Virus record (IMG/VR): IMGVR_UViG_3300020394_000014
Coordinates: 1 to 44,118 of that record
Strand: one strand, 5' to 3'
DNA length: 44,118 nt
From: a virus
The notes beneath the pieces are model-generated. The model saw only the letters and a list, made by a program, of their open reading frames with translations. It did not search any database and was not told the origin of the DNA. Positions 1 to 44,118 of this stretch are shown here, in pieces; positions within the stretch are counted from its first letter, which is position 1; the number at the start of each line of letters is the position of its first letter. The position numbers and the translations under genes were made by a program.

Positions 1-6
1 CTATTG

Positions 7-35
7 TTGACATACCTGACAGGCATACTTATAAT
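7..35 (+). promoter_or_regulatory. Perfect consensus sigma-70 promoter (early)
   Basis: TTGACA at 7-12 and TATAAT at 30-35 are separated by exactly 17 bases. This matches the bacterial housekeeping consensus at all 12 positions. Transcription would start near 42, just before the run of tiny genes that opens the + strand block. It is therefore the likely early promoter, read by host RNA polymerase. The match is seen directly; activity is inferred. Confidence 0.85.
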
Positions 36-59
36 GCTATATATAGGATGGAAAGACAA

Positions 60-227
60 ATGAAATGTCCAGTATGTAATACTGAACTTATTTGGAAAAG
101 TGACTATGATATGCTAGAAGATAGTGATGGTGAACTTTCTATGGGTTCTAACTACGATTGCCCCAACGAAGATTGTGGTGTATGGATTGAAATAATTTAC
201 CCAAACAAGGAGAATGAAGATGCCTAA
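60..227 (+). CDS. Small zinc-ribbon-like early protein (55 aa)
   Basis: This is the first gene after the left-edge promoter. It begins MKCPVC and has a second cysteine pair CPNEDC about 30 residues later, so four cysteines could bind one zinc ion. No family is recognised. ATG 60 is preferred because GGAAAG lies just upstream. An in-frame ATG at 48 would sit only about 6 bases from the predicted transcription start. The frame is also open to the window edge, but the promoter makes an upstream extension unlikely. It overlaps the next gene by 8 bases. Its position suggests an early host-interaction role, which is inference. Confidence 0.6.
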   Translation: MKCPVCNTELIWKSDYDMLEDSDGELSMGSNYDCPNEDCGVWIEIIYPNKENEDA

Positions 228-399
228 ATACAAAGTAACTGCCACAATGGATGTGGGCTACGAACTAATTATTGAAGCGGCTGATGAGAATACAGCTTGG
301 ACTATAGCGAAGGAAACGGATGATATGGGTGAGTGGGTTCAAGTTGATGACGGACACGATTGGACTTTAGAAAATATATGGGAGATGACAGATGACTAA
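220..399 (+). CDS. Small acidic early protein (59 aa), unknown
   Basis: The protein begins MPKYKVTATMDVGYELII and then runs acidic to the end. The pattern of a beta strand followed by 'EAADENTAW' resembles small DpnD/PcfM-like phage and plasmid proteins, but the resemblance is weak and no function is assigned. ATG 220 is chosen over ATG 214 because GGAG at 209-212 is 7 bases from 220 but only 1 base from 214. It overlaps the zinc-ribbon gene upstream and the next gene downstream, so the set is probably translated as one coupled unit. Confidence 0.6.
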   Translation: MPKYKVTATMDVGYELIIEAADENTAWTIAKETDDMGEWVQVDDGHDWTLENIWEMTDD

Positions 400-601
400 G
401 AAAAAGACAAAGGCACTTGAACTAACACCAGAACAGGCCAACGCCTTGATGGTGATGATTGAGAGTGAAATAGAAACAATATTTGAATACGGTGGCATTG
501 ACCCGATTGCAGATTGGGAGTTTGCAGACCTGTATGCATACAAACTGTTGGCATACAAAAGGTATAAGGATTGGTACATGGAGAATCATGGTGATGATTA
601 A
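392..601 (+). CDS. Small early protein (69 aa), unknown
   Basis: The lysine-rich start MTKKKTKALELTPEQ is followed by a predicted helix (EQANALMVMIESEIETIF) and an aromatic, charged C-terminal half. No family is recognised. GGGAG at 381-385 gives a good ribosome-binding site 6 bases before ATG 392. It overlaps its upstream neighbour by 8 bases. Third member of the tiny early gene cluster. Confidence 0.6.
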   Translation: MTKKKTKALELTPEQANALMVMIESEIETIFEYGGIDPIADWEFADLYAYKLLAYKRYKDWYMENHGDD

Positions 602-722
602 GCACATATGCCAACACTGCAAGAACGTGATGCACATACCCAAAGAGTGGCTGATGTATGCACACAAGCTGGTATGTTATGTGTGTAACAATGAAATACA
701 GCGTAAGGAGAATGACAAGTGA
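588..722 (+). CDS. Small two-CxxC zinc-ribbon protein (44 aa)
   Basis: The peptide starts MVMIKHICQHCKNV and carries a second CxxC (CYVC) near its C-terminus, the arrangement of a minimal zinc ribbon. GGAG at 580-583 precedes ATG 588; ATG 594 is an alternative start. It overlaps the preceding gene by 14 bases, and its stop (720-722) overlaps the GTG start of the next gene. The tight packing and paired cysteines support a real gene. Function is unknown. It is the second cysteine-pair protein in the early cluster. Confidence 0.55.
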   Translation: MVMIKHICQHCKNVMHIPKEWLMYAHKLVCYVCNNEIQRKENDK

Positions 723-919
723 AAGAGTTTGCCCTTGTCATAAGTATGTGGGGTCATACAGGTGTGGAGTGGGAGTTTATAGACAACCAATCTATATTGA
801 CAGAGACTCTATACCAAGAGTATTGTCAGTTCTTATCACACGAAGAGATAAGACATCACGAAAGTCAGGATAAGTATTATAAGATACTTATTAAATGTTA
901 CCCAACAAAGGAGAAGTAG
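719..919 (+). CDS. Small early protein with GTG start (66 aa), unknown
   Basis: GTG at 719 is preceded by GGAG at 707-710 with 8-base spacing and overlaps the upstream stop codon, which favours this start. The protein (MKEFALVISMWGHTGVEWEF...) has a short hydrophobic N-terminal strand and a charged, tyrosine-rich C-terminal half. It is not clearly a signal peptide or membrane segment. No family is recognised. Last of five tiny genes behind the left-edge promoter. Confidence 0.6.
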   Translation: MKEFALVISMWGHTGVEWEFIDNQSILTETLYQEYCQFLSHEEIRHHESQDKYYKILIKCYPTKEK

Positions 920-920
920 T

Positions 921-1439
921 ATGAATAGATTTTTGATTGAGCATCACCCTGATGCAATAGCCAAGTCGCTATGTGACCAACACATTGTGAAGATGCCACT
1001 GGAAGAAGCGCAGATGCTATGCACAGCTATCTGGCATCATGCACCTGAGTATGCAGAGGGGCATGAGTTGTACAAGCCTGTGCATCAAAAGCATCCATGC
1101 ACCTTGTGGGCAATGGAGACTAGGGCAAACTTTGTGTATGCATTTAACCTGTACACAGCAATGCTCTGCGAGTACCATCACAGGTATGGCAAGTGGCATG
1201 GTGCAGGTAATCCTAGTACAACTAACTCTGACGCTGGGCCACAGCACTTGATTGCTGCCCGTCACTTAATACCTGACGGACAACTTACACCACACCCACA
1301 ATGTTTCAGTGGCTTAGACCACCTGAAGACAGATGAGTTGTGGCCTATCGAAGCGTATCGTGCGTTCTACACAGTTGACAAGATGAAGTTCGCAAGGTAT
1401 AACAAAGGACGTAGTATGCCACAGTGGATGGCAAGCTAA
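921..1439 (+). CDS. Conserved phage protein, possible pyrimidine-dimer glycosylase-like
   Basis: The N-terminus has the pattern SLCDQHIVKMPLEEAQMLC and the C-terminus ends YNKGRSMPQWM. This 172-aa family is, from memory, common in marine T4- and T7-like phages. Some annotations relate it to pyrimidine-dimer glycosylase (T4 DenV-like), whose N-terminus shares a DQH motif; that link is tentative and no catalytic residue is asserted. AAGGAG at 910-915 precedes ATG 921. It lies between the tiny early genes and the replication block, which would fit DNA repair or processing, but this is inference. Confidence 0.6.
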   Translation: MNRFLIEHHPDAIAKSLCDQHIVKMPLEEAQMLCTAIWHHAPEYAEGHELYKPVHQKHPCTLWAMETRANFVYAFNLYTAMLCEYHHRYGKWHGAGNPSTTNSDAGPQHLIAARHLIPDGQLTPHPQCFSGLDHLKTDELWPIEAYRAFYTVDKMKFARYNKGRSMPQWMAS

Positions 1440-1490
1440 TCTATATAACACACTATCAGTTGACATTTAACAAACAGAAGGAGATATGAT

Positions 1491-2339
1491 ATGCCGTTTG
1501 ATATTCCAATGCAGGACATGATTCCTGAGAACCTTGACTTTGAAGTAATGTTTGAGCCTACAAAGGTAAAGGACAAAAAATATGTAATCAATGCATACAC
1601 TGGTGAGTACATTGGTGTCGTAGGTGACACATTCAACTGTGCATCACACACAGAGTTCTTTGAGGGTGTTCATGACACTGTGACTGAGAACTTAGGTGCG
1701 GCTCAGTGTGAGGACATGAACATGAAGTGGCGTAGTGCTAGGCAAAATGCATGGGCTATGCTTGACATGACCCTGCCTAATGTGACTGCTCGTATTGAGA
1801 CAGACAAGCACAGCACGACTATTGCACAGCGCATCATTGCTTTGCATGGTGTTGATGGTAGCTGTTCTAACCAGACATTCTTTGGTGCTATTGATTTCTT
1901 CTGCACCAACGGTATGATTCGTGGTGAGCATGACAAGGTACGCAGAAAGAACACTGCTAACTTTACTATGGACAGATTCATCCGGGATTTGCGTGAGTCC
2001 ACACAGTCATTCTATGCACAGTCAGAGCGTCTGCAAGGCTGGGCTAACAAGCCTCTGTACAGAGGTGATGTCAAAGCTATGCTTGATACCCTGCTGAAGT
2101 CTGACCGCATGGCAGAGAAGATGTTTGGGTTATACAACCAAGAGGCAAGTGTGCGTGGACAGAATGTCTGGGCATTGTACTCTGCCTTTACTAACTATGC
2201 CAGCTATGCTGATGAGCGTAACGGTTTCAGCCTACGTAACACTGGCAAGGATACAGGTGCTGTGTCCATGTTCCAACGTGAGAACAAAGTGTCACAGTGG
2301 ATTGAAAGCAAGCCATTTAAGGAGTTGATTGCAGCATGA
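1491..2339 (+). CDS. DUF932 family protein
   Basis: The 282-aa protein has the features of the DUF932 phage/plasmid family. The segment GEYIGVVGDTFNCASHTEFF comes near the N-terminus, and RIIALHGVDGSCSNQTFFG followed by FFCTNGMIRG in the middle. Members occur on plasmids and phages near replication genes; their role is unknown. AAGGAG at 1478-1483 lies 7 bases before ATG 1491. The last codons overlap the next start as ATGA, so the recombinase is probably translated by coupling. Family assignment is solid; function is not. Confidence 0.8.
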   Translation: MPFDIPMQDMIPENLDFEVMFEPTKVKDKKYVINAYTGEYIGVVGDTFNCASHTEFFEGVHDTVTENLGAAQCEDMNMKWRSARQNAWAMLDMTLPNVTARIETDKHSTTIAQRIIALHGVDGSCSNQTFFGAIDFFCTNGMIRGEHDKVRRKNTANFTMDRFIRDLRESTQSFYAQSERLQGWANKPLYRGDVKAMLDTLLKSDRMAEKMFGLYNQEASVRGQNVWALYSAFTNYASYADERNGFSLRNTGKDTGAVSMFQRENKVSQWIESKPFKELIAA

Positions 2340-3235
2340 AGACAGTAGAAGATTTAGTATTGACATACTATTCTTCCAACGATTTCAGTATGTTGAGAGA
2401 GAAGTCTAAGAAAGACTATCAATACTTTCTCAACGTGCTGGTCGGTGAGTTTGGCAATGAGTTGTACAACGAAGTGACAAGCAAGCAAGCCAAACACGCA
2501 TACGAAGAATGGGTGAAGCGTGGCATCACGTTTGCCAATCACGTGTGTACTGTGTCATCACTTGTGTACAGGTACGCAATGGAGATGGAGTATGCTACCG
2601 TCAATCCGTTTGCTAACATCAAGCGTAAGTCACCTAAACAACGCAAGGTTGTATGGACAGAGGATGATATACAGAAGTTCCTGTCATTTTGTTACAGTGA
2701 CTTTGCTTATCGTAACATTGGACTGATTGTCCACATGGCATACGAATGGTGTCAGCGTCTGGGTGACATGCGATTGCTTACATGGGATGTTGTAGACTTA
2801 GACAAGCAGAAGCTGTATTTGGAACAGTCAAAGCGTAGGGCAGAGGTAACACTGCCTATCAGTGATGACCTGACAGAGATGCTGGTACAACAGAAGGATG
2901 ACTTTGGCTTTCAACAGTACGTTGCTCCTCGTCCACGCCCTTCTGGTGGCGTTTATCATCCGTACAGTATAGATAGACTGTCAAAAGCAGGTCGGCAAGT
3001 GATGAGGCTTGCAGGGCTGTCTGAGGAGATACGGTTGATGGACTTACGTAGGACAGGTACAACTGAAATGGTAGAGGCAGGTGTCGGTATGGCACAAATT
3101 ATGTCGGTTACAGGACATAGTAACCCACAGTCGGTTAAGCCATACATGAAAAATACTTTTGCCAGTGCAGATTATGCATTGACAGCACGTCACATGCATG
3201 ATATAAGCACATACAAGTGCCAACAAGGAGAGTGA
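2336..3235 (+). CDS. int: Tyrosine recombinase / integrase
   Basis: A 299-aa protein with a helical N-terminal DNA-binding half (about 1-95) and a C-terminal catalytic half. Visible catalytic positions are Arg141 (QRLGD), a Lys near 166 in the beta hairpin, Arg238 (MDLRR), His261 (VTGHSN) and the nucleophile Tyr270 (KPYMK). The first residue of the usual HxLR box is Met235 instead of His. This enzyme class integrates phage DNA or resolves dimers by strand exchange through a 3'-phosphotyrosine. It sits between DUF932 and primase. No attachment site or repressor was recognised, so lysogeny is possible but not shown. Confidence 0.88.
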   Translation: MKTVEDLVLTYYSSNDFSMLREKSKKDYQYFLNVLVGEFGNELYNEVTSKQAKHAYEEWVKRGITFANHVCTVSSLVYRYAMEMEYATVNPFANIKRKSPKQRKVVWTEDDIQKFLSFCYSDFAYRNIGLIVHMAYEWCQRLGDMRLLTWDVVDLDKQKLYLEQSKRRAEVTLPISDDLTEMLVQQKDDFGFQQYVAPRPRPSGGVYHPYSIDRLSKAGRQVMRLAGLSEEIRLMDLRRTGTTEMVEAGVGMAQIMSVTGHSNPQSVKPYMKNTFASADYALTARHMHDISTYKCQQGE

Positions 3236-3238
3236 TAC

Positions 3239-4021
3239 ATGTATAATAATATATTAAACACTATAAGTGATATAGATATACCTAATGGACATACAAAGAG
3301 AATGAATTGTCCAGAGTGTAATGGCTATAAAACATTTACAGTGACTAATAACATGGGTTCTCTCGTATGGAACTGTTACAAGGCATCCTGTAATGTATCA
3401 GGCGGCAAGAAGGTACACCTGACTGCTGATGACATACGTAATACAATGAAGGATGCTGAACGATTTGCAGAGGACAAGTTCGAGTTACCGCCATACGTGG
3501 TGACTAATCACACAAACGTATATATTGATAGGTTTTGTGCGACTTGGGGCTTGGACATGGATGGGCATGGCCTGATGTATGATGTGAAGGAAGACAGGAT
3601 TGTATTTCCTGTCATGCACAAGGGCAAGATGGTTGATGCTACAGGTCGTTCTGTAATGAAACGCTTACCTAAATGGAAGCGATATGGAAATAGTGGCTTG
3701 CCTTATACCTTCGGGTGTGGTAAAGTCGCTGTAGTTGTTGAGGACTGTGTGAGTGCAGCCATCGTGGGCAATGATGTATTGTGTGGGGTTGCTGTGTTGG
3801 GTACGTCATTATCTTCCAGCCACAGGCAGTATCTTTCACAGTTCTCAACGGCAGTCATAGCACTAGACCCCGATGCACTGCCTAAGACATTATCAATGGC
3901 GAAAGAACTCAGAGGATATGTGGATGATGTCCGTGTCCTTCGCTTGACAGACGATTTGAAATACCGTAGAGAAGAAGATATCGAACAACTAACCCACATA
4001 GGAGATACAGCATGGAATTAG
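3239..4021 (+). CDS. DNA primase (T7 gp4 N-half type, zinc finger + TOPRIM)
   Basis: A 260-aa primase. The N-terminal zinc-binding domain has CPEC (residues 24-27) and CYKASC about 20 residues on. The TOPRIM part shows the acidic motif VVEDCVSAA and the DxD motif ALDPDA. It would make RNA primers for lagging-strand synthesis. In T7 the primase and helicase are one polypeptide; here they are separate genes, with the helicase start lying inside the last codons of this gene (10-base overlap), which should keep expression linked. Function is confident from motifs and context. Confidence 0.88.
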   Translation: MYNNILNTISDIDIPNGHTKRMNCPECNGYKTFTVTNNMGSLVWNCYKASCNVSGGKKVHLTADDIRNTMKDAERFAEDKFELPPYVVTNHTNVYIDRFCATWGLDMDGHGLMYDVKEDRIVFPVMHKGKMVDATGRSVMKRLPKWKRYGNSGLPYTFGCGKVAVVVEDCVSAAIVGNDVLCGVAVLGTSLSSSHRQYLSQFSTAVIALDPDALPKTLSMAKELRGYVDDVRVLRLTDDLKYRREEDIEQLTHIGDTAWN

Positions 4022-5235
4022 CATTAGTACGTAGCCTTATGGACAAGTCGTTCTACGATGACCATCGTGGTTCTAAATGTCCAGACCGCCTGTTCAGTAA
4101 GGATGTACGTAAGATTAAACAGGCTATTGATAAAGCAATGGACAGGTATGAACGTACCGTCAATCCAGATGAGATTGAAGCACTGTTCATGTCAGACAAT
4201 CCAACGCTGACTACAGCACAAAAGCAAGCGTATGCATCCTTGTTTGCCTCTATAAAGAAAGAAGACCCAATGGGTGGTGACGTAGCACAAGAGGTGCTGT
4301 CTAAACTATTCCAGCAGGTAGTAGGTGAGGACGTAGCTAACATTGGCTTTGATATGGTCAATGGTGATGCGGCTACTCTTGAGAAGCTACGCAATCTGCT
4401 TGAGCGTTACGGTGATGACTTTATTCCTAATCTCAATATTGAGTGGGATGACATCAGTATTGAAACACTCATGGCTAAAGCTGAGTTGGAAGCACGTTGG
4501 GCATTCAACATACCAAGCGTAACACGTAAGGTAGAGGGTGTGAGTGGTGGTCAGCTTATTGAGGTAGGTGCTAGACCAAACACTGGTAAGACATCCTTTC
4601 ATGCCAGCTTGATTGCTGCACCGGGCGGGTTTGCACACCAAGGCGCACGATGTATTGTGTTATGTAACGAAGAGCCTACCCACCGTGTCGGTGCTAGGTA
4701 TTTGACTGCCGCCTGTGGCATGACAGCCCGTGAGATACGTGATGATATGTCAAAGGCACAGGCTATGTACAAACCTGTGATGGACAACATCAAGATTAAA
4801 GAAGCAGGTGGACGTGACATGGCATGGGTAGAGTCCGTATGTAAGTCGTACAAGCCTGACATACTTGTGCTAGACATGGGTGACAAGTTCTCTGTTGAGG
4901 GTTCATTTGCCCGACAGGACGAGGCACTGAAAGCATGTGCTATGTATGCGAGACAGATTGCCAAGACGTATGACTGTGCTGTATTTTACATGTCACAGTT
5001 GTCTGCTGAGGCAGAAGGTCGCACCACATTGAACCAATCCATGATGGAAGGTTCACGTACAGGTAAGGCAGCAGAAGCTGACCTGATGATATTGATTGGT
5101 AAGTCAGCCACAGTAGAAGGGCAAGATGAAGACAGTCCTGTGCGGCATGTAAACATTGTTAAGAACAAGTTGAATGGCTGGCATGGACAACTGCACATAG
5201 AGTTAAACTATCAGACAGCGAGGTACGAAGGATGA
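4012..5235 (+). CDS. Replicative DNA helicase (DnaB/T7 gp4 C-half type)
   Basis: The 407-aa protein has a RecA-like motor domain in its C-terminal half. Walker A is VGARPNTGKTSFH; the Walker B-like segment is PDILVLDMGDKF; the downstream DnaB motif 'VFYMSQLSAEAEGR...EGSRTGKAAEAD' is present. It should form a hexamer that unwinds DNA at the fork. The N-terminal ~170 residues are helical and may contact the separately encoded primase. It overlaps the primase upstream and the polymerase downstream (ATGA), giving a compact priming-unwinding-synthesis unit. Confidence 0.9.
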   Translation: MELALVRSLMDKSFYDDHRGSKCPDRLFSKDVRKIKQAIDKAMDRYERTVNPDEIEALFMSDNPTLTTAQKQAYASLFASIKKEDPMGGDVAQEVLSKLFQQVVGEDVANIGFDMVNGDAATLEKLRNLLERYGDDFIPNLNIEWDDISIETLMAKAELEARWAFNIPSVTRKVEGVSGGQLIEVGARPNTGKTSFHASLIAAPGGFAHQGARCIVLCNEEPTHRVGARYLTAACGMTAREIRDDMSKAQAMYKPVMDNIKIKEAGGRDMAWVESVCKSYKPDILVLDMGDKFSVEGSFARQDEALKACAMYARQIAKTYDCAVFYMSQLSAEAEGRTTLNQSMMEGSRTGKAAEADLMILIGKSATVEGQDEDSPVRHVNIVKNKLNGWHGQLHIELNYQTARYEG

Positions 5236-7274
5236 AGGTAACATTAGACGTAGAGAACACCGTCACCAAGCGTGATGGTAAGATACATATGGACCCATTT
5301 GAGCCAGAGAACTCACTGACTATGATTGGTGTATTGACTGACCAAGGTGTAGAAAGCCACTTCCCATTTGACCATGCTGATGTTCCTAATCAAGAAGATT
5401 ATCGTGAACGTGTGCAGTGGTTCTTAGATGAGGCAACTGTACTCATCATGCATAATGCAGCACACGATTTGCTGTGGTTGTGGGAGTCAGGCTTCAAATA
5501 TGATGGCCCTGTGTTTGACACGATGCTTGCTGAGTATGTACTGCAGCGTGGTATCAAAGAGCCATTGTCTCTTGAGGCTTGTGCAGAACGCTACGAGTTA
5601 GACACGAAGAAACAAGACACACTGAAGGAATACTACGCTAAAGGCTACTCTACACGAGACATTCCTTACAATGAGTTGTGTGAGTATCTGTCTGCTGACT
5701 TACATGCTACGCAGCAACTGTCTGACAAGCTGATGTACAGGCTCAATACACCTGCTGATTCAGGTCTGATGACTACTGTACACCTTACTAATGAGGTGGC
5801 TGTGTCTCTGTCTCGCATGTATCAGAACGGCTTTACCATTGACCGTAAGGCACTGGACGATGTGCGTACTGAGTACGAACAGGAGCGTGACACATTGAAG
5901 CATGAGTTACAGGTAATGGTAAAGGAACTGATGGGTGATACACCTATAAACTTGAACAGCCCAGAGCAACTGTCATGGGTTATATACAGCCGCAAGGTGC
6001 TGGACAAAGAGTATTGGGGCAATGCTGTTGACCCATATATGGATGAGGCAGACTTTCGTAGCCTAGTAAACGCTGGTACGGAACGTCTACACAAAACTAA
6101 AGCGACACAGTGTAGCGTATGTAAAGGCACTGGTCAGGTAAGAAAGGTAAAGAAAGATGGAACTCTCTTCGCTAGAAGCAACCGCTGTGTATCCTGTAAT
6201 GGGAATGGTTATACTCTTCATCCTCTTCCTGCTGTGGCGGGGTTGAAGTTTAAAGCACCATCACCTAAATGGATGAGTGCTAATGGGTTTACTACCAGCA
6301 AAGACAAGCTACAGTTTCTTGAGGGCAAGGCACGTACTGCCAAGCGTGATACTGCTGTAGAGTTCTTGTCTAAGGTACGTAGACTATCTGCTGTGGAAAC
6401 ATACCTATCATCGTTTGTTGATGGTATTCAGACACACACAAAGGCTGACGGTAAGTTGCATGTCCGTCTGCTACAGCATCGCACCTCTACTGGTAGGTTC
6501 TCTGGTGCTGACCCTAACATGCAAAACATGCCACGTGGTGGTACATTTCCTGTGAAGAAGGTGTTTGTATCCCGGTGGGATGGTGGTAAAATTATGGAAG
6601 CAGACTTTGCACAGCTAGAGTTTCGTGCGGCTGCATTCCTATCACAAGATGGAGTAGCAATTGAAGAAGTATCTACTGGGTTTGATGTACACAGTTACAC
6701 CGCTAAAGTTATTAGTGAAGCTGGTCAGCCTACGAATAGACAGGATGCAAAAGCGCACACCTTTGCGCCCCTTTACGGGGCAACAGGGTTCGGACGCACA
6801 CCTGAAGAAGCAGCGTACTACGAACACTTCACAGAAAAGTACCAAGGAATTGGGCTTTGGCATACCCGATTGGCTAAAGAAGCTCTAACTACACGTAAGA
6901 TTACCACGCCATCAGGCAGAGAGTTTGCTTTCCCTGATGTCACACGTAATGCTCGTGGCAGAGTCTCTAGCTTTACACAGATAAAGAACTATCCCGTGCA
7001 GTCATTTGCTACAGCAGACATTGTACCTGTTGCATTATTGCACATTGAGAGGTTGCTATCTGATATGAAATCATGTATAGTAAATACAGTGCATGATAGT
7101 ATTGTCATTGATGTACATCCAGATGAAGAAAGGAGTGTAATTGAAGTCATCAATGAAACAAACAGAGTTTTACCAGAACTCATCCAATTACGGTGGGGAT
7201 GCGTATTTAATGTACCACTGTTATTAGAAGCAAAAATTGGTGATAATTGGCTTGACACGAAAGACGTAAGCTGA
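5232..7274 (+). CDS. polA: Family A DNA polymerase with inserted DnaJ-type zinc finger
   Basis: 680 aa. The 3'-5' exonuclease has motif I LDVENT (Asp6, Glu8), motif II HNAAHD (74-79) and motif III with Asp156. A cysteine-rich insert at about 291-330 contains CSVCKGTG (Cys294, Cys297) and CVSCNGNG (Cys319, Cys322), the CxxCxGxG pattern of DnaJ. The polymerase domain has motif A EADFAQLE (Asp458), motif B RQDAKAHTFAPLYG (Arg503, Lys507, Phe511, Tyr515) and motif C VHDS (His621, Asp622). Phe511 is the E. coli Phe762 equivalent. The DnaJ-like insert is a known oddity of HMO-2011-like podovirus polymerases. Confidence 0.95.
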   Translation: MKVTLDVENTVTKRDGKIHMDPFEPENSLTMIGVLTDQGVESHFPFDHADVPNQEDYRERVQWFLDEATVLIMHNAAHDLLWLWESGFKYDGPVFDTMLAEYVLQRGIKEPLSLEACAERYELDTKKQDTLKEYYAKGYSTRDIPYNELCEYLSADLHATQQLSDKLMYRLNTPADSGLMTTVHLTNEVAVSLSRMYQNGFTIDRKALDDVRTEYEQERDTLKHELQVMVKELMGDTPINLNSPEQLSWVIYSRKVLDKEYWGNAVDPYMDEADFRSLVNAGTERLHKTKATQCSVCKGTGQVRKVKKDGTLFARSNRCVSCNGNGYTLHPLPAVAGLKFKAPSPKWMSANGFTTSKDKLQFLEGKARTAKRDTAVEFLSKVRRLSAVETYLSSFVDGIQTHTKADGKLHVRLLQHRTSTGRFSGADPNMQNMPRGGTFPVKKVFVSRWDGGKIMEADFAQLEFRAAAFLSQDGVAIEEVSTGFDVHSYTAKVISEAGQPTNRQDAKAHTFAPLYGATGFGRTPEEAAYYEHFTEKYQGIGLWHTRLAKEALTTRKITTPSGREFAFPDVTRNARGRVSSFTQIKNYPVQSFATADIVPVALLHIERLLSDMKSCIVNTVHDSIVIDVHPDEERSVIEVINETNRVLPELIQLRWGCVFNVPLLLEAKIGDNWLDTKDVS

Positions 7275-7280
7275 TATAAC
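7252..7280 (+). promoter_or_regulatory. Sigma-70-type promoter upstream of ssDNA-binding gene
   Basis: TTGACA at 7252-7257, then exactly 17 bases, then TATAAC at 7275-7280: 11 of 12 consensus positions. The -35 box lies in the last codons of the polymerase gene. The predicted transcript would start near 7287, leaving a leader of about 35 bases with GGAAAGGAG before ATG 7322. It would raise expression of the downstream genes relative to the polymerase. Confidence 0.75.
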
Positions 7281-7321
7281 TATCAAACTTTCAACTGTAC
7301 TTCGAGGAAAGGAGTAATTAT

Positions 7322-8197
7322 ATGACAACACAAATCACTACTATTGATACCAATAACTATGCTGAGATGGCTAAAGCTATGGGCATTGCAGCAGAGGGTG
7401 GTAACACAAAAGAGAAGGCAAGCACACTTGCTCGTCTTCGCATTAACCATTCGCCTATCTTAGGTAATGACCGTATCCTTGTGAAAGGGGGTACATATAA
7501 ATTGGATATCCCTGATGGGCCAACTTACTACGCTACGTCAGTAACAATACGCCCATACTTGCAACGCTTCATGTACAAGCGTTTTATTAAGGGTTCAGGT
7601 GATAAGCCAAACCGTTACGTTAAGACTGTGATGGCAGATAACCTTAATATTGACCTGAAAGATAACGATGGGGGCTTCAACTGTGGTAAGCCAGCAGGTT
7701 ACATTCAGGACTTCAAGTCACTGCCTGAGAAGACACAGGAACTCATCAAGCAGATTAAACGTGTACGAGTAATGCTTGGCACGGTAGAACTGCACGATGC
7801 AGTAGACGAAAACGGTAAAGCGGTGGATGTAGCCGATACCGCTTTCATCTGGGAGATTGAGAACCGTGACGCATTTAAGGATGTAGGCACTGTGTTTAAC
7901 AAGTTGAGCAAGATGAAGCGTCTGCCAGTACAGCATAGCATTACTGGTAATACGGAAGAACGTAAGCTGCCTAATGGCAATAGCTTCTACCTTCCTATAG
8001 TATCTCTGGACCTAACCAAGACACTTGAACTTGGTGATGTGGAGCAGACCAACTTTGGTGACTTCATGTCATGGGTACAAAACTACAATGAGTACATCAT
8101 CAACTCATGGTCAGAGAAGGCCATGCAAGAGGGTGAGGATATCGAGGGTGTTGACGATATTGTTGACATCGAATTTGAAGACGAAGAGGTTGCGTGA
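7322..8197 (+). CDS. Putative ssDNA-binding protein (acidic tail)
   Basis: A 291-aa protein of no recognised named family. The last ~25 residues are very acidic (ending DIEFEDEEVA), as in T7 gp2.5 and bacterial SSB, where the tail recruits partners. The body is beta-strand rich (YKLDIPDGPTYYATSVTIRP, then basic MYKRFIKGSGDKPNR). It sits between DNA polymerase and an exonuclease and has its own strong promoter, as expected for a protein needed in large amounts. The role is inferred from tail, context and promoter. The stop overlaps the next gene's start (ATGATGA). Confidence 0.6.
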   Translation: MTTQITTIDTNNYAEMAKAMGIAAEGGNTKEKASTLARLRINHSPILGNDRILVKGGTYKLDIPDGPTYYATSVTIRPYLQRFMYKRFIKGSGDKPNRYVKTVMADNLNIDLKDNDGGFNCGKPAGYIQDFKSLPEKTQELIKQIKRVRVMLGTVELHDAVDENGKAVDVADTAFIWEIENRDAFKDVGTVFNKLSKMKRLPVQHSITGNTEERKLPNGNSFYLPIVSLDLTKTLELGDVEQTNFGDFMSWVQNYNEYIINSWSEKAMQEGEDIEGVDDIVDIEFEDEEVA

Positions 8198-9063
8198 TGA
8201 ACCATCCTGCTGAGTTGGCGTTGCATCAGTACATGGAGAAAGCTGCTAATGGCGACACTACCATGTCACCTGATACTATCAAGCAAGTAGCGCAAGATGT
8301 ATCAGATGCACTGCAACGTCAGTTTGGCGGGGGTAACAAGCGAGATGGGTTTCGCCTACGTATGTCTAATGTAGGCAGACCCTCTTGCCAACTTTGGTTT
8401 GAACGTAACAAGCCAGAGACTGCGTTACCCAAGCCAACCACATTCGTCATGAACATGATGCTTGGAGACATCGTTGAGGCTGTCTTCAAAGGACTGTTAA
8501 AGGAGGCAGGAGTAGAATATGAAGACACTGAAAAGGTTACTCTTGAGTTGTCTGATACTTCTGTTAGCGGCTCATATGATATTGTCATTCGGGATGCAGT
8601 GGATGATATTAAGTCAGCTTCAAACTGGTCATACATCCACAAGTTCGACTCATATGATACCTTATCTGAGGGAGACACGTTTGGGTATGTCGGGCAGTTA
8701 GCCGGGTATGCCAAGGCTGCTGGCAAGAAAGCTGGTGGCTGGTGGGTTGTCAACAAAGCTAACGGAGACTTCAAGTATGTACCTGCTACAGGATTAGACG
8801 TAGACAAAGAGGTACAGAACATTGAAGACAACATCTCTCGTGCTATGGGAGATGAGTTAGTCAGATGCTTTGAGCCTGAGAAAGAAACCTTCAACGGTAA
8901 AGAGACAGGCAACCTTGTATTGAATAAGAACTGCACGTTCTGTTCATACAAACATGCTTGCTGGCCTAAGATGGTAGAACTACCTGCCGTTAAGTCCAAA
9001 GCAAAAGACCCTAAGATTGTATCTTACATTGAACTAAGAAAGGAGTATAGAAATGCAGGATGA
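8194..9063 (+). CDS. Cas4/RecB-like PD-(D/E)XK exonuclease with Fe-S cysteines
   Basis: 289 aa. Nuclease signature: Glu95 (GDIVEAVFKG), Asp129 (GSYDIVI) and the Asp138-Ile-Lys140 motif. Four cysteines, Cys65 (RPSCQLWFER), Cys247, Cys250 and Cys256 (CTFCSYKHAC), match the split Cx..Cx2Cx5C pattern that holds a 4Fe-4S cluster in Cas4 and AddB nucleases. It probably degrades or resects DNA ends during host-genome breakdown or recombination-dependent replication. In T7-like layouts an exonuclease sits here next to endonuclease I. ATG 8194 and 8197 are both possible starts. Confidence 0.82.
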   Translation: MMNHPAELALHQYMEKAANGDTTMSPDTIKQVAQDVSDALQRQFGGGNKRDGFRLRMSNVGRPSCQLWFERNKPETALPKPTTFVMNMMLGDIVEAVFKGLLKEAGVEYEDTEKVTLELSDTSVSGSYDIVIRDAVDDIKSASNWSYIHKFDSYDTLSEGDTFGYVGQLAGYAKAAGKKAGGWWVVNKANGDFKYVPATGLDVDKEVQNIEDNISRAMGDELVRCFEPEKETFNGKETGNLVLNKNCTFCSYKHACWPKMVELPAVKSKAKDPKIVSYIELRKEYRNAG

Positions 9064-9253
9064 ATTACAGGAACTATTAGACCAGATTAAAGAAGCAGAA
9101 GCACATCTCGTAGAACTACGTAAAGAGTATCGTGAGAAACGCACTGCTGGTCTGAGAGCGGCCATTGAAGCACGTAACGAAGCAGACGCTATGATACGTG
9201 AAGAAATGAAAGCTATGGGATATAGTGGCCTTACGTGGAGAAACCTACGGTAA
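9053..9253 (+). CDS. Small coiled-coil protein (66 aa)
   Basis: Almost entirely a charged helix (MQDELQELLDQIKEAEAHLV...), with hydrophobic residues at heptad spacing over residues 1-50, so a short dimeric coiled coil is likely. It overlaps the exonuclease by 11 bases, with AAAGGAG just upstream of ATG 9053. It ends in TAATG shared with endonuclease I. Its position between two nucleases suggests an accessory role, but no function can be assigned. Confidence 0.65.
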   Translation: MQDELQELLDQIKEAEAHLVELRKEYREKRTAGLRAAIEARNEADAMIREEMKAMGYSGLTWRNLR

Positions 9254-9714
9254 TGCCACCTAACTTCAAACAATTTAAAGCAGCACGAAAGTATGGGTAT
9301 CGTAGCGGCCTTGAACTCAAGATTGCAGAGTCACTCAAAGAGTTAAAGGTTAAATATGATTACGAGTATATCAAGATAGAATGGGAAGACCTTGCCTATC
9401 GTACATATACACCAGACTTTGTGCTGTTTAATGGTATCATCATTGAAACTAAGGGCATGTTTACTGCTGCTGACAGACGTAAACACCTTGCAATTAAGAA
9501 GCAGCATCCTAAGTTAGATATACGGTTTGTGTTTGAAAACAGCAGACGTAAGCTACGTAAGGGTGCTAAGTCCTCATATGCTGAGTGGTGTATTAAGTAC
9601 GGATTTAATTATTATGACCGCATCATTCCAGAGGATTGGCTGAAAGAAAAAGGCAAGAACAAACATCCTAAGTTTATTAAGTTTACGGGAACTAAAGTGA
9701 AAAGGAGCAGATAG
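9253..9714 (+). CDS. Endonuclease I / Holliday junction resolvase (T7 gp3 type)
   Basis: 153 aa from ATG 9253. The active site YRSGLE (Glu21), TPDF (Asp55) and ETKG (Glu65, Lys67) falls almost exactly at T7 endonuclease I numbering (Glu20, Asp55, Glu65, Lys67). The segment RKHLAIKKQHPKLDIRFVF is also typical of the family. It resolves branched DNA before packaging and can help degrade host DNA. GTG 9235 would add 6 residues, but the T7-like spacing and the TAATG junction favour 9253. Confidence 0.92.
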   Translation: MPPNFKQFKAARKYGYRSGLELKIAESLKELKVKYDYEYIKIEWEDLAYRTYTPDFVLFNGIIIETKGMFTAADRRKHLAIKKQHPKLDIRFVFENSRRKLRKGAKSSYAEWCIKYGFNYYDRIIPEDWLKEKGKNKHPKFIKFTGTKVKRSR

Positions 9715-9715
9715 C

Positions 9716-10069
9716 ATGGACGAAAATGAGATGAAAATGAGGTCTGAAGACTTCTTGATAAGAGTAAGACCTTTTAAAGATAGAGACGGGTCATGGAATG
9801 GCGATATAGATTTATCTATCATTACACAACCGTCTAATAATTTACCTGACGAAGATTATAATCAGGTTATGCATTTCTGTAAAATGTTAGCATCGACAGT
9901 ACCTATAATGGAACGTGACGAAGAACTACGTGATAGAGTACATGATTATGTTATGGAAAATGTTGACGGAGAGTATACTTTTGAGGTAGAATCAGAGTCA
10001 CGAGTTATTGATAGAGAAGACAACGTAGTTACGATTGACTTTGGAACCAAAACAAAAGGGAGTGCATAA
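9716..10069 (+). CDS. Conserved hypothetical protein (117 aa)
   Basis: Acidic protein, MDENEMKMRSEDFLIRVRP..., with strand-rich ends (VRPFKDRDGSWNGDIDLSII and VESESRVIDREDNVVTIDFG) and a central helix. No family is recognised. AAAAGGAG ends 7 bases before ATG 9716. The stop is shared with the next start as TAATG at 10067-10071. Flanked by endonuclease I and a DUF3310 gene, so it is likely part of the DNA or nucleotide metabolism set. Confidence 0.65.
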   Translation: MDENEMKMRSEDFLIRVRPFKDRDGSWNGDIDLSIITQPSNNLPDEDYNQVMHFCKMLASTVPIMERDEELRDRVHDYVMENVDGEYTFEVESESRVIDREDNVVTIDFGTKTKGSA

Positions 10070-10359
10070 TGACAAGCTATAAGAATATTATGGAAAAGAT
10101 TGAACGAGATGCGAAGGAAGCATACGCTGGTGTTGATATGGTCAACAGTCCACCACACTACAATGAAGCAGGTGTTGAGTGTATTGACGCTATTGCTGCT
10201 GCATTAGGTGAGGGCTTTGAGTTTTATCTACAGGGCAACATCATGAAGTACCTATGGCGTTACCGTTACAAGAATGGTACAGAAGACTTGAAGAAAGCCA
10301 GTTGGTATCTTGACAAGTTGATTACAGAAGTCGAGGGCTGCTACGATGATGAGAGTTAA
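10069..10359 (+). CDS. DUF3310 protein (T7 gp1.7-like)
   Basis: The 96-aa protein has the DUF3310 signature: VNSPPHYNEAGVECIDAI, then GNIMKYLWRYRYKNG and LKKASWYLDKLI. In T7, gene 1.7 carries this domain and acts as an unusual nucleotide kinase on dGMP and dTMP. A role in nucleotide supply fits its place just upstream of ribonucleotide reductase, but kinase activity here is not established. Start ATG 10069 shares its A with the previous stop. Confidence 0.8.
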   Translation: MTSYKNIMEKIERDAKEAYAGVDMVNSPPHYNEAGVECIDAIAAALGEGFEFYLQGNIMKYLWRYRYKNGTEDLKKASWYLDKLITEVEGCYDDES

Positions 10360-10507
10360 AGTCTTCATGACTATTGATGTAGACCCAGATGAATATCCTG
10401 TACCTGCAGATGAAAATGTAGGCGAGGAAATAGAAGAAGGTATCCGTGAATACTTTTATGACATTGACGGAGCAACGATAAAGAATATTAAATATATACA
10501 GGAGTAA
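10346..10507 (+). CDS. Small acidic protein (53 aa), unknown
   Basis: ATG 10346 (or ATG 10349) starts MMRVKVFMTIDVDPDEYPV, and the frame runs to TAA 10505-10507. The protein is acidic, with a strand-helix-strand look (VKVFMTIDV, EEIEEGIREYFYD, TIKNIKYI). It overlaps the DUF3310 gene by 14 bases, and its final codons carry the AGGAG used by the next gene. I recall similar short proteins in other marine phages, without a function. Confidence 0.6.
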   Translation: MMRVKVFMTIDVDPDEYPVPADENVGEEIEEGIREYFYDIDGATIKNIKYIQE

Positions 10508-10511
10508 CCCT

Positions 10512-12455
10512 ATGCTAAGTAACCATTTACCTACAGACTATCAGAACTTTATTGCTCTGTCTCGTTATGCGAGATGGAAAGAAGATGAACAAAGAAGAGA
10601 GACATGGACTGAAACAGTCGCACGATACTTCGATTATCTTACTAGACATCTGCTCACTAAGCATAACTACAAACTGTCTGATGAACTGAGAGCAGAGTTA
10701 GAGACTGCTGTTCTTGACCAACATATTATGCCAAGCATGAGAGCCTTGATGACATCTGGTCCTGCACTAGACCGTTGCCATGTAGGTGGATACAATTGCT
10801 CATACGTACCCGTGGATAGCCCACGTGCGTTTGATGAAACAATGTACATACTCATGTGTGGCACAGGTGTAGGCTTCTCTGTTGAACGTCACAACATTGA
10901 GAAGCTACCAATCGTCAACGAAGACATGCATCACACAGGTACGGTCATCATTGTTGGCGATTCACGTCCGGGCTGGGCCAAATCACTGCGTGAACTCATC
11001 TCTCTCCTGTACGCAGGGCAAATACCAAAGTGGGATGTATCTGAAGTACGTCCTGCAGGTGCAAGGTTAAAGACCTTTGGTGGTAGAGCCAGTGGCCCAG
11101 CCCCGCTGGAAGAACTGTTTGAGTTTATCATTGAGAAGTTTAAAGGTGCAGCAGGTCGTAGACTATTCCCCATTGAGTGTCACGACATCATGTGTAAGAT
11201 TGGTGAGGTTGTAGTTGTCGGTGGGGTCAGACGCAGCGCACTCATCAGCCTGTCCAACCTGAACGATGACCAAATGAGTCATGCAAAAGCAGGTATGTGG
11301 TGGGAAAACGAAGGACAACGTGCGCTTGCAAACAACAGCGTTGCCTACAAAGGTAAGCCGCAGATGGGTACATTCATGCGTGAGTGGCTTTCACTGTACG
11401 AAAGTAAGTCAGGTGAGCGTGGTATATTCAATCGCAAGTCTGCACAAGTGCAAGCAGCTAAGAATGGACGTAGAGATGCGGAACAAGATTTCGGATGTAA
11501 CCCCTGTAGTGAAATTATATTACGTCCATATCAGTTCTGTAACTTATCTGAGGTTGTTGTACGTGAAACAGATACGCAGCAGACACTAACAGAGAAGGTA
11601 CGCTTGGCTACAATACTAGGCACGTTTCAATCTACTCTGACTGACTTTAAATACCTGCGTAGTATATGGAAGAAGAACACAGAGGAAGAACGTCTGCTTG
11701 GTGTATCTCTTACAGGTATCATGGATAACCAATTAACAGCAGGTAAGTCTGCTCATCTTGGTATGAACATTGGACAGACACTTGAGGCATTACGTGATGT
11801 TGCTATTGACGCTAACAAAGCTATGGCAAAGCAGCTAAAGATACCACAGTCCACAGCTATTACATGCGTTAAGCCATCAGGCACAGTGTCGCAGTTGGTA
11901 GATAGTGCATCAGGTATCCATGCTCGTCACAACCCATACTACATTCGTACTGTTCGTGGTGATAACAAAGACCCATTGACACAGTTCATGGTAGCACAAG
12001 GTATTCCAGCAGAGCCAGATGTCATGAAGCCAGACAGCACAACGGTGTTTAGCTTCCCAATGAAGTCACCTTCCAATGCCGTACACAGAACAACTATGTC
12101 GGCTATTGAACAGCTTGAGTTGTGGCTTATGTATCAGCGTTACTGGTGTGAACACAAGCCATCCGTAACAATCTCTGTGAAAGAAGAAGAGTGGATGGAT
12201 GTAGGCTCATGGGTGTATGAACACTTTGATGAAGTCTCAGGCATCAGCTTCCTGCCGTTCAGTGAGCATACATATAAGCAAGCACCCTATCAAGACTGTA
12301 CTAAAGAAGAGTACGAAGAGATGAAGGCACAGATGCCTATATCAATTGATTGGTCTGCATTGCAAGAGTTTGAGAAGGAAGACACTACATCAGGTGGGCG
12401 TGAGTTAGCCTGTACTGCAGGGGTATGTGAAGTAGTTGACTTAACAGCCGCATAA
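10512..12455 (+). CDS. nrdJ: Class II (B12-dependent) ribonucleotide reductase, monomeric
   Basis: 647 aa. The active-site pair Cys96 (GYNCSY) and Cys343, the thiyl-radical motif NPCSE (Asn330, Cys332, Glu334) and the C-terminal redox pair Cys634/Cys639 (CTAGVC) are all present. The spacings Cys332-Cys343 (11) and Cys634-Cys639 (5) equal those of Lactobacillus leichmannii RTPR (408-419, 731-736), so this is the monomeric adenosylcobalamin type. It reduces ribonucleotides to deoxyribonucleotides and ties dNTP supply to host or scavenged vitamin B12. AGGAG precedes ATG 10512. The stop is shared with a tiny membrane gene (TAATG). Confidence 0.93.
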   Translation: MLSNHLPTDYQNFIALSRYARWKEDEQRRETWTETVARYFDYLTRHLLTKHNYKLSDELRAELETAVLDQHIMPSMRALMTSGPALDRCHVGGYNCSYVPVDSPRAFDETMYILMCGTGVGFSVERHNIEKLPIVNEDMHHTGTVIIVGDSRPGWAKSLRELISLLYAGQIPKWDVSEVRPAGARLKTFGGRASGPAPLEELFEFIIEKFKGAAGRRLFPIECHDIMCKIGEVVVVGGVRRSALISLSNLNDDQMSHAKAGMWWENEGQRALANNSVAYKGKPQMGTFMREWLSLYESKSGERGIFNRKSAQVQAAKNGRRDAEQDFGCNPCSEIILRPYQFCNLSEVVVRETDTQQTLTEKVRLATILGTFQSTLTDFKYLRSIWKKNTEEERLLGVSLTGIMDNQLTAGKSAHLGMNIGQTLEALRDVAIDANKAMAKQLKIPQSTAITCVKPSGTVSQLVDSASGIHARHNPYYIRTVRGDNKDPLTQFMVAQGIPAEPDVMKPDSTTVFSFPMKSPSNAVHRTTMSAIEQLELWLMYQRYWCEHKPSVTISVKEEEWMDVGSWVYEHFDEVSGISFLPFSEHTYKQAPYQDCTKEEYEEMKAQMPISIDWSALQEFEKEDTTSGGRELACTAGVCEVVDLTAA

Positions 12456-12580
12456 TGATAGAGTGTAGTGGATTAGACCTATTGTGGTGGCAGTGGTGGA
12501 TACTCGTGATGATTACAGTAAACACCACGCTTAATTTAATAGTGTTCTTTAAGCACAGATTTAGAAAGGAGAAAACATGA
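12455..12580 (+). CDS. Tiny membrane protein (41 aa)
   Basis: Starts in TAATG with the reductase stop and ends in ATGA with the next start (12577). The peptide MIECSGLDLLWWQWWILVM... has one hydrophobic, tryptophan-rich segment from about residue 8 to 32 and a basic tail (FKHRFRKEKT), consistent with a single membrane span, tail inside. Coupling at both ends supports a real gene. Function is unknown. Confidence 0.55.
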   Translation: MIECSGLDLLWWQWWILVMITVNTTLNLIVFFKHRFRKEKT

Positions 12581-12822
12581 GTATAAAAAATGTTATGATA
12601 AACGCAACACGTTCTTATTTACTTGGTGGTGTGAATAAACATCTTGCTAATATAGAGGTGTATATGAATCAAACTGTAGGCATTGGAGAACACTCTGATG
12701 TTATAGAAACTATAGACTTAGAGCTTGACAAAGCTGCTGCTTATCATGATAAGTTAGAGATACTAACAAAGTATTTCCCACTTGAACAGACAGAGGAGAA
12801 AACAGATGACAATGAAACCTAG
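12577..12822 (+). CDS. Hypothetical protein (81 aa)
   Basis: MSIKNVMINATRSYLLGG... is a mainly helical, acidic-tailed protein (ends EEKTDDNET). No family is recognised. AAAGGAG ends 5 bases before ATG 12577. Its last codons overlap the next gene, which starts at 12806. Confidence 0.6.
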   Translation: MSIKNVMINATRSYLLGGVNKHLANIEVYMNQTVGIGEHSDVIETIDLELDKAAAYHDKLEILTKYFPLEQTEEKTDDNET

Positions 12823-13240
12823 TACACAAGACCGCAAGAAGTTTGACCTTGACCTACAGTATGGTGAGGTACGTGAACAAATGGTAGCTGACATGCTACA
12901 GAACAAGAAGATAGAGGTGAAATCAGAACGAGATGTATGGCAACGAACTGGAAACATTGCTATTGAGTATGAGTGCTATGGCAAGCCTAGTGGTATCAAT
13001 GCCACTGAATCAGATTATTGGTTTCATAACTTGTGTATCGGAGAGGATACGTTTGCTACACTGGTTTTTGATACAAAAAGTTTGAAGCGTATCATTGATA
13101 AGCTAGACCATAAGAAATCAGTTTCGGGTGGAGATAATAATGCAGCACGTATGTATTTACTTAACCTGCAGAAGCTGTTCTCATCGGATGTAATCAAAGC
13201 ATTTAAGGACAAAACAGATGGACTTAGAAACGCAAGCTAA
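12806..13240 (+). CDS. PD-(D/E)XK-like phage protein (144 aa)
   Basis: ATG 12806 is chosen because GAGGAG lies about 8 bases upstream; an in-frame ATG at 12782 lacks a comparable site. The core KKIEVKSERDVWQRTGN followed by IAIEYECYGKPSGI and SDYWFH has the ExK and Asp/Glu arrangement of restriction-endonuclease-like folds. Similar short proteins are frequent in phages next to replication genes. It may be a nuclease or an inactive relative. Fold assignment is by eye. Confidence 0.6.
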   Translation: MTMKPSTQDRKKFDLDLQYGEVREQMVADMLQNKKIEVKSERDVWQRTGNIAIEYECYGKPSGINATESDYWFHNLCIGEDTFATLVFDTKSLKRIIDKLDHKKSVSGGDNNAARMYLLNLQKLFSSDVIKAFKDKTDGLRNAS

Positions 13241-13598
13241 AGCATGGATGAAGGAGAAGTACAAAGACATGGAGATGAATGAATATCAACGTAAGTCGAT
13301 TGAGTTTGCCATCTATCCAGCCACGCACAGGATACTTTATCCTGCGCTTGGTTTGGCTGGTGAAGCAGGTGAGGTTGCTAACAAGGTAAAGAAGTTTATC
13401 AGGGATGGTGCTGACAAGGAAGCATTTGAAGTAAAGAAACTTGAAATAGCAGCGGAGATTGGTGATGTTCTATGGTACTGCGCTAATCTGGCAAATGACT
13501 TGGGTATCAATCTTTCTGATATTGCTAGTGAGAATTACTCTAAATTGTCAGGACGAAGTAAGCGAGGCACACTTGGGGGTGATGGAGATAATAGGTAG
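13218..13598 (+). CDS. mazG: MazG-like nucleotide pyrophosphohydrolase
   Basis: 126 aa. The MazG signature is clear: LGLAGEAGEVANKVKKFIRD, then EIAAEIGDVLWYCANLAND, giving the ExxE and ExxD metal-binding sets, and a typical ending SKRGTLGGDGDNR. The family hydrolyses (d)NTPs or (p)ppGpp-like nucleotides; phage versions are thought to adjust nucleotide pools. ATG 13218 has AAGGA about 9 bases upstream; ATG 13269 or 13275 are possible shorter starts. It overlaps both neighbours. Confidence 0.87.
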   Translation: MDLETQAKAWMKEKYKDMEMNEYQRKSIEFAIYPATHRILYPALGLAGEAGEVANKVKKFIRDGADKEAFEVKKLEIAAEIGDVLWYCANLANDLGINLSDIASENYSKLSGRSKRGTLGGDGDNR

Positions 13599-13734
13599 GA
13601 TACTTATGTATCTTATATTAGGTGTCATAACTATGTGGCTAGGCTATGTATTTAGCATGGCTGTTATTAACACTGTATGCGAGTGCATACGTACAGGACC
13701 GGGAGATGTATGGATATGGTTGAACTCGGATTAA
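13582..13734 (+). CDS. Small membrane protein (50 aa)
   Basis: ATG 13582 follows GGGGG and overlaps the MazG gene by 17 bases. MEIIGRILMYLILGVITMWL... holds one clear membrane span (about 4-29), followed by a cysteine-containing polar stretch and an aromatic end. The frame is open further upstream, but only inside MazG in another phase. Function is unknown. Its position at the end of the early block, next to another hydrophobic peptide, would suit a late membrane role, which is speculation. Confidence 0.5.
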   Translation: MEIIGRILMYLILGVITMWLGYVFSMAVINTVCECIRTGPGDVWIWLNSD

Positions 13735-13790
13735 TATGGATAGGATATCTACTGTTCCTATACTACGTGGATAAAAACTTGGGGGCTTAA
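13710..13790 (+). CDS. 26-aa hydrophobic peptide, last gene of + block
   Basis: GGGAG at 13701-13705 sits 4 bases before ATG 13710. The peptide MDMVELGLIWIGYLLFLYYV (plus DKNLGA) is a single predicted membrane span. Its TAA stop (13788-13790) lies in the loop of the block-ending hairpin and overlaps the stop of the convergent 1298-aa gene in a TTAA tetranucleotide. The gene is short, so confidence rests on the ribosome-binding site and the exact fit to the boundary. Confidence 0.45.
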   Translation: MDMVELGLIWIGYLLFLYYVDKNLGA

Positions 13791-13798
13791 CGGCCCCC
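13781..13798. terminator. Bidirectional terminator between convergent blocks
   Basis: GGGGGC (13781-13786) pairs with GCCCCC (13793-13798) around a 6-base loop. On the - strand the stem is followed by AAGTTTTT, a good intrinsic-terminator tail for the long structural block. On the + strand it is followed by TTGCTTTCTT, a weaker tail. Both flanking genes stop inside the loop. Confidence 0.8.
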
Positions 13799-16700
13799 TT
13801 GCTTTCTTAGTAATACTTTACCAATTTTATGTAGTGACTCTAGGTCTTCAAAGTCATTGATGTTTGCTACATCAGGTTCTTTATTCTTTTGCAGTACAAA
13901 CTGTGATATAGCCTGTGTACGTATGTCGGGTGGTAATCTTCTAAACTTTATCAATGCTGATGTGTAAGCAGGTGCTTTAGCAGACAGCTTTTTTTGTTCT
14001 GTTATGTCACGCTTTATCTTACCTATCTGTTTAGTAATTAGAGGCTTGACATTCTGTAACACAAACTCTTCTTCTGTATACTTTTTCTTCACAGCATCTC
14101 TGGCAAACTTATATTGTGTACGATATTTCTTTTCTTGTGTACGTGCTGCAGATACAATTTCGGGTATGGCTTCCCGTAATACTTGATTCTCAAACCTACG
14201 AATGCTAGGCACACGAGAGTTACTTCCCAGCATAAACTCAGACAGACCTAGCTTTTTGATGTATTCACCTTCTGCTGAGTCAGCCTCACTGAAAGACAGC
14301 CCACCAATTACACGGGCAAATGGATACACACGTTTTGCATCCTCTTTAAACAAGAACTCACGTGGTGGTAACTTAGCTTCTTCTTCAGGAGAAATTGTAA
14401 AGCCACGCTGTTTAAATGGCCTGTTTATCTCATGCTTAAACGAACTCCATGCATTAAGGGTTGGGTCTTCAGCAACATCTTTATACTCTAACCCTCTTCC
14501 CCCTGTAGCACGTTGTGCCTCTATAATCTGTGCAAAAGGCACAGCCCAAGAAGATAGGTAATTTCCTATTAGTCTACCAAAACCTTTAGCACCTCTTTCA
14601 GCAAGGGTAATATCACTACCTGCAACAATATCTAATATCTCACGGCTAATGCCAGCACCTACACCTGTGCGTATATTTGTACCTAAGAAAGTTTCGTTAA
14701 ACTCTTTACTATCAAAAAACTCATCAAATGTGCCTTCTTGTAAACGCTTGGTTGCTTCACCTATATATAAAAACTGCCTCATAGGATATTGTGTGGTTGT
14801 ATCAATAACATTACCATCATCAGCAGTCATAAACTTATAATCTGCAGGAGCATCAGGCATCATTCTATACTGATAAGCAGCACCAAATATACCTATTGAT
14901 AGTAAGTCATCACCTATCTGTTCCTGATTAGCTGCATCGTCATCCAATGCAGCACCTATTGCTGCTGGCAGTAGTGGTGCAGATGCACCCATGCCTACAA
15001 GGTTACGAGATATACGCTGTCTATCTTTCATAGACAACTTTCCTTTTCCCATACGTCCTTTGGTAACAATGCTTGCCAGCTTGCGTGACAAAGGAAGTGA
15101 TGCCCCGCCCATATACTGACCCATTAACTCTAAGCTGTTAAACATAAAGCGAGGAAAAGGTAATACTACAGTCAGTCCATTACGAACAATAAACTGTGAC
15201 CAGTTTCTAAATAATAAAACGTCAGGTTGTTTTGCATAAGTAATATCTAGGGCTTTTTGGGTGGCCTCTTCTACTATGTTTATAAATGACCTTGCACCTT
15301 CTGGACGCACAGAACTTGCATCATTCATAAAGTCACGAATCTTACCGTTGTTTAATGCCTCAATAAAATCTACCTTGTACTCACGCCTAACCAACCGTTC
15401 TAATTCACCGAAGAAAGCACCCCGTCTTATCAGATGTTCCTGCCAACGGTTTGGCCCATTAAGAAACATAACCCCATCTTCTGCTGTAGACAACACCGGG
15501 TCTAATACATATTTACCAAACGCTGTTTTAGCTTCGCCTCTACCTGTCAGCCTTTGAATTTCATTAATGTTGTTAAATAATAAGTCTGCTTGTTTTGCAA
15601 TTTCAGGTTGCTGTAAGATAAAATCTACATACTCTCGTGTAGCTGTAGCGTACTCAGGTCCAAACATATATCTTAATGACCTAAAGCTATCTTTAAACCC
15701 GGCAGACAGAGGGTTAAGCTGCTTACCTGCGGCAAGTATACCTTCGTTAGATAGACTCCACAGGGCATTGTCCATTACGTTACCAATACCTTCTAGTGGC
15801 GCACGTATACCTGCAGATGTTAAGTTACGTGCAGCAGTAGCAAGCTGTGAAACCATGCCCCCTCTACGTATATTTTCTATACGCATTACAGTTTTACGAA
15901 TAGCAGTTTGAGCCTGTGCGGTAGCTGCTTCTTTCGCAGCGTCTAATTCATTACCCGGTCTTGCACGTTTAATTTGTGAAAGCTTATTTAACACTTTACC
16001 TGCGGTAGAACCTGAACCTACAATAGCAAGAACATAATCTTCATATGACACACCGTATTTGTTTAACATGTCAAGCAGTTCATCGCCAGCCAGTAAGTCT
16101 TTGTTGACTGTCAAATCAAACAGATTATCAATTACAGTATATTCTTTTCCTTTACGTGGACCATACTCCCACACTCTTGGTTTAAACGCATCTGGGTTGG
16201 CTTTCTTTAGGTCAGCAGCAGCAGCTACAATACCGTCAAACTTAGCTGGGTCTACAATGCCAACTACTAGAGAGTCTTTGCCTGTTGCAAGAGCAGCTAA
16301 ATCATTTACAGTAACATCAGCACCACCTGTCATGCCTTTTCTTTCAGCCGACAGTATATCCTCTGTTTTCTTTTGGCCTACAGCACGTGCTTTGTCTGGG
16401 TCTATACGTAGTCTACCTGCGTCATCTGTTAGAGATATAATCTCACCTGTCTCATCTTCAAAAGCACGTATCATATCCTCTGCAATATCACGATTACCTT
16501 CAGCTACACGTGCAGCTTCTGCTGCTCTCTCTGTCTCCTCAATGGCAGTCATGTTACGTGCTTTATTGACGTTTAGTTTTCTATTCCACTTCTTGTCAGC
16601 TTTAATTTGTGCCTTGATATCACGTGCATCACGGTCAGCCATTTCCTTCGCAACTGCAGCATCAAGGTTTTCACGTGCAGCTTTGACCTTTTTACCTGCA

Positions 16701-17683
16701 ATTGCTTTAGCTTCTTTAGTGGTAGCTTTTTTCTGCACCTCAATAGCTTTATTTAACTGTTCAGTGGCTTTAATGCTTTCTTTTTGTGCCTTTGTAGCAC
16801 CAGCTAAAGGTCTTGCAATTATACCCATAGCAGGTATTGTATCTACAAATGTAAGAAAGTTAAATGCCTCATCTCCTGCACTCTCAGCAAATTGTTCAGG
16901 AGTTTGTTTTGCACCTACTAAAGCTACATTCATAGCATCGTATACGTCTGGCATATTATCTTGCATGGTTTCTGCAATTGCTTGCATAGCATCTTTAAAT
17001 CCACCAGCAGTAACATCTAAGCCTGTACCTACGGAGTTAAGTATATTAAATCCTGATGCACCTGTATAGTCAAAGAACTTACGTAAGTAAGGTGACTCCT
17101 CTGGGTCTATGCTTGGTATAAGAACTTGCTCAATAAAATCATCTTCAGCCATGCCCTTTTCTTCAGCAGCTTCTAAGATAGTTTTGCGAGATTCTTCTCT
17201 CTCAAACTTACTACGCTCAAGACGAGACATTTGCGTGAGCATATTGCTACGCTCCGCATCCATTCTTTTTCCTATATCATTAAAGATTATTTGACGAGTA
17301 GGTGGGGTAGGTATAATGCCACCATCCTTTTGAACTTTGTAACCCGGATTATCTGGGTCATCTATAATACCTAGTTCAACAGCACGTGGCACATCAGTAA
17401 GCTGACCATCCTCATCAAACAGGTCAGCGTACTCACTTTGATAATAGAACTGCAACTCTTCTTGTGTCAGTTCAGGTTCTTCTTCTACTTCGGGTACAGC
17501 TTCAGGTATATCTGTTATAGCTTGTACTTCAACCTCTGCCCTATCTACAACAGGAGCAGAGTCAAGAATAGACATAAAATCTTTTGTATCCTCATCGTCC
17601 TGCATAGGAGATGTAGGCATAGAGAATGAAGGTGAGGAAGAAGTAGACCCACCTTGTAGTATGTCCATAAAATCTTTTTGCAT
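13787..17683 (-). CDS. Large internal virion / DNA ejection protein (1298 aa)
   Basis: Last and longest gene of the structural block. The N-terminus repeats a short motif (KDFMDIL, then KDFMSIL near residue 35). A long Ala/Lys/Glu-rich region (about 300-410) is predicted coiled coil, and two hydrophobic patches lie further on (VVLPFPRFMFNSLELMG; APLLPAAIGAAL). No lytic transglycosylase or other enzyme motif was found. Size, position after the tail genes and coil content match podovirus ejection proteins such as T7 gp16, which leave the virion to carry DNA across the envelope. Starts in TAATG with its upstream neighbour. Specific role inferred. Confidence 0.72.
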   Translation of the reverse strand: MQKDFMDILQGGSTSSSPSFSMPTSPMQDDEDTKDFMSILDSAPVVDRAEVEVQAITDIPEAVPEVEEEPELTQEELQFYYQSEYADLFDEDGQLTDVPRAVELGIIDDPDNPGYKVQKDGGIIPTPPTRQIIFNDIGKRMDAERSNMLTQMSRLERSKFEREESRKTILEAAEEKGMAEDDFIEQVLIPSIDPEESPYLRKFFDYTGASGFNILNSVGTGLDVTAGGFKDAMQAIAETMQDNMPDVYDAMNVALVGAKQTPEQFAESAGDEAFNFLTFVDTIPAMGIIARPLAGATKAQKESIKATEQLNKAIEVQKKATTKEAKAIAGKKVKAARENLDAAVAKEMADRDARDIKAQIKADKKWNRKLNVNKARNMTAIEETERAAEAARVAEGNRDIAEDMIRAFEDETGEIISLTDDAGRLRIDPDKARAVGQKKTEDILSAERKGMTGGADVTVNDLAALATGKDSLVVGIVDPAKFDGIVAAAADLKKANPDAFKPRVWEYGPRKGKEYTVIDNLFDLTVNKDLLAGDELLDMLNKYGVSYEDYVLAIVGSGSTAGKVLNKLSQIKRARPGNELDAAKEAATAQAQTAIRKTVMRIENIRRGGMVSQLATAARNLTSAGIRAPLEGIGNVMDNALWSLSNEGILAAGKQLNPLSAGFKDSFRSLRYMFGPEYATATREYVDFILQQPEIAKQADLLFNNINEIQRLTGRGEAKTAFGKYVLDPVLSTAEDGVMFLNGPNRWQEHLIRRGAFFGELERLVRREYKVDFIEALNNGKIRDFMNDASSVRPEGARSFINIVEEATQKALDITYAKQPDVLLFRNWSQFIVRNGLTVVLPFPRFMFNSLELMGQYMGGASLPLSRKLASIVTKGRMGKGKLSMKDRQRISRNLVGMGASAPLLPAAIGAALDDDAANQEQIGDDLLSIGIFGAAYQYRMMPDAPADYKFMTADDGNVIDTTTQYPMRQFLYIGEATKRLQEGTFDEFFDSKEFNETFLGTNIRTGVGAGISREILDIVAGSDITLAERGAKGFGRLIGNYLSSWAVPFAQIIEAQRATGGRGLEYKDVAEDPTLNAWSSFKHEINRPFKQRGFTISPEEEAKLPPREFLFKEDAKRVYPFARVIGGLSFSEADSAEGEYIKKLGLSEFMLGSNSRVPSIRRFENQVLREAIPEIVSAARTQEKKYRTQYKFARDAVKKKYTEEEFVLQNVKPLITKQIGKIKRDITEQKKLSAKAPAYTSALIKFRRLPPDIRTQAISQFVLQKNKEPDVANINDFEDLESLHKIGKVLLRKQGGR

Positions 17684-19005
17684 TAGAAGTTTCCGGGAAG
17701 AGGTTTAGTTCCTGTCCATACAACTACCCTAATGTTACCATCAGCATCTTCATACTGAATAACTGTTCCGGGCTTATATATACCCTTTTTCATCTTATTA
17801 TTTGCTTCGGCTGCGGTGGTTATATCAAACTTGTCCATTGTCTGCACAACTTGTGCATCACTTGCACCGGGCATTGCACGTTGCTTTTCCTTAAAGTCAA
17901 ATACTTTACCTGTTATATACCCGTTTACCTGCCCCTGTACTCTTTCTTTTTCCTGTTTTAGAAGCCTATCTAACAGCGGGTCAATAAATGCATCTGCACC
18001 TTCACCTGTTGTATAAGTTGCTCTGATATCTTCCTGTGCATCAAACAATGCTTCAAAGGTTTGTGCTTCAGTCCCCTCTAATGCATTACGAATATTATTC
18101 TCAAGGTCTGTCTCATAGTACGGTTCAGTAAACCTATCGTATACTTTCTTTATCAGGTTCTGTGCTTTCAATGGGTCTTTAAATACAGACTCTACTGTAT
18201 CTGTACCATCTTTTTTTGCTTGCATTCGTTTAATTTTTGTTTCCAGATTAATCAGATTAGCCAATTCTGTTTCCAGCTTAGTTCTGTCTTCTGGTGTTTC
18301 CGCAGCCTCTATTTGCTGTTGAAGTCTAGTATACCCTTCATCAAAGCTAGTAAATCTATCTTCCATTTGCTTGGCAAATGTCATTGCCTTATGACCCGCT
18401 TCATAATTTATTGTGCCTTTAGGAATAGTAACATCATCAGTTACTCTTGTAGTAAGGTCATCTGAAATAAGACTTTTATATTCAGGAAAGTCATCTTGCC
18501 CACGTAAATTAGGACCAAACAAAGCCTTCATCATACCTGTGCTACCCCTCATATGCTCTGGCAAGGTAGGTTTAGCTTGAGCTTCAATCATATAACCATA
18601 TCTATTTAAAAGGAACTCTCTATCTACAGTAAGACTTTCTGGGTTTTGAGATTCAGCCACGGTAAAGTATTTGTTAAGGTCAATGCCTCTTTCAGATTGC
18701 TCTCTAAAATCTTGTAAAGCACGTGTAAGTGCGCTGTATGTACCACCTTTATTTTCAATGGCAGATAATGCTCTTCTGTCATCGCCTAACAACTCTTTAA
18801 GTTCGGCATACTCTTCTAGCAACTTATCATCAACTTCTTTTTTCTTCTTTTTCTCTGCTAACTCTGCTTTTTGAGTTTGCTCATAGCGAGATGCTAGATA
18901 GGTATCAGCCTTAGACATCCTGTCCATATTGCGCTGGATATCCATTTGCAGCATTCTATCAATGCTAGTAGCTAAACCTGTAGCAAAACCTGTTCCAAAA
19001 CCCAT
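17683..19005 (-). CDS. Internal virion protein (440 aa)
   Basis: Begins MGFGTGFATGLATSIDRMLQ, a glycine-rich amphipathic N-terminus, followed by long charged helices (KAELAEKKKKKEVDD... at about 45-75, and further coils near 220-265). The C-terminus ends in a small beta segment (GTVIQYEDADGNIRVVVWTG). No enzyme motif is seen. It is coupled by TAATG to genes on both sides, between a small virion-associated protein and the 1298-aa ejection protein. Its role as an ejection-core component is inferred from order and composition. Confidence 0.65.
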   Translation of the reverse strand: MGFGTGFATGLATSIDRMLQMDIQRNMDRMSKADTYLASRYEQTQKAELAEKKKKKEVDDKLLEEYAELKELLGDDRRALSAIENKGGTYSALTRALQDFREQSERGIDLNKYFTVAESQNPESLTVDREFLLNRYGYMIEAQAKPTLPEHMRGSTGMMKALFGPNLRGQDDFPEYKSLISDDLTTRVTDDVTIPKGTINYEAGHKAMTFAKQMEDRFTSFDEGYTRLQQQIEAAETPEDRTKLETELANLINLETKIKRMQAKKDGTDTVESVFKDPLKAQNLIKKVYDRFTEPYYETDLENNIRNALEGTEAQTFEALFDAQEDIRATYTTGEGADAFIDPLLDRLLKQEKERVQGQVNGYITGKVFDFKEKQRAMPGASDAQVVQTMDKFDITTAAEANNKMKKGIYKPGTVIQYEDADGNIRVVVWTGTKPLPGNF

Positions 19006-19499
19006 TATTGTCTCCGTGACATTAAGCCTGTGATAGCCTCTTCAGCTACCTCTTTTACATTTTCTTCTGTTTCTGGTTTATTTTCTGCTGTAGCAAGCTC
19101 TAACTTCTGAATTATCTTAGCCATCTTTGCATCAGATATCTTATCTTTTTTGTCGCTCTTAGCTTGAATATCATATTCAACGCCAGCACTTTCTGCTAGA
19201 AATGCCATCATTTCAATTAATACAGGTGATACTAATGTACCTACATCTACTGTGTGTAGTCCGTCCATTACACTAGCAAGCTGCATTGTGTTTGCTATAT
19301 CTGCTAATGGAACACCCATTTCAATAATGTCAATAAGCTGGTCAATAAAATCATCACTTGACATAGCTTCCATATAATATTGAATAGCCTCATCTACAGA
19401 AGGAAACTGAGGTGGTGTTTGCCAAGGTCTACCACCCAACTCATGTGTTAGAGACATGCCGGGAATAGGTGCATCAAAAGAGGGTTCCATATTAAGCAT
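19005..19499 (-). CDS. Virion-associated protein (164 aa), unknown
   Basis: The N-terminus reads EPSFDAPIPGMSLTHELGG followed by RPWQTPPQFPSVDEAIQYY; from memory this opening recurs in marine phage structural clusters. The middle is helical (FIDQLIDIIEMGVPLADIAN) and the end charged. The start could be ATG 19499 or ATG 19490. It lies between a 74-aa gene and the 440-aa internal protein. Function is unknown; a virion or assembly role is inferred. Confidence 0.62.
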   Translation of the reverse strand: MLNMEPSFDAPIPGMSLTHELGGRPWQTPPQFPSVDEAIQYYMEAMSSDDFIDQLIDIIEMGVPLADIANTMQLASVMDGLHTVDVGTLVSPVLIEMMAFLAESAGVEYDIQAKSDKKDKISDAKMAKIIQKLELATAENKPETEENVKEVAEEAITGLMSRRQ

Positions 19500-19716
19500 T
19501 TTTATCAGCCTTATATTTACGTATAGCCATCATATGTTCCATTACACGAGTGATAGGCTGGTTAATATCTTCATCCATACCTAATTTAACTTTATCTTCT
19601 CTTGGACTAAGCAATCCACCAGATTTAGTCTCACTCTTTTGTGACCTAGACTTGTTAGCAATCTGTGCATTAAGCCTATTATATGTTGGTATAGCAGGAT
19701 TATACTGTCTGGACAT
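19492..19716 (-). CDS. Small virion-cluster protein (74 aa), unknown
   Basis: MSRQYNPAIPTYNRLNAQIA... is polar and basic, rich in Lys, Ser and Arg, with no membrane segment and a helical C-terminus (ITRVMEHMMAIRKYKADKNA). It overlaps the 715-aa gene upstream by 17 bases and the 164-aa gene downstream by 8. No family is recognised. Confidence 0.6.
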   Translation of the reverse strand: MSRQYNPAIPTYNRLNAQIANKSRSQKSETKSGGLLSPREDKVKLGMDEDINQPITRVMEHMMAIRKYKADKNA

Positions 19717-21847
19717 TGTGTTTCTTTCTTTTACCTTCTATAATAAAATCCATAAACTGTTTGGTAATCCACTTGAGAGGCGGTACGTATCTTATTACGC
19801 AAGCGTATTGTTTACCATAACGCATGTACAGCTTTTCAAACCATTTAGGTGCATCAAACTTTAACCACGTTCTAAACACAAACCATTGTGCATTGTCTTT
19901 TCCATACACTTCACGTGCTACCCAACAGAAACCACTCATGATAAATGCACTACCTAATGTACCAATCAAACTACCTATGGCATTACCTGCTGCAGTTTTT
20001 CCTTGCTCACCTGCAATTGTGCTACGTGTCTTTGCATCTAATTCTGCAATTGCCAAAGCATTAATTCTATCTAAGCTAGCTTCAGCAGATGTCCATGCCC
20101 ATTCCATAGTATCAGCATAATAATTCCACAGATTATCGTAAGCAGTTTTACTGATATCTAATACAGCCGCAGCGTTTAATTCATTAGCACGATTAACTGC
20201 AGCAGTATCAGCAGTGGCAATTTCTCTACGCCACTGTGCATTACTCTGTGCGATTACAAGTTGGTTCTGTGCATTAAACTGGTCACGTTGATTATTTAAC
20301 TCTGCATTAAAACGCTCTACAGTATTAACCTGACCCGCATTAAACTGTGCCTGTGCATTAGCCTGTGCAGCATTAAACTGTGAAGTTTGAGATGCGAGGC
20401 CAGCAAAGAACTGGTCAACTTGATTTTGTGAAGATGCATTAAATTGACGTGCAGCATTTTCTGCAGATTGGTCATTGAACAGTGCTTGTATTCTCTGCTG
20501 CGCCTTAAACAAATCTGTCTGCTGTCTATTAGACAAGTTTGCCAAGTCTCTCTGCATAAAGTTCTGTGCATTTTGAACGGCAGCTTGCTGTCTATTATTT
20601 AAATTAGCTACATCTAACTGCGACAAAGCAGCAGCTTCTGCCATTACAAGAGCCTGTTGGTTAGACAGGTTTTGCAAATTCATTGTATTAGCAATGCGTG
20701 AGTTTTCTAAAGCTATCTGTTGTTCAGCAGTAAAGTTCTGATTAGCTACATCACTAATTTTAGCTGCGTTCATAACCTTTGCTTGAAACGCTTGGTCAAA
20801 TTCCTGACCTAAGAACTTTGCACGTTGCTCTGCAGCAAGCATTGCTGACTGCTGACGGTTAGATAAATTCTGTGATTCAAACCTAGCAACTGTGCTTGCA
20901 TCAGCTTGTGCAATAGGCAGTGCGCTTTCCATAGCTGCTTGTACAATAGCCTGACCAGCAAGAGAGGATGAACCCAAACCACGTGCAGCCATAGCTGACA
21001 TAGCATTACGCATAGCACCTGCAGCCCAAGGGGGTGTAGCACCGTCATCAAAGTCTTGCATCAGGTCTTCTAACTGACCTTGTACCATAGCTTTCTTGCT
21101 AGGGTCTGCTTGTGCAGCAGCAGCTTCTGTCTGTGCAGTAACCTTCGCAGCTTTAGCAGCATCTACGCCCGTGCCACTAATTAGTTCACCATCTTGTATT
21201 TCACGCTGCACTGGATTATCCATTAGGATACCAGAACCTTGTGCTGCTTCTAAGTTACCTACGGAAGATACTGTTTGTTGAGATGCAACTACTTGAGAGC
21301 GAGGGTCATCAGGAGTTGTTTGTGCAGCTTTTACACTATCTACTGCTGCATTTACATCATCAGCAGATTTTTGTGCAGATATTGTTTGAGGGTCAAACTG
21401 TTCAGGTGATACAGCTTCTTGTCTACCAGCTAATGCTGTGCCTACACCAACAGTGCCTGTAAGTTTACCTGTGTCTCCACTAAGTTGTTGCTCTTCTGTA
21501 AGAGGTGTAGCAGCAGCTTCAGTTTTACCACCTTCAGGAATACCGGGAGAAGTAACTTGACCTACAGTAAAATCAGCTATATTTGTTCCTTCAGTTTTAG
21601 TTGTATCTGTCACTGGTTGTCCAGTAACATCATCTCCACCTGTGCCAGTAGCAGCACCACCTGTCTGCATCTTAACTACACCACCACGTGCCATCTGCAT
21701 AGCTTGTTGTTGATACTGTTGCATCTGCTGCTGTCGCATAGGGTCTTGAGCAACAAACTGATTAAACCCGTCCATGCTCCCTTGATAGCCCATAGAACGT
21801 GCTATCTTTTCCATGCCACTTGGTTTGAATGCTTTAAATTGCATCAT
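19700..21847 (-). CDS. Virion protein with 11/22-residue repeats and CWVAREV-type C-terminal domain
   Basis: 715 aa in four parts. Residues 1-75 are Gln/Met rich with ARGGVVKMQTGG. About 75-270 is low-complexity Thr/Gly/Ala. From about 320 to 535 a repeat runs every 22 or 11 residues: NLSN-type units near 327, 393, 415 and 437 and FNA units near 491, 502, 513 and 524, suggesting a right-handed coil or rod. A hydrophobic stretch (621-640) leads into a compact C-terminal domain, CWVAREVYGKDNAQWFVFR with later aromatic and basic residues, which recurs in marine phage virion proteins. It probably belongs to the ejection apparatus or tail. AAGGAAAT precedes ATG 21847. Confidence 0.65.
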   Translation of the reverse strand: MMQFKAFKPSGMEKIARSMGYQGSMDGFNQFVAQDPMRQQQMQQYQQQAMQMARGGVVKMQTGGAATGTGGDDVTGQPVTDTTKTEGTNIADFTVGQVTSPGIPEGGKTEAAATPLTEEQQLSGDTGKLTGTVGVGTALAGRQEAVSPEQFDPQTISAQKSADDVNAAVDSVKAAQTTPDDPRSQVVASQQTVSSVGNLEAAQGSGILMDNPVQREIQDGELISGTGVDAAKAAKVTAQTEAAAAQADPSKKAMVQGQLEDLMQDFDDGATPPWAAGAMRNAMSAMAARGLGSSSLAGQAIVQAAMESALPIAQADASTVARFESQNLSNRQQSAMLAAEQRAKFLGQEFDQAFQAKVMNAAKISDVANQNFTAEQQIALENSRIANTMNLQNLSNQQALVMAEAAALSQLDVANLNNRQQAAVQNAQNFMQRDLANLSNRQQTDLFKAQQRIQALFNDQSAENAARQFNASSQNQVDQFFAGLASQTSQFNAAQANAQAQFNAGQVNTVERFNAELNNQRDQFNAQNQLVIAQSNAQWRREIATADTAAVNRANELNAAAVLDISKTAYDNLWNYYADTMEWAWTSAEASLDRINALAIAELDAKTRSTIAGEQGKTAAGNAIGSLIGTLGSAFIMSGFCWVAREVYGKDNAQWFVFRTWLKFDAPKWFEKLYMRYGKQYACVIRYVPPLKWITKQFMDFIIEGKRKKHNVQTV

Positions 21848-21850
21848 GGT

Positions 21851-21997
21851 TTATTTCCTTGTGGTGTTATATATTTTAATTGCTAAGTAACAAATTGATA
21901 AGATACCAACAGCCAGAGCAACCCACTGGTTTAGTACTGGTAGCCATACAGGAGCTGATATACCCCCTACTGCAATTGCTAAATCATCTGGTTTCAT
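21851..21997 (-). CDS. Holin-like small membrane protein (48 aa)
   Basis: Starting at ATG 21997, two bases past the preceding stop, the peptide MKPDDLAIAVGGISAPVW... has one long or two short hydrophobic segments (about 5-20 and 24-42) and a basic tail (IYNTTRK). That layout fits a small holin. A second two-span candidate lies beside the lysozyme at 43711-43923, so which one sets lysis timing is open. The frame extends upstream, but only inside the 191-aa gene. Confidence 0.5.
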   Translation of the reverse strand: MKPDDLAIAVGGISAPVWLPVLNQWVALAVGILSICYLAIKIYNTTRK

Positions 21998-21998
21998 C

Positions 21999-22574
21999 TT
22001 ATAACTCATCAGGCCAATCGGCAATAGGTGGGTTTCCAGTAGGGTTGCCATCATCATCCATAGGCGTGTCAAATAAAGCCATGAACGCTGCATGGTCTGC
22101 TGCATTTGTTATCGCTGTCTCTATCTGTCCAGACTTGGTGCGAACTGCCGCACGATATGTTGTCACGTTGGACGGTATTGTTGTTGTGCTGTCTTCAGCT
22201 TTGCGTGTTACATACCAATCCGTCGCAGATAATTTATTATTTGCAGTTTGTTTTGTCTGCTCTATATAAACTGTTTTTAATCCCTTTGTGACAAGCTGCT
22301 TACCTGTTATAGGGTCAATAACTGCTTTGTTATCACCATCAACTGCCTTTACATCAGTAAGTGACTTTGGTATAAGAGTTCCATCATCTTGTCTACCCCA
22401 ATAAAAACGATTATCGTAAGGTGCTTCAGATGCAGGTGGGTCTTCCCATGTTAGCCCTGCTGTCTTTTTATCAGCATCAGACCAAATGTTCCAGTTATAA
22501 GGATGCTTAGTGCCATCATTATCTGTCCAACCACGTCCTTCTTTAATTATTTTATCGCCATATTTCCACGGCAT
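21999..22574 (-). CDS. Tail-fibre assembly chaperone-like protein (191 aa)
   Basis: The C-terminal third, SATDWYVTRKAEDS through TYRAAVR and ending PIADWPDEL, follows the same TDW ... YRaalR ... WP pattern as the three short chaperone-like genes at 26-28 kb. The N-terminal part (MPWKYGDKIIKEGRGWTDND...) is a separate Trp/Tyr-rich module. It directly follows the 956-aa fibre and is probably its dedicated chaperone. Family link by pattern only. Confidence 0.55.
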   Translation of the reverse strand: MPWKYGDKIIKEGRGWTDNDGTKHPYNWNIWSDADKKTAGLTWEDPPASEAPYDNRFYWGRQDDGTLIPKSLTDVKAVDGDNKAVIDPITGKQLVTKGLKTVYIEQTKQTANNKLSATDWYVTRKAEDSTTTIPSNVTTYRAAVRTKSGQIETAITNAADHAAFMALFDTPMDDDGNPTGNPPIADWPDEL

Positions 22575-22583
22575 TACAATCTC

Positions 22584-25454
22584 CTATTCGGCATTACTAT
22601 ACTTAAATGGCTGTTCAGAAAAAGCAAGGTACACAAAATTATCACCTGATGCATTTGACATGACATTACTCGTACCAATTTCAAAACCGTTACTAAGAAA
22701 AAAACAAGAAACTGTAGCAGAATTACCCTCTGAGTTTGATATATCCGCTTGTAAAAATTTAACTCCTGATGTTCCTCCGGTTCCATCTGGTCTAGTGTTA
22801 TCAAACATACCCCAATCTGCACCAGTTCCTTCATCAATGCTTTTTATCAAAAGAAAAGCAGGTTTAAAACCTGTGTAAACAAATGTAGTTGCATTATTTC
22901 CAACATAAGTACCAACTTTGCTGTAACCATCAACGCTGTGAAAACAATACGCAATGTAATTGTTTGACAAGTTTAAAATATTCGTACCATTGTAAGTTCT
23001 AAAACCAAATGTTTCATATGTTATGTAATGAGCAGAATTTTCTTGGGCATCGTTATTGGAGGTGTTCAATGACAGTAATTTATTTGCAGAAAGAAGATTG
23101 CTATTCACGCCCCAATTGTAAGTATTATCATCTCGATTTTTTGTTATTACTAATTTATCTTTCCCTGACCAACTCAACCCCACACCTATTGTCTGTTGGC
23201 TTGTTGCACCAGTTCCAGTGTAGCTAACTATACTAAATCCTGCCTCAGTATTTGCAGAAACTGTTGATTGCACTGACCCATCAAAATTGCTTGAGCCATG
23301 AGTGCTATTAGTGTTAATTTGACCACCCATTCCAGAATGATACTGGCAATAATAATAAAGGGTTGGCGCACCTGCTGCTACTGTAATTGTAGTTGTGTAA
23401 GCAGAATCATCTTTGACCACACCTGTTGTGTATTCAGTACCTCCACCGTGTGTGCCATTGGATGTAGTGCTAAACCTTATCGGATGACCTTGTGCTGATA
23501 CAACCCCATTGGTTCCATCATCTGACCAATCAAAAACATATGTGCCGCCCTCTTGCAATTCTATCGTTGGTGCGTAGGTTGCAAATGTTGCACTATCTGC
23601 ACTATTTCTAAATCTATATTTATTTGCGCCATCGTTATCAACAACGACTTTATAAGTTTGGGTAGTAGGCGTAGTTCCTCCAGCCAGCCAGTTCCATGCA
23701 ACATAGGTTGAAGTATTATTGTTAGTATCTGAACCATCTCCCACAGAGAAACCGTCACTGTCAAAACTTGTCAGGTTTGTTGTGCCTAAATAGGTTGAAC
23801 TTTCTTCACTGTTTTTTTCATTTGAATAAAGTCGCTTATGGTCACTACTAACAATTCGCAAACTGTCATAAAGATTATGATATGCTGTGCCACTACGCTG
23901 CTTAATCCATACCCAATCAGGTTGAAAACCTACGCCTGTAACGCTTCTTGTTGAGCCTGTACCAGTGTACAACACCGTATTAAAATGGTCTGATGACTCT
24001 TCGTTCTCTGCAGGGTCAATAGCAGGGTCAGGTAGGTTGGCCGAACAAAGGGCTAAAAAACCTGAAGGTGGTGTGTAATAAAAATCACCTACACCATTAT
24101 CATCTGATGCTGCTGCTGACCCAGATGTTTTATTATTAGCAAAAGAACTATCTTGACCAAAATTAACTACATTTACATTAGATGTTCCGTAAGCTGAGTT
24201 AGCTGGAAACCAATCATGTTCGTTTATACTAGATATTGTATAAACTAGACTATTATTCTTATAAAATTTTAATTCACCCGCATCTGCATCAAATGAACAT
24301 CCAATTATATCGCCTGTTGTGTAAGATGTCTGGCCTGACGCTGATGCTGTACCAGAGGTAATACCATCACCAGATGTTCCATATATAAATGTTGACTGAT
24401 AACCAAACCCAGAAACATTCCCATTAGGGTCATACCCAACAAAAGCATTAGCATTAGCATTTGTACCTTTGGTTATCCCTACATTTGAAACATTTTGTGC
24501 TTGTATTAATGTTTCCCAATACCACTTTCCAGACCGCATAGCAAAAGTACCATTTGCTAAAGCATAGTTACTGTCTCCTGTAAACTTAAGATTGCCTTCT
24601 GAAAAACTTTGGACTGTACCACCGTTTGTAAAAAGTGGATTCAGTGTGCAAAAATTATTTGTAGGGCTGTCTAACACCACATCATCTGCTACAAGACCCC
24701 CGACTGTAAAGGCAGGACTTAGAGTATTGCCGCCTGTGTTATCACCTATTGAAGAACTGTCTTGAAACTTTAATCTATAACCGTTCGTACCAAATGTTAA
24801 ACCAGATGTATCTTTAGGAACCCAAATGCCAGCTTTTGTTTCACCAAATGAATCTGCATCTAAAGCAGTTCCGTCAATAAAATTAACTTCTGCCAAGTAA
24901 CCGCTAAGATTGTCTGTACTTGCTCGTGAAGAGCTACCAACATAATGCGTTGCGCCTGTCCAGTTTAAATATGTATCAAGAGTAGCTGATGATGGAGCAG
25001 TACTAGTTTGAAACGAAGTTATTTGCGTACCGTTTACATATATTTTTACTCTATCTGTACTTGTTGCCTGAGTTATATCTACTTCTACAACAAAATGATA
25101 CCAAGCAGATGGGTCTGTAAAAACAGCATTTGTTTCATAAAAAATTTCATAACCACCTGTATATTGGTAGAAAGAAATAATGTCGATTTTTGACCCTGAG
25201 TAATAAAATGCAAAATGTGTAGAACTTCCAGTGTAAGGGCCAGCACTAAAAAGCGTGTAAAAATTTTGCGAAGTTCCAAGAACTGAGCGTTTTACCCAAC
25301 CACTCCAAGTCCATGTCCTTCGGTTGCCTGTTGTACCGGGTGTGCGAGATAAAACAGCACTACTACCACTATCAAAACGTGCGGATTGGTCTATAGAGTG
25401 TGAATAAAATTGACTAGGTTTAAACCACTGTGAAGAGCCTAATGGACCTGACAT
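22584..25454 (-). CDS. Large tail fibre: LamG-like, SPRY-like and cupredoxin domains
   Basis: 956 aa. A concanavalin/LamG-like module (about 45-205: TWSGWVKRS ... VKIYVNGTQ ... YLAEVNFIDGT) is followed by a SPRY-like module (about 308-435: GKWYWETLI ... VGITKG ... GELKFYKNNSLV). A repeat module from about 493 (VLYTGTGSTRSVTGVGFQPD) to the end (YLAFSEQPFK) is interrupted at about 598-718 by a cupredoxin-like domain with His657, Cys703, His706 and Met709 (YYCQYHSGM), a complete type-1 copper ligand set. All these folds suit binding to cell-surface sugars or proteins, so this is a receptor-binding fibre candidate. It is followed by its likely chaperone. Confidence 0.75.
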   Translation of the reverse strand: MSGPLGSSQWFKPSQFYSHSIDQSARFDSGSSAVLSRTPGTTGNRRTWTWSGWVKRSVLGTSQNFYTLFSAGPYTGSSTHFAFYYSGSKIDIISFYQYTGGYEIFYETNAVFTDPSAWYHFVVEVDITQATSTDRVKIYVNGTQITSFQTSTAPSSATLDTYLNWTGATHYVGSSSRASTDNLSGYLAEVNFIDGTALDADSFGETKAGIWVPKDTSGLTFGTNGYRLKFQDSSSIGDNTGGNTLSPAFTVGGLVADDVVLDSPTNNFCTLNPLFTNGGTVQSFSEGNLKFTGDSNYALANGTFAMRSGKWYWETLIQAQNVSNVGITKGTNANANAFVGYDPNGNVSGFGYQSTFIYGTSGDGITSGTASASGQTSYTTGDIIGCSFDADAGELKFYKNNSLVYTISSINEHDWFPANSAYGTSNVNVVNFGQDSSFANNKTSGSAAASDDNGVGDFYYTPPSGFLALCSANLPDPAIDPAENEESSDHFNTVLYTGTGSTRSVTGVGFQPDWVWIKQRSGTAYHNLYDSLRIVSSDHKRLYSNEKNSEESSTYLGTTNLTSFDSDGFSVGDGSDTNNNTSTYVAWNWLAGGTTPTTQTYKVVVDNDGANKYRFRNSADSATFATYAPTIELQEGGTYVFDWSDDGTNGVVSAQGHPIRFSTTSNGTHGGGTEYTTGVVKDDSAYTTTITVAAGAPTLYYYCQYHSGMGGQINTNSTHGSSNFDGSVQSTVSANTEAGFSIVSYTGTGATSQQTIGVGLSWSGKDKLVITKNRDDNTYNWGVNSNLLSANKLLSLNTSNNDAQENSAHYITYETFGFRTYNGTNILNLSNNYIAYCFHSVDGYSKVGTYVGNNATTFVYTGFKPAFLLIKSIDEGTGADWGMFDNTRPDGTGGTSGVKFLQADISNSEGNSATVSCFFLSNGFEIGTSNVMSNASGDNFVYLAFSEQPFKYSNAE

Positions 25455-25463
25455 TTATTTTTC

Positions 25464-26141
25464 CTATGAAAAAGCAAGCTGTGGGCTACCCAACAGTATA
25501 GAGTTATCTGCTTTTATAATATAAGGAACTAAATCAACTGCACTATTTGCAGAAGAAAGAGTTATAGAACCACCACCACCCGGTACTTCATAATCACTAG
25601 CAACAGAAAGAAGTCCTTGGCCGCCAGAACTTGGTTGAGTAAATAGTATAAAACCAGACTGACCTATGTTACCTGCTTCTGTAGTTGGATTAGCTAGAGT
25701 ATTTGACCCAGAAGACAAAGTTACAAAAAAGTTTTGATAAGTATCAAAGTCTAAAGTAAGACCACTAGAGGTATTAGTATTACCCTGTAAACCTGTGTTA
25801 TATGTAACTGCCCCGTTGTATACAATAGTTCCTGTATATGTACCACCTGTAGCTGGCACAGTATCAGCTACACTAAATACATCGTACACTACAACTTCAA
25901 CTACATCACTTGCAGCTAGAGCAGATAAGCCAGCAATTGTGTTAGCAGTGCTTGTGTTGTAATCTGTACCAGCAACAAGCGTAATACCATTAAGCATAAC
26001 ATCTACATATAAACCATCCGTAAATGCAAGTGTTAAACCATTATCATCTGTGCCAGAGACAGATGTGCCGCCAGCACCTGACTGTGTGAAATAGTATCTT
26101 TGTCTAACACCAAACTCTGGGGATTTACCTATATATGGCAT
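25464..26141 (-). CDS. Tail fibre / receptor-binding protein (225 aa, MPYIG type)
   Basis: Starts MPYIGKSPEFGVRQRYYFTQ, the same opening type as the 281-aa fibre (MPYIGTNP...). It then runs through strand-rich, Gly/Ser/Thr-rich sequence (LYVDVMLNGITLVAGTDY; GTYTGTIVYNGAVTYN) and ends LLGSPQLAFS. Such short, beta-rich proteins form distal fibre or collar parts in marine phages. It sits between a chaperone-like gene and the 956-aa fibre. Receptor role is inferred. Confidence 0.65.
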   Translation of the reverse strand: MPYIGKSPEFGVRQRYYFTQSGAGGTSVSGTDDNGLTLAFTDGLYVDVMLNGITLVAGTDYNTSTANTIAGLSALAASDVVEVVVYDVFSVADTVPATGGTYTGTIVYNGAVTYNTGLQGNTNTSSGLTLDFDTYQNFFVTLSSGSNTLANPTTEAGNIGQSGFILFTQPSSGGQGLLSVASDYEVPGGGGSITLSSANSAVDLVPYIIKADNSILLGSPQLAFS

Positions 26142-26378
26142 TTATGACCACTCCTCTGTAGGCACAGTAGGCCAAGTTTCTGATGCTGTGTCTGATGTGT
26201 TGCTATCATTTCTTCTGCGTATTACACGAAGAGCAGCTCTGTACGTATTAAATGCGGTCACACAGTTATCCGTTAGACCGCTATTAGGAATCTGCGTCCA
26301 ATCTGTAGCCGCTAAAGCTAACTCAGCCGCTACTTGTGCGTTAGGTGCAGCTAAAATTCTAGTTGTTAAATCTGTCAT
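26142..26378 (-). CDS. Tail-assembly chaperone-like protein (78 aa)
   Basis: The sequence carries ATDWTQIPNSGL, then TYRAALRVIRR and a WPTVP ending, a diverged version of the TDW ... YRQALRDIT ... WPTxPE pattern at 27.0 and 27.9 kb. It begins in TAATG with the 217-aa fibre stop and ends directly before the next fibre, so it is probably the chaperone of a neighbouring fibre. Assignment is by pattern and position. Confidence 0.55.
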   Translation of the reverse strand: MTDLTTRILAAPNAQVAAELALAATDWTQIPNSGLTDNCVTAFNTYRAALRVIRRRNDSNTSDTASETWPTVPTEEWS

Positions 26379-27031
26379 TACGCAATCTCCAAAAGTGTAA
26401 CAGTACTTACTGGGTTTGTGTCATAATGAGTTCCTTGCTGATTGCCGTATGACCTATTTATATATAGAGCATAACTTTGCCAAAGATAAAAACCGACTGC
26501 AAAATTATAAGTAATTGACGATGTTGTGTTTGGGTGGTCAAGTAAACTCATGCTAATTGGCTGTATTTCATAATTGGGAGTAACACTTGTATTGTAATTA
26601 TTAAAAACCCCCGTTCCTTTAGGTGTAGCATTTGATGTTTGCCCTCTTAAAGCATTGCCACTTGAATCAGTAAGATAAGAACCACCACAGGGAGATGTAT
26701 CGGTATAATTTATTTGTGTTGATGAAGTCGTTGAAGTGGCATTTTTAATAACATGAATACCAAAATCATATGCATGGTTAAAACCAAGATAAACTGTGGC
26801 TTGGTAAAGTATTCTGCTACTTGTTGAAGTAGGTGTAATAGAACAATTTAAACCTGTTACAACTTCTAGTTTACCATTATCTGATGCTGAAGCTGAAGCA
26901 TTTAAACTAAATGCAAAATCATCTGGATAGTTTGTTGTTACACATTGCAATACACTACCAGATGGCATCGCACCTCGTGGTAAACTACTAGCTCCCGATA
27001 AAAGATTAGCTGCGTCTCTTGCTCTACTCAT
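26378..27031 (-). CDS. Tail fibre / receptor-binding protein (217 aa)
   Basis: Opens MSRARDAANLLSGASSLPRG, a short helical anchor seen in marine phage fibre genes, followed by beta-rich sequence with many Asn, Ser, Thr and Tyr residues (ILYQATVYLGFNHAYDFGIH; ITYNFAVGFYLWQSYALYIN). This resembles C1q- or adhesin-like head domains at fibre tips. It is flanked on both sides by chaperone-like genes. Receptor role is inferred. Confidence 0.62.
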   Translation of the reverse strand: MSRARDAANLLSGASSLPRGAMPSGSVLQCVTTNYPDDFAFSLNASASASDNGKLEVVTGLNCSITPTSTSSRILYQATVYLGFNHAYDFGIHVIKNATSTTSSTQINYTDTSPCGGSYLTDSSGNALRGQTSNATPKGTGVFNNYNTSVTPNYEIQPISMSLLDHPNTTSSITYNFAVGFYLWQSYALYINRSYGNQQGTHYDTNPVSTVTLLEIA

Positions 27032-27034
27032 ATT

Positions 27035-27292
27035 TTACTCCGGGTTTGTAGGCCAAGTTACATCATCTAGTGATGTAGCATTGTCTGTAATGTCACGAAG
27101 GGCTTGCCTATAATTTATCTGTGCTTGCGTCATAGTGCGGTCAGATAAAGCCCAGACATCTGTAACCTGTAGTTTTTTATTACGTTCAGTTCGCAAATAA
27201 TTTAATTTTTCTTCAGCAGTAAATGTTGGCTGAGTATACTCTATTCGCTCTACTTCACCTGTAATCGCATTAGTTCTTTTTTCTATAGCCAT
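27035..27292 (-). CDS. Tail-assembly chaperone-like protein (85 aa)
   Basis: Contains a charged N-terminal helix (TFTAEEKLNYLRTERNKKL), then TDVWALSDRTMTQAQ, NYRQALRDITDN and the ending WPTNPE. This matches the phage tail-assembly chaperone pattern (Phage_tail_APC type). The central part is close in DNA and protein to the gene at 27875-28072, so the two are duplicates. It sits between two fibre genes. Confidence 0.68.
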   Translation of the reverse strand: MAIEKRTNAITGEVERIEYTQPTFTAEEKLNYLRTERNKKLQVTDVWALSDRTMTQAQINYRQALRDITDNATSLDDVTWPTNPE

Positions 27293-27299
27293 AAATCAC

Positions 27300-27866
27300 C
27301 TACTTGTAGTATGCCTTAATTGTGCCGCCATTTATTGTTCCAGCACTAACAGACACTGAAATTCTATCTAATGTGCCACCTAAAGCCACTCTTCCAGCCC
27401 AATGTTCTATAACGTCATAATCACCGTCACTATCTCTCACAATCCCATTATATACCCATGTATTAGAAGCTATATTCCAAAAATAAAACTGTCCTGACCA
27501 ATTAGAACCTGAACCCCAGTTTCCCATTCTACCTATTGCATAGTCTGTATTTTCAACATGACCAACAACATTGTTAGGGTCATAAATCCAATTTACAGAA
27601 GACTTGTATCCGCTTGTTACTATGCCACCACTTGTTCCTAATCGTATGCCCCAATTATCTGGAGTGTCACTAGAATGAGTTACACTATCCCATACCATAT
27701 ATAATTCAGTTATTGTGCTAGGTAGACCAGTAATAGTTTCTGTTGCAGAATCAAGTGTTCCTATAGAGGCAGTTTCAGTCCAACCAAGAGTCCCTGTTAC
27801 TGTGCCAGTAAACGCAAAGGTATCAGCAAGGTTCATGCTTTCGGCTTGTATTTTTGATAATGCCAT
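27300..27866 (-). CDS. Tail fibre / receptor-binding protein (188 aa, MALSKIQ type)
   Basis: ATG 27866 is preferred: the frame is open ten codons further, but those overlap the upstream gene, and MALSKIQAESMNLADTFAF is the recurrent opening of marine phage short fibres. The body is strand-rich with Trp/Tyr/Gly (NWIYDPNNVVGHVEN; NWSGQFYFWNIASNTWVYN), like a lectin-type tip domain, and ends GGTIKAYYK. GGAAT precedes the chosen start. Receptor role is inferred. Confidence 0.66.
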   Translation of the reverse strand: MALSKIQAESMNLADTFAFTGTVTGTLGWTETASIGTLDSATETITGLPSTITELYMVWDSVTHSSDTPDNWGIRLGTSGGIVTSGYKSSVNWIYDPNNVVGHVENTDYAIGRMGNWGSGSNWSGQFYFWNIASNTWVYNGIVRDSDGDYDVIEHWAGRVALGGTLDRISVSVSAGTINGGTIKAYYK

Positions 27867-27874
27867 TACTATTC

Positions 27875-28072
27875 CTATTCTGGTTTTGTAGGCCAATCAC
27901 TAGCTGACAGGTTAGGCCAGTTAGAATGTTTTGTGATATCACGAAGGGCTTGACGATATGCTGCCTGTTCAGTAGTCATAGTGCGGTCAGAAGTAGCCCA
28001 CCAATCTGTGCCTAGTAATGCCATATCCCGTGCTTCTCTCCAAGCTTTTTCTTCTTTGCTAATGGTTGACAT
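27875..28072 (-). CDS. Tail-assembly chaperone-like protein (65 aa)
   Basis: Pattern TDWWATSDRTMTTEQ, YRQALRDITKH and ending WPTKPE, as in Phage_tail_APC-type chaperones. It is a paralogue of the 85-aa gene at 27035-27292: both share the DNA words tcacgaagggcttg and catagtgcggtcaga (as read on the + strand). The N-terminal helix (KEEKAWREARDMALL) differs, as would be expected if it recognises a different fibre. It lies between two fibre genes. Confidence 0.68.
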   Translation of the reverse strand: MSTISKEEKAWREARDMALLGTDWWATSDRTMTTEQAAYRQALRDITKHSNWPNLSASDWPTKPE

Positions 28073-28081
28073 TACTTACTC

Positions 28082-28927
28082 CTATGCGTCAGTTGTTTGG
28101 TAAGTAACAGAAGCCGTTAAACTTGCTCCACTACTTTTAAAATACTGAATTTGTATATCTCCTGCCCCGCTTGTTGTAGGGAATTTCATGCTAGCTGTAT
28201 TAGTATTAGGCAACATAAAACCCATTGGCGGATAACCAGCAACCCATCCCGATGTCCAGTTTGCAAAATCTCCAACAGTTAGTGCAGGGTAATAGCTAGT
28301 AATATTTGAAACAGTAAATGGAAATCCTGTAAATCTAAGTGTGTCAGTATCTGCACCATTATTAGTATAATTAATAGTAGCCACCTCTAATGTAAGTCTA
28401 AAATATGCGTGTACTACATTACCTATGCGTTCATATCTTCCGATTTGTTCTGTGTTAGTACCACTAAAAACTGTTGCCGTTGAGTCGGTAGCCCCACTGC
28501 TAGTAGCTACAGGTGTCCAAGTACCAGTGCGATAAAAAGCATTGGTAGTTAAATCAGTCATTTTAAAATTACTAGACTGTAAGCTAAGTGCGTTAGTGGA
28601 TGCTCCTGCAGTAGCTGTAAGTGTACCAGCTGTTATAGAAGCTCCAGAAGGTAAAGTTGCAGTGCCTATAGCTTTTCCCTGAAACACTACATAAAAATCA
28701 TCAGTAGTTTCTACATCGCCTGTCATAGTAAGTGTAGTGCCAGATACAGTATATGCAACGCTTGGCTCTTGCCGCACGTTGTTGACAAACACTTCAATAT
28801 CATTCGCACTGCCAACTGCAGTATTTAAGGTAAACCCTCTTTTTGCAGGACTGCCAGAAACACCTGTTAAATCTTGGTACTCAACAGATGAAAATCTATT
28901 TGTTGGGTTAGTACCTATATAAGGCAT
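28082..28927 (-). CDS. Tail fibre / receptor-binding protein (281 aa, MPYIG type)
   Basis: Starts MPYIGTNPTNRFSSVEYQDL, then has an Asn/Thr/Val-rich strand region (DIEVFVNNVRQEPSVAYTVSG) typical of virion-proximal fibre modules and a beta-rich tip (FRLTLEVATINYTN...). It starts in TAATG with the 116-aa gene and is the first long fibre in the cassette behind the promoter at 29300-29328. A paralogue opening appears at 25464-26141. Confidence 0.68.
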   Translation of the reverse strand: MPYIGTNPTNRFSSVEYQDLTGVSGSPAKRGFTLNTAVGSANDIEVFVNNVRQEPSVAYTVSGTTLTMTGDVETTDDFYVVFQGKAIGTATLPSGASITAGTLTATAGASTNALSLQSSNFKMTDLTTNAFYRTGTWTPVATSSGATDSTATVFSGTNTEQIGRYERIGNVVHAYFRLTLEVATINYTNNGADTDTLRFTGFPFTVSNITSYYPALTVGDFANWTSGWVAGYPPMGFMLPNTNTASMKFPTTSGAGDIQIQYFKSSGASLTASVTYQTTDA

Positions 28928-29277
28928 TAGGTTATCTCCATAATACTCAAAGTAGCATCAATTTTTCCAGCAACATCGCAATCAATTTTTAACACGTCAG
29001 TGGTTTGAAGAACTACTTTATTACCTGCTAAAAGTTCTACTGAAGAACCTGCAGGTATAGGAATATCTTTAACCAATAAAACTGTTTCATTTGTTTCTGT
29101 ATCAGAAGTATTTGATACTAATTGCACATCAGCAGTTACCTGACTTGTATGTATATTACATAGCATAAGACCCAATACAACACTAGTTGTACTAGATGGA
29201 ACTGTATACAATGTAAGAGGTGTACCTGCCGATGTTGGCATAGCCCCATTAGTTTTGAGTTTAAAAGTGTTTGCCAT
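28927..29277 (-). CDS. Small structural protein (116 aa)
   Basis: MANTFKLKTNGAMPTSAGTP... followed by strand-rich sequence (SSTTSVVLGLMLCNIHTS; SVELLAGNKVVLQTTDVLKI) resembles a small beta-sandwich virion protein common in marine phage tail clusters. It is the first gene after the perfect promoter at 29300-29328, with TTTGGAG before its ATG. It is likely a fibre base or collar component; the exact role is unknown. Confidence 0.65.
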   Translation of the reverse strand: MANTFKLKTNGAMPTSAGTPLTLYTVPSSTTSVVLGLMLCNIHTSQVTADVQLVSNTSDTETNETVLLVKDIPIPAGSSVELLAGNKVVLQTTDVLKIDCDVAGKIDATLSIMEIT

Positions 29278-29299
29278 TTTTTACTCCAAAGCTGATATA

Positions 29300-29328
29300 A
29301 TTATACCAGATTTCTCCTTTTTTGTCAA
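29300..29328 (-). promoter_or_regulatory. Perfect consensus sigma-70 promoter for the fibre cassette
   Basis: On the - strand TTGACA (29328-29323) and TATAAT (29305-29300) are separated by exactly 17 bases, matching consensus at all 12 positions. It lies in the only gap between the 611-aa fibre and the 116-aa gene. The predicted start near 29293 leaves a short leader with GGAG before ATG 29277. It would drive the fibre/chaperone cassette independently of the upstream tail genes. Confidence 0.88.
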
Positions 29329-29335
29329 GCGTTAA

Positions 29336-31171
29336 TTATCCAAGTGCAATTGCTAATGCTGTTGCTGATTCTTCTGCAAATGACCTTGTAGAAACTGTTC
29401 CCGATTCATCCGCAAATGTAAAGGTTCTATTAGCTGTTGGGTCTGTAATAGCAAAAGTAGTTGTAATGCTATCCCCTGTTGTAGAACCATCAAAAGTTAT
29501 ACCTGTATCTGTTATATTACTGGCTGCACCAACCTGACTAGCTACATACGCTTTAATTGATTGTTGAGTAGCTAAAGCAGTATCACTATCTGATGCCATG
29601 TTATCTTCATCAAGAATAGCGGTTACGGTTGCACCAGAAGCAAGTGTTAAGTTTGTGCTTGCTGTTACAGTAGTACCTGCAAGAGCAGCAAATGTACCAG
29701 CAGCAGCACTATTAGCACCTATTGTTGTGCCATCTATTTCACCACCAGCAATGTCTACTTTAGTAATATCAACTTCACCAGTGCCATTTGGTGTAAGTGC
29801 AATGTTACCATCAGTGTCTGTAGACGTAATAGCATTACCATTAACATTAATGTTATCTACCTGCAGTTCTGTAACAGCACTATTAGTACCTAATGTTACA
29901 GCATCAATAGCACCGCTATCAATATCTACTTTGGTAATGTCAACTTCGCCTGCACCGTTTGGAGTGATAGCAATATTACCATCAGTATTTGTGCTAATAA
30001 TGGTATTACCATTAACATTAATATTACCGATAGTAGCACCACTACCATTTAATTTTAAGCGTTCTGCCGCCGCACCACCAGATGACATGGTTTTAAATAG
30101 CATGTCAAATTCTTCGGATGTTGGAGTTAGTCCACTAGCAGATGACTCAATAACACCGCCAATTTCTAAATTACCTGAAGCAGTTTCAGTAGAAAACTCA
30201 ATGCCTGTTCCTATACCAACAGCAGGTGTACCACTACTTTGTACCTGCAGTTTAAGCAAGTCAGTTACAGCGTTGGTTGTTGAATTTTCTACATTAAGAA
30301 CAAGACCTGTATCTGCTACATGAGTAAGAGTTACATCTGTAGGTGCTGCACCGAAGTTTATAATAGCACCATCTGAAGACAGTGTAATATCATCACCTAC
30401 ATCTAAATCACCATTAATATCTAAATCATCTGTAATATTTACGCCAGTTGTAGATACTTCTAAACGAGTAGTACCACCTTGCTGTAGTTTAAGACTACCA
30501 GTACCAGCATCATTAATAATGCTATCACTTGCATCATGAAATATTTCTAGGTCATTACCTGTACCAAATCTAATTTTATCATTATCAATAAGGTCAATGC
30601 CAGTGCCAGCAGTAATATTACCATTACCTAATATTTCACTTAATGTGTCTGATGCACCTACTGTAGAATCTACATACGCTTTAATTGATTGTTGTGTAGC
30701 CAATGAAGTATTGCTATCTGATGCCATATTATCTTCATCTAATATAGCAGTAACAGTAGCCCCACTAGCTAATGTCAAATTAGTGCTTGCTGTAAGATTA
30801 GTAAATGTACCTGCTGCCGCAGAATTAGCACCCACAATAGCACCATCAATTGCGCCAGCATCAATATCTACGGTAGGAAGATTTGCCGTTCCTTGTAAAT
30901 GCAAATCTTTAAATTTAAGAAGTGTTGTACCGATATCAAGTGTGTTATTAGACTTTGGTTTTATTTCAGTTGTACTGGCTACAAAATCTTGAGCAGGACC
31001 AAGCACAGTAATAGGTCCACCCTCGCCTGATGTACCATCGTGCGTGTGACCTGTGCTACCATTAAAAGCAGCTTCAATGGCATCGTATTCACCATCAAAG
31101 TCTGCAGCGTTAATAATATTACCATCAGCAATATTATTGGCGGTATCATTTCTGGTATAACCTGTTCCCAT
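29336..31171 (-). CDS. Repeat-rich tail fibre protein (611 aa)
   Basis: The N-terminal part carries the marine-fibre signature SNNTLDIGTTLLKFKDLHLQ at about 115-135. The rest is built from repeats. A unit LTLASGATVTAILDEDNMAS plus ATQQSIKAYV occurs twice, and a unit with NGNxIxSTxTDGNIAxTPNG plus GEVDITKVDI occurs twice in tandem. Such repeats form elongated trimeric fibres. The C-terminus (FTFADESGTVSTRSFAEESA) shows no lectin or chaperone domain, so receptor contact may be left to the downstream fibres. Follows the tail nozzle gene. Confidence 0.75.
   Translation of the reverse strand: MGTGYTRNDTANNIADGNIINAADFDGEYDAIEAAFNGSTGHTHDGTSGEGGPITVLGPAQDFVASTTEIKPKSNNTLDIGTTLLKFKDLHLQGTANLPTVDIDAGAIDGAIVGANSAAAGTFTNLTASTNLTLASGATVTAILDEDNMASDSNTSLATQQSIKAYVDSTVGASDTLSEILGNGNITAGTGIDLIDNDKIRFGTGNDLEIFHDASDSIINDAGTGSLKLQQGGTTRLEVSTTGVNITDDLDINGDLDVGDDITLSSDGAIINFGAAPTDVTLTHVADTGLVLNVENSTTNAVTDLLKLQVQSSGTPAVGIGTGIEFSTETASGNLEIGGVIESSASGLTPTSEEFDMLFKTMSSGGAAAERLKLNGSGATIGNINVNGNTIISTNTDGNIAITPNGAGEVDITKVDIDSGAIDAVTLGTNSAVTELQVDNINVNGNAITSTDTDGNIALTPNGTGEVDITKVDIAGGEIDGTTIGANSAAAGTFAALAGTTVTASTNLTLASGATVTAILDEDNMASDSDTALATQQSIKAYVASQVGAASNITDTGITFDGSTTGDSITTTFAITDPTANRTFTFADESGTVSTRSFAEESATALAIALG
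29541..29666 (-). repeat. Fibre repeat, copy near C-terminus
   Basis: Encodes the LTLASGATVTAILDEDNMAS + ATQQSIKAYV unit. It matches the copy at 30669-30794: 25 bases around ctacatacgctttaattg are identical, while elsewhere differences fall mostly at synonymous positions. Confidence 0.75.
30669..30794 (-). repeat. Fibre repeat, copy near N-terminus
   Basis: Second copy of the unit at 29541-29666, about 1.1 kb away in the same gene. The protein is nearly the same, while the DNA has drifted at third codon positions, so the duplication is old and conserved at protein level. Confidence 0.75.
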
Positions 31172-31176
31172 GTTAT

Positions 31177-33153
31177 CTACCTTCTATCGTGTTCTGCATA
31201 TTCAACTGTTAATGCATCAATGGAATATGGAGGGTCCGTGCTTGTGGATGTAAACTGAAAAGATACAGTATTGCCTGAACCTACTACTTGCGTTTCAAAA
31301 AGTTTAAGTAGTTTAGTTCCAAAACTTGTGGAACCAAATATTCCCACACCATAAAATCCAACCTGTCCTTGTGTGTTAAGAATGCGAATAGGCGAAGGTT
31401 GAATAGTACCCGAACTATCAAAGTCCAGTTTTAAACTAACATCAAAGTTTACACTACCTTGTGGGTCAGAATACAAAAACAACTTGTAAAATGTTTTGCG
31501 TATTCGTGGGTCTCTAATAGGCAAATGTGGAGTGGCAAACGTAGTTTGAATATTATCCCCATCAAATGAATTACCACTTTCCATTTGATATACATAGCCA
31601 TCGTTATTTGAAAACAGTACTACTTCAACATTTTCGTTGTAGTTACTATCTGCCACATACGCACGTATACCACGTGTCTCTGCCCATGCCATGCCCTCAC
31701 CACCTTGTGGTGCAAACTGTGTAGCTAGAATACCTTGAGCATTTTCTGCAGTAATATTATTGTTATATCCTAACAATCTATACTGCGACTTTTCTCTAAT
31801 TACACAACTGGTAAAGCTAGTATTTGCTGCAATAAAATCGGTTATATTAGACTGAATATTCTTGGAAACAGAGGCTAGTCCAAAGTCTCCAATTCTATCT
31901 GTACCACTTACAAGCCTTAATCCATCTGGCGCAAGAAACATAATATCGCCAGCAATTTCTTGAATTGTATCCGAATCAATACAGCCTATATCCATAGTAA
32001 TTGGCTGTAAGTTAAAATCTGCAATCGTAGTACCAAGTAATTGATGTATGCTGCGTTCAGTAAAAATAATTAAGTTTTGCCTAAACACAGCTAGGCCAGT
32101 AATTGTTGTGCCTACATTAATTACACCAGAACCATTTGCTGCAGTAAAGTCTGTATCTGTGTATGGAGCAGTAAAAGTTAGGTTACTTCCTTTTGCAAAA
32201 AATAAATGTTTTTTTGCTTCTTCTACGAAAGATGCTCCAATTACTCCTGTAGGTGCAGTATCTAATACAGTAAACGTAGCATCATCATACAGTGCAGGTG
32301 CGTTAAGACCATCTACAATTGCTATTTTTTCTGTGCCGTTAAAGTTGTACTTTGCAAATCTAGTTTTACCAGCAGTCTCTCTACTAACAGAGAGAAAAGT
32401 AATAACAGCATTATCTGCGGGGCTACTAGCCAAGTTTGGATTAATATTTAATGTAGTACCGCCAGATGTTACTGTAGCATCTGATGTAACTGTATAAACT
32501 AAATCTATACCAGCAACTTTAAATACATCACCTGCTTGTGGTGCAGAGGTAAGACCATCAATAGCAAGTGTTCCACCAGTTTGACTTGCGCCATTTACAA
32601 GAGGTGTACCATAATCAGGCACATTAATCTTTGTAAATCCAGACCCACCCGTTTTAAATATGTCTGCATTTTTACAGACAATAGCGTTATCTTCCCAAGA
32701 GGCAACACCTAATGTAAGATAATTAGATGTTGTAGTTTTAAATGTAACCGCTGCTGCATTAGCAGGACTACTAGCAAGAGAAGTTGTTAGTGTTAGTGTT
32801 GCTCTATTGTTAGTAGCATCAAATGTGACACCGCCAGATGCAATAGTATATGTGCCAGTTACACCTGCAATTTGTAAAGTATCACCTGCTTCTGGTGACG
32901 TATGACAAGCAGCTATAATAAGTGTTGTGCCTGACTGACTAGCACCGTGTACAACTGGCGCACCATACGGTGGTATAATATTACTGTCGTACTTAGTAAA
33001 ACCTTCAATTCTTCTGTAACCACCTTCTACAGATGGTTCAAAGTTTCGCAGTATTCTTGCACTTCCCGGTGCGTTAACACCTTGCTGCAAGGGAGAAAGG
33101 TTTGTTATCAGACCACCACGAAACTCAACAGGATAGGTTTGCCATGCATCCAT
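31177..33153 (-). CDS. Tail nozzle / tubular protein B-like (658 aa)
   Basis: The N-terminal segment VEFRGGLITNLSPLQQGV, then SARILRNFEPSVEGGYRRIE and GFTKYD, is characteristic of podovirus tail nozzle proteins. They share a short motif announcing a beta-propeller-like body (repeated blocks such as PVVHGASQSGTTLII and PLVNGASQTGGTLAI, an internal duplication). It would form the lower tail tube through which DNA leaves. It follows the adaptor gene, as in T7 (gp11-gp12) order. Confidence 0.75.
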   Translation of the reverse strand: MDAWQTYPVEFRGGLITNLSPLQQGVNAPGSARILRNFEPSVEGGYRRIEGFTKYDSNIIPPYGAPVVHGASQSGTTLIIAACHTSPEAGDTLQIAGVTGTYTIASGGVTFDATNNRATLTLTTSLASSPANAAAVTFKTTTSNYLTLGVASWEDNAIVCKNADIFKTGGSGFTKINVPDYGTPLVNGASQTGGTLAIDGLTSAPQAGDVFKVAGIDLVYTVTSDATVTSGGTTLNINPNLASSPADNAVITFLSVSRETAGKTRFAKYNFNGTEKIAIVDGLNAPALYDDATFTVLDTAPTGVIGASFVEEAKKHLFFAKGSNLTFTAPYTDTDFTAANGSGVINVGTTITGLAVFRQNLIIFTERSIHQLLGTTIADFNLQPITMDIGCIDSDTIQEIAGDIMFLAPDGLRLVSGTDRIGDFGLASVSKNIQSNITDFIAANTSFTSCVIREKSQYRLLGYNNNITAENAQGILATQFAPQGGEGMAWAETRGIRAYVADSNYNENVEVVLFSNNDGYVYQMESGNSFDGDNIQTTFATPHLPIRDPRIRKTFYKLFLYSDPQGSVNFDVSLKLDFDSSGTIQPSPIRILNTQGQVGFYGVGIFGSTSFGTKLLKLFETQVVGSGNTVSFQFTSTSTDPPYSIDALTVEYAEHDRR

Positions 33154-33164
33154 CGTGTTAGCCC

Positions 33165-33884
33165 TTATAAATTAAGACCTGTGTTTGCTCCGCCTGTATT
33201 ACGAGTAATCATATAGGAACGCACATAAGGTGTACGATTAATCAATTGTGAACGCATGTGTTTAATACCCTCATCAAACTTTTGTTTTGCTATTGTAGCC
33301 GCTTGCGAGTTACTTCTAAACATATATGCGTGGTACATAGCACCATCTATAATAATGTGTCTAAAGCGTTCTGGTATATTTGTTGTATCTGTTGCTCCAG
33401 ATAAGTCGGTAGGAAAAGTATAATACTCATATACTACTTCATATGCTTTATTTGGTTCTGGTGATAATATGTATTCTAAATCAGGTGCTTGTATGACATA
33501 AATAGGAACACCTTGATTAGAAGTTGAGTTATACTCTTGCTGTACATACTTATCTAAATATTCTTCATAAGCTACTTCACTTAATCTAGTGGTAGCATTA
33601 CCAAGCGTAGTATTTTCTTTTATTCTAAATGTTTTAAAATTAATAACTTTAGCATCTGTTGGAAATGCGTAACGGCTAGTGTTAGCTACTAATGTAGTTG
33701 TTTGCGTTACATGATTAAAAGGCCAATTATATTCTGACTGATTTAAATATCTTATGGAAGCGTTTACTGCATCTTTAGCCTGTGAGTAAAATCCTGTTGC
33801 AGTTGCAAAATTAGCTGAAGTGAGTTCTACCTCATTCAGCCGTCTGTTTACATCATTTACTAGACCCAGAAAATCGTATGCCAT
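33165..33884 (-). CDS. Tail adaptor / tubular protein A-like (239 aa)
   Basis: Begins MAYDFLGLVNDVNRRLNEVE, a helical start typical of head-to-tail adaptors (T7 gp11, P22 gp4 class), with YLNQSEYNWPFN and later ERFRHIIIDGAMYHAYMFR, which recur in adaptor families. It would dock on the portal and connect to the nozzle. AAGGGAAAAAC precedes ATG 33884. The gene lies just after a hairpin terminator that separates it from the highly expressed capsid genes. Confidence 0.75.
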   Translation of the reverse strand: MAYDFLGLVNDVNRRLNEVELTSANFATATGFYSQAKDAVNASIRYLNQSEYNWPFNHVTQTTTLVANTSRYAFPTDAKVINFKTFRIKENTTLGNATTRLSEVAYEEYLDKYVQQEYNSTSNQGVPIYVIQAPDLEYILSPEPNKAYEVVYEYYTFPTDLSGATDTTNIPERFRHIIIDGAMYHAYMFRSNSQAATIAKQKFDEGIKHMRSQLINRTPYVRSYMITRNTGGANTGLNL

Positions 33885-33902
33885 GTTTTTCCCTTAGAGA
33901 AA

Positions 33903-33931
33903 GTGAGGGGCAAGTTGCCCTGCCCCGTCAC
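33903..33931 (-). terminator. Hairpin terminator after capsid genes
   Basis: On the - strand GTGA-C-GGGGCA pairs with TGCCCC-TCAC around an 8-base loop, with one bulged C. It is followed by TTTCTC, a short imperfect T-rich tail. It sits directly after the decoration gene and before the tail adaptor, the same place as T7 terminator T-phi after gene 10. Partial termination would lower tail gene expression relative to capsid. Confidence 0.7.
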
Positions 33932-33936
33932 ATTAT

Positions 33937-34461
33937 TTATGCAAGTGTGTCACGGTCTACTTCGTCAGCAGCCATTTCACCAAGGCCATCAATGTTCATC
34001 AACACAGCAAAAATACGAATTTTTCCTGCATTTGGTGCAGTTGATGTCGCTTGAAGTTCTAAGTCAATGGTATCTTCCGCTGTGCAAATAACAGGGTTAG
34101 CTGCTGTTGCTGCAGGAGTTAGATATCCAATTCCAGAAGACAAGTTTGTTGCGTTGTCATCAATATCAACGGCAGAAACATATCCAGTTACATCTGTACC
34201 ACCGATTTGGTCTCCACTACCAGTGAAGCCAAGGTTTACAGTGTTTCCATCTGCTGCCGTTTGAACAGCTTCAATCATTTCAGCACCTGCTGTCAACACC
34301 ATAGTATTGGCTGGTACAGAAATTGCTTCAACAATATCACCTGCTGAAAGGCTGTTAATTGCAGAGTTGGAAAAATCTAGAGTAGTTTCAACCATGTAAG
34401 GCTGACGACCACGTGCGCCTGCTCCACGTACAGAGGTTTTAAGTGTACTAACTGTAGCCAT
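33937..34461 (-). CDS. Capsid decoration-like structural protein (174 aa)
   Basis: MATVSTLKTSVRGAGARGRQ is a basic start, followed by a strand-rich, Ala/Thr/Asp-rich body (SAGDIVEAISVPANTMVLTA; KIRIFAVLMNIDGLGEM). It lies immediately after the major capsid gene, shares its promoter and is followed by a terminator, so it should be abundant. Those features fit a head decoration or cement protein; no sequence signature proves it. Confidence 0.6.
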   Translation of the reverse strand: MATVSTLKTSVRGAGARGRQPYMVETTLDFSNSAINSLSAGDIVEAISVPANTMVLTAGAEMIEAVQTAADGNTVNLGFTGSGDQIGGTDVTGYVSAVDIDDNATNLSSGIGYLTPAATAANPVICTAEDTIDLELQATSTAPNAGKIRIFAVLMNIDGLGEMAADEVDRDTLA

Positions 34462-34473
34462 TTTAACCCTCCC

Positions 34474-35571
34474 TTATGCCAAGCAGTAAGCGGCAGTTGC
34501 GATTGCTTCAGGACGAAGAATCTTTCTGCCATACAGATGCATACCACGAACGATGTCAGCAAAGCTGTCAGGGTCACGGTAAGTTTCAGTCTTATTAATC
34601 TGCTCTGCAGTTGCGACAGCAGATGAATGACCAGCCACGATAATGCCCATGTTTGACGTGTTAGGACCGCCTGTAGTTGCAGGGCCAGTACCCAGCGAAG
34701 GCAAGTTGTTAGACGAATAAACTTGGAAACCGTGAAGGTTATTTACAACAAGACCATTCTGAAGACCAGAACCACCAAAGTCAGAATTCAGAAGACGTGA
34801 ATCTTCATCCTTCAATACTTCAATGAAAACCGGGTCAAGAACTAGCCAGCGTCCTTGGGTATCAACATTCTGTTGGTCCATCAGACGTGACATACGTGCA
34901 ATGATTTGCAGCGGAAATGCGTTACCAGCAGTGCTGGACTTAGCAGCCGTTGCGCCACCTGCACGTGGCTCAATACCAATACAATTGTTTGCAGAACCTG
35001 CAGAACCTGATGTATTAGTAAAGTCAGATGCGTCCAAAGACATAGACGCAAGCAATTCAGCACCAACAAGGTTAGCACCATCAGAAGCTGTGGATACAGC
35101 TTTGCCACCATTAACAGTTGTGTTAACAGTGTTAGCAGCACCGTGAATAGCTGATTGCTTAAAGCCTGACAAGTAGCCAAGAACGTCTTGGTCAAACTGG
35201 TCAGCAAGGCGATAAGCAGCACGGTCACTTGCCAAAGATTGGAAGTTTACGTGGCTATGTGCCTCTTCAATGTCATCAACCTTAAATGCAAAGTAGTTAG
35301 CTTTGTCAATTGTCAGGTTGAAGTCTTCATCGTCAAGGTCTTGAGGAGTGATAGTAGTACCACGCTCATATGCCTTAACTGTAATTTCGGGTTCCTTGAT
35401 AATCTTAACGGAATCACCCATTTGTGCAATTTCACCAAAGTAATCATTATTGGTGATAGCTTCAACAATAGATGCCTTGCGAAAAGCAAGTTGCACCTGT
35501 TTGCTGTAAATTACGGGCGAAAAATTACCGTTAGGAAGATTACCATACCCGGCAGCGGATGTAAATGCCAT
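34474..35571 (-). CDS. Major capsid protein (365 aa)
   Basis: The sequence MAFTSAAGYGNLPNGNFSPV with YSKQVQLAFRKASIVEAITN and then YFGEIAQMGDSVKII is typical of podovirus coat proteins with the HK97 fold. Later segments GRWLVLDPVFIEVLKDEDSR and LLNSDFGGSGLQNG, and an ATAAYCLA ending, support this. It follows the scaffold gene and has its own promoter and a long structured leader, as expected for the most abundant protein. AGGAG lies 9 bases before ATG 35571. Confidence 0.9.
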   Translation of the reverse strand: MAFTSAAGYGNLPNGNFSPVIYSKQVQLAFRKASIVEAITNNDYFGEIAQMGDSVKIIKEPEITVKAYERGTTITPQDLDDEDFNLTIDKANYFAFKVDDIEEAHSHVNFQSLASDRAAYRLADQFDQDVLGYLSGFKQSAIHGAANTVNTTVNGGKAVSTASDGANLVGAELLASMSLDASDFTNTSGSAGSANNCIGIEPRAGGATAAKSSTAGNAFPLQIIARMSRLMDQQNVDTQGRWLVLDPVFIEVLKDEDSRLLNSDFGGSGLQNGLVVNNLHGFQVYSSNNLPSLGTGPATTGGPNTSNMGIIVAGHSSAVATAEQINKTETYRDPDSFADIVRGMHLYGRKILRPEAIATAAYCLA

Positions 35572-35730
35572 GATATAATCTCCTAGTTTAGCATTTTTCT
35601 ACAGATGCAAACTCACCAAACTAATCAGGGGCTAATTTATTTGGGTGTGTATTCTAATAAGGTGGCCGCCCTACTATTCAACAGGCCAAATTCGTCAGGT
35701 AATCCGTAAGCTGTGCTTGTTTGCTGTTAT

Positions 35731-35760
35731 GTGTGGACATATTGCGCTATACATCCACAC
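35731..35760 (-). promoter_or_regulatory. 30-bp near-perfect palindrome in capsid mRNA leader
   Basis: GTGTGGA and TCCACAC form the arms, with two G-T wobble pairs, three A-T pairs, one mismatch and a central GCGC. Read as RNA it is a hairpin that begins a few bases after the predicted start of the capsid transcript (near 35767). It could stabilise the 5' end of the mRNA, or as DNA serve as an operator for a dimeric protein. The remaining leader to 35572 (about 160 bases) holds no gene and no other clear signal. Confidence 0.7.
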
Positions 35761-35773
35761 TTGGTTACATATA

Positions 35774-35801
35774 GTTATACTGAAAAATAACTATTTGTCA
35801 A
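35774..35801 (-). promoter_or_regulatory. Sigma-70-type promoter for major capsid gene
   Basis: On the - strand TTGACA (35801-35796) is followed after 16 bases by TATAAC (35779-35774), 11 of 12 consensus positions. It starts right after the scaffold stop codon. The predicted transcript has a leader of about 195 bases before the capsid ATG. It matches the logic of a separate capsid promoter such as T7 phi-10, but uses host sigma-70. Confidence 0.78.
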
Positions 35802-35809
35802 CACTTTTT

Positions 35810-36682
35810 TTATCTGGCAGAACCAGACATATCATAGATAAACTTTCCTGTACGGATAGCTTCCATAATTTCGTCAGAGCGTTTCTCATATTCTTTAGGT
35901 GACATTGCCTGAACCTGAGACTCTGTTAGATAAGTGGAAGATTCGTCTGTTTGAGGTGCGCTTCTATTGCTTTTAGTGGACACCGCTTCAGCAGCACCTT
36001 TATCTTTCTTAGACTTCTTCTCACTTTTTATTCCTTTATCTGCTTTGTACAGGTCAATAGCCCGTGCTGCTGACCGTGCATCATTATCATTTTCATACAA
36101 TGCATCCTGTACCCATTTAGGCTGCTCATCAGCCCAATCATGAAAATCATCGCTGTCACGAATCTCTCCAAAGTCAGGATGTAATCTCATTAACTCAGCT
36201 TCAGCTTTTTCTTTTGTAGCTGACTGCTGCATCTCATCAATTGCTTTCATGCGGTCTTCAAGCAGACTTGTTTGCTCTGCTGCTTTTTTCATAGCAATTG
36301 TTTCTACAATTTTTGCTACATCAGGATATTCTGCTGCCCACTCTTCGATGTCTTCATCTGACTTAGGCAGCTTCATTTCTTTTTGTGCTGCAACAGAAAG
36401 CTGACGCTTTAAATCATCAATCTCTTTCTTTAACTCTTCAGCTTGTTTTTGCTGATGCCTACGTAAGTCAGAGTAACGCTTCTTAAATGTCTTTTCCTCT
36501 GCGTTAGTAGGTTCAGCTTCTTGTTCTACAGGTTCTTCTACCTCACCTGCGTTTTCTTTTATAAGCTGTTCTAGTTCTGCTTCTTCACGTTGACGTTTTT
36601 CTTCGTTTGTGTATTTACGATTTGCAAATGCAACTTTCTTTTCTGGTTGCATCTCTTCTGCCATAATAGCTGCTTCAGCCAT
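35810..36682 (-). CDS. Capsid scaffolding protein (290 aa)
   Basis: Highly charged, almost all helix: EEKRQREEAELEQLIKENAG, a coil at about 70-100 (YSDLRRHQQKQAEELKKEID) and a basic C-terminal region (SEKKSKKDKG). It sits directly before the major capsid gene, the standard place of scaffold proteins that guide procapsid assembly and then leave. AAGGAGAAAAAG precedes ATG 36682. No protease motif was seen. Confidence 0.82.
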   Translation of the reverse strand: MAEAAIMAEEMQPEKKVAFANRKYTNEEKRQREEAELEQLIKENAGEVEEPVEQEAEPTNAEEKTFKKRYSDLRRHQQKQAEELKKEIDDLKRQLSVAAQKEMKLPKSDEDIEEWAAEYPDVAKIVETIAMKKAAEQTSLLEDRMKAIDEMQQSATKEKAEAELMRLHPDFGEIRDSDDFHDWADEQPKWVQDALYENDNDARSAARAIDLYKADKGIKSEKKSKKDKGAAEAVSTKSNRSAPQTDESSTYLTESQVQAMSPKEYEKRSDEIMEAIRTGKFIYDMSGSAR

Positions 36683-36694
36683 CTTTTTCTCCTT

Positions 36695-36736
36695 ATGGGG
36701 CTAACCGTAGCCAGTGTTGGGGGGTTAGGTAGCCAT
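36695..36736 (-). other. Possible RNA hairpin in gap before scaffold gene
   Basis: The gap between the 590-aa gene and the scaffold gene contains GGCTA-CGGT-TAGCC, a 5-bp stem, and longer imperfect pairing ATGG...TAACC with GGTTA...CCAT. No T-run follows, so it is more likely an mRNA processing or stability element than a terminator. Low confidence. Confidence 0.3.
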
Positions 36737-36747
36737 TGATATGTGGA

Positions 36748-38520
36748 TTATTTTTTAGAAGCTAACCCACTTTGCTTCATCTGTTTAGCAAGTTTATCTT
36801 TTTTTATTAAGCCACCTTCAGCAACCATTGCTTCACCTGTAGATGTCTCATAACCTGCACCACCGAAATCTGTGCCACTTGGACCTGAATCAAATGCAGA
36901 TTGTACACCGCTTTCGCCGCTCTCACCACTATCAAATCCACCAAATATATTAGGTCCACCTGTTCTTGCTATTTGTTCTTGTGTTCTTTGTCTGGCAGCA
37001 TCTGCTCTTGCTTTTTGTTCTGCTTGCATTTCAGTGCGTAATTGAGATGCAGATTTTTTAGTACCGTCAGGATTAGTTGGGCTAATACCGTATGCACTAG
37101 CTGCTCGTGCTGCAGATTCACGTTCTGCCCTTTTCTCTGCGCCTTTTTCTTTTGCGGCTTCTTCTTGTTTTGTTTTTGTGTCTGATTTTTTAGCAGCTTC
37201 TTCTTCTTCTTTTACAGCCTTTTCCATAGCAGCAGGAATATCTATTGTTGTTAGTTGTGCTGTACTTTGACCTTTGTATTCTATTCCATATTGTTTAGCT
37301 AAATTTTCAGCCATTCTATTATCAACATCTTTACTATAACCATCTTTAGCATCTAAACCTTTTTGAACTTCAAACATTTGGTCAAGCATTTGCTGCCTAT
37401 CTGAACCAAATCTGTCTCCAATAATTTCATCATACAAATCTTGTGTCATAGCTATTGTTGTGCCAAACTTATCGGTAAGAGTTCTTTGGTCTTGATTTGT
37501 AAAACCAGTTACAGTATCTTTTATTCCAGCTACTATGCCAGTTGTAGGTCGTGTTTTACTGGATGCTGTGCCTGTTGCATATCTAGTAGTTCCTTTTACT
37601 TGACCGGGTTTAAAACTACTAACAGCCGTTTTACCTTCAGTTTTAACATTTTCTTTAGTGATAACCGTACCACCAAGATTTATAGTATTTTTACCTGCAA
37701 ATGGGTCTGATTGTTCATCACTTTCTTGTTGAGTAGAAGCAGGGGCAGTTGTTTGAGTAGTGGTAGTTTTTGCAGTATCTACTGCCTCACTCTTTAATTT
37801 AAAACCCTCTGGAATTGGGTAAATAGGATTACCATCTTTAAATGGTATTTGCATTTCTTGCCCAGCATCATTGACGTATGTTTTTAACTCATCATATCCA
37901 CCGGGAGATGGTTCAGCAATACCACCCATAAAGTCTGTAAACGAACCGGGTGTTTGTTGACCTAACATTGGCACAGCCTGTTGTTGCGGTGGTGTATAAG
38001 TTTGTGCTACTGGTTGACCTATTGTTGGTGCTGTGTAAGGAATATATCCTGTAGGAGCAGTAGCAAACTGAGAAGGTTGATAACCTTGAATACCTGTAAA
38101 TGTAGGTTGCTGAATAAATCCAGTTGGCTGCTGAACAAAACCACCCGTTTGAAATTCTAACACACCATCGTCTTCCATGTCAAGGTCTGACATGTCAAAA
38201 GGTACATCATCAGGAATAACTGCCTCATCAGAATTACCCATCTGACCCATCTTGTCCATCATTTCCAAACCACGTTTTGCTTCTTGTCGCATCTGCATTA
38301 GTTTTTCAAGACCTATATATCTTACAACATCTGCTGGAAATACAAACTCGCCCTCACTCAACTGAGCAGGAATATCATCACGAACTTCTTCTTGTGTAGA
38401 ACCTACAGGCACTTCGTTACCTGACTCTGGGTCAACTGTGCCGCCCTCTTGCATCAGGCCACCTTCGTCAAATGCACCCTCTACAGGTTCAAACAATTCC
38501 ATTTGTTTTTTCAATGCCAT
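36748..38520 (-). CDS. Virion-associated protein with LSEGEFVFPADVVRYIG motif (590 aa)
   Basis: Residues about 18-80 hold FDEGGLMQEGGTVDPESGNE, then RDDIPAQLSEGEFVFPADVV and RYIGLEKLMQMRQEA, a module that recurs in marine podovirus structural clusters and lacks a known role. The middle is Pro/Gln/Thr-rich (GFVQQPTGFIQQPTFTGIQG), probably disordered. A Glu/Lys coil lies near 430-510 and the C-terminus has a second VAEGGLIKK element. It lies between portal and scaffold; possible head plug, packaging or injected protein. Confidence 0.65.
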   Translation of the reverse strand: MALKKQMELFEPVEGAFDEGGLMQEGGTVDPESGNEVPVGSTQEEVRDDIPAQLSEGEFVFPADVVRYIGLEKLMQMRQEAKRGLEMMDKMGQMGNSDEAVIPDDVPFDMSDLDMEDDGVLEFQTGGFVQQPTGFIQQPTFTGIQGYQPSQFATAPTGYIPYTAPTIGQPVAQTYTPPQQQAVPMLGQQTPGSFTDFMGGIAEPSPGGYDELKTYVNDAGQEMQIPFKDGNPIYPIPEGFKLKSEAVDTAKTTTTQTTAPASTQQESDEQSDPFAGKNTINLGGTVITKENVKTEGKTAVSSFKPGQVKGTTRYATGTASSKTRPTTGIVAGIKDTVTGFTNQDQRTLTDKFGTTIAMTQDLYDEIIGDRFGSDRQQMLDQMFEVQKGLDAKDGYSKDVDNRMAENLAKQYGIEYKGQSTAQLTTIDIPAAMEKAVKEEEEAAKKSDTKTKQEEAAKEKGAEKRAERESAARAASAYGISPTNPDGTKKSASQLRTEMQAEQKARADAARQRTQEQIARTGGPNIFGGFDSGESGESGVQSAFDSGPSGTDFGGAGYETSTGEAMVAEGGLIKKDKLAKQMKQSGLASKK

Positions 38521-38722
38521 TTACTTCATCCCGCAAATATTTAAGTTTACGTAAAGCTGTGATAGCACCTTGCTGACGGTGCATCATTATTGTATCGTCT
38601 GATTGCTCTAGCACCTTTTGGTGCTGCTCAATAGCTAAGTCTATATAACTATTGAATGCTTCCCACTGGCGGTTGTTGCCCACCATCGGCTTGAGGCGGC
38701 TGAGTACCTGCTGCTTGTTCAT
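38489..38722 (-). CDS. Small helical protein overlapping portal 3' end (77 aa)
   Basis: ATG 38722 is preferred, with AAGGA about 10 bases upstream; GTG 38743 is an alternative. MNKQQVLSRLKPMVGNNRQW continues as charged helices (HRQQGAITALRKLKYLRDEV). The first 74 bases overlap the portal gene in another frame and the last 32 overlap the 590-aa gene. No family is recognised; such small helical proteins near portals can be head assembly factors. Confidence 0.58.
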   Translation of the reverse strand: MNKQQVLSRLKPMVGNNRQWEAFNSYIDLAIEQHQKVLEQSDDTIMMHRQQGAITALRKLKYLRDEVNGIEKTNGIV

Positions 38723-40781
38723 TTCCACTAAATCCTTGTTCACCCGGAACTGGTGCTTGACCAGTGCCTATGTTTCCACCACCAGCACCTGTTGGGTCAA
38801 GTGGCGCACCTGTTGCTTGAGGCTGCTGTTGTTCTGCTGGTGCTTGAAACTGTTTCATTATTTCTGCTTGCAGTGCAGCTTCACTCATATTGTTGGTTAC
38901 TTTATCGGGGTCAAGGTCCATTGACTTTGCAATTTCACTAATAACATATTGAAACTTTGCAAAGGGTGCAAGTGCTGGGTTACTTGCAATTTGTAAGAAC
39001 TGCATTAGTCTTTGGCTACGAACTTCGTTTGCCATTAGACTTTCTGTGCCACGTGCCTTTACTTCTAAGTCACCTTTTATTTCTGGGTCAAAATCAAACT
39101 GCATATTAAAACGGAAAAAACCTTCGCCCAATGGACGCAGTAAGTAATCATCTACGTTTTTAATAACAGTTTTAATACTACCACTAGCAGCATTCATCAG
39201 CATTGAAATGCCTGATGCTGTACGACCTACACCAGATACACCTGTCTGTCCATGTGCAAAACTAGGCATACCTGTTGACTCATCTGCAAGTTGACGTGCT
39301 TTGTCAAATAGCATCATGTTTTCTGATGATACATTTGGAAACTTCGTGCCAAAGATTGCTTGGCCCGGTGCGCCACCTTGTCTACGAAATACTTTGCCCG
39401 GATACAATGATAGGTCTTGACCGGGTACTAAATTAGTTTCATCTACTTCAACAAGCATGTTACCTGATAATACCGCATTGTCTACAGCCATACGCATAAA
39501 ACCATTCATCAGTGTTTGCGTATCGTCCATGTTTTCGGCAATGCCAACTCCAAAGAAACTATATGGGTTTAGTTCGTATGGAGCAGCACAGTACGGTATC
39601 TTAGCAGGTTTAAATGGATTAAGAACCATACGGATAAGTTTATTATTACAAATCCAAATGTTTGCTTGCAGTTCATCAAAGTCTTTTAACTCATCTGGTA
39701 TTTCAACATTTTGCTCTTCAAGCATTTCGGTATCAACCATGCCCCAATACTCAAGGACTTCAAAGCGGTCAATACCATGTTCTGGTGCATAGTCAGATAA
39801 GTCATCTTCCCAATACTTTTTATCGTAGTTTTCACCCATCTGAATACATTCATCAATAACTTGACCACGAAAGTATGGGCGTTTTTTTAACATACGCATT
39901 TGTGAACGAGACATTTTGTGACGTTCAATCACAAACTGTGCCTCATCCATATTGTTTGCATCTGGGTCTGGATAAAAGTTCCACACAGATACATGGTCTA
40001 CTTGTGGTACAGTTTTAAACATTGGGTCATAGTTGCCATCAGCATCCCAATTAGGATACTCTTTGTCTTTAGCAAACGGACCTTTCATTATACCCGTACC
40101 AAACAGTGCCATTTCAAATGAACTGCTACGCAGATTTTTATTTGCACCAGACTCTTCAAGTTGGTCATGTATTTTCTTCTGCATCTTTTTAGCTGCAATC
40201 ATTGCAGGGCTAAATTCAATAGCAGTGGGTGTTTTACCCGGACCTTCTCTCAGTTTATCTTGAACAGGTTCTAGTTTGTTTTGGAGGACACCGAGTTTTT
40301 CAGACAGCGTTTTAGCTGTTGCACCCGGTGGCAAATCTTGTCCATCTCCCCTAAAACCATACGGACTTGTAAGCGCAGTAGACGCCTGCATCTGTTCCGG
40401 CTCTTTTGGGTCAAAATGTACATCGGCAACTACTCCTTCAGGAAGTTCTGTAGGCTCAATAGAAAGAGGAAACTTATTATTAGCAAATAAAACATCAACG
40501 ATTTGACCATACGCAGCAAGCGTTTTAGTCTTGGTAACTTTAATGAAGACACGTGACTTTTCCGTTTCTGTAAACTGTACATCCGGGCCATATAAACCCC
40601 GATAGTTTCTGTAAGACTGCAGCCATCTTTCCTCATCTTGATAGCGATAGTCTTCGGCTCGTTTAAAACGCTCAATAATAAAAGGTATAATGTTAGATAC
40701 ATCTGCGTCAAAAGAAGTAGAATCTTCTGTATCTTCTAATGCAATAGCATCATCTTCAATCATGATGTCATCTTCATTCAT
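38649..40781 (-). CDS. Portal protein (710 aa, P22-like size)
   Basis: Acidic N-terminus (MNEDDIMIEDDAIALEDTED), then RAEDYRYQDEERWLQSYRNY and RGLYGPD, with the core DHVSVWNFYPDPDANNMDEA and QFVIERHKMSRSQM, typical of podovirus portals. The stem region shows GVGRTASGISMLMNAASGSI. The C-terminal ~70 residues are a Gln/Pro/Gly-rich tail, probably disordered. The protein would form the dodecameric DNA gate at the head vertex. It follows the large terminase gene, the standard order; AAGGAATAAAAGC precedes ATG 40781. Confidence 0.9.
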   Translation of the reverse strand: MNEDDIMIEDDAIALEDTEDSTSFDADVSNIIPFIIERFKRAEDYRYQDEERWLQSYRNYRGLYGPDVQFTETEKSRVFIKVTKTKTLAAYGQIVDVLFANNKFPLSIEPTELPEGVVADVHFDPKEPEQMQASTALTSPYGFRGDGQDLPPGATAKTLSEKLGVLQNKLEPVQDKLREGPGKTPTAIEFSPAMIAAKKMQKKIHDQLEESGANKNLRSSSFEMALFGTGIMKGPFAKDKEYPNWDADGNYDPMFKTVPQVDHVSVWNFYPDPDANNMDEAQFVIERHKMSRSQMRMLKKRPYFRGQVIDECIQMGENYDKKYWEDDLSDYAPEHGIDRFEVLEYWGMVDTEMLEEQNVEIPDELKDFDELQANIWICNNKLIRMVLNPFKPAKIPYCAAPYELNPYSFFGVGIAENMDDTQTLMNGFMRMAVDNAVLSGNMLVEVDETNLVPGQDLSLYPGKVFRRQGGAPGQAIFGTKFPNVSSENMMLFDKARQLADESTGMPSFAHGQTGVSGVGRTASGISMLMNAASGSIKTVIKNVDDYLLRPLGEGFFRFNMQFDFDPEIKGDLEVKARGTESLMANEVRSQRLMQFLQIASNPALAPFAKFQYVISEIAKSMDLDPDKVTNNMSEAALQAEIMKQFQAPAEQQQPQATGAPLDPTGAGGGNIGTGQAPVPGEQGFSGNEQAAGTQPPQADGGQQPPVGSIQ

Positions 40782-40792
40782 GCTTTTATTCC

Positions 40793-42352
40793 TTAGTATC
40801 CAAAGGTAGCATCTGCAACTCGCATACCGCCACCGGGCCTACCCATTGGGTCATAATCAAATATACTAAATCTTGGTCGTGACATTATACCATATCTCAA
40901 CGCATCGTACAAGTGGTCTTCTGCTTTTGTATCCACATCCTCTGGATTCTTTTTATCCAACGGAATGGATGGTAGCTGGGAGATAATGTTTGTGCAACTA
41001 TCAAAGAAAACAAGTCTAGGCTCCTCTGTAAATTCATCTACCTGCAACCGCCTGTGTATTTCGTTTTTACCTGCTACACGACTACCACGGCTGCGGTCTG
41101 ATGGTCTCCACCTACAACCTCTGCTTATCATCTGTTCCGCAAGAGATGGTCCAGTATCACCACGTTTGTGCCACAGAGAACTATCAAGAACACCGTACTT
41201 AATATTTCCATCACTGGCTTCTAACTCTAGTATCATGTCAGCTAAGTCAGTAGCTAGGACTTTTGACACATACAATTCCCTGTACACAATGATTTGCTCA
41301 GACGGTGCGACAGCGCACCATATAACACCACTGTAAGAACCATAGCCGTAATCACATGCTCTAAACTTAACCCAATTGCTAGGAATATTAAAAGGTTCAA
41401 TAACATGAATATTACGGTCAAACTCTGTGAACGCAGCACCTTCTTTAATATCCCAATCACCTTGGAGGAGTTGTCTTCGCTGCTGCTCTGGGAGCGACAG
41501 GAGCATAGCTTCGTAGTCACCTGCTTCAGCGAGATACGGGTTGTCAGATAATCTAGCAGGAATGAACCTACGTTTAAATAATGGTTTCCCAGCTTTGCTA
41601 TGCCCTGCTGGATATTTGAGAGTTTCACCTGTTTCAATATCTGTTGCATCGTATGCCTTGTTATATGGTGCTGGGTCAATAAACATTTTCTTTACCCAGT
41701 GATGACCTCTTCCACCGGGGTTTGTAGTTGCCCTCATAAAGATAGGCAAGTCAGGGGCAGTGGACCGTAGACGACTTCGCATGTAGTTCCATGCATATGG
41801 GCTTCCCCATTGGGTCAGTTCGTCAAAGCCTATCCAGCTAAAAGCCAGACCCTGATAGCGCAGGACATCTTCATCTCTATCGAGGTATGACATCCACAAC
41901 CTCGCTCCAGATGGCGCAGTCCACTGCATCTTTCTTTCTGACCACTTTATTCCGGGCCAGATTTTTGGATAGAGTTCTTGTGATTTAAATATTAGTTCAC
42001 GTAACTCTTCCGTAGTGTGTCGGAGCAGCAGACCACTAAACTGTGGATGCCCCATGTACCTTAAAGGGTCTGCAAGCATGGCATAAGATTTACCACCCCC
42101 TGCTGAACCACCGTATAGTACCTCACGTTCACTTGCTGCAAGAAAGTCAGTTTGAGGACCGGGGTTAGGTTTGAATAATACATTAGCGTGTTCTTCAACT
42201 GCTTCTGTTTCATACTCAATATCCTGTATTTCAACCTGCGGCTTTTGCTCCTGTTCTGGCCTTTTCGATTTCTTTCGCTTTGGAGATTGCCTTTTCCGCA
42301 TACTCTGCCCACTTGCGGAGGCTTGCAGCTTGGTTCTTACGCTGTCGCTCAT
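40793..42352 (-). CDS. terL: Terminase large subunit
   Basis: 519 aa. The ATPase has Walker A GGSAGGGKS (81-89) and Walker B FSWIGFDE (171-178). The C-terminal RNase H-like nuclease shows ACDYGYG (Asp334), YGVLDSS (Asp390) and AEDHLYDALRYG (Asp479). It packages DNA into the procapsid and cuts it. The first ~40 residues are basic and low-complexity, encoded in a 122-base overlap with the upstream gene. ATG 42301 would give a shorter protein that keeps all motifs; neither start has a strong ribosome-binding site. Confidence 0.92.
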   Translation of the reverse strand: MSDSVRTKLQASASGQSMRKRQSPKRKKSKRPEQEQKPQVEIQDIEYETEAVEEHANVLFKPNPGPQTDFLAASEREVLYGGSAGGGKSYAMLADPLRYMGHPQFSGLLLRHTTEELRELIFKSQELYPKIWPGIKWSERKMQWTAPSGARLWMSYLDRDEDVLRYQGLAFSWIGFDELTQWGSPYAWNYMRSRLRSTAPDLPIFMRATTNPGGRGHHWVKKMFIDPAPYNKAYDATDIETGETLKYPAGHSKAGKPLFKRRFIPARLSDNPYLAEAGDYEAMLLSLPEQQRRQLLQGDWDIKEGAAFTEFDRNIHVIEPFNIPSNWVKFRACDYGYGSYSGVIWCAVAPSEQIIVYRELYVSKVLATDLADMILELEASDGNIKYGVLDSSLWHKRGDTGPSLAEQMISRGCRWRPSDRSRGSRVAGKNEIHRRLQVDEFTEEPRLVFFDSCTNIISQLPSIPLDKKNPEDVDTKAEDHLYDALRYGIMSRPRFSIFDYDPMGRPGGGMRVADATFGY

Positions 42353-42638
42353 GTTGTAACCGCTTTCTTAATCCTACATGCGATATGTATCTACCGCTAT
42401 TTGTACTAAGCCAGTTAGCTACCTCACGATAGCTGTATTGATTTGTATACGCTCTGGCCTTTTCAAGCAAATCCAACTCAGTTGGAATGGGGTCAAGAAT
42501 GTCGGGGTCTTCTTCGTTTTGCTTGTAACCAAATGGTACAGTACGTGCAATGCGTGGTATCTGTACCCATTCGTTTTCTTCTTTAATATCTGTTGGCTGT
42601 GGTAACTTCCAACGTCCTGCTGTTCTAGTCATCGTCAC
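42231..42638 (-). CDS. Unknown protein between terminase subunits (135 aa)
   Basis: MTMTRTAGRWKLPQPTDIKE is followed by a possible DNA-binding helix-turn-helix region (ARAYTNQYSYREVANWLSTN, then RYISHVGLRKRL) and a long basic coil (AEYAEKAISKAKEIEKARTG). It overlaps TerS by 14 bases and TerL by 122. Position and basic character suggest a packaging or DNA-recognition helper; the function is not known. Confidence 0.6.
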   Translation of the reverse strand: MTMTRTAGRWKLPQPTDIKEENEWVQIPRIARTVPFGYKQNEEDPDILDPIPTELDLLEKARAYTNQYSYREVANWLSTNSGRYISHVGLRKRLQHERQRKNQAASLRKWAEYAEKAISKAKEIEKARTGAKAAG

Positions 42639-42999
42639 TTACTGGTGCTTTAGCTGGCATAAGCATAACACCACCTGCTGCTTCTACCTGCACCTTCTCT
42701 GTTTTAATTAAACCTGTGCGGTCAAGCAGTTCTTTAGCTGCTGACATCTTATCACGGATACCAAGTTCAGTCGGGTCATATAATGCGCCTGTCATAGCCA
42801 TAGCAGCTTTAGGTGCGTTACGTGCCATGTACATCTGCGTTGCTTCCAGTATCTCTTCTTTAAGACCTTTTACAATTGCAGTTGTAGCAGTAGACTCTGA
42901 ATACCCTGCCAGTTTCTTAGCGGCAACTACGTCACCGCCAGCCTCTTCAAAGAGGACTTCCAGAAACTTCTGTTGTCTTTCGTTTAGTTCTCTCGCCAT
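42625..42999 (-). CDS. terS: Terminase small subunit
   Basis: 124 aa, with NERQQKFLEVLFEEAGGDVV, AAKKLAGYSESTATT (helix-turn-helix) and later AAKELLDRTGLIKTEKVQ, the usual layout of small terminases that recognise phage DNA and regulate the large subunit. It begins in TAATG with the stop of a 59-aa gene. It lies two genes before TerL. Confidence 0.88.
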   Translation of the reverse strand: MARELNERQQKFLEVLFEEAGGDVVAAKKLAGYSESTATTAIVKGLKEEILEATQMYMARNAPKAAMAMTGALYDPTELGIRDKMSAAKELLDRTGLIKTEKVQVEAAGGVMLMPAKAPVSDDD

Positions 43000-43178
43000 T
43001 AGTTTGTAATACTCTTATATAATGATTTTGCTTTTTTAAATAATCCATCAGCATATCTAGCATGACCAAATTTATTTTTACTAGTAGATGAACCGTGATA
43101 TGTTTGACCGCTTCTTGAACCTGCTCTAAATATACCACCTTGACCTTGATACTTTGACTTGTAAGTTCTACCTGCCAT
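42999..43178 (-). CDS. Small basic protein (59 aa), unknown
   Basis: MAGRTYKSKYQGQGGIFRAG... is rich in Lys, Arg, Gly, Ser and Tyr, with hardly any acidic residues. It is probably nucleic-acid binding or virion-associated. It shares TAATG with the small terminase start. TAGGGGTT lies upstream of ATG 43178. Base composition and phase fit the neighbouring genes. No family is recognised. Confidence 0.6.
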   Translation of the reverse strand: MAGRTYKSKYQGQGGIFRAGSRSGQTYHGSSTSKNKFGHARYADGLFKKAKSLYKSITN

Positions 43179-43225
43179 TATTTTAACCCCTAATGCAAAA
43201 CCTATATTTTCTGATATAGATGATA

Positions 43226-43714
43226 TTATTTTAATTCTCCATGATGCATAGCATGTGCTAACTTATGGCTGCGTCCTTTTACCTGCACAGCCCAACGACT
43301 GTCTAGCATCTCACGTGATGCAGTGGGAAAGTCCCCTTCATGAACAGCAGCCCACATTTTTTTAAACTTACACAGTCTTGGCACACCCATATTAAATGCC
43401 ATGTCTACTAGTACAAGTTGACGTACAGCGTCTAAATCTGCCACGCAAGGGTGCGCTTTAAGCAGTTCTTCCTCGACTATCTGCACGTCATTCTCTAATA
43501 GATATGCAGCGTCACTTTCAGTAATACCATGCTCGTACACTGCTTCTATGTTTGGAAAGTCCAAAGCGTCAAGTTCTTCTTTAGTAATACCTCTATCTTC
43601 AAGGTTTCTGCCCACACCTATTGTGTCAATACCAAGTGTATCTTGATAGACCTCAAGGCGCAATCCTTCACTCTGAACAAGTTGTTTAATTAAATGTGTG
43701 CGAATATATTTCAT
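43226..43714 (-). CDS. Endolysin, T4-type lysozyme (GH24)
   Basis: 162 aa. The catalytic triad of T4 lysozyme is conserved in spacing: Glu16 (SEGLRL), Asp25 and Thr31 (DTIGVGRN), matching T4 Glu11-Asp20-Thr26. Helix-rich remainder with LVLVDMAFNMG typical of the family. It cuts the peptidoglycan glycan strands at lysis. No signal peptide or SAR-like span is visible, so it should need a holin; a two-span membrane protein gene overlaps its start (ATGA). Confidence 0.93.
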   Translation of the reverse strand: MKYIRTHLIKQLVQSEGLRLEVYQDTLGIDTIGVGRNLEDRGITKEELDALDFPNIEAVYEHGITESDAAYLLENDVQIVEEELLKAHPCVADLDAVRQLVLVDMAFNMGVPRLCKFKKMWAAVHEGDFPTASREMLDSRWAVQVKGRSHKLAHAMHHGELK

Positions 43715-43923
43715 TTACCGCCTCTGGATTCTCTTCCTAAGTATATGCCGTATACACCTGTCATGACACCCATTATAACGGATACGAACGCTGACTGCTG
43801 TGTTGTTGGGTCTTCAAGATTCATAAACCATTCCGCACAACGCCATGACATTGCAACAGAAGCAATCATAGTTAGCTTTGCTGTAACATTAAATTGCAGC
43901 CATCTTTTCCACCAATCAACCAT
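43711..43923 (-). CDS. Holin candidate (70 aa, two membrane spans)
   Basis: MVDWWKRWLQFNVTAKLTMI... has two hydrophobic segments (about 12-34 and 42-62) and a basic C-terminus (GRESRGGK), the topology of class II holins. It starts in TAATG with the 35-aa gene upstream and overlaps the lysozyme start by 4 bases. Next to endolysin it is the better of two holin candidates in the window. Confidence 0.68.
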   Translation of the reverse strand: MVDWWKRWLQFNVTAKLTMIASVAMSWRCAEWFMNLEDPTTQQSAFVSVIMGVMTGVYGIYLGRESRGGK

Positions 43924-44030
43924 TATTTACACAAGTCCTCATAGCGAAGTGTGTGTTGCCTGTGCTGAGACAAGTCACCCACGTGGTTGTAAGTAAACAT
44001 TTCTTTGAGTAGAGTTATTATATGTTTCAT
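43923..44030 (-). CDS. Tiny protein in lysis cluster (35 aa)
   Basis: MKHIITLLKEMFTYNHVGDL... is a short basic protein with an amphipathic N-terminal helix and no clear membrane span. It is joined by ATGA to the gene upstream and by TAATG to the holin candidate downstream, which supports it being translated. Function is unknown. Confidence 0.5.
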   Translation of the reverse strand: MKHIITLLKEMFTYNHVGDLSQHRQHTLRYEDLCK

Positions 44031-44116
44031 TTTTTACCAAAGAATTTTGTAGCTGAACGAACTCCAAAAGAAGCGGCAACGATAACTCCCAAGGAATATT
44101 GATACCATTCAGGCAT
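44027..44116 (-). CDS. Tiny membrane peptide (29 aa) at right edge
   Basis: MPEWYQYSLGVIVAASFGVR... has one hydrophobic stretch (about 5-19) and a basic end (KFFGKK). Its stop overlaps the next start as ATGA. The reading frame is complete in the window, but its upstream region is cut off, so the start is not certain. A lysis-related role is suggested only by its neighbours. Confidence 0.45.
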   Translation of the reverse strand: MPEWYQYSLGVIVAASFGVRSATKFFGKK

Positions 44117-44118
44117 CT

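Follow-up and report, generated by a model that had tools for sequence, protein, structure and literature searches.

Does a marine phage display a complete copper-protein domain on the fibre that it probably uses for gripping its host, and what would the metal do there? The question is raised by a fibre gene in a virus record of 44,118 bases, analysed here over its whole length (the window). The original prediction had read, within this gene, a cupredoxin-like domain with the four type-1 copper ligands. The window comes from an HMO-2011-like marine phage, as judged from its related portal, terminase and coat genes; over this matched structural region the nucleotide identity to Puniceispirillum phage HMO-2011 is 78.8%. 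The other arm carries a DNA polymerase, a DnaB-like helicase and a ribonucleotide reductase.

The fibre and the site of the insert

The gene, its domains and its downstream neighbour are arranged as follows.
22584..25454, minus strand: fibre or virion structural protein of 956 aa (ORF translation, Pfam, PHROG 19943, annotation of relatives)
24153..24527, minus strand: SPRY domain, residues 310-434 (Pfam E 8.7e-10)
23673..23996, minus strand: DUF7483 repeat 1, residues 487-594, directly preceding the module (Pfam and repeat comparison)
23289..23663, minus strand: cupredoxin-like module, residues 598-722, about 125 aa (junctions in fibres with and without it, domain alignment, models)
22596..23252, minus strand: DUF7483 repeat 2 and probably repeat 3, residues 735-953, past the module (Pfam at 717-949, repeat comparison; repeat 3 by eye only)
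21999..22574, minus strand: downstream gene of 191 aa with a weak match to tail fibre assembly proteins or tail assembly chaperones (PHROG 4912, E 3.4e-6; Pfam only 0.064)

PHROGs classifies the product as a virion structural or tail fibre protein (PHROG 19943). Its relatives are labelled LamG-like, lectin, SPRY or virion structural, and it is through their annotation that a LamG-like lectin N-terminus is assigned to the fibre. Membership of DUF7483 (PF24299) is met with 289.7 bits against a Pfam cut-off of 27 bits, in two stretches of which the larger spans residues 717-949; no mention of this family was found in the open-access literature that we searched. The DUF7483/SPRY/LamG-like fibres of pelagiphages, roseophages and cyanophages belong to the same family, with 30-60% identity over the full length.

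The insert had been described as interrupting a repeat module that would be continuous without it. This description does not hold. The insertion point is the linker that joins DUF7483 repeat 1 (residues 487-594) to repeat 2 (735-842), and no repeat is broken; the two repeats share 28% identity (E 5.6e-8). The short form of the linker reads LAGGSAASNTDGTITSSV, and that of the window reads LAGGT-[TPTTQTYKV...NTNSTHG]-SSNFDGSVQSTV. A comparison of fibres with and without the insert, which had been proposed as a check, gives an all-or-none result. We surveyed 54 full-length fibres (the window's and its relatives), found with search patterns that all lie outside the insert, and measured the stretch from AWNW to SANTEAGFS. 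The linker has 18-45 residues, mostly 18-25, in 41 fibres, which lack the module and in no case (0/41) contain CxxHxxM; it has 124-148 residues in the other 13, every one of which contains the motif (13/13). No half-decayed remnant of the module was seen in any of the 54. The module is gained or lost repeatedly in this one linker: on a tree of the fibre backbone from which the insert columns had been removed, its presence switches at least four times (four to five), and the nearest relative of the window's fibre is without it (L017). Among carrier fibres, the insert is more similar than both of its flanks in 85 of 90 (medians 57.5% vs 45% and 37%), which shuffling, stronger constraint, or both would explain.

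Predicted copper ligands and a cupredoxin-like fold

Translation places His657, Cys703, His706, Met709 and an intact YYCQYHSGM at the residues first assigned to them, and adds the minus strand to that description.
23484..23486, minus strand: codon of His657, predicted N-terminal copper ligand, in a GHP motif (invariant in 99/99 and 183/183 copies; aligned with His53 of amicyanin)
23328..23348, minus strand: ligand loop Cys703-x2-His706-x2-Met709 (spacing as in amicyanin, C92-x2-H95-x2-M98)

The module satisfies the ligand order of type-1 copper sites (His, Cys, His, Met, with C-x(2-4)-H-x(2-4)-M). In an alignment of 99 diverse copies (36% mean column identity) only H657, Y701, C703, H706 and M709 are invariant. 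The four ligands are thus four of the five invariant columns among about 104, for which the hypergeometric chance is about 1e-6. Exactly one cysteine is present in each of the 99 copies, so that the ligand cysteine is free and not part of a disulfide. All four ligands are likewise kept in 183 of 183 module copies. Such perfect conservation could have been an artefact, because two of the scans used patterns that contained the CxxH motif. We exclude this ascertainment bias as its cause on three grounds. The fibre-seeded set, collected with patterns that lie outside the insert, keeps the ligands in every copy (30/30); copies matching an EGxTY pattern have C..H..MG in 65/65; and a profile of the N-terminal part, free of any information on C, H or M and applied to loci that included an HPxR-motif-seeded scan, yielded 223 unique copies with CxxHxxM in 222 and CxxHxxxM in one. 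Phage records lead to the same result: H, C, H and M are kept in 18/18 (17 phage genomes and one single-cell marine virus contig, including SAR11, OM43, Synechococcus and Prochlorococcus phages), some of them only 30-35% alike and reaching down to an HMM E of 2e-10. A lack of conservation of the ligands among homologues, which would have refuted the original prediction, is therefore absent in the 223/223 copies that keep C-H-M and in the 18/18 phage records.

Homology to the cupredoxins was assessed by aligning the 99-row alignment with amicyanin, plastocyanin and pseudoazurin in hhalign, with 20 column-shuffled alignments as the control. The amicyanin and plastocyanin sequences were verified against PDB entries; that of pseudoazurin is only presumed to be correct. 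Scores reached 26 (E 4-8e-4) against a maximum of 12.2 for the shuffled controls (n=20). The profile alignment puts the module's ligands in register with this amicyanin/plastocyanin/pseudoazurin set, and His657, Cys703, His706 and Met709 all fall on the copper ligands of amicyanin. In Pfam, PF00127 (Copper-bind) is by far the commonest family match (24/99 copies, best 3.1e-5; the next family has 7), and NCBIfam models for plastocyanin (2e-4) and amicyanin (2e-3) also match module members. The curated PF00127 cut-off is missed (carriers reach 20.3 vs 21.2) and a Pfam search of the window's own copy gives no match; the module is therefore a distinct subfamily that is not filed under PF00127. A sequence search of the PDB with the insert alone or with its profiles returned mainly antibodies, with plastocyanin and pseudoazurin at E 0.35-1.5 only, and was rejected as evidence by itself; single-sequence searches with this module say little.

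The AlphaFold model of the module, built from 99 sequences, has a pLDDT of 88.4, and of 96-98 in the ligand blocks. In module numbering, H59 precedes strand E61-64, C105 ends strand E101-105 and M111 precedes strand E113-118. This is the order expected of a cupredoxin, with the first histidine ahead of a strand, the cysteine ending the penultimate strand and the methionine just ahead of the last. In Foldseek searches of the PDB, two module models both have blue copper proteins as their best-ranked matches (probability 0.99-1.00). Among the leading matches are nitrite reductase, plastocyanin, pseudoazurin, rusticyanin, laccases and amicyanin, and include a pseudoazurin engineered to carry the amicyanin loop; most of the best 50 are cupredoxins. 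No E-value is better than 4e-3 and TM-scores lie at about 0.45-0.58. The model meets the description of a Greek-key beta-sandwich with moderate support (E >= 4e-3, TM about 0.5), and a fold other than that of a cupredoxin, the other outcome that would have told against the prediction, did not emerge: cupredoxins come first, if with modest scores. By itself the fold evidence is moderate; combined with the rest it is strong. The cupredoxin-like reading accordingly stands on the amicyanin-register alignment, the PF00127 and NCBIfam matches, the Foldseek ranking and the strict ligands. Profile homology, ligand conservation and modelled fold together are strong evidence for a cupredoxin domain whose short ligand loop (C-x2-H-x2-M) is of the amicyanin type. 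The geometry of the ligands was not measured.

Comparison with the known blue copper proteins defines what is particular to this subfamily. Amicyanin (type-1 blue copper, e.g. PDB 1aac) shares the ligand order and the spacing H...C-x2-H-x2-M, and one amicyanin model matches a module member. The ligand histidine is followed by P in the module and by N in amicyanin, and the mid-region of the module has a THGGG...YTTGV segment and variable insertions. Amicyanin is a free periplasmic electron carrier, whereas the module is a domain within fibres and surface lipoproteins. Plastocyanin and pseudoazurin (PF00127) are among the top Foldseek matches and their family weakly matches 24/99 copies, but their C-H-M loop is longer than that of the module and identity is about 15%.

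Carriers in viruses and cells

IMG/VR holds at least 560-590 relatives. That similar inserts occur in other marine phage fibres had been suggested, and we find the same domain with all four ligands in proteins of HTVC028P, S-B68, S-TIM5, Melnitz, Mosig, Bellamy, P-SSM2 and P-HM1/2. These differ from the window's fibre in carrier protein and in position, and their annotation goes no further than tail fibre, virion structural or hypothetical. One classification of the carriers was discarded as invalid, since its fibre query included the insert. The BFVD fold matches that bear a name consist almost entirely of marine phage fibres, baseplate wedge connectors and structural proteins. Beta-sandwich proteins of two giant viruses, A0A481YWX9 (Marseillevirus LCMAC201) and A0A481Z6J5 (Pithovirus LCPAC302), also match the module model there (E 2-3e-5). 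In S-TIM5-like cyanomyoviruses the module lies in a structural protein near the portal gene and not in an annotated fibre (L327, S-TIM5 61039-62496); carriers therefore need not all bind receptors. Some contigs have it in other proteins, which share a GWGRGTWG(Q/E)G N-terminus (L034, L035, L043, L068); in three of these (L034, L035, L068) a fibre on the same contig is without it. One viral protein bears two copies in tandem (L066:493-1230).

Cells carry the module as well. In SAR86, Woeseiaceae, OM182 and other marine Gammaproteobacteria it forms the end of lipoproteins that have a CGGGGG lipobox and cadherin-like repeats. It is also present in a collagen-like lipoprotein of a marine euryarchaeote and in giant flavobacterial DUF7507 proteins. 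One of the SAR86 carriers lies within a 1.19-Mb contig and is therefore cellular. The neighbour genes examined show no enrichment of copper-handling genes beside cellular carriers; the commonest neighbours are dehydrogenases, S9 peptidases, CIA30 and MerR regulators. A CIA30-domain protein and a molybdopterin oxidoreductase come directly after the cadherin-cupredoxin lipoprotein in several marine Gammaproteobacteria (L183:6340-9173, L184, L190, L192); this gene neighbourhood is conserved and might reveal the module's function in cells. A secreted protein of Cellvibrionales has three tandem copies, with a DsbD gene upstream (L195:5785-6930). On the domain tree, which is poorly resolved, copies from phages and from cells are intermixed. 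As this tree has few columns and many open forks, we claim no direction of transfer between phage and cell.

What the module might do

Preservation of the four ligands in every one of the several hundred relatives examined makes copper binding by the module very likely, and the attachment fibres of these viruses probably bear the metal, although no experiment shows copper. Homology, ligand conservation, the insertion site, repeated gain or loss and the taxonomic spread are direct observations on the module. Metal occupancy, surface exposure and host contact are inferred, the last from the place of the module in a tail fibre. The reading that we prefer joins these points, and we judge it to have about an even chance of being right: a cupredoxin module, most likely binding one copper ion as a type-1 site, serves as a mobile display module in the fibre linker and makes a copper-stabilised contact with the host. 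The fibre would be made with the site empty or loaded with Cu(I), and copper from the cell or from seawater would then fill it. The metal would lock the ligand face of the sandwich into a shape that contacts a partner on the host surface; copper would stabilise and shape an adhesion module and have no enzymatic role. On this proposal, an exposed linker between DUF7483 repeats would gain and lose the module by exchange, and surface lipoproteins of marine bacteria and archaea bear the same module. Adhesion-like use in cellular lipoproteins, together with exchange in and out of the fibre linker, favours recognition, and the cost of retaining all four ligands favours a metal. Because the cytoplasm in which phage proteins are made contains little copper, the site may be loaded at lysis or in seawater. 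Against this explanation stand the absence of experimental evidence for copper, Foldseek E-values above 1e-3, the lack of a Pfam match for the window's copy and the lack of copper-gene neighbours in cells.

The copper might also be bait. The nearest idea that we found is that of iron in tail fibres: the fibre of Alteromonas phage R22Y has predicted HxH iron sites, in a Ferrojan horse hypothesis whose metal is proposed as bait or ligand (PMC11705849). In both fibres a metal would be held by the phage, by inference in ours, but R22Y would use iron and HxH motifs and the window's fibre a whole metalloprotein domain; a reading of its 956 translated residues found no HxH motif, so that it fails the HxH test of an iron-binding fibre. 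By analogy with what is proposed for phage-tail iron, copper on the fibre would be grasped by copper-binding or uptake proteins of the host surface. A complete site of high-affinity type on the fibres of phages from trace-metal-poor seawater would suit such a Trojan horse, for which the predicted HxH iron sites of the marine Alteromonas phage are a precedent, itself a hypothesis (PMC11705849). The missing HxH motif, the failure to identify an outer-membrane copper receptor as the partner, and cellular neighbours that are not copper genes make this reading unlikely.

A redox role, in which the type-1 site would exchange electrons with the host surface and so gate attachment or conformational triggering, seems to us less likely again. 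The ligand set and short loop are indeed those of amicyanin, an electron-transfer protein, and every copy keeps the methionine, although a type-1 site can hold copper without one. The loop residues S-G, however, are small where amicyanin has a hydrophobic docking patch, the fibre gene has no redox partner encoded nearby, and the presence of the same domain on cadherin-like lipoproteins suggests adhesion.

Our confidence falls further for a sandwich that holds no metal, a cupredoxin fold acting as a carbohydrate- or protein-binding Ig-like module whose four residues are kept for other reasons. Ig-like domains are frequent in phage structural proteins, and some copies match carbohydrate-binding and Ig-like families marginally; this reading has to face a set of H, C, H and M that is strictly invariant while almost everything else varies. 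Cupredoxin folds without copper, such as the ephrins, have lost the ligand set. Another metal or a covalent link at the conserved residues (e.g. Zn, which like Hg can be bound by apo-cupredoxins, or a crosslink from the equally invariant Tyr701 to Cys703, two residues further on) is very improbable, given that type-1 copper sites have His2-Cys-Met in just this order and register and that amicyanin and plastocyanin also have an aromatic residue at the place of Tyr701.

That no role had been established for the insert agrees with our search of the open-access literature, subscription papers being outside its scope: we found no paper that connects phage fibres with a cupredoxin, with plastocyanin or with copper in this way. 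Single proteins may bear an automatic superfamily annotation. What is new is the subfamily and its setting; the fold is a known one. Should copper be present on these fibres, virus groups that are among the most abundant in the sea have metalloproteins on their outside; metal supply could then affect who infects whom, and phages would join the pool of dissolved copper ligands. An extension of this idea, copper-dependent infection in the ocean, remains doubtful: many marine phages would display a working type-1 centre on their fibres, loaded after release from copper in seawater or lysate, their attachment would depend on copper supply or redox state, and the module would be exchanged with copper-bearing adhesion lipoproteins on marine bacteria. 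That surface lipoproteins of bacteria and archaea share the module suggests a marine domain for adhesion or recognition that has so far gone unrecognised. Cultured carriers allow direct tests: HTVC028P, Mosig and Baldr for SAR11, Melnitz for OM43, and S-TIM5, S-B68 and P-SSM2 for picocyanobacteria.

Apart from the ligands, His669 in the THGGG segment is kept in 154/165 copies, and Gly672 and Tyr675 in more than 90% (residues 669-675, window positions 23430-23450). A second functional loop, conserved but separate from the copper site, may lie in this segment.
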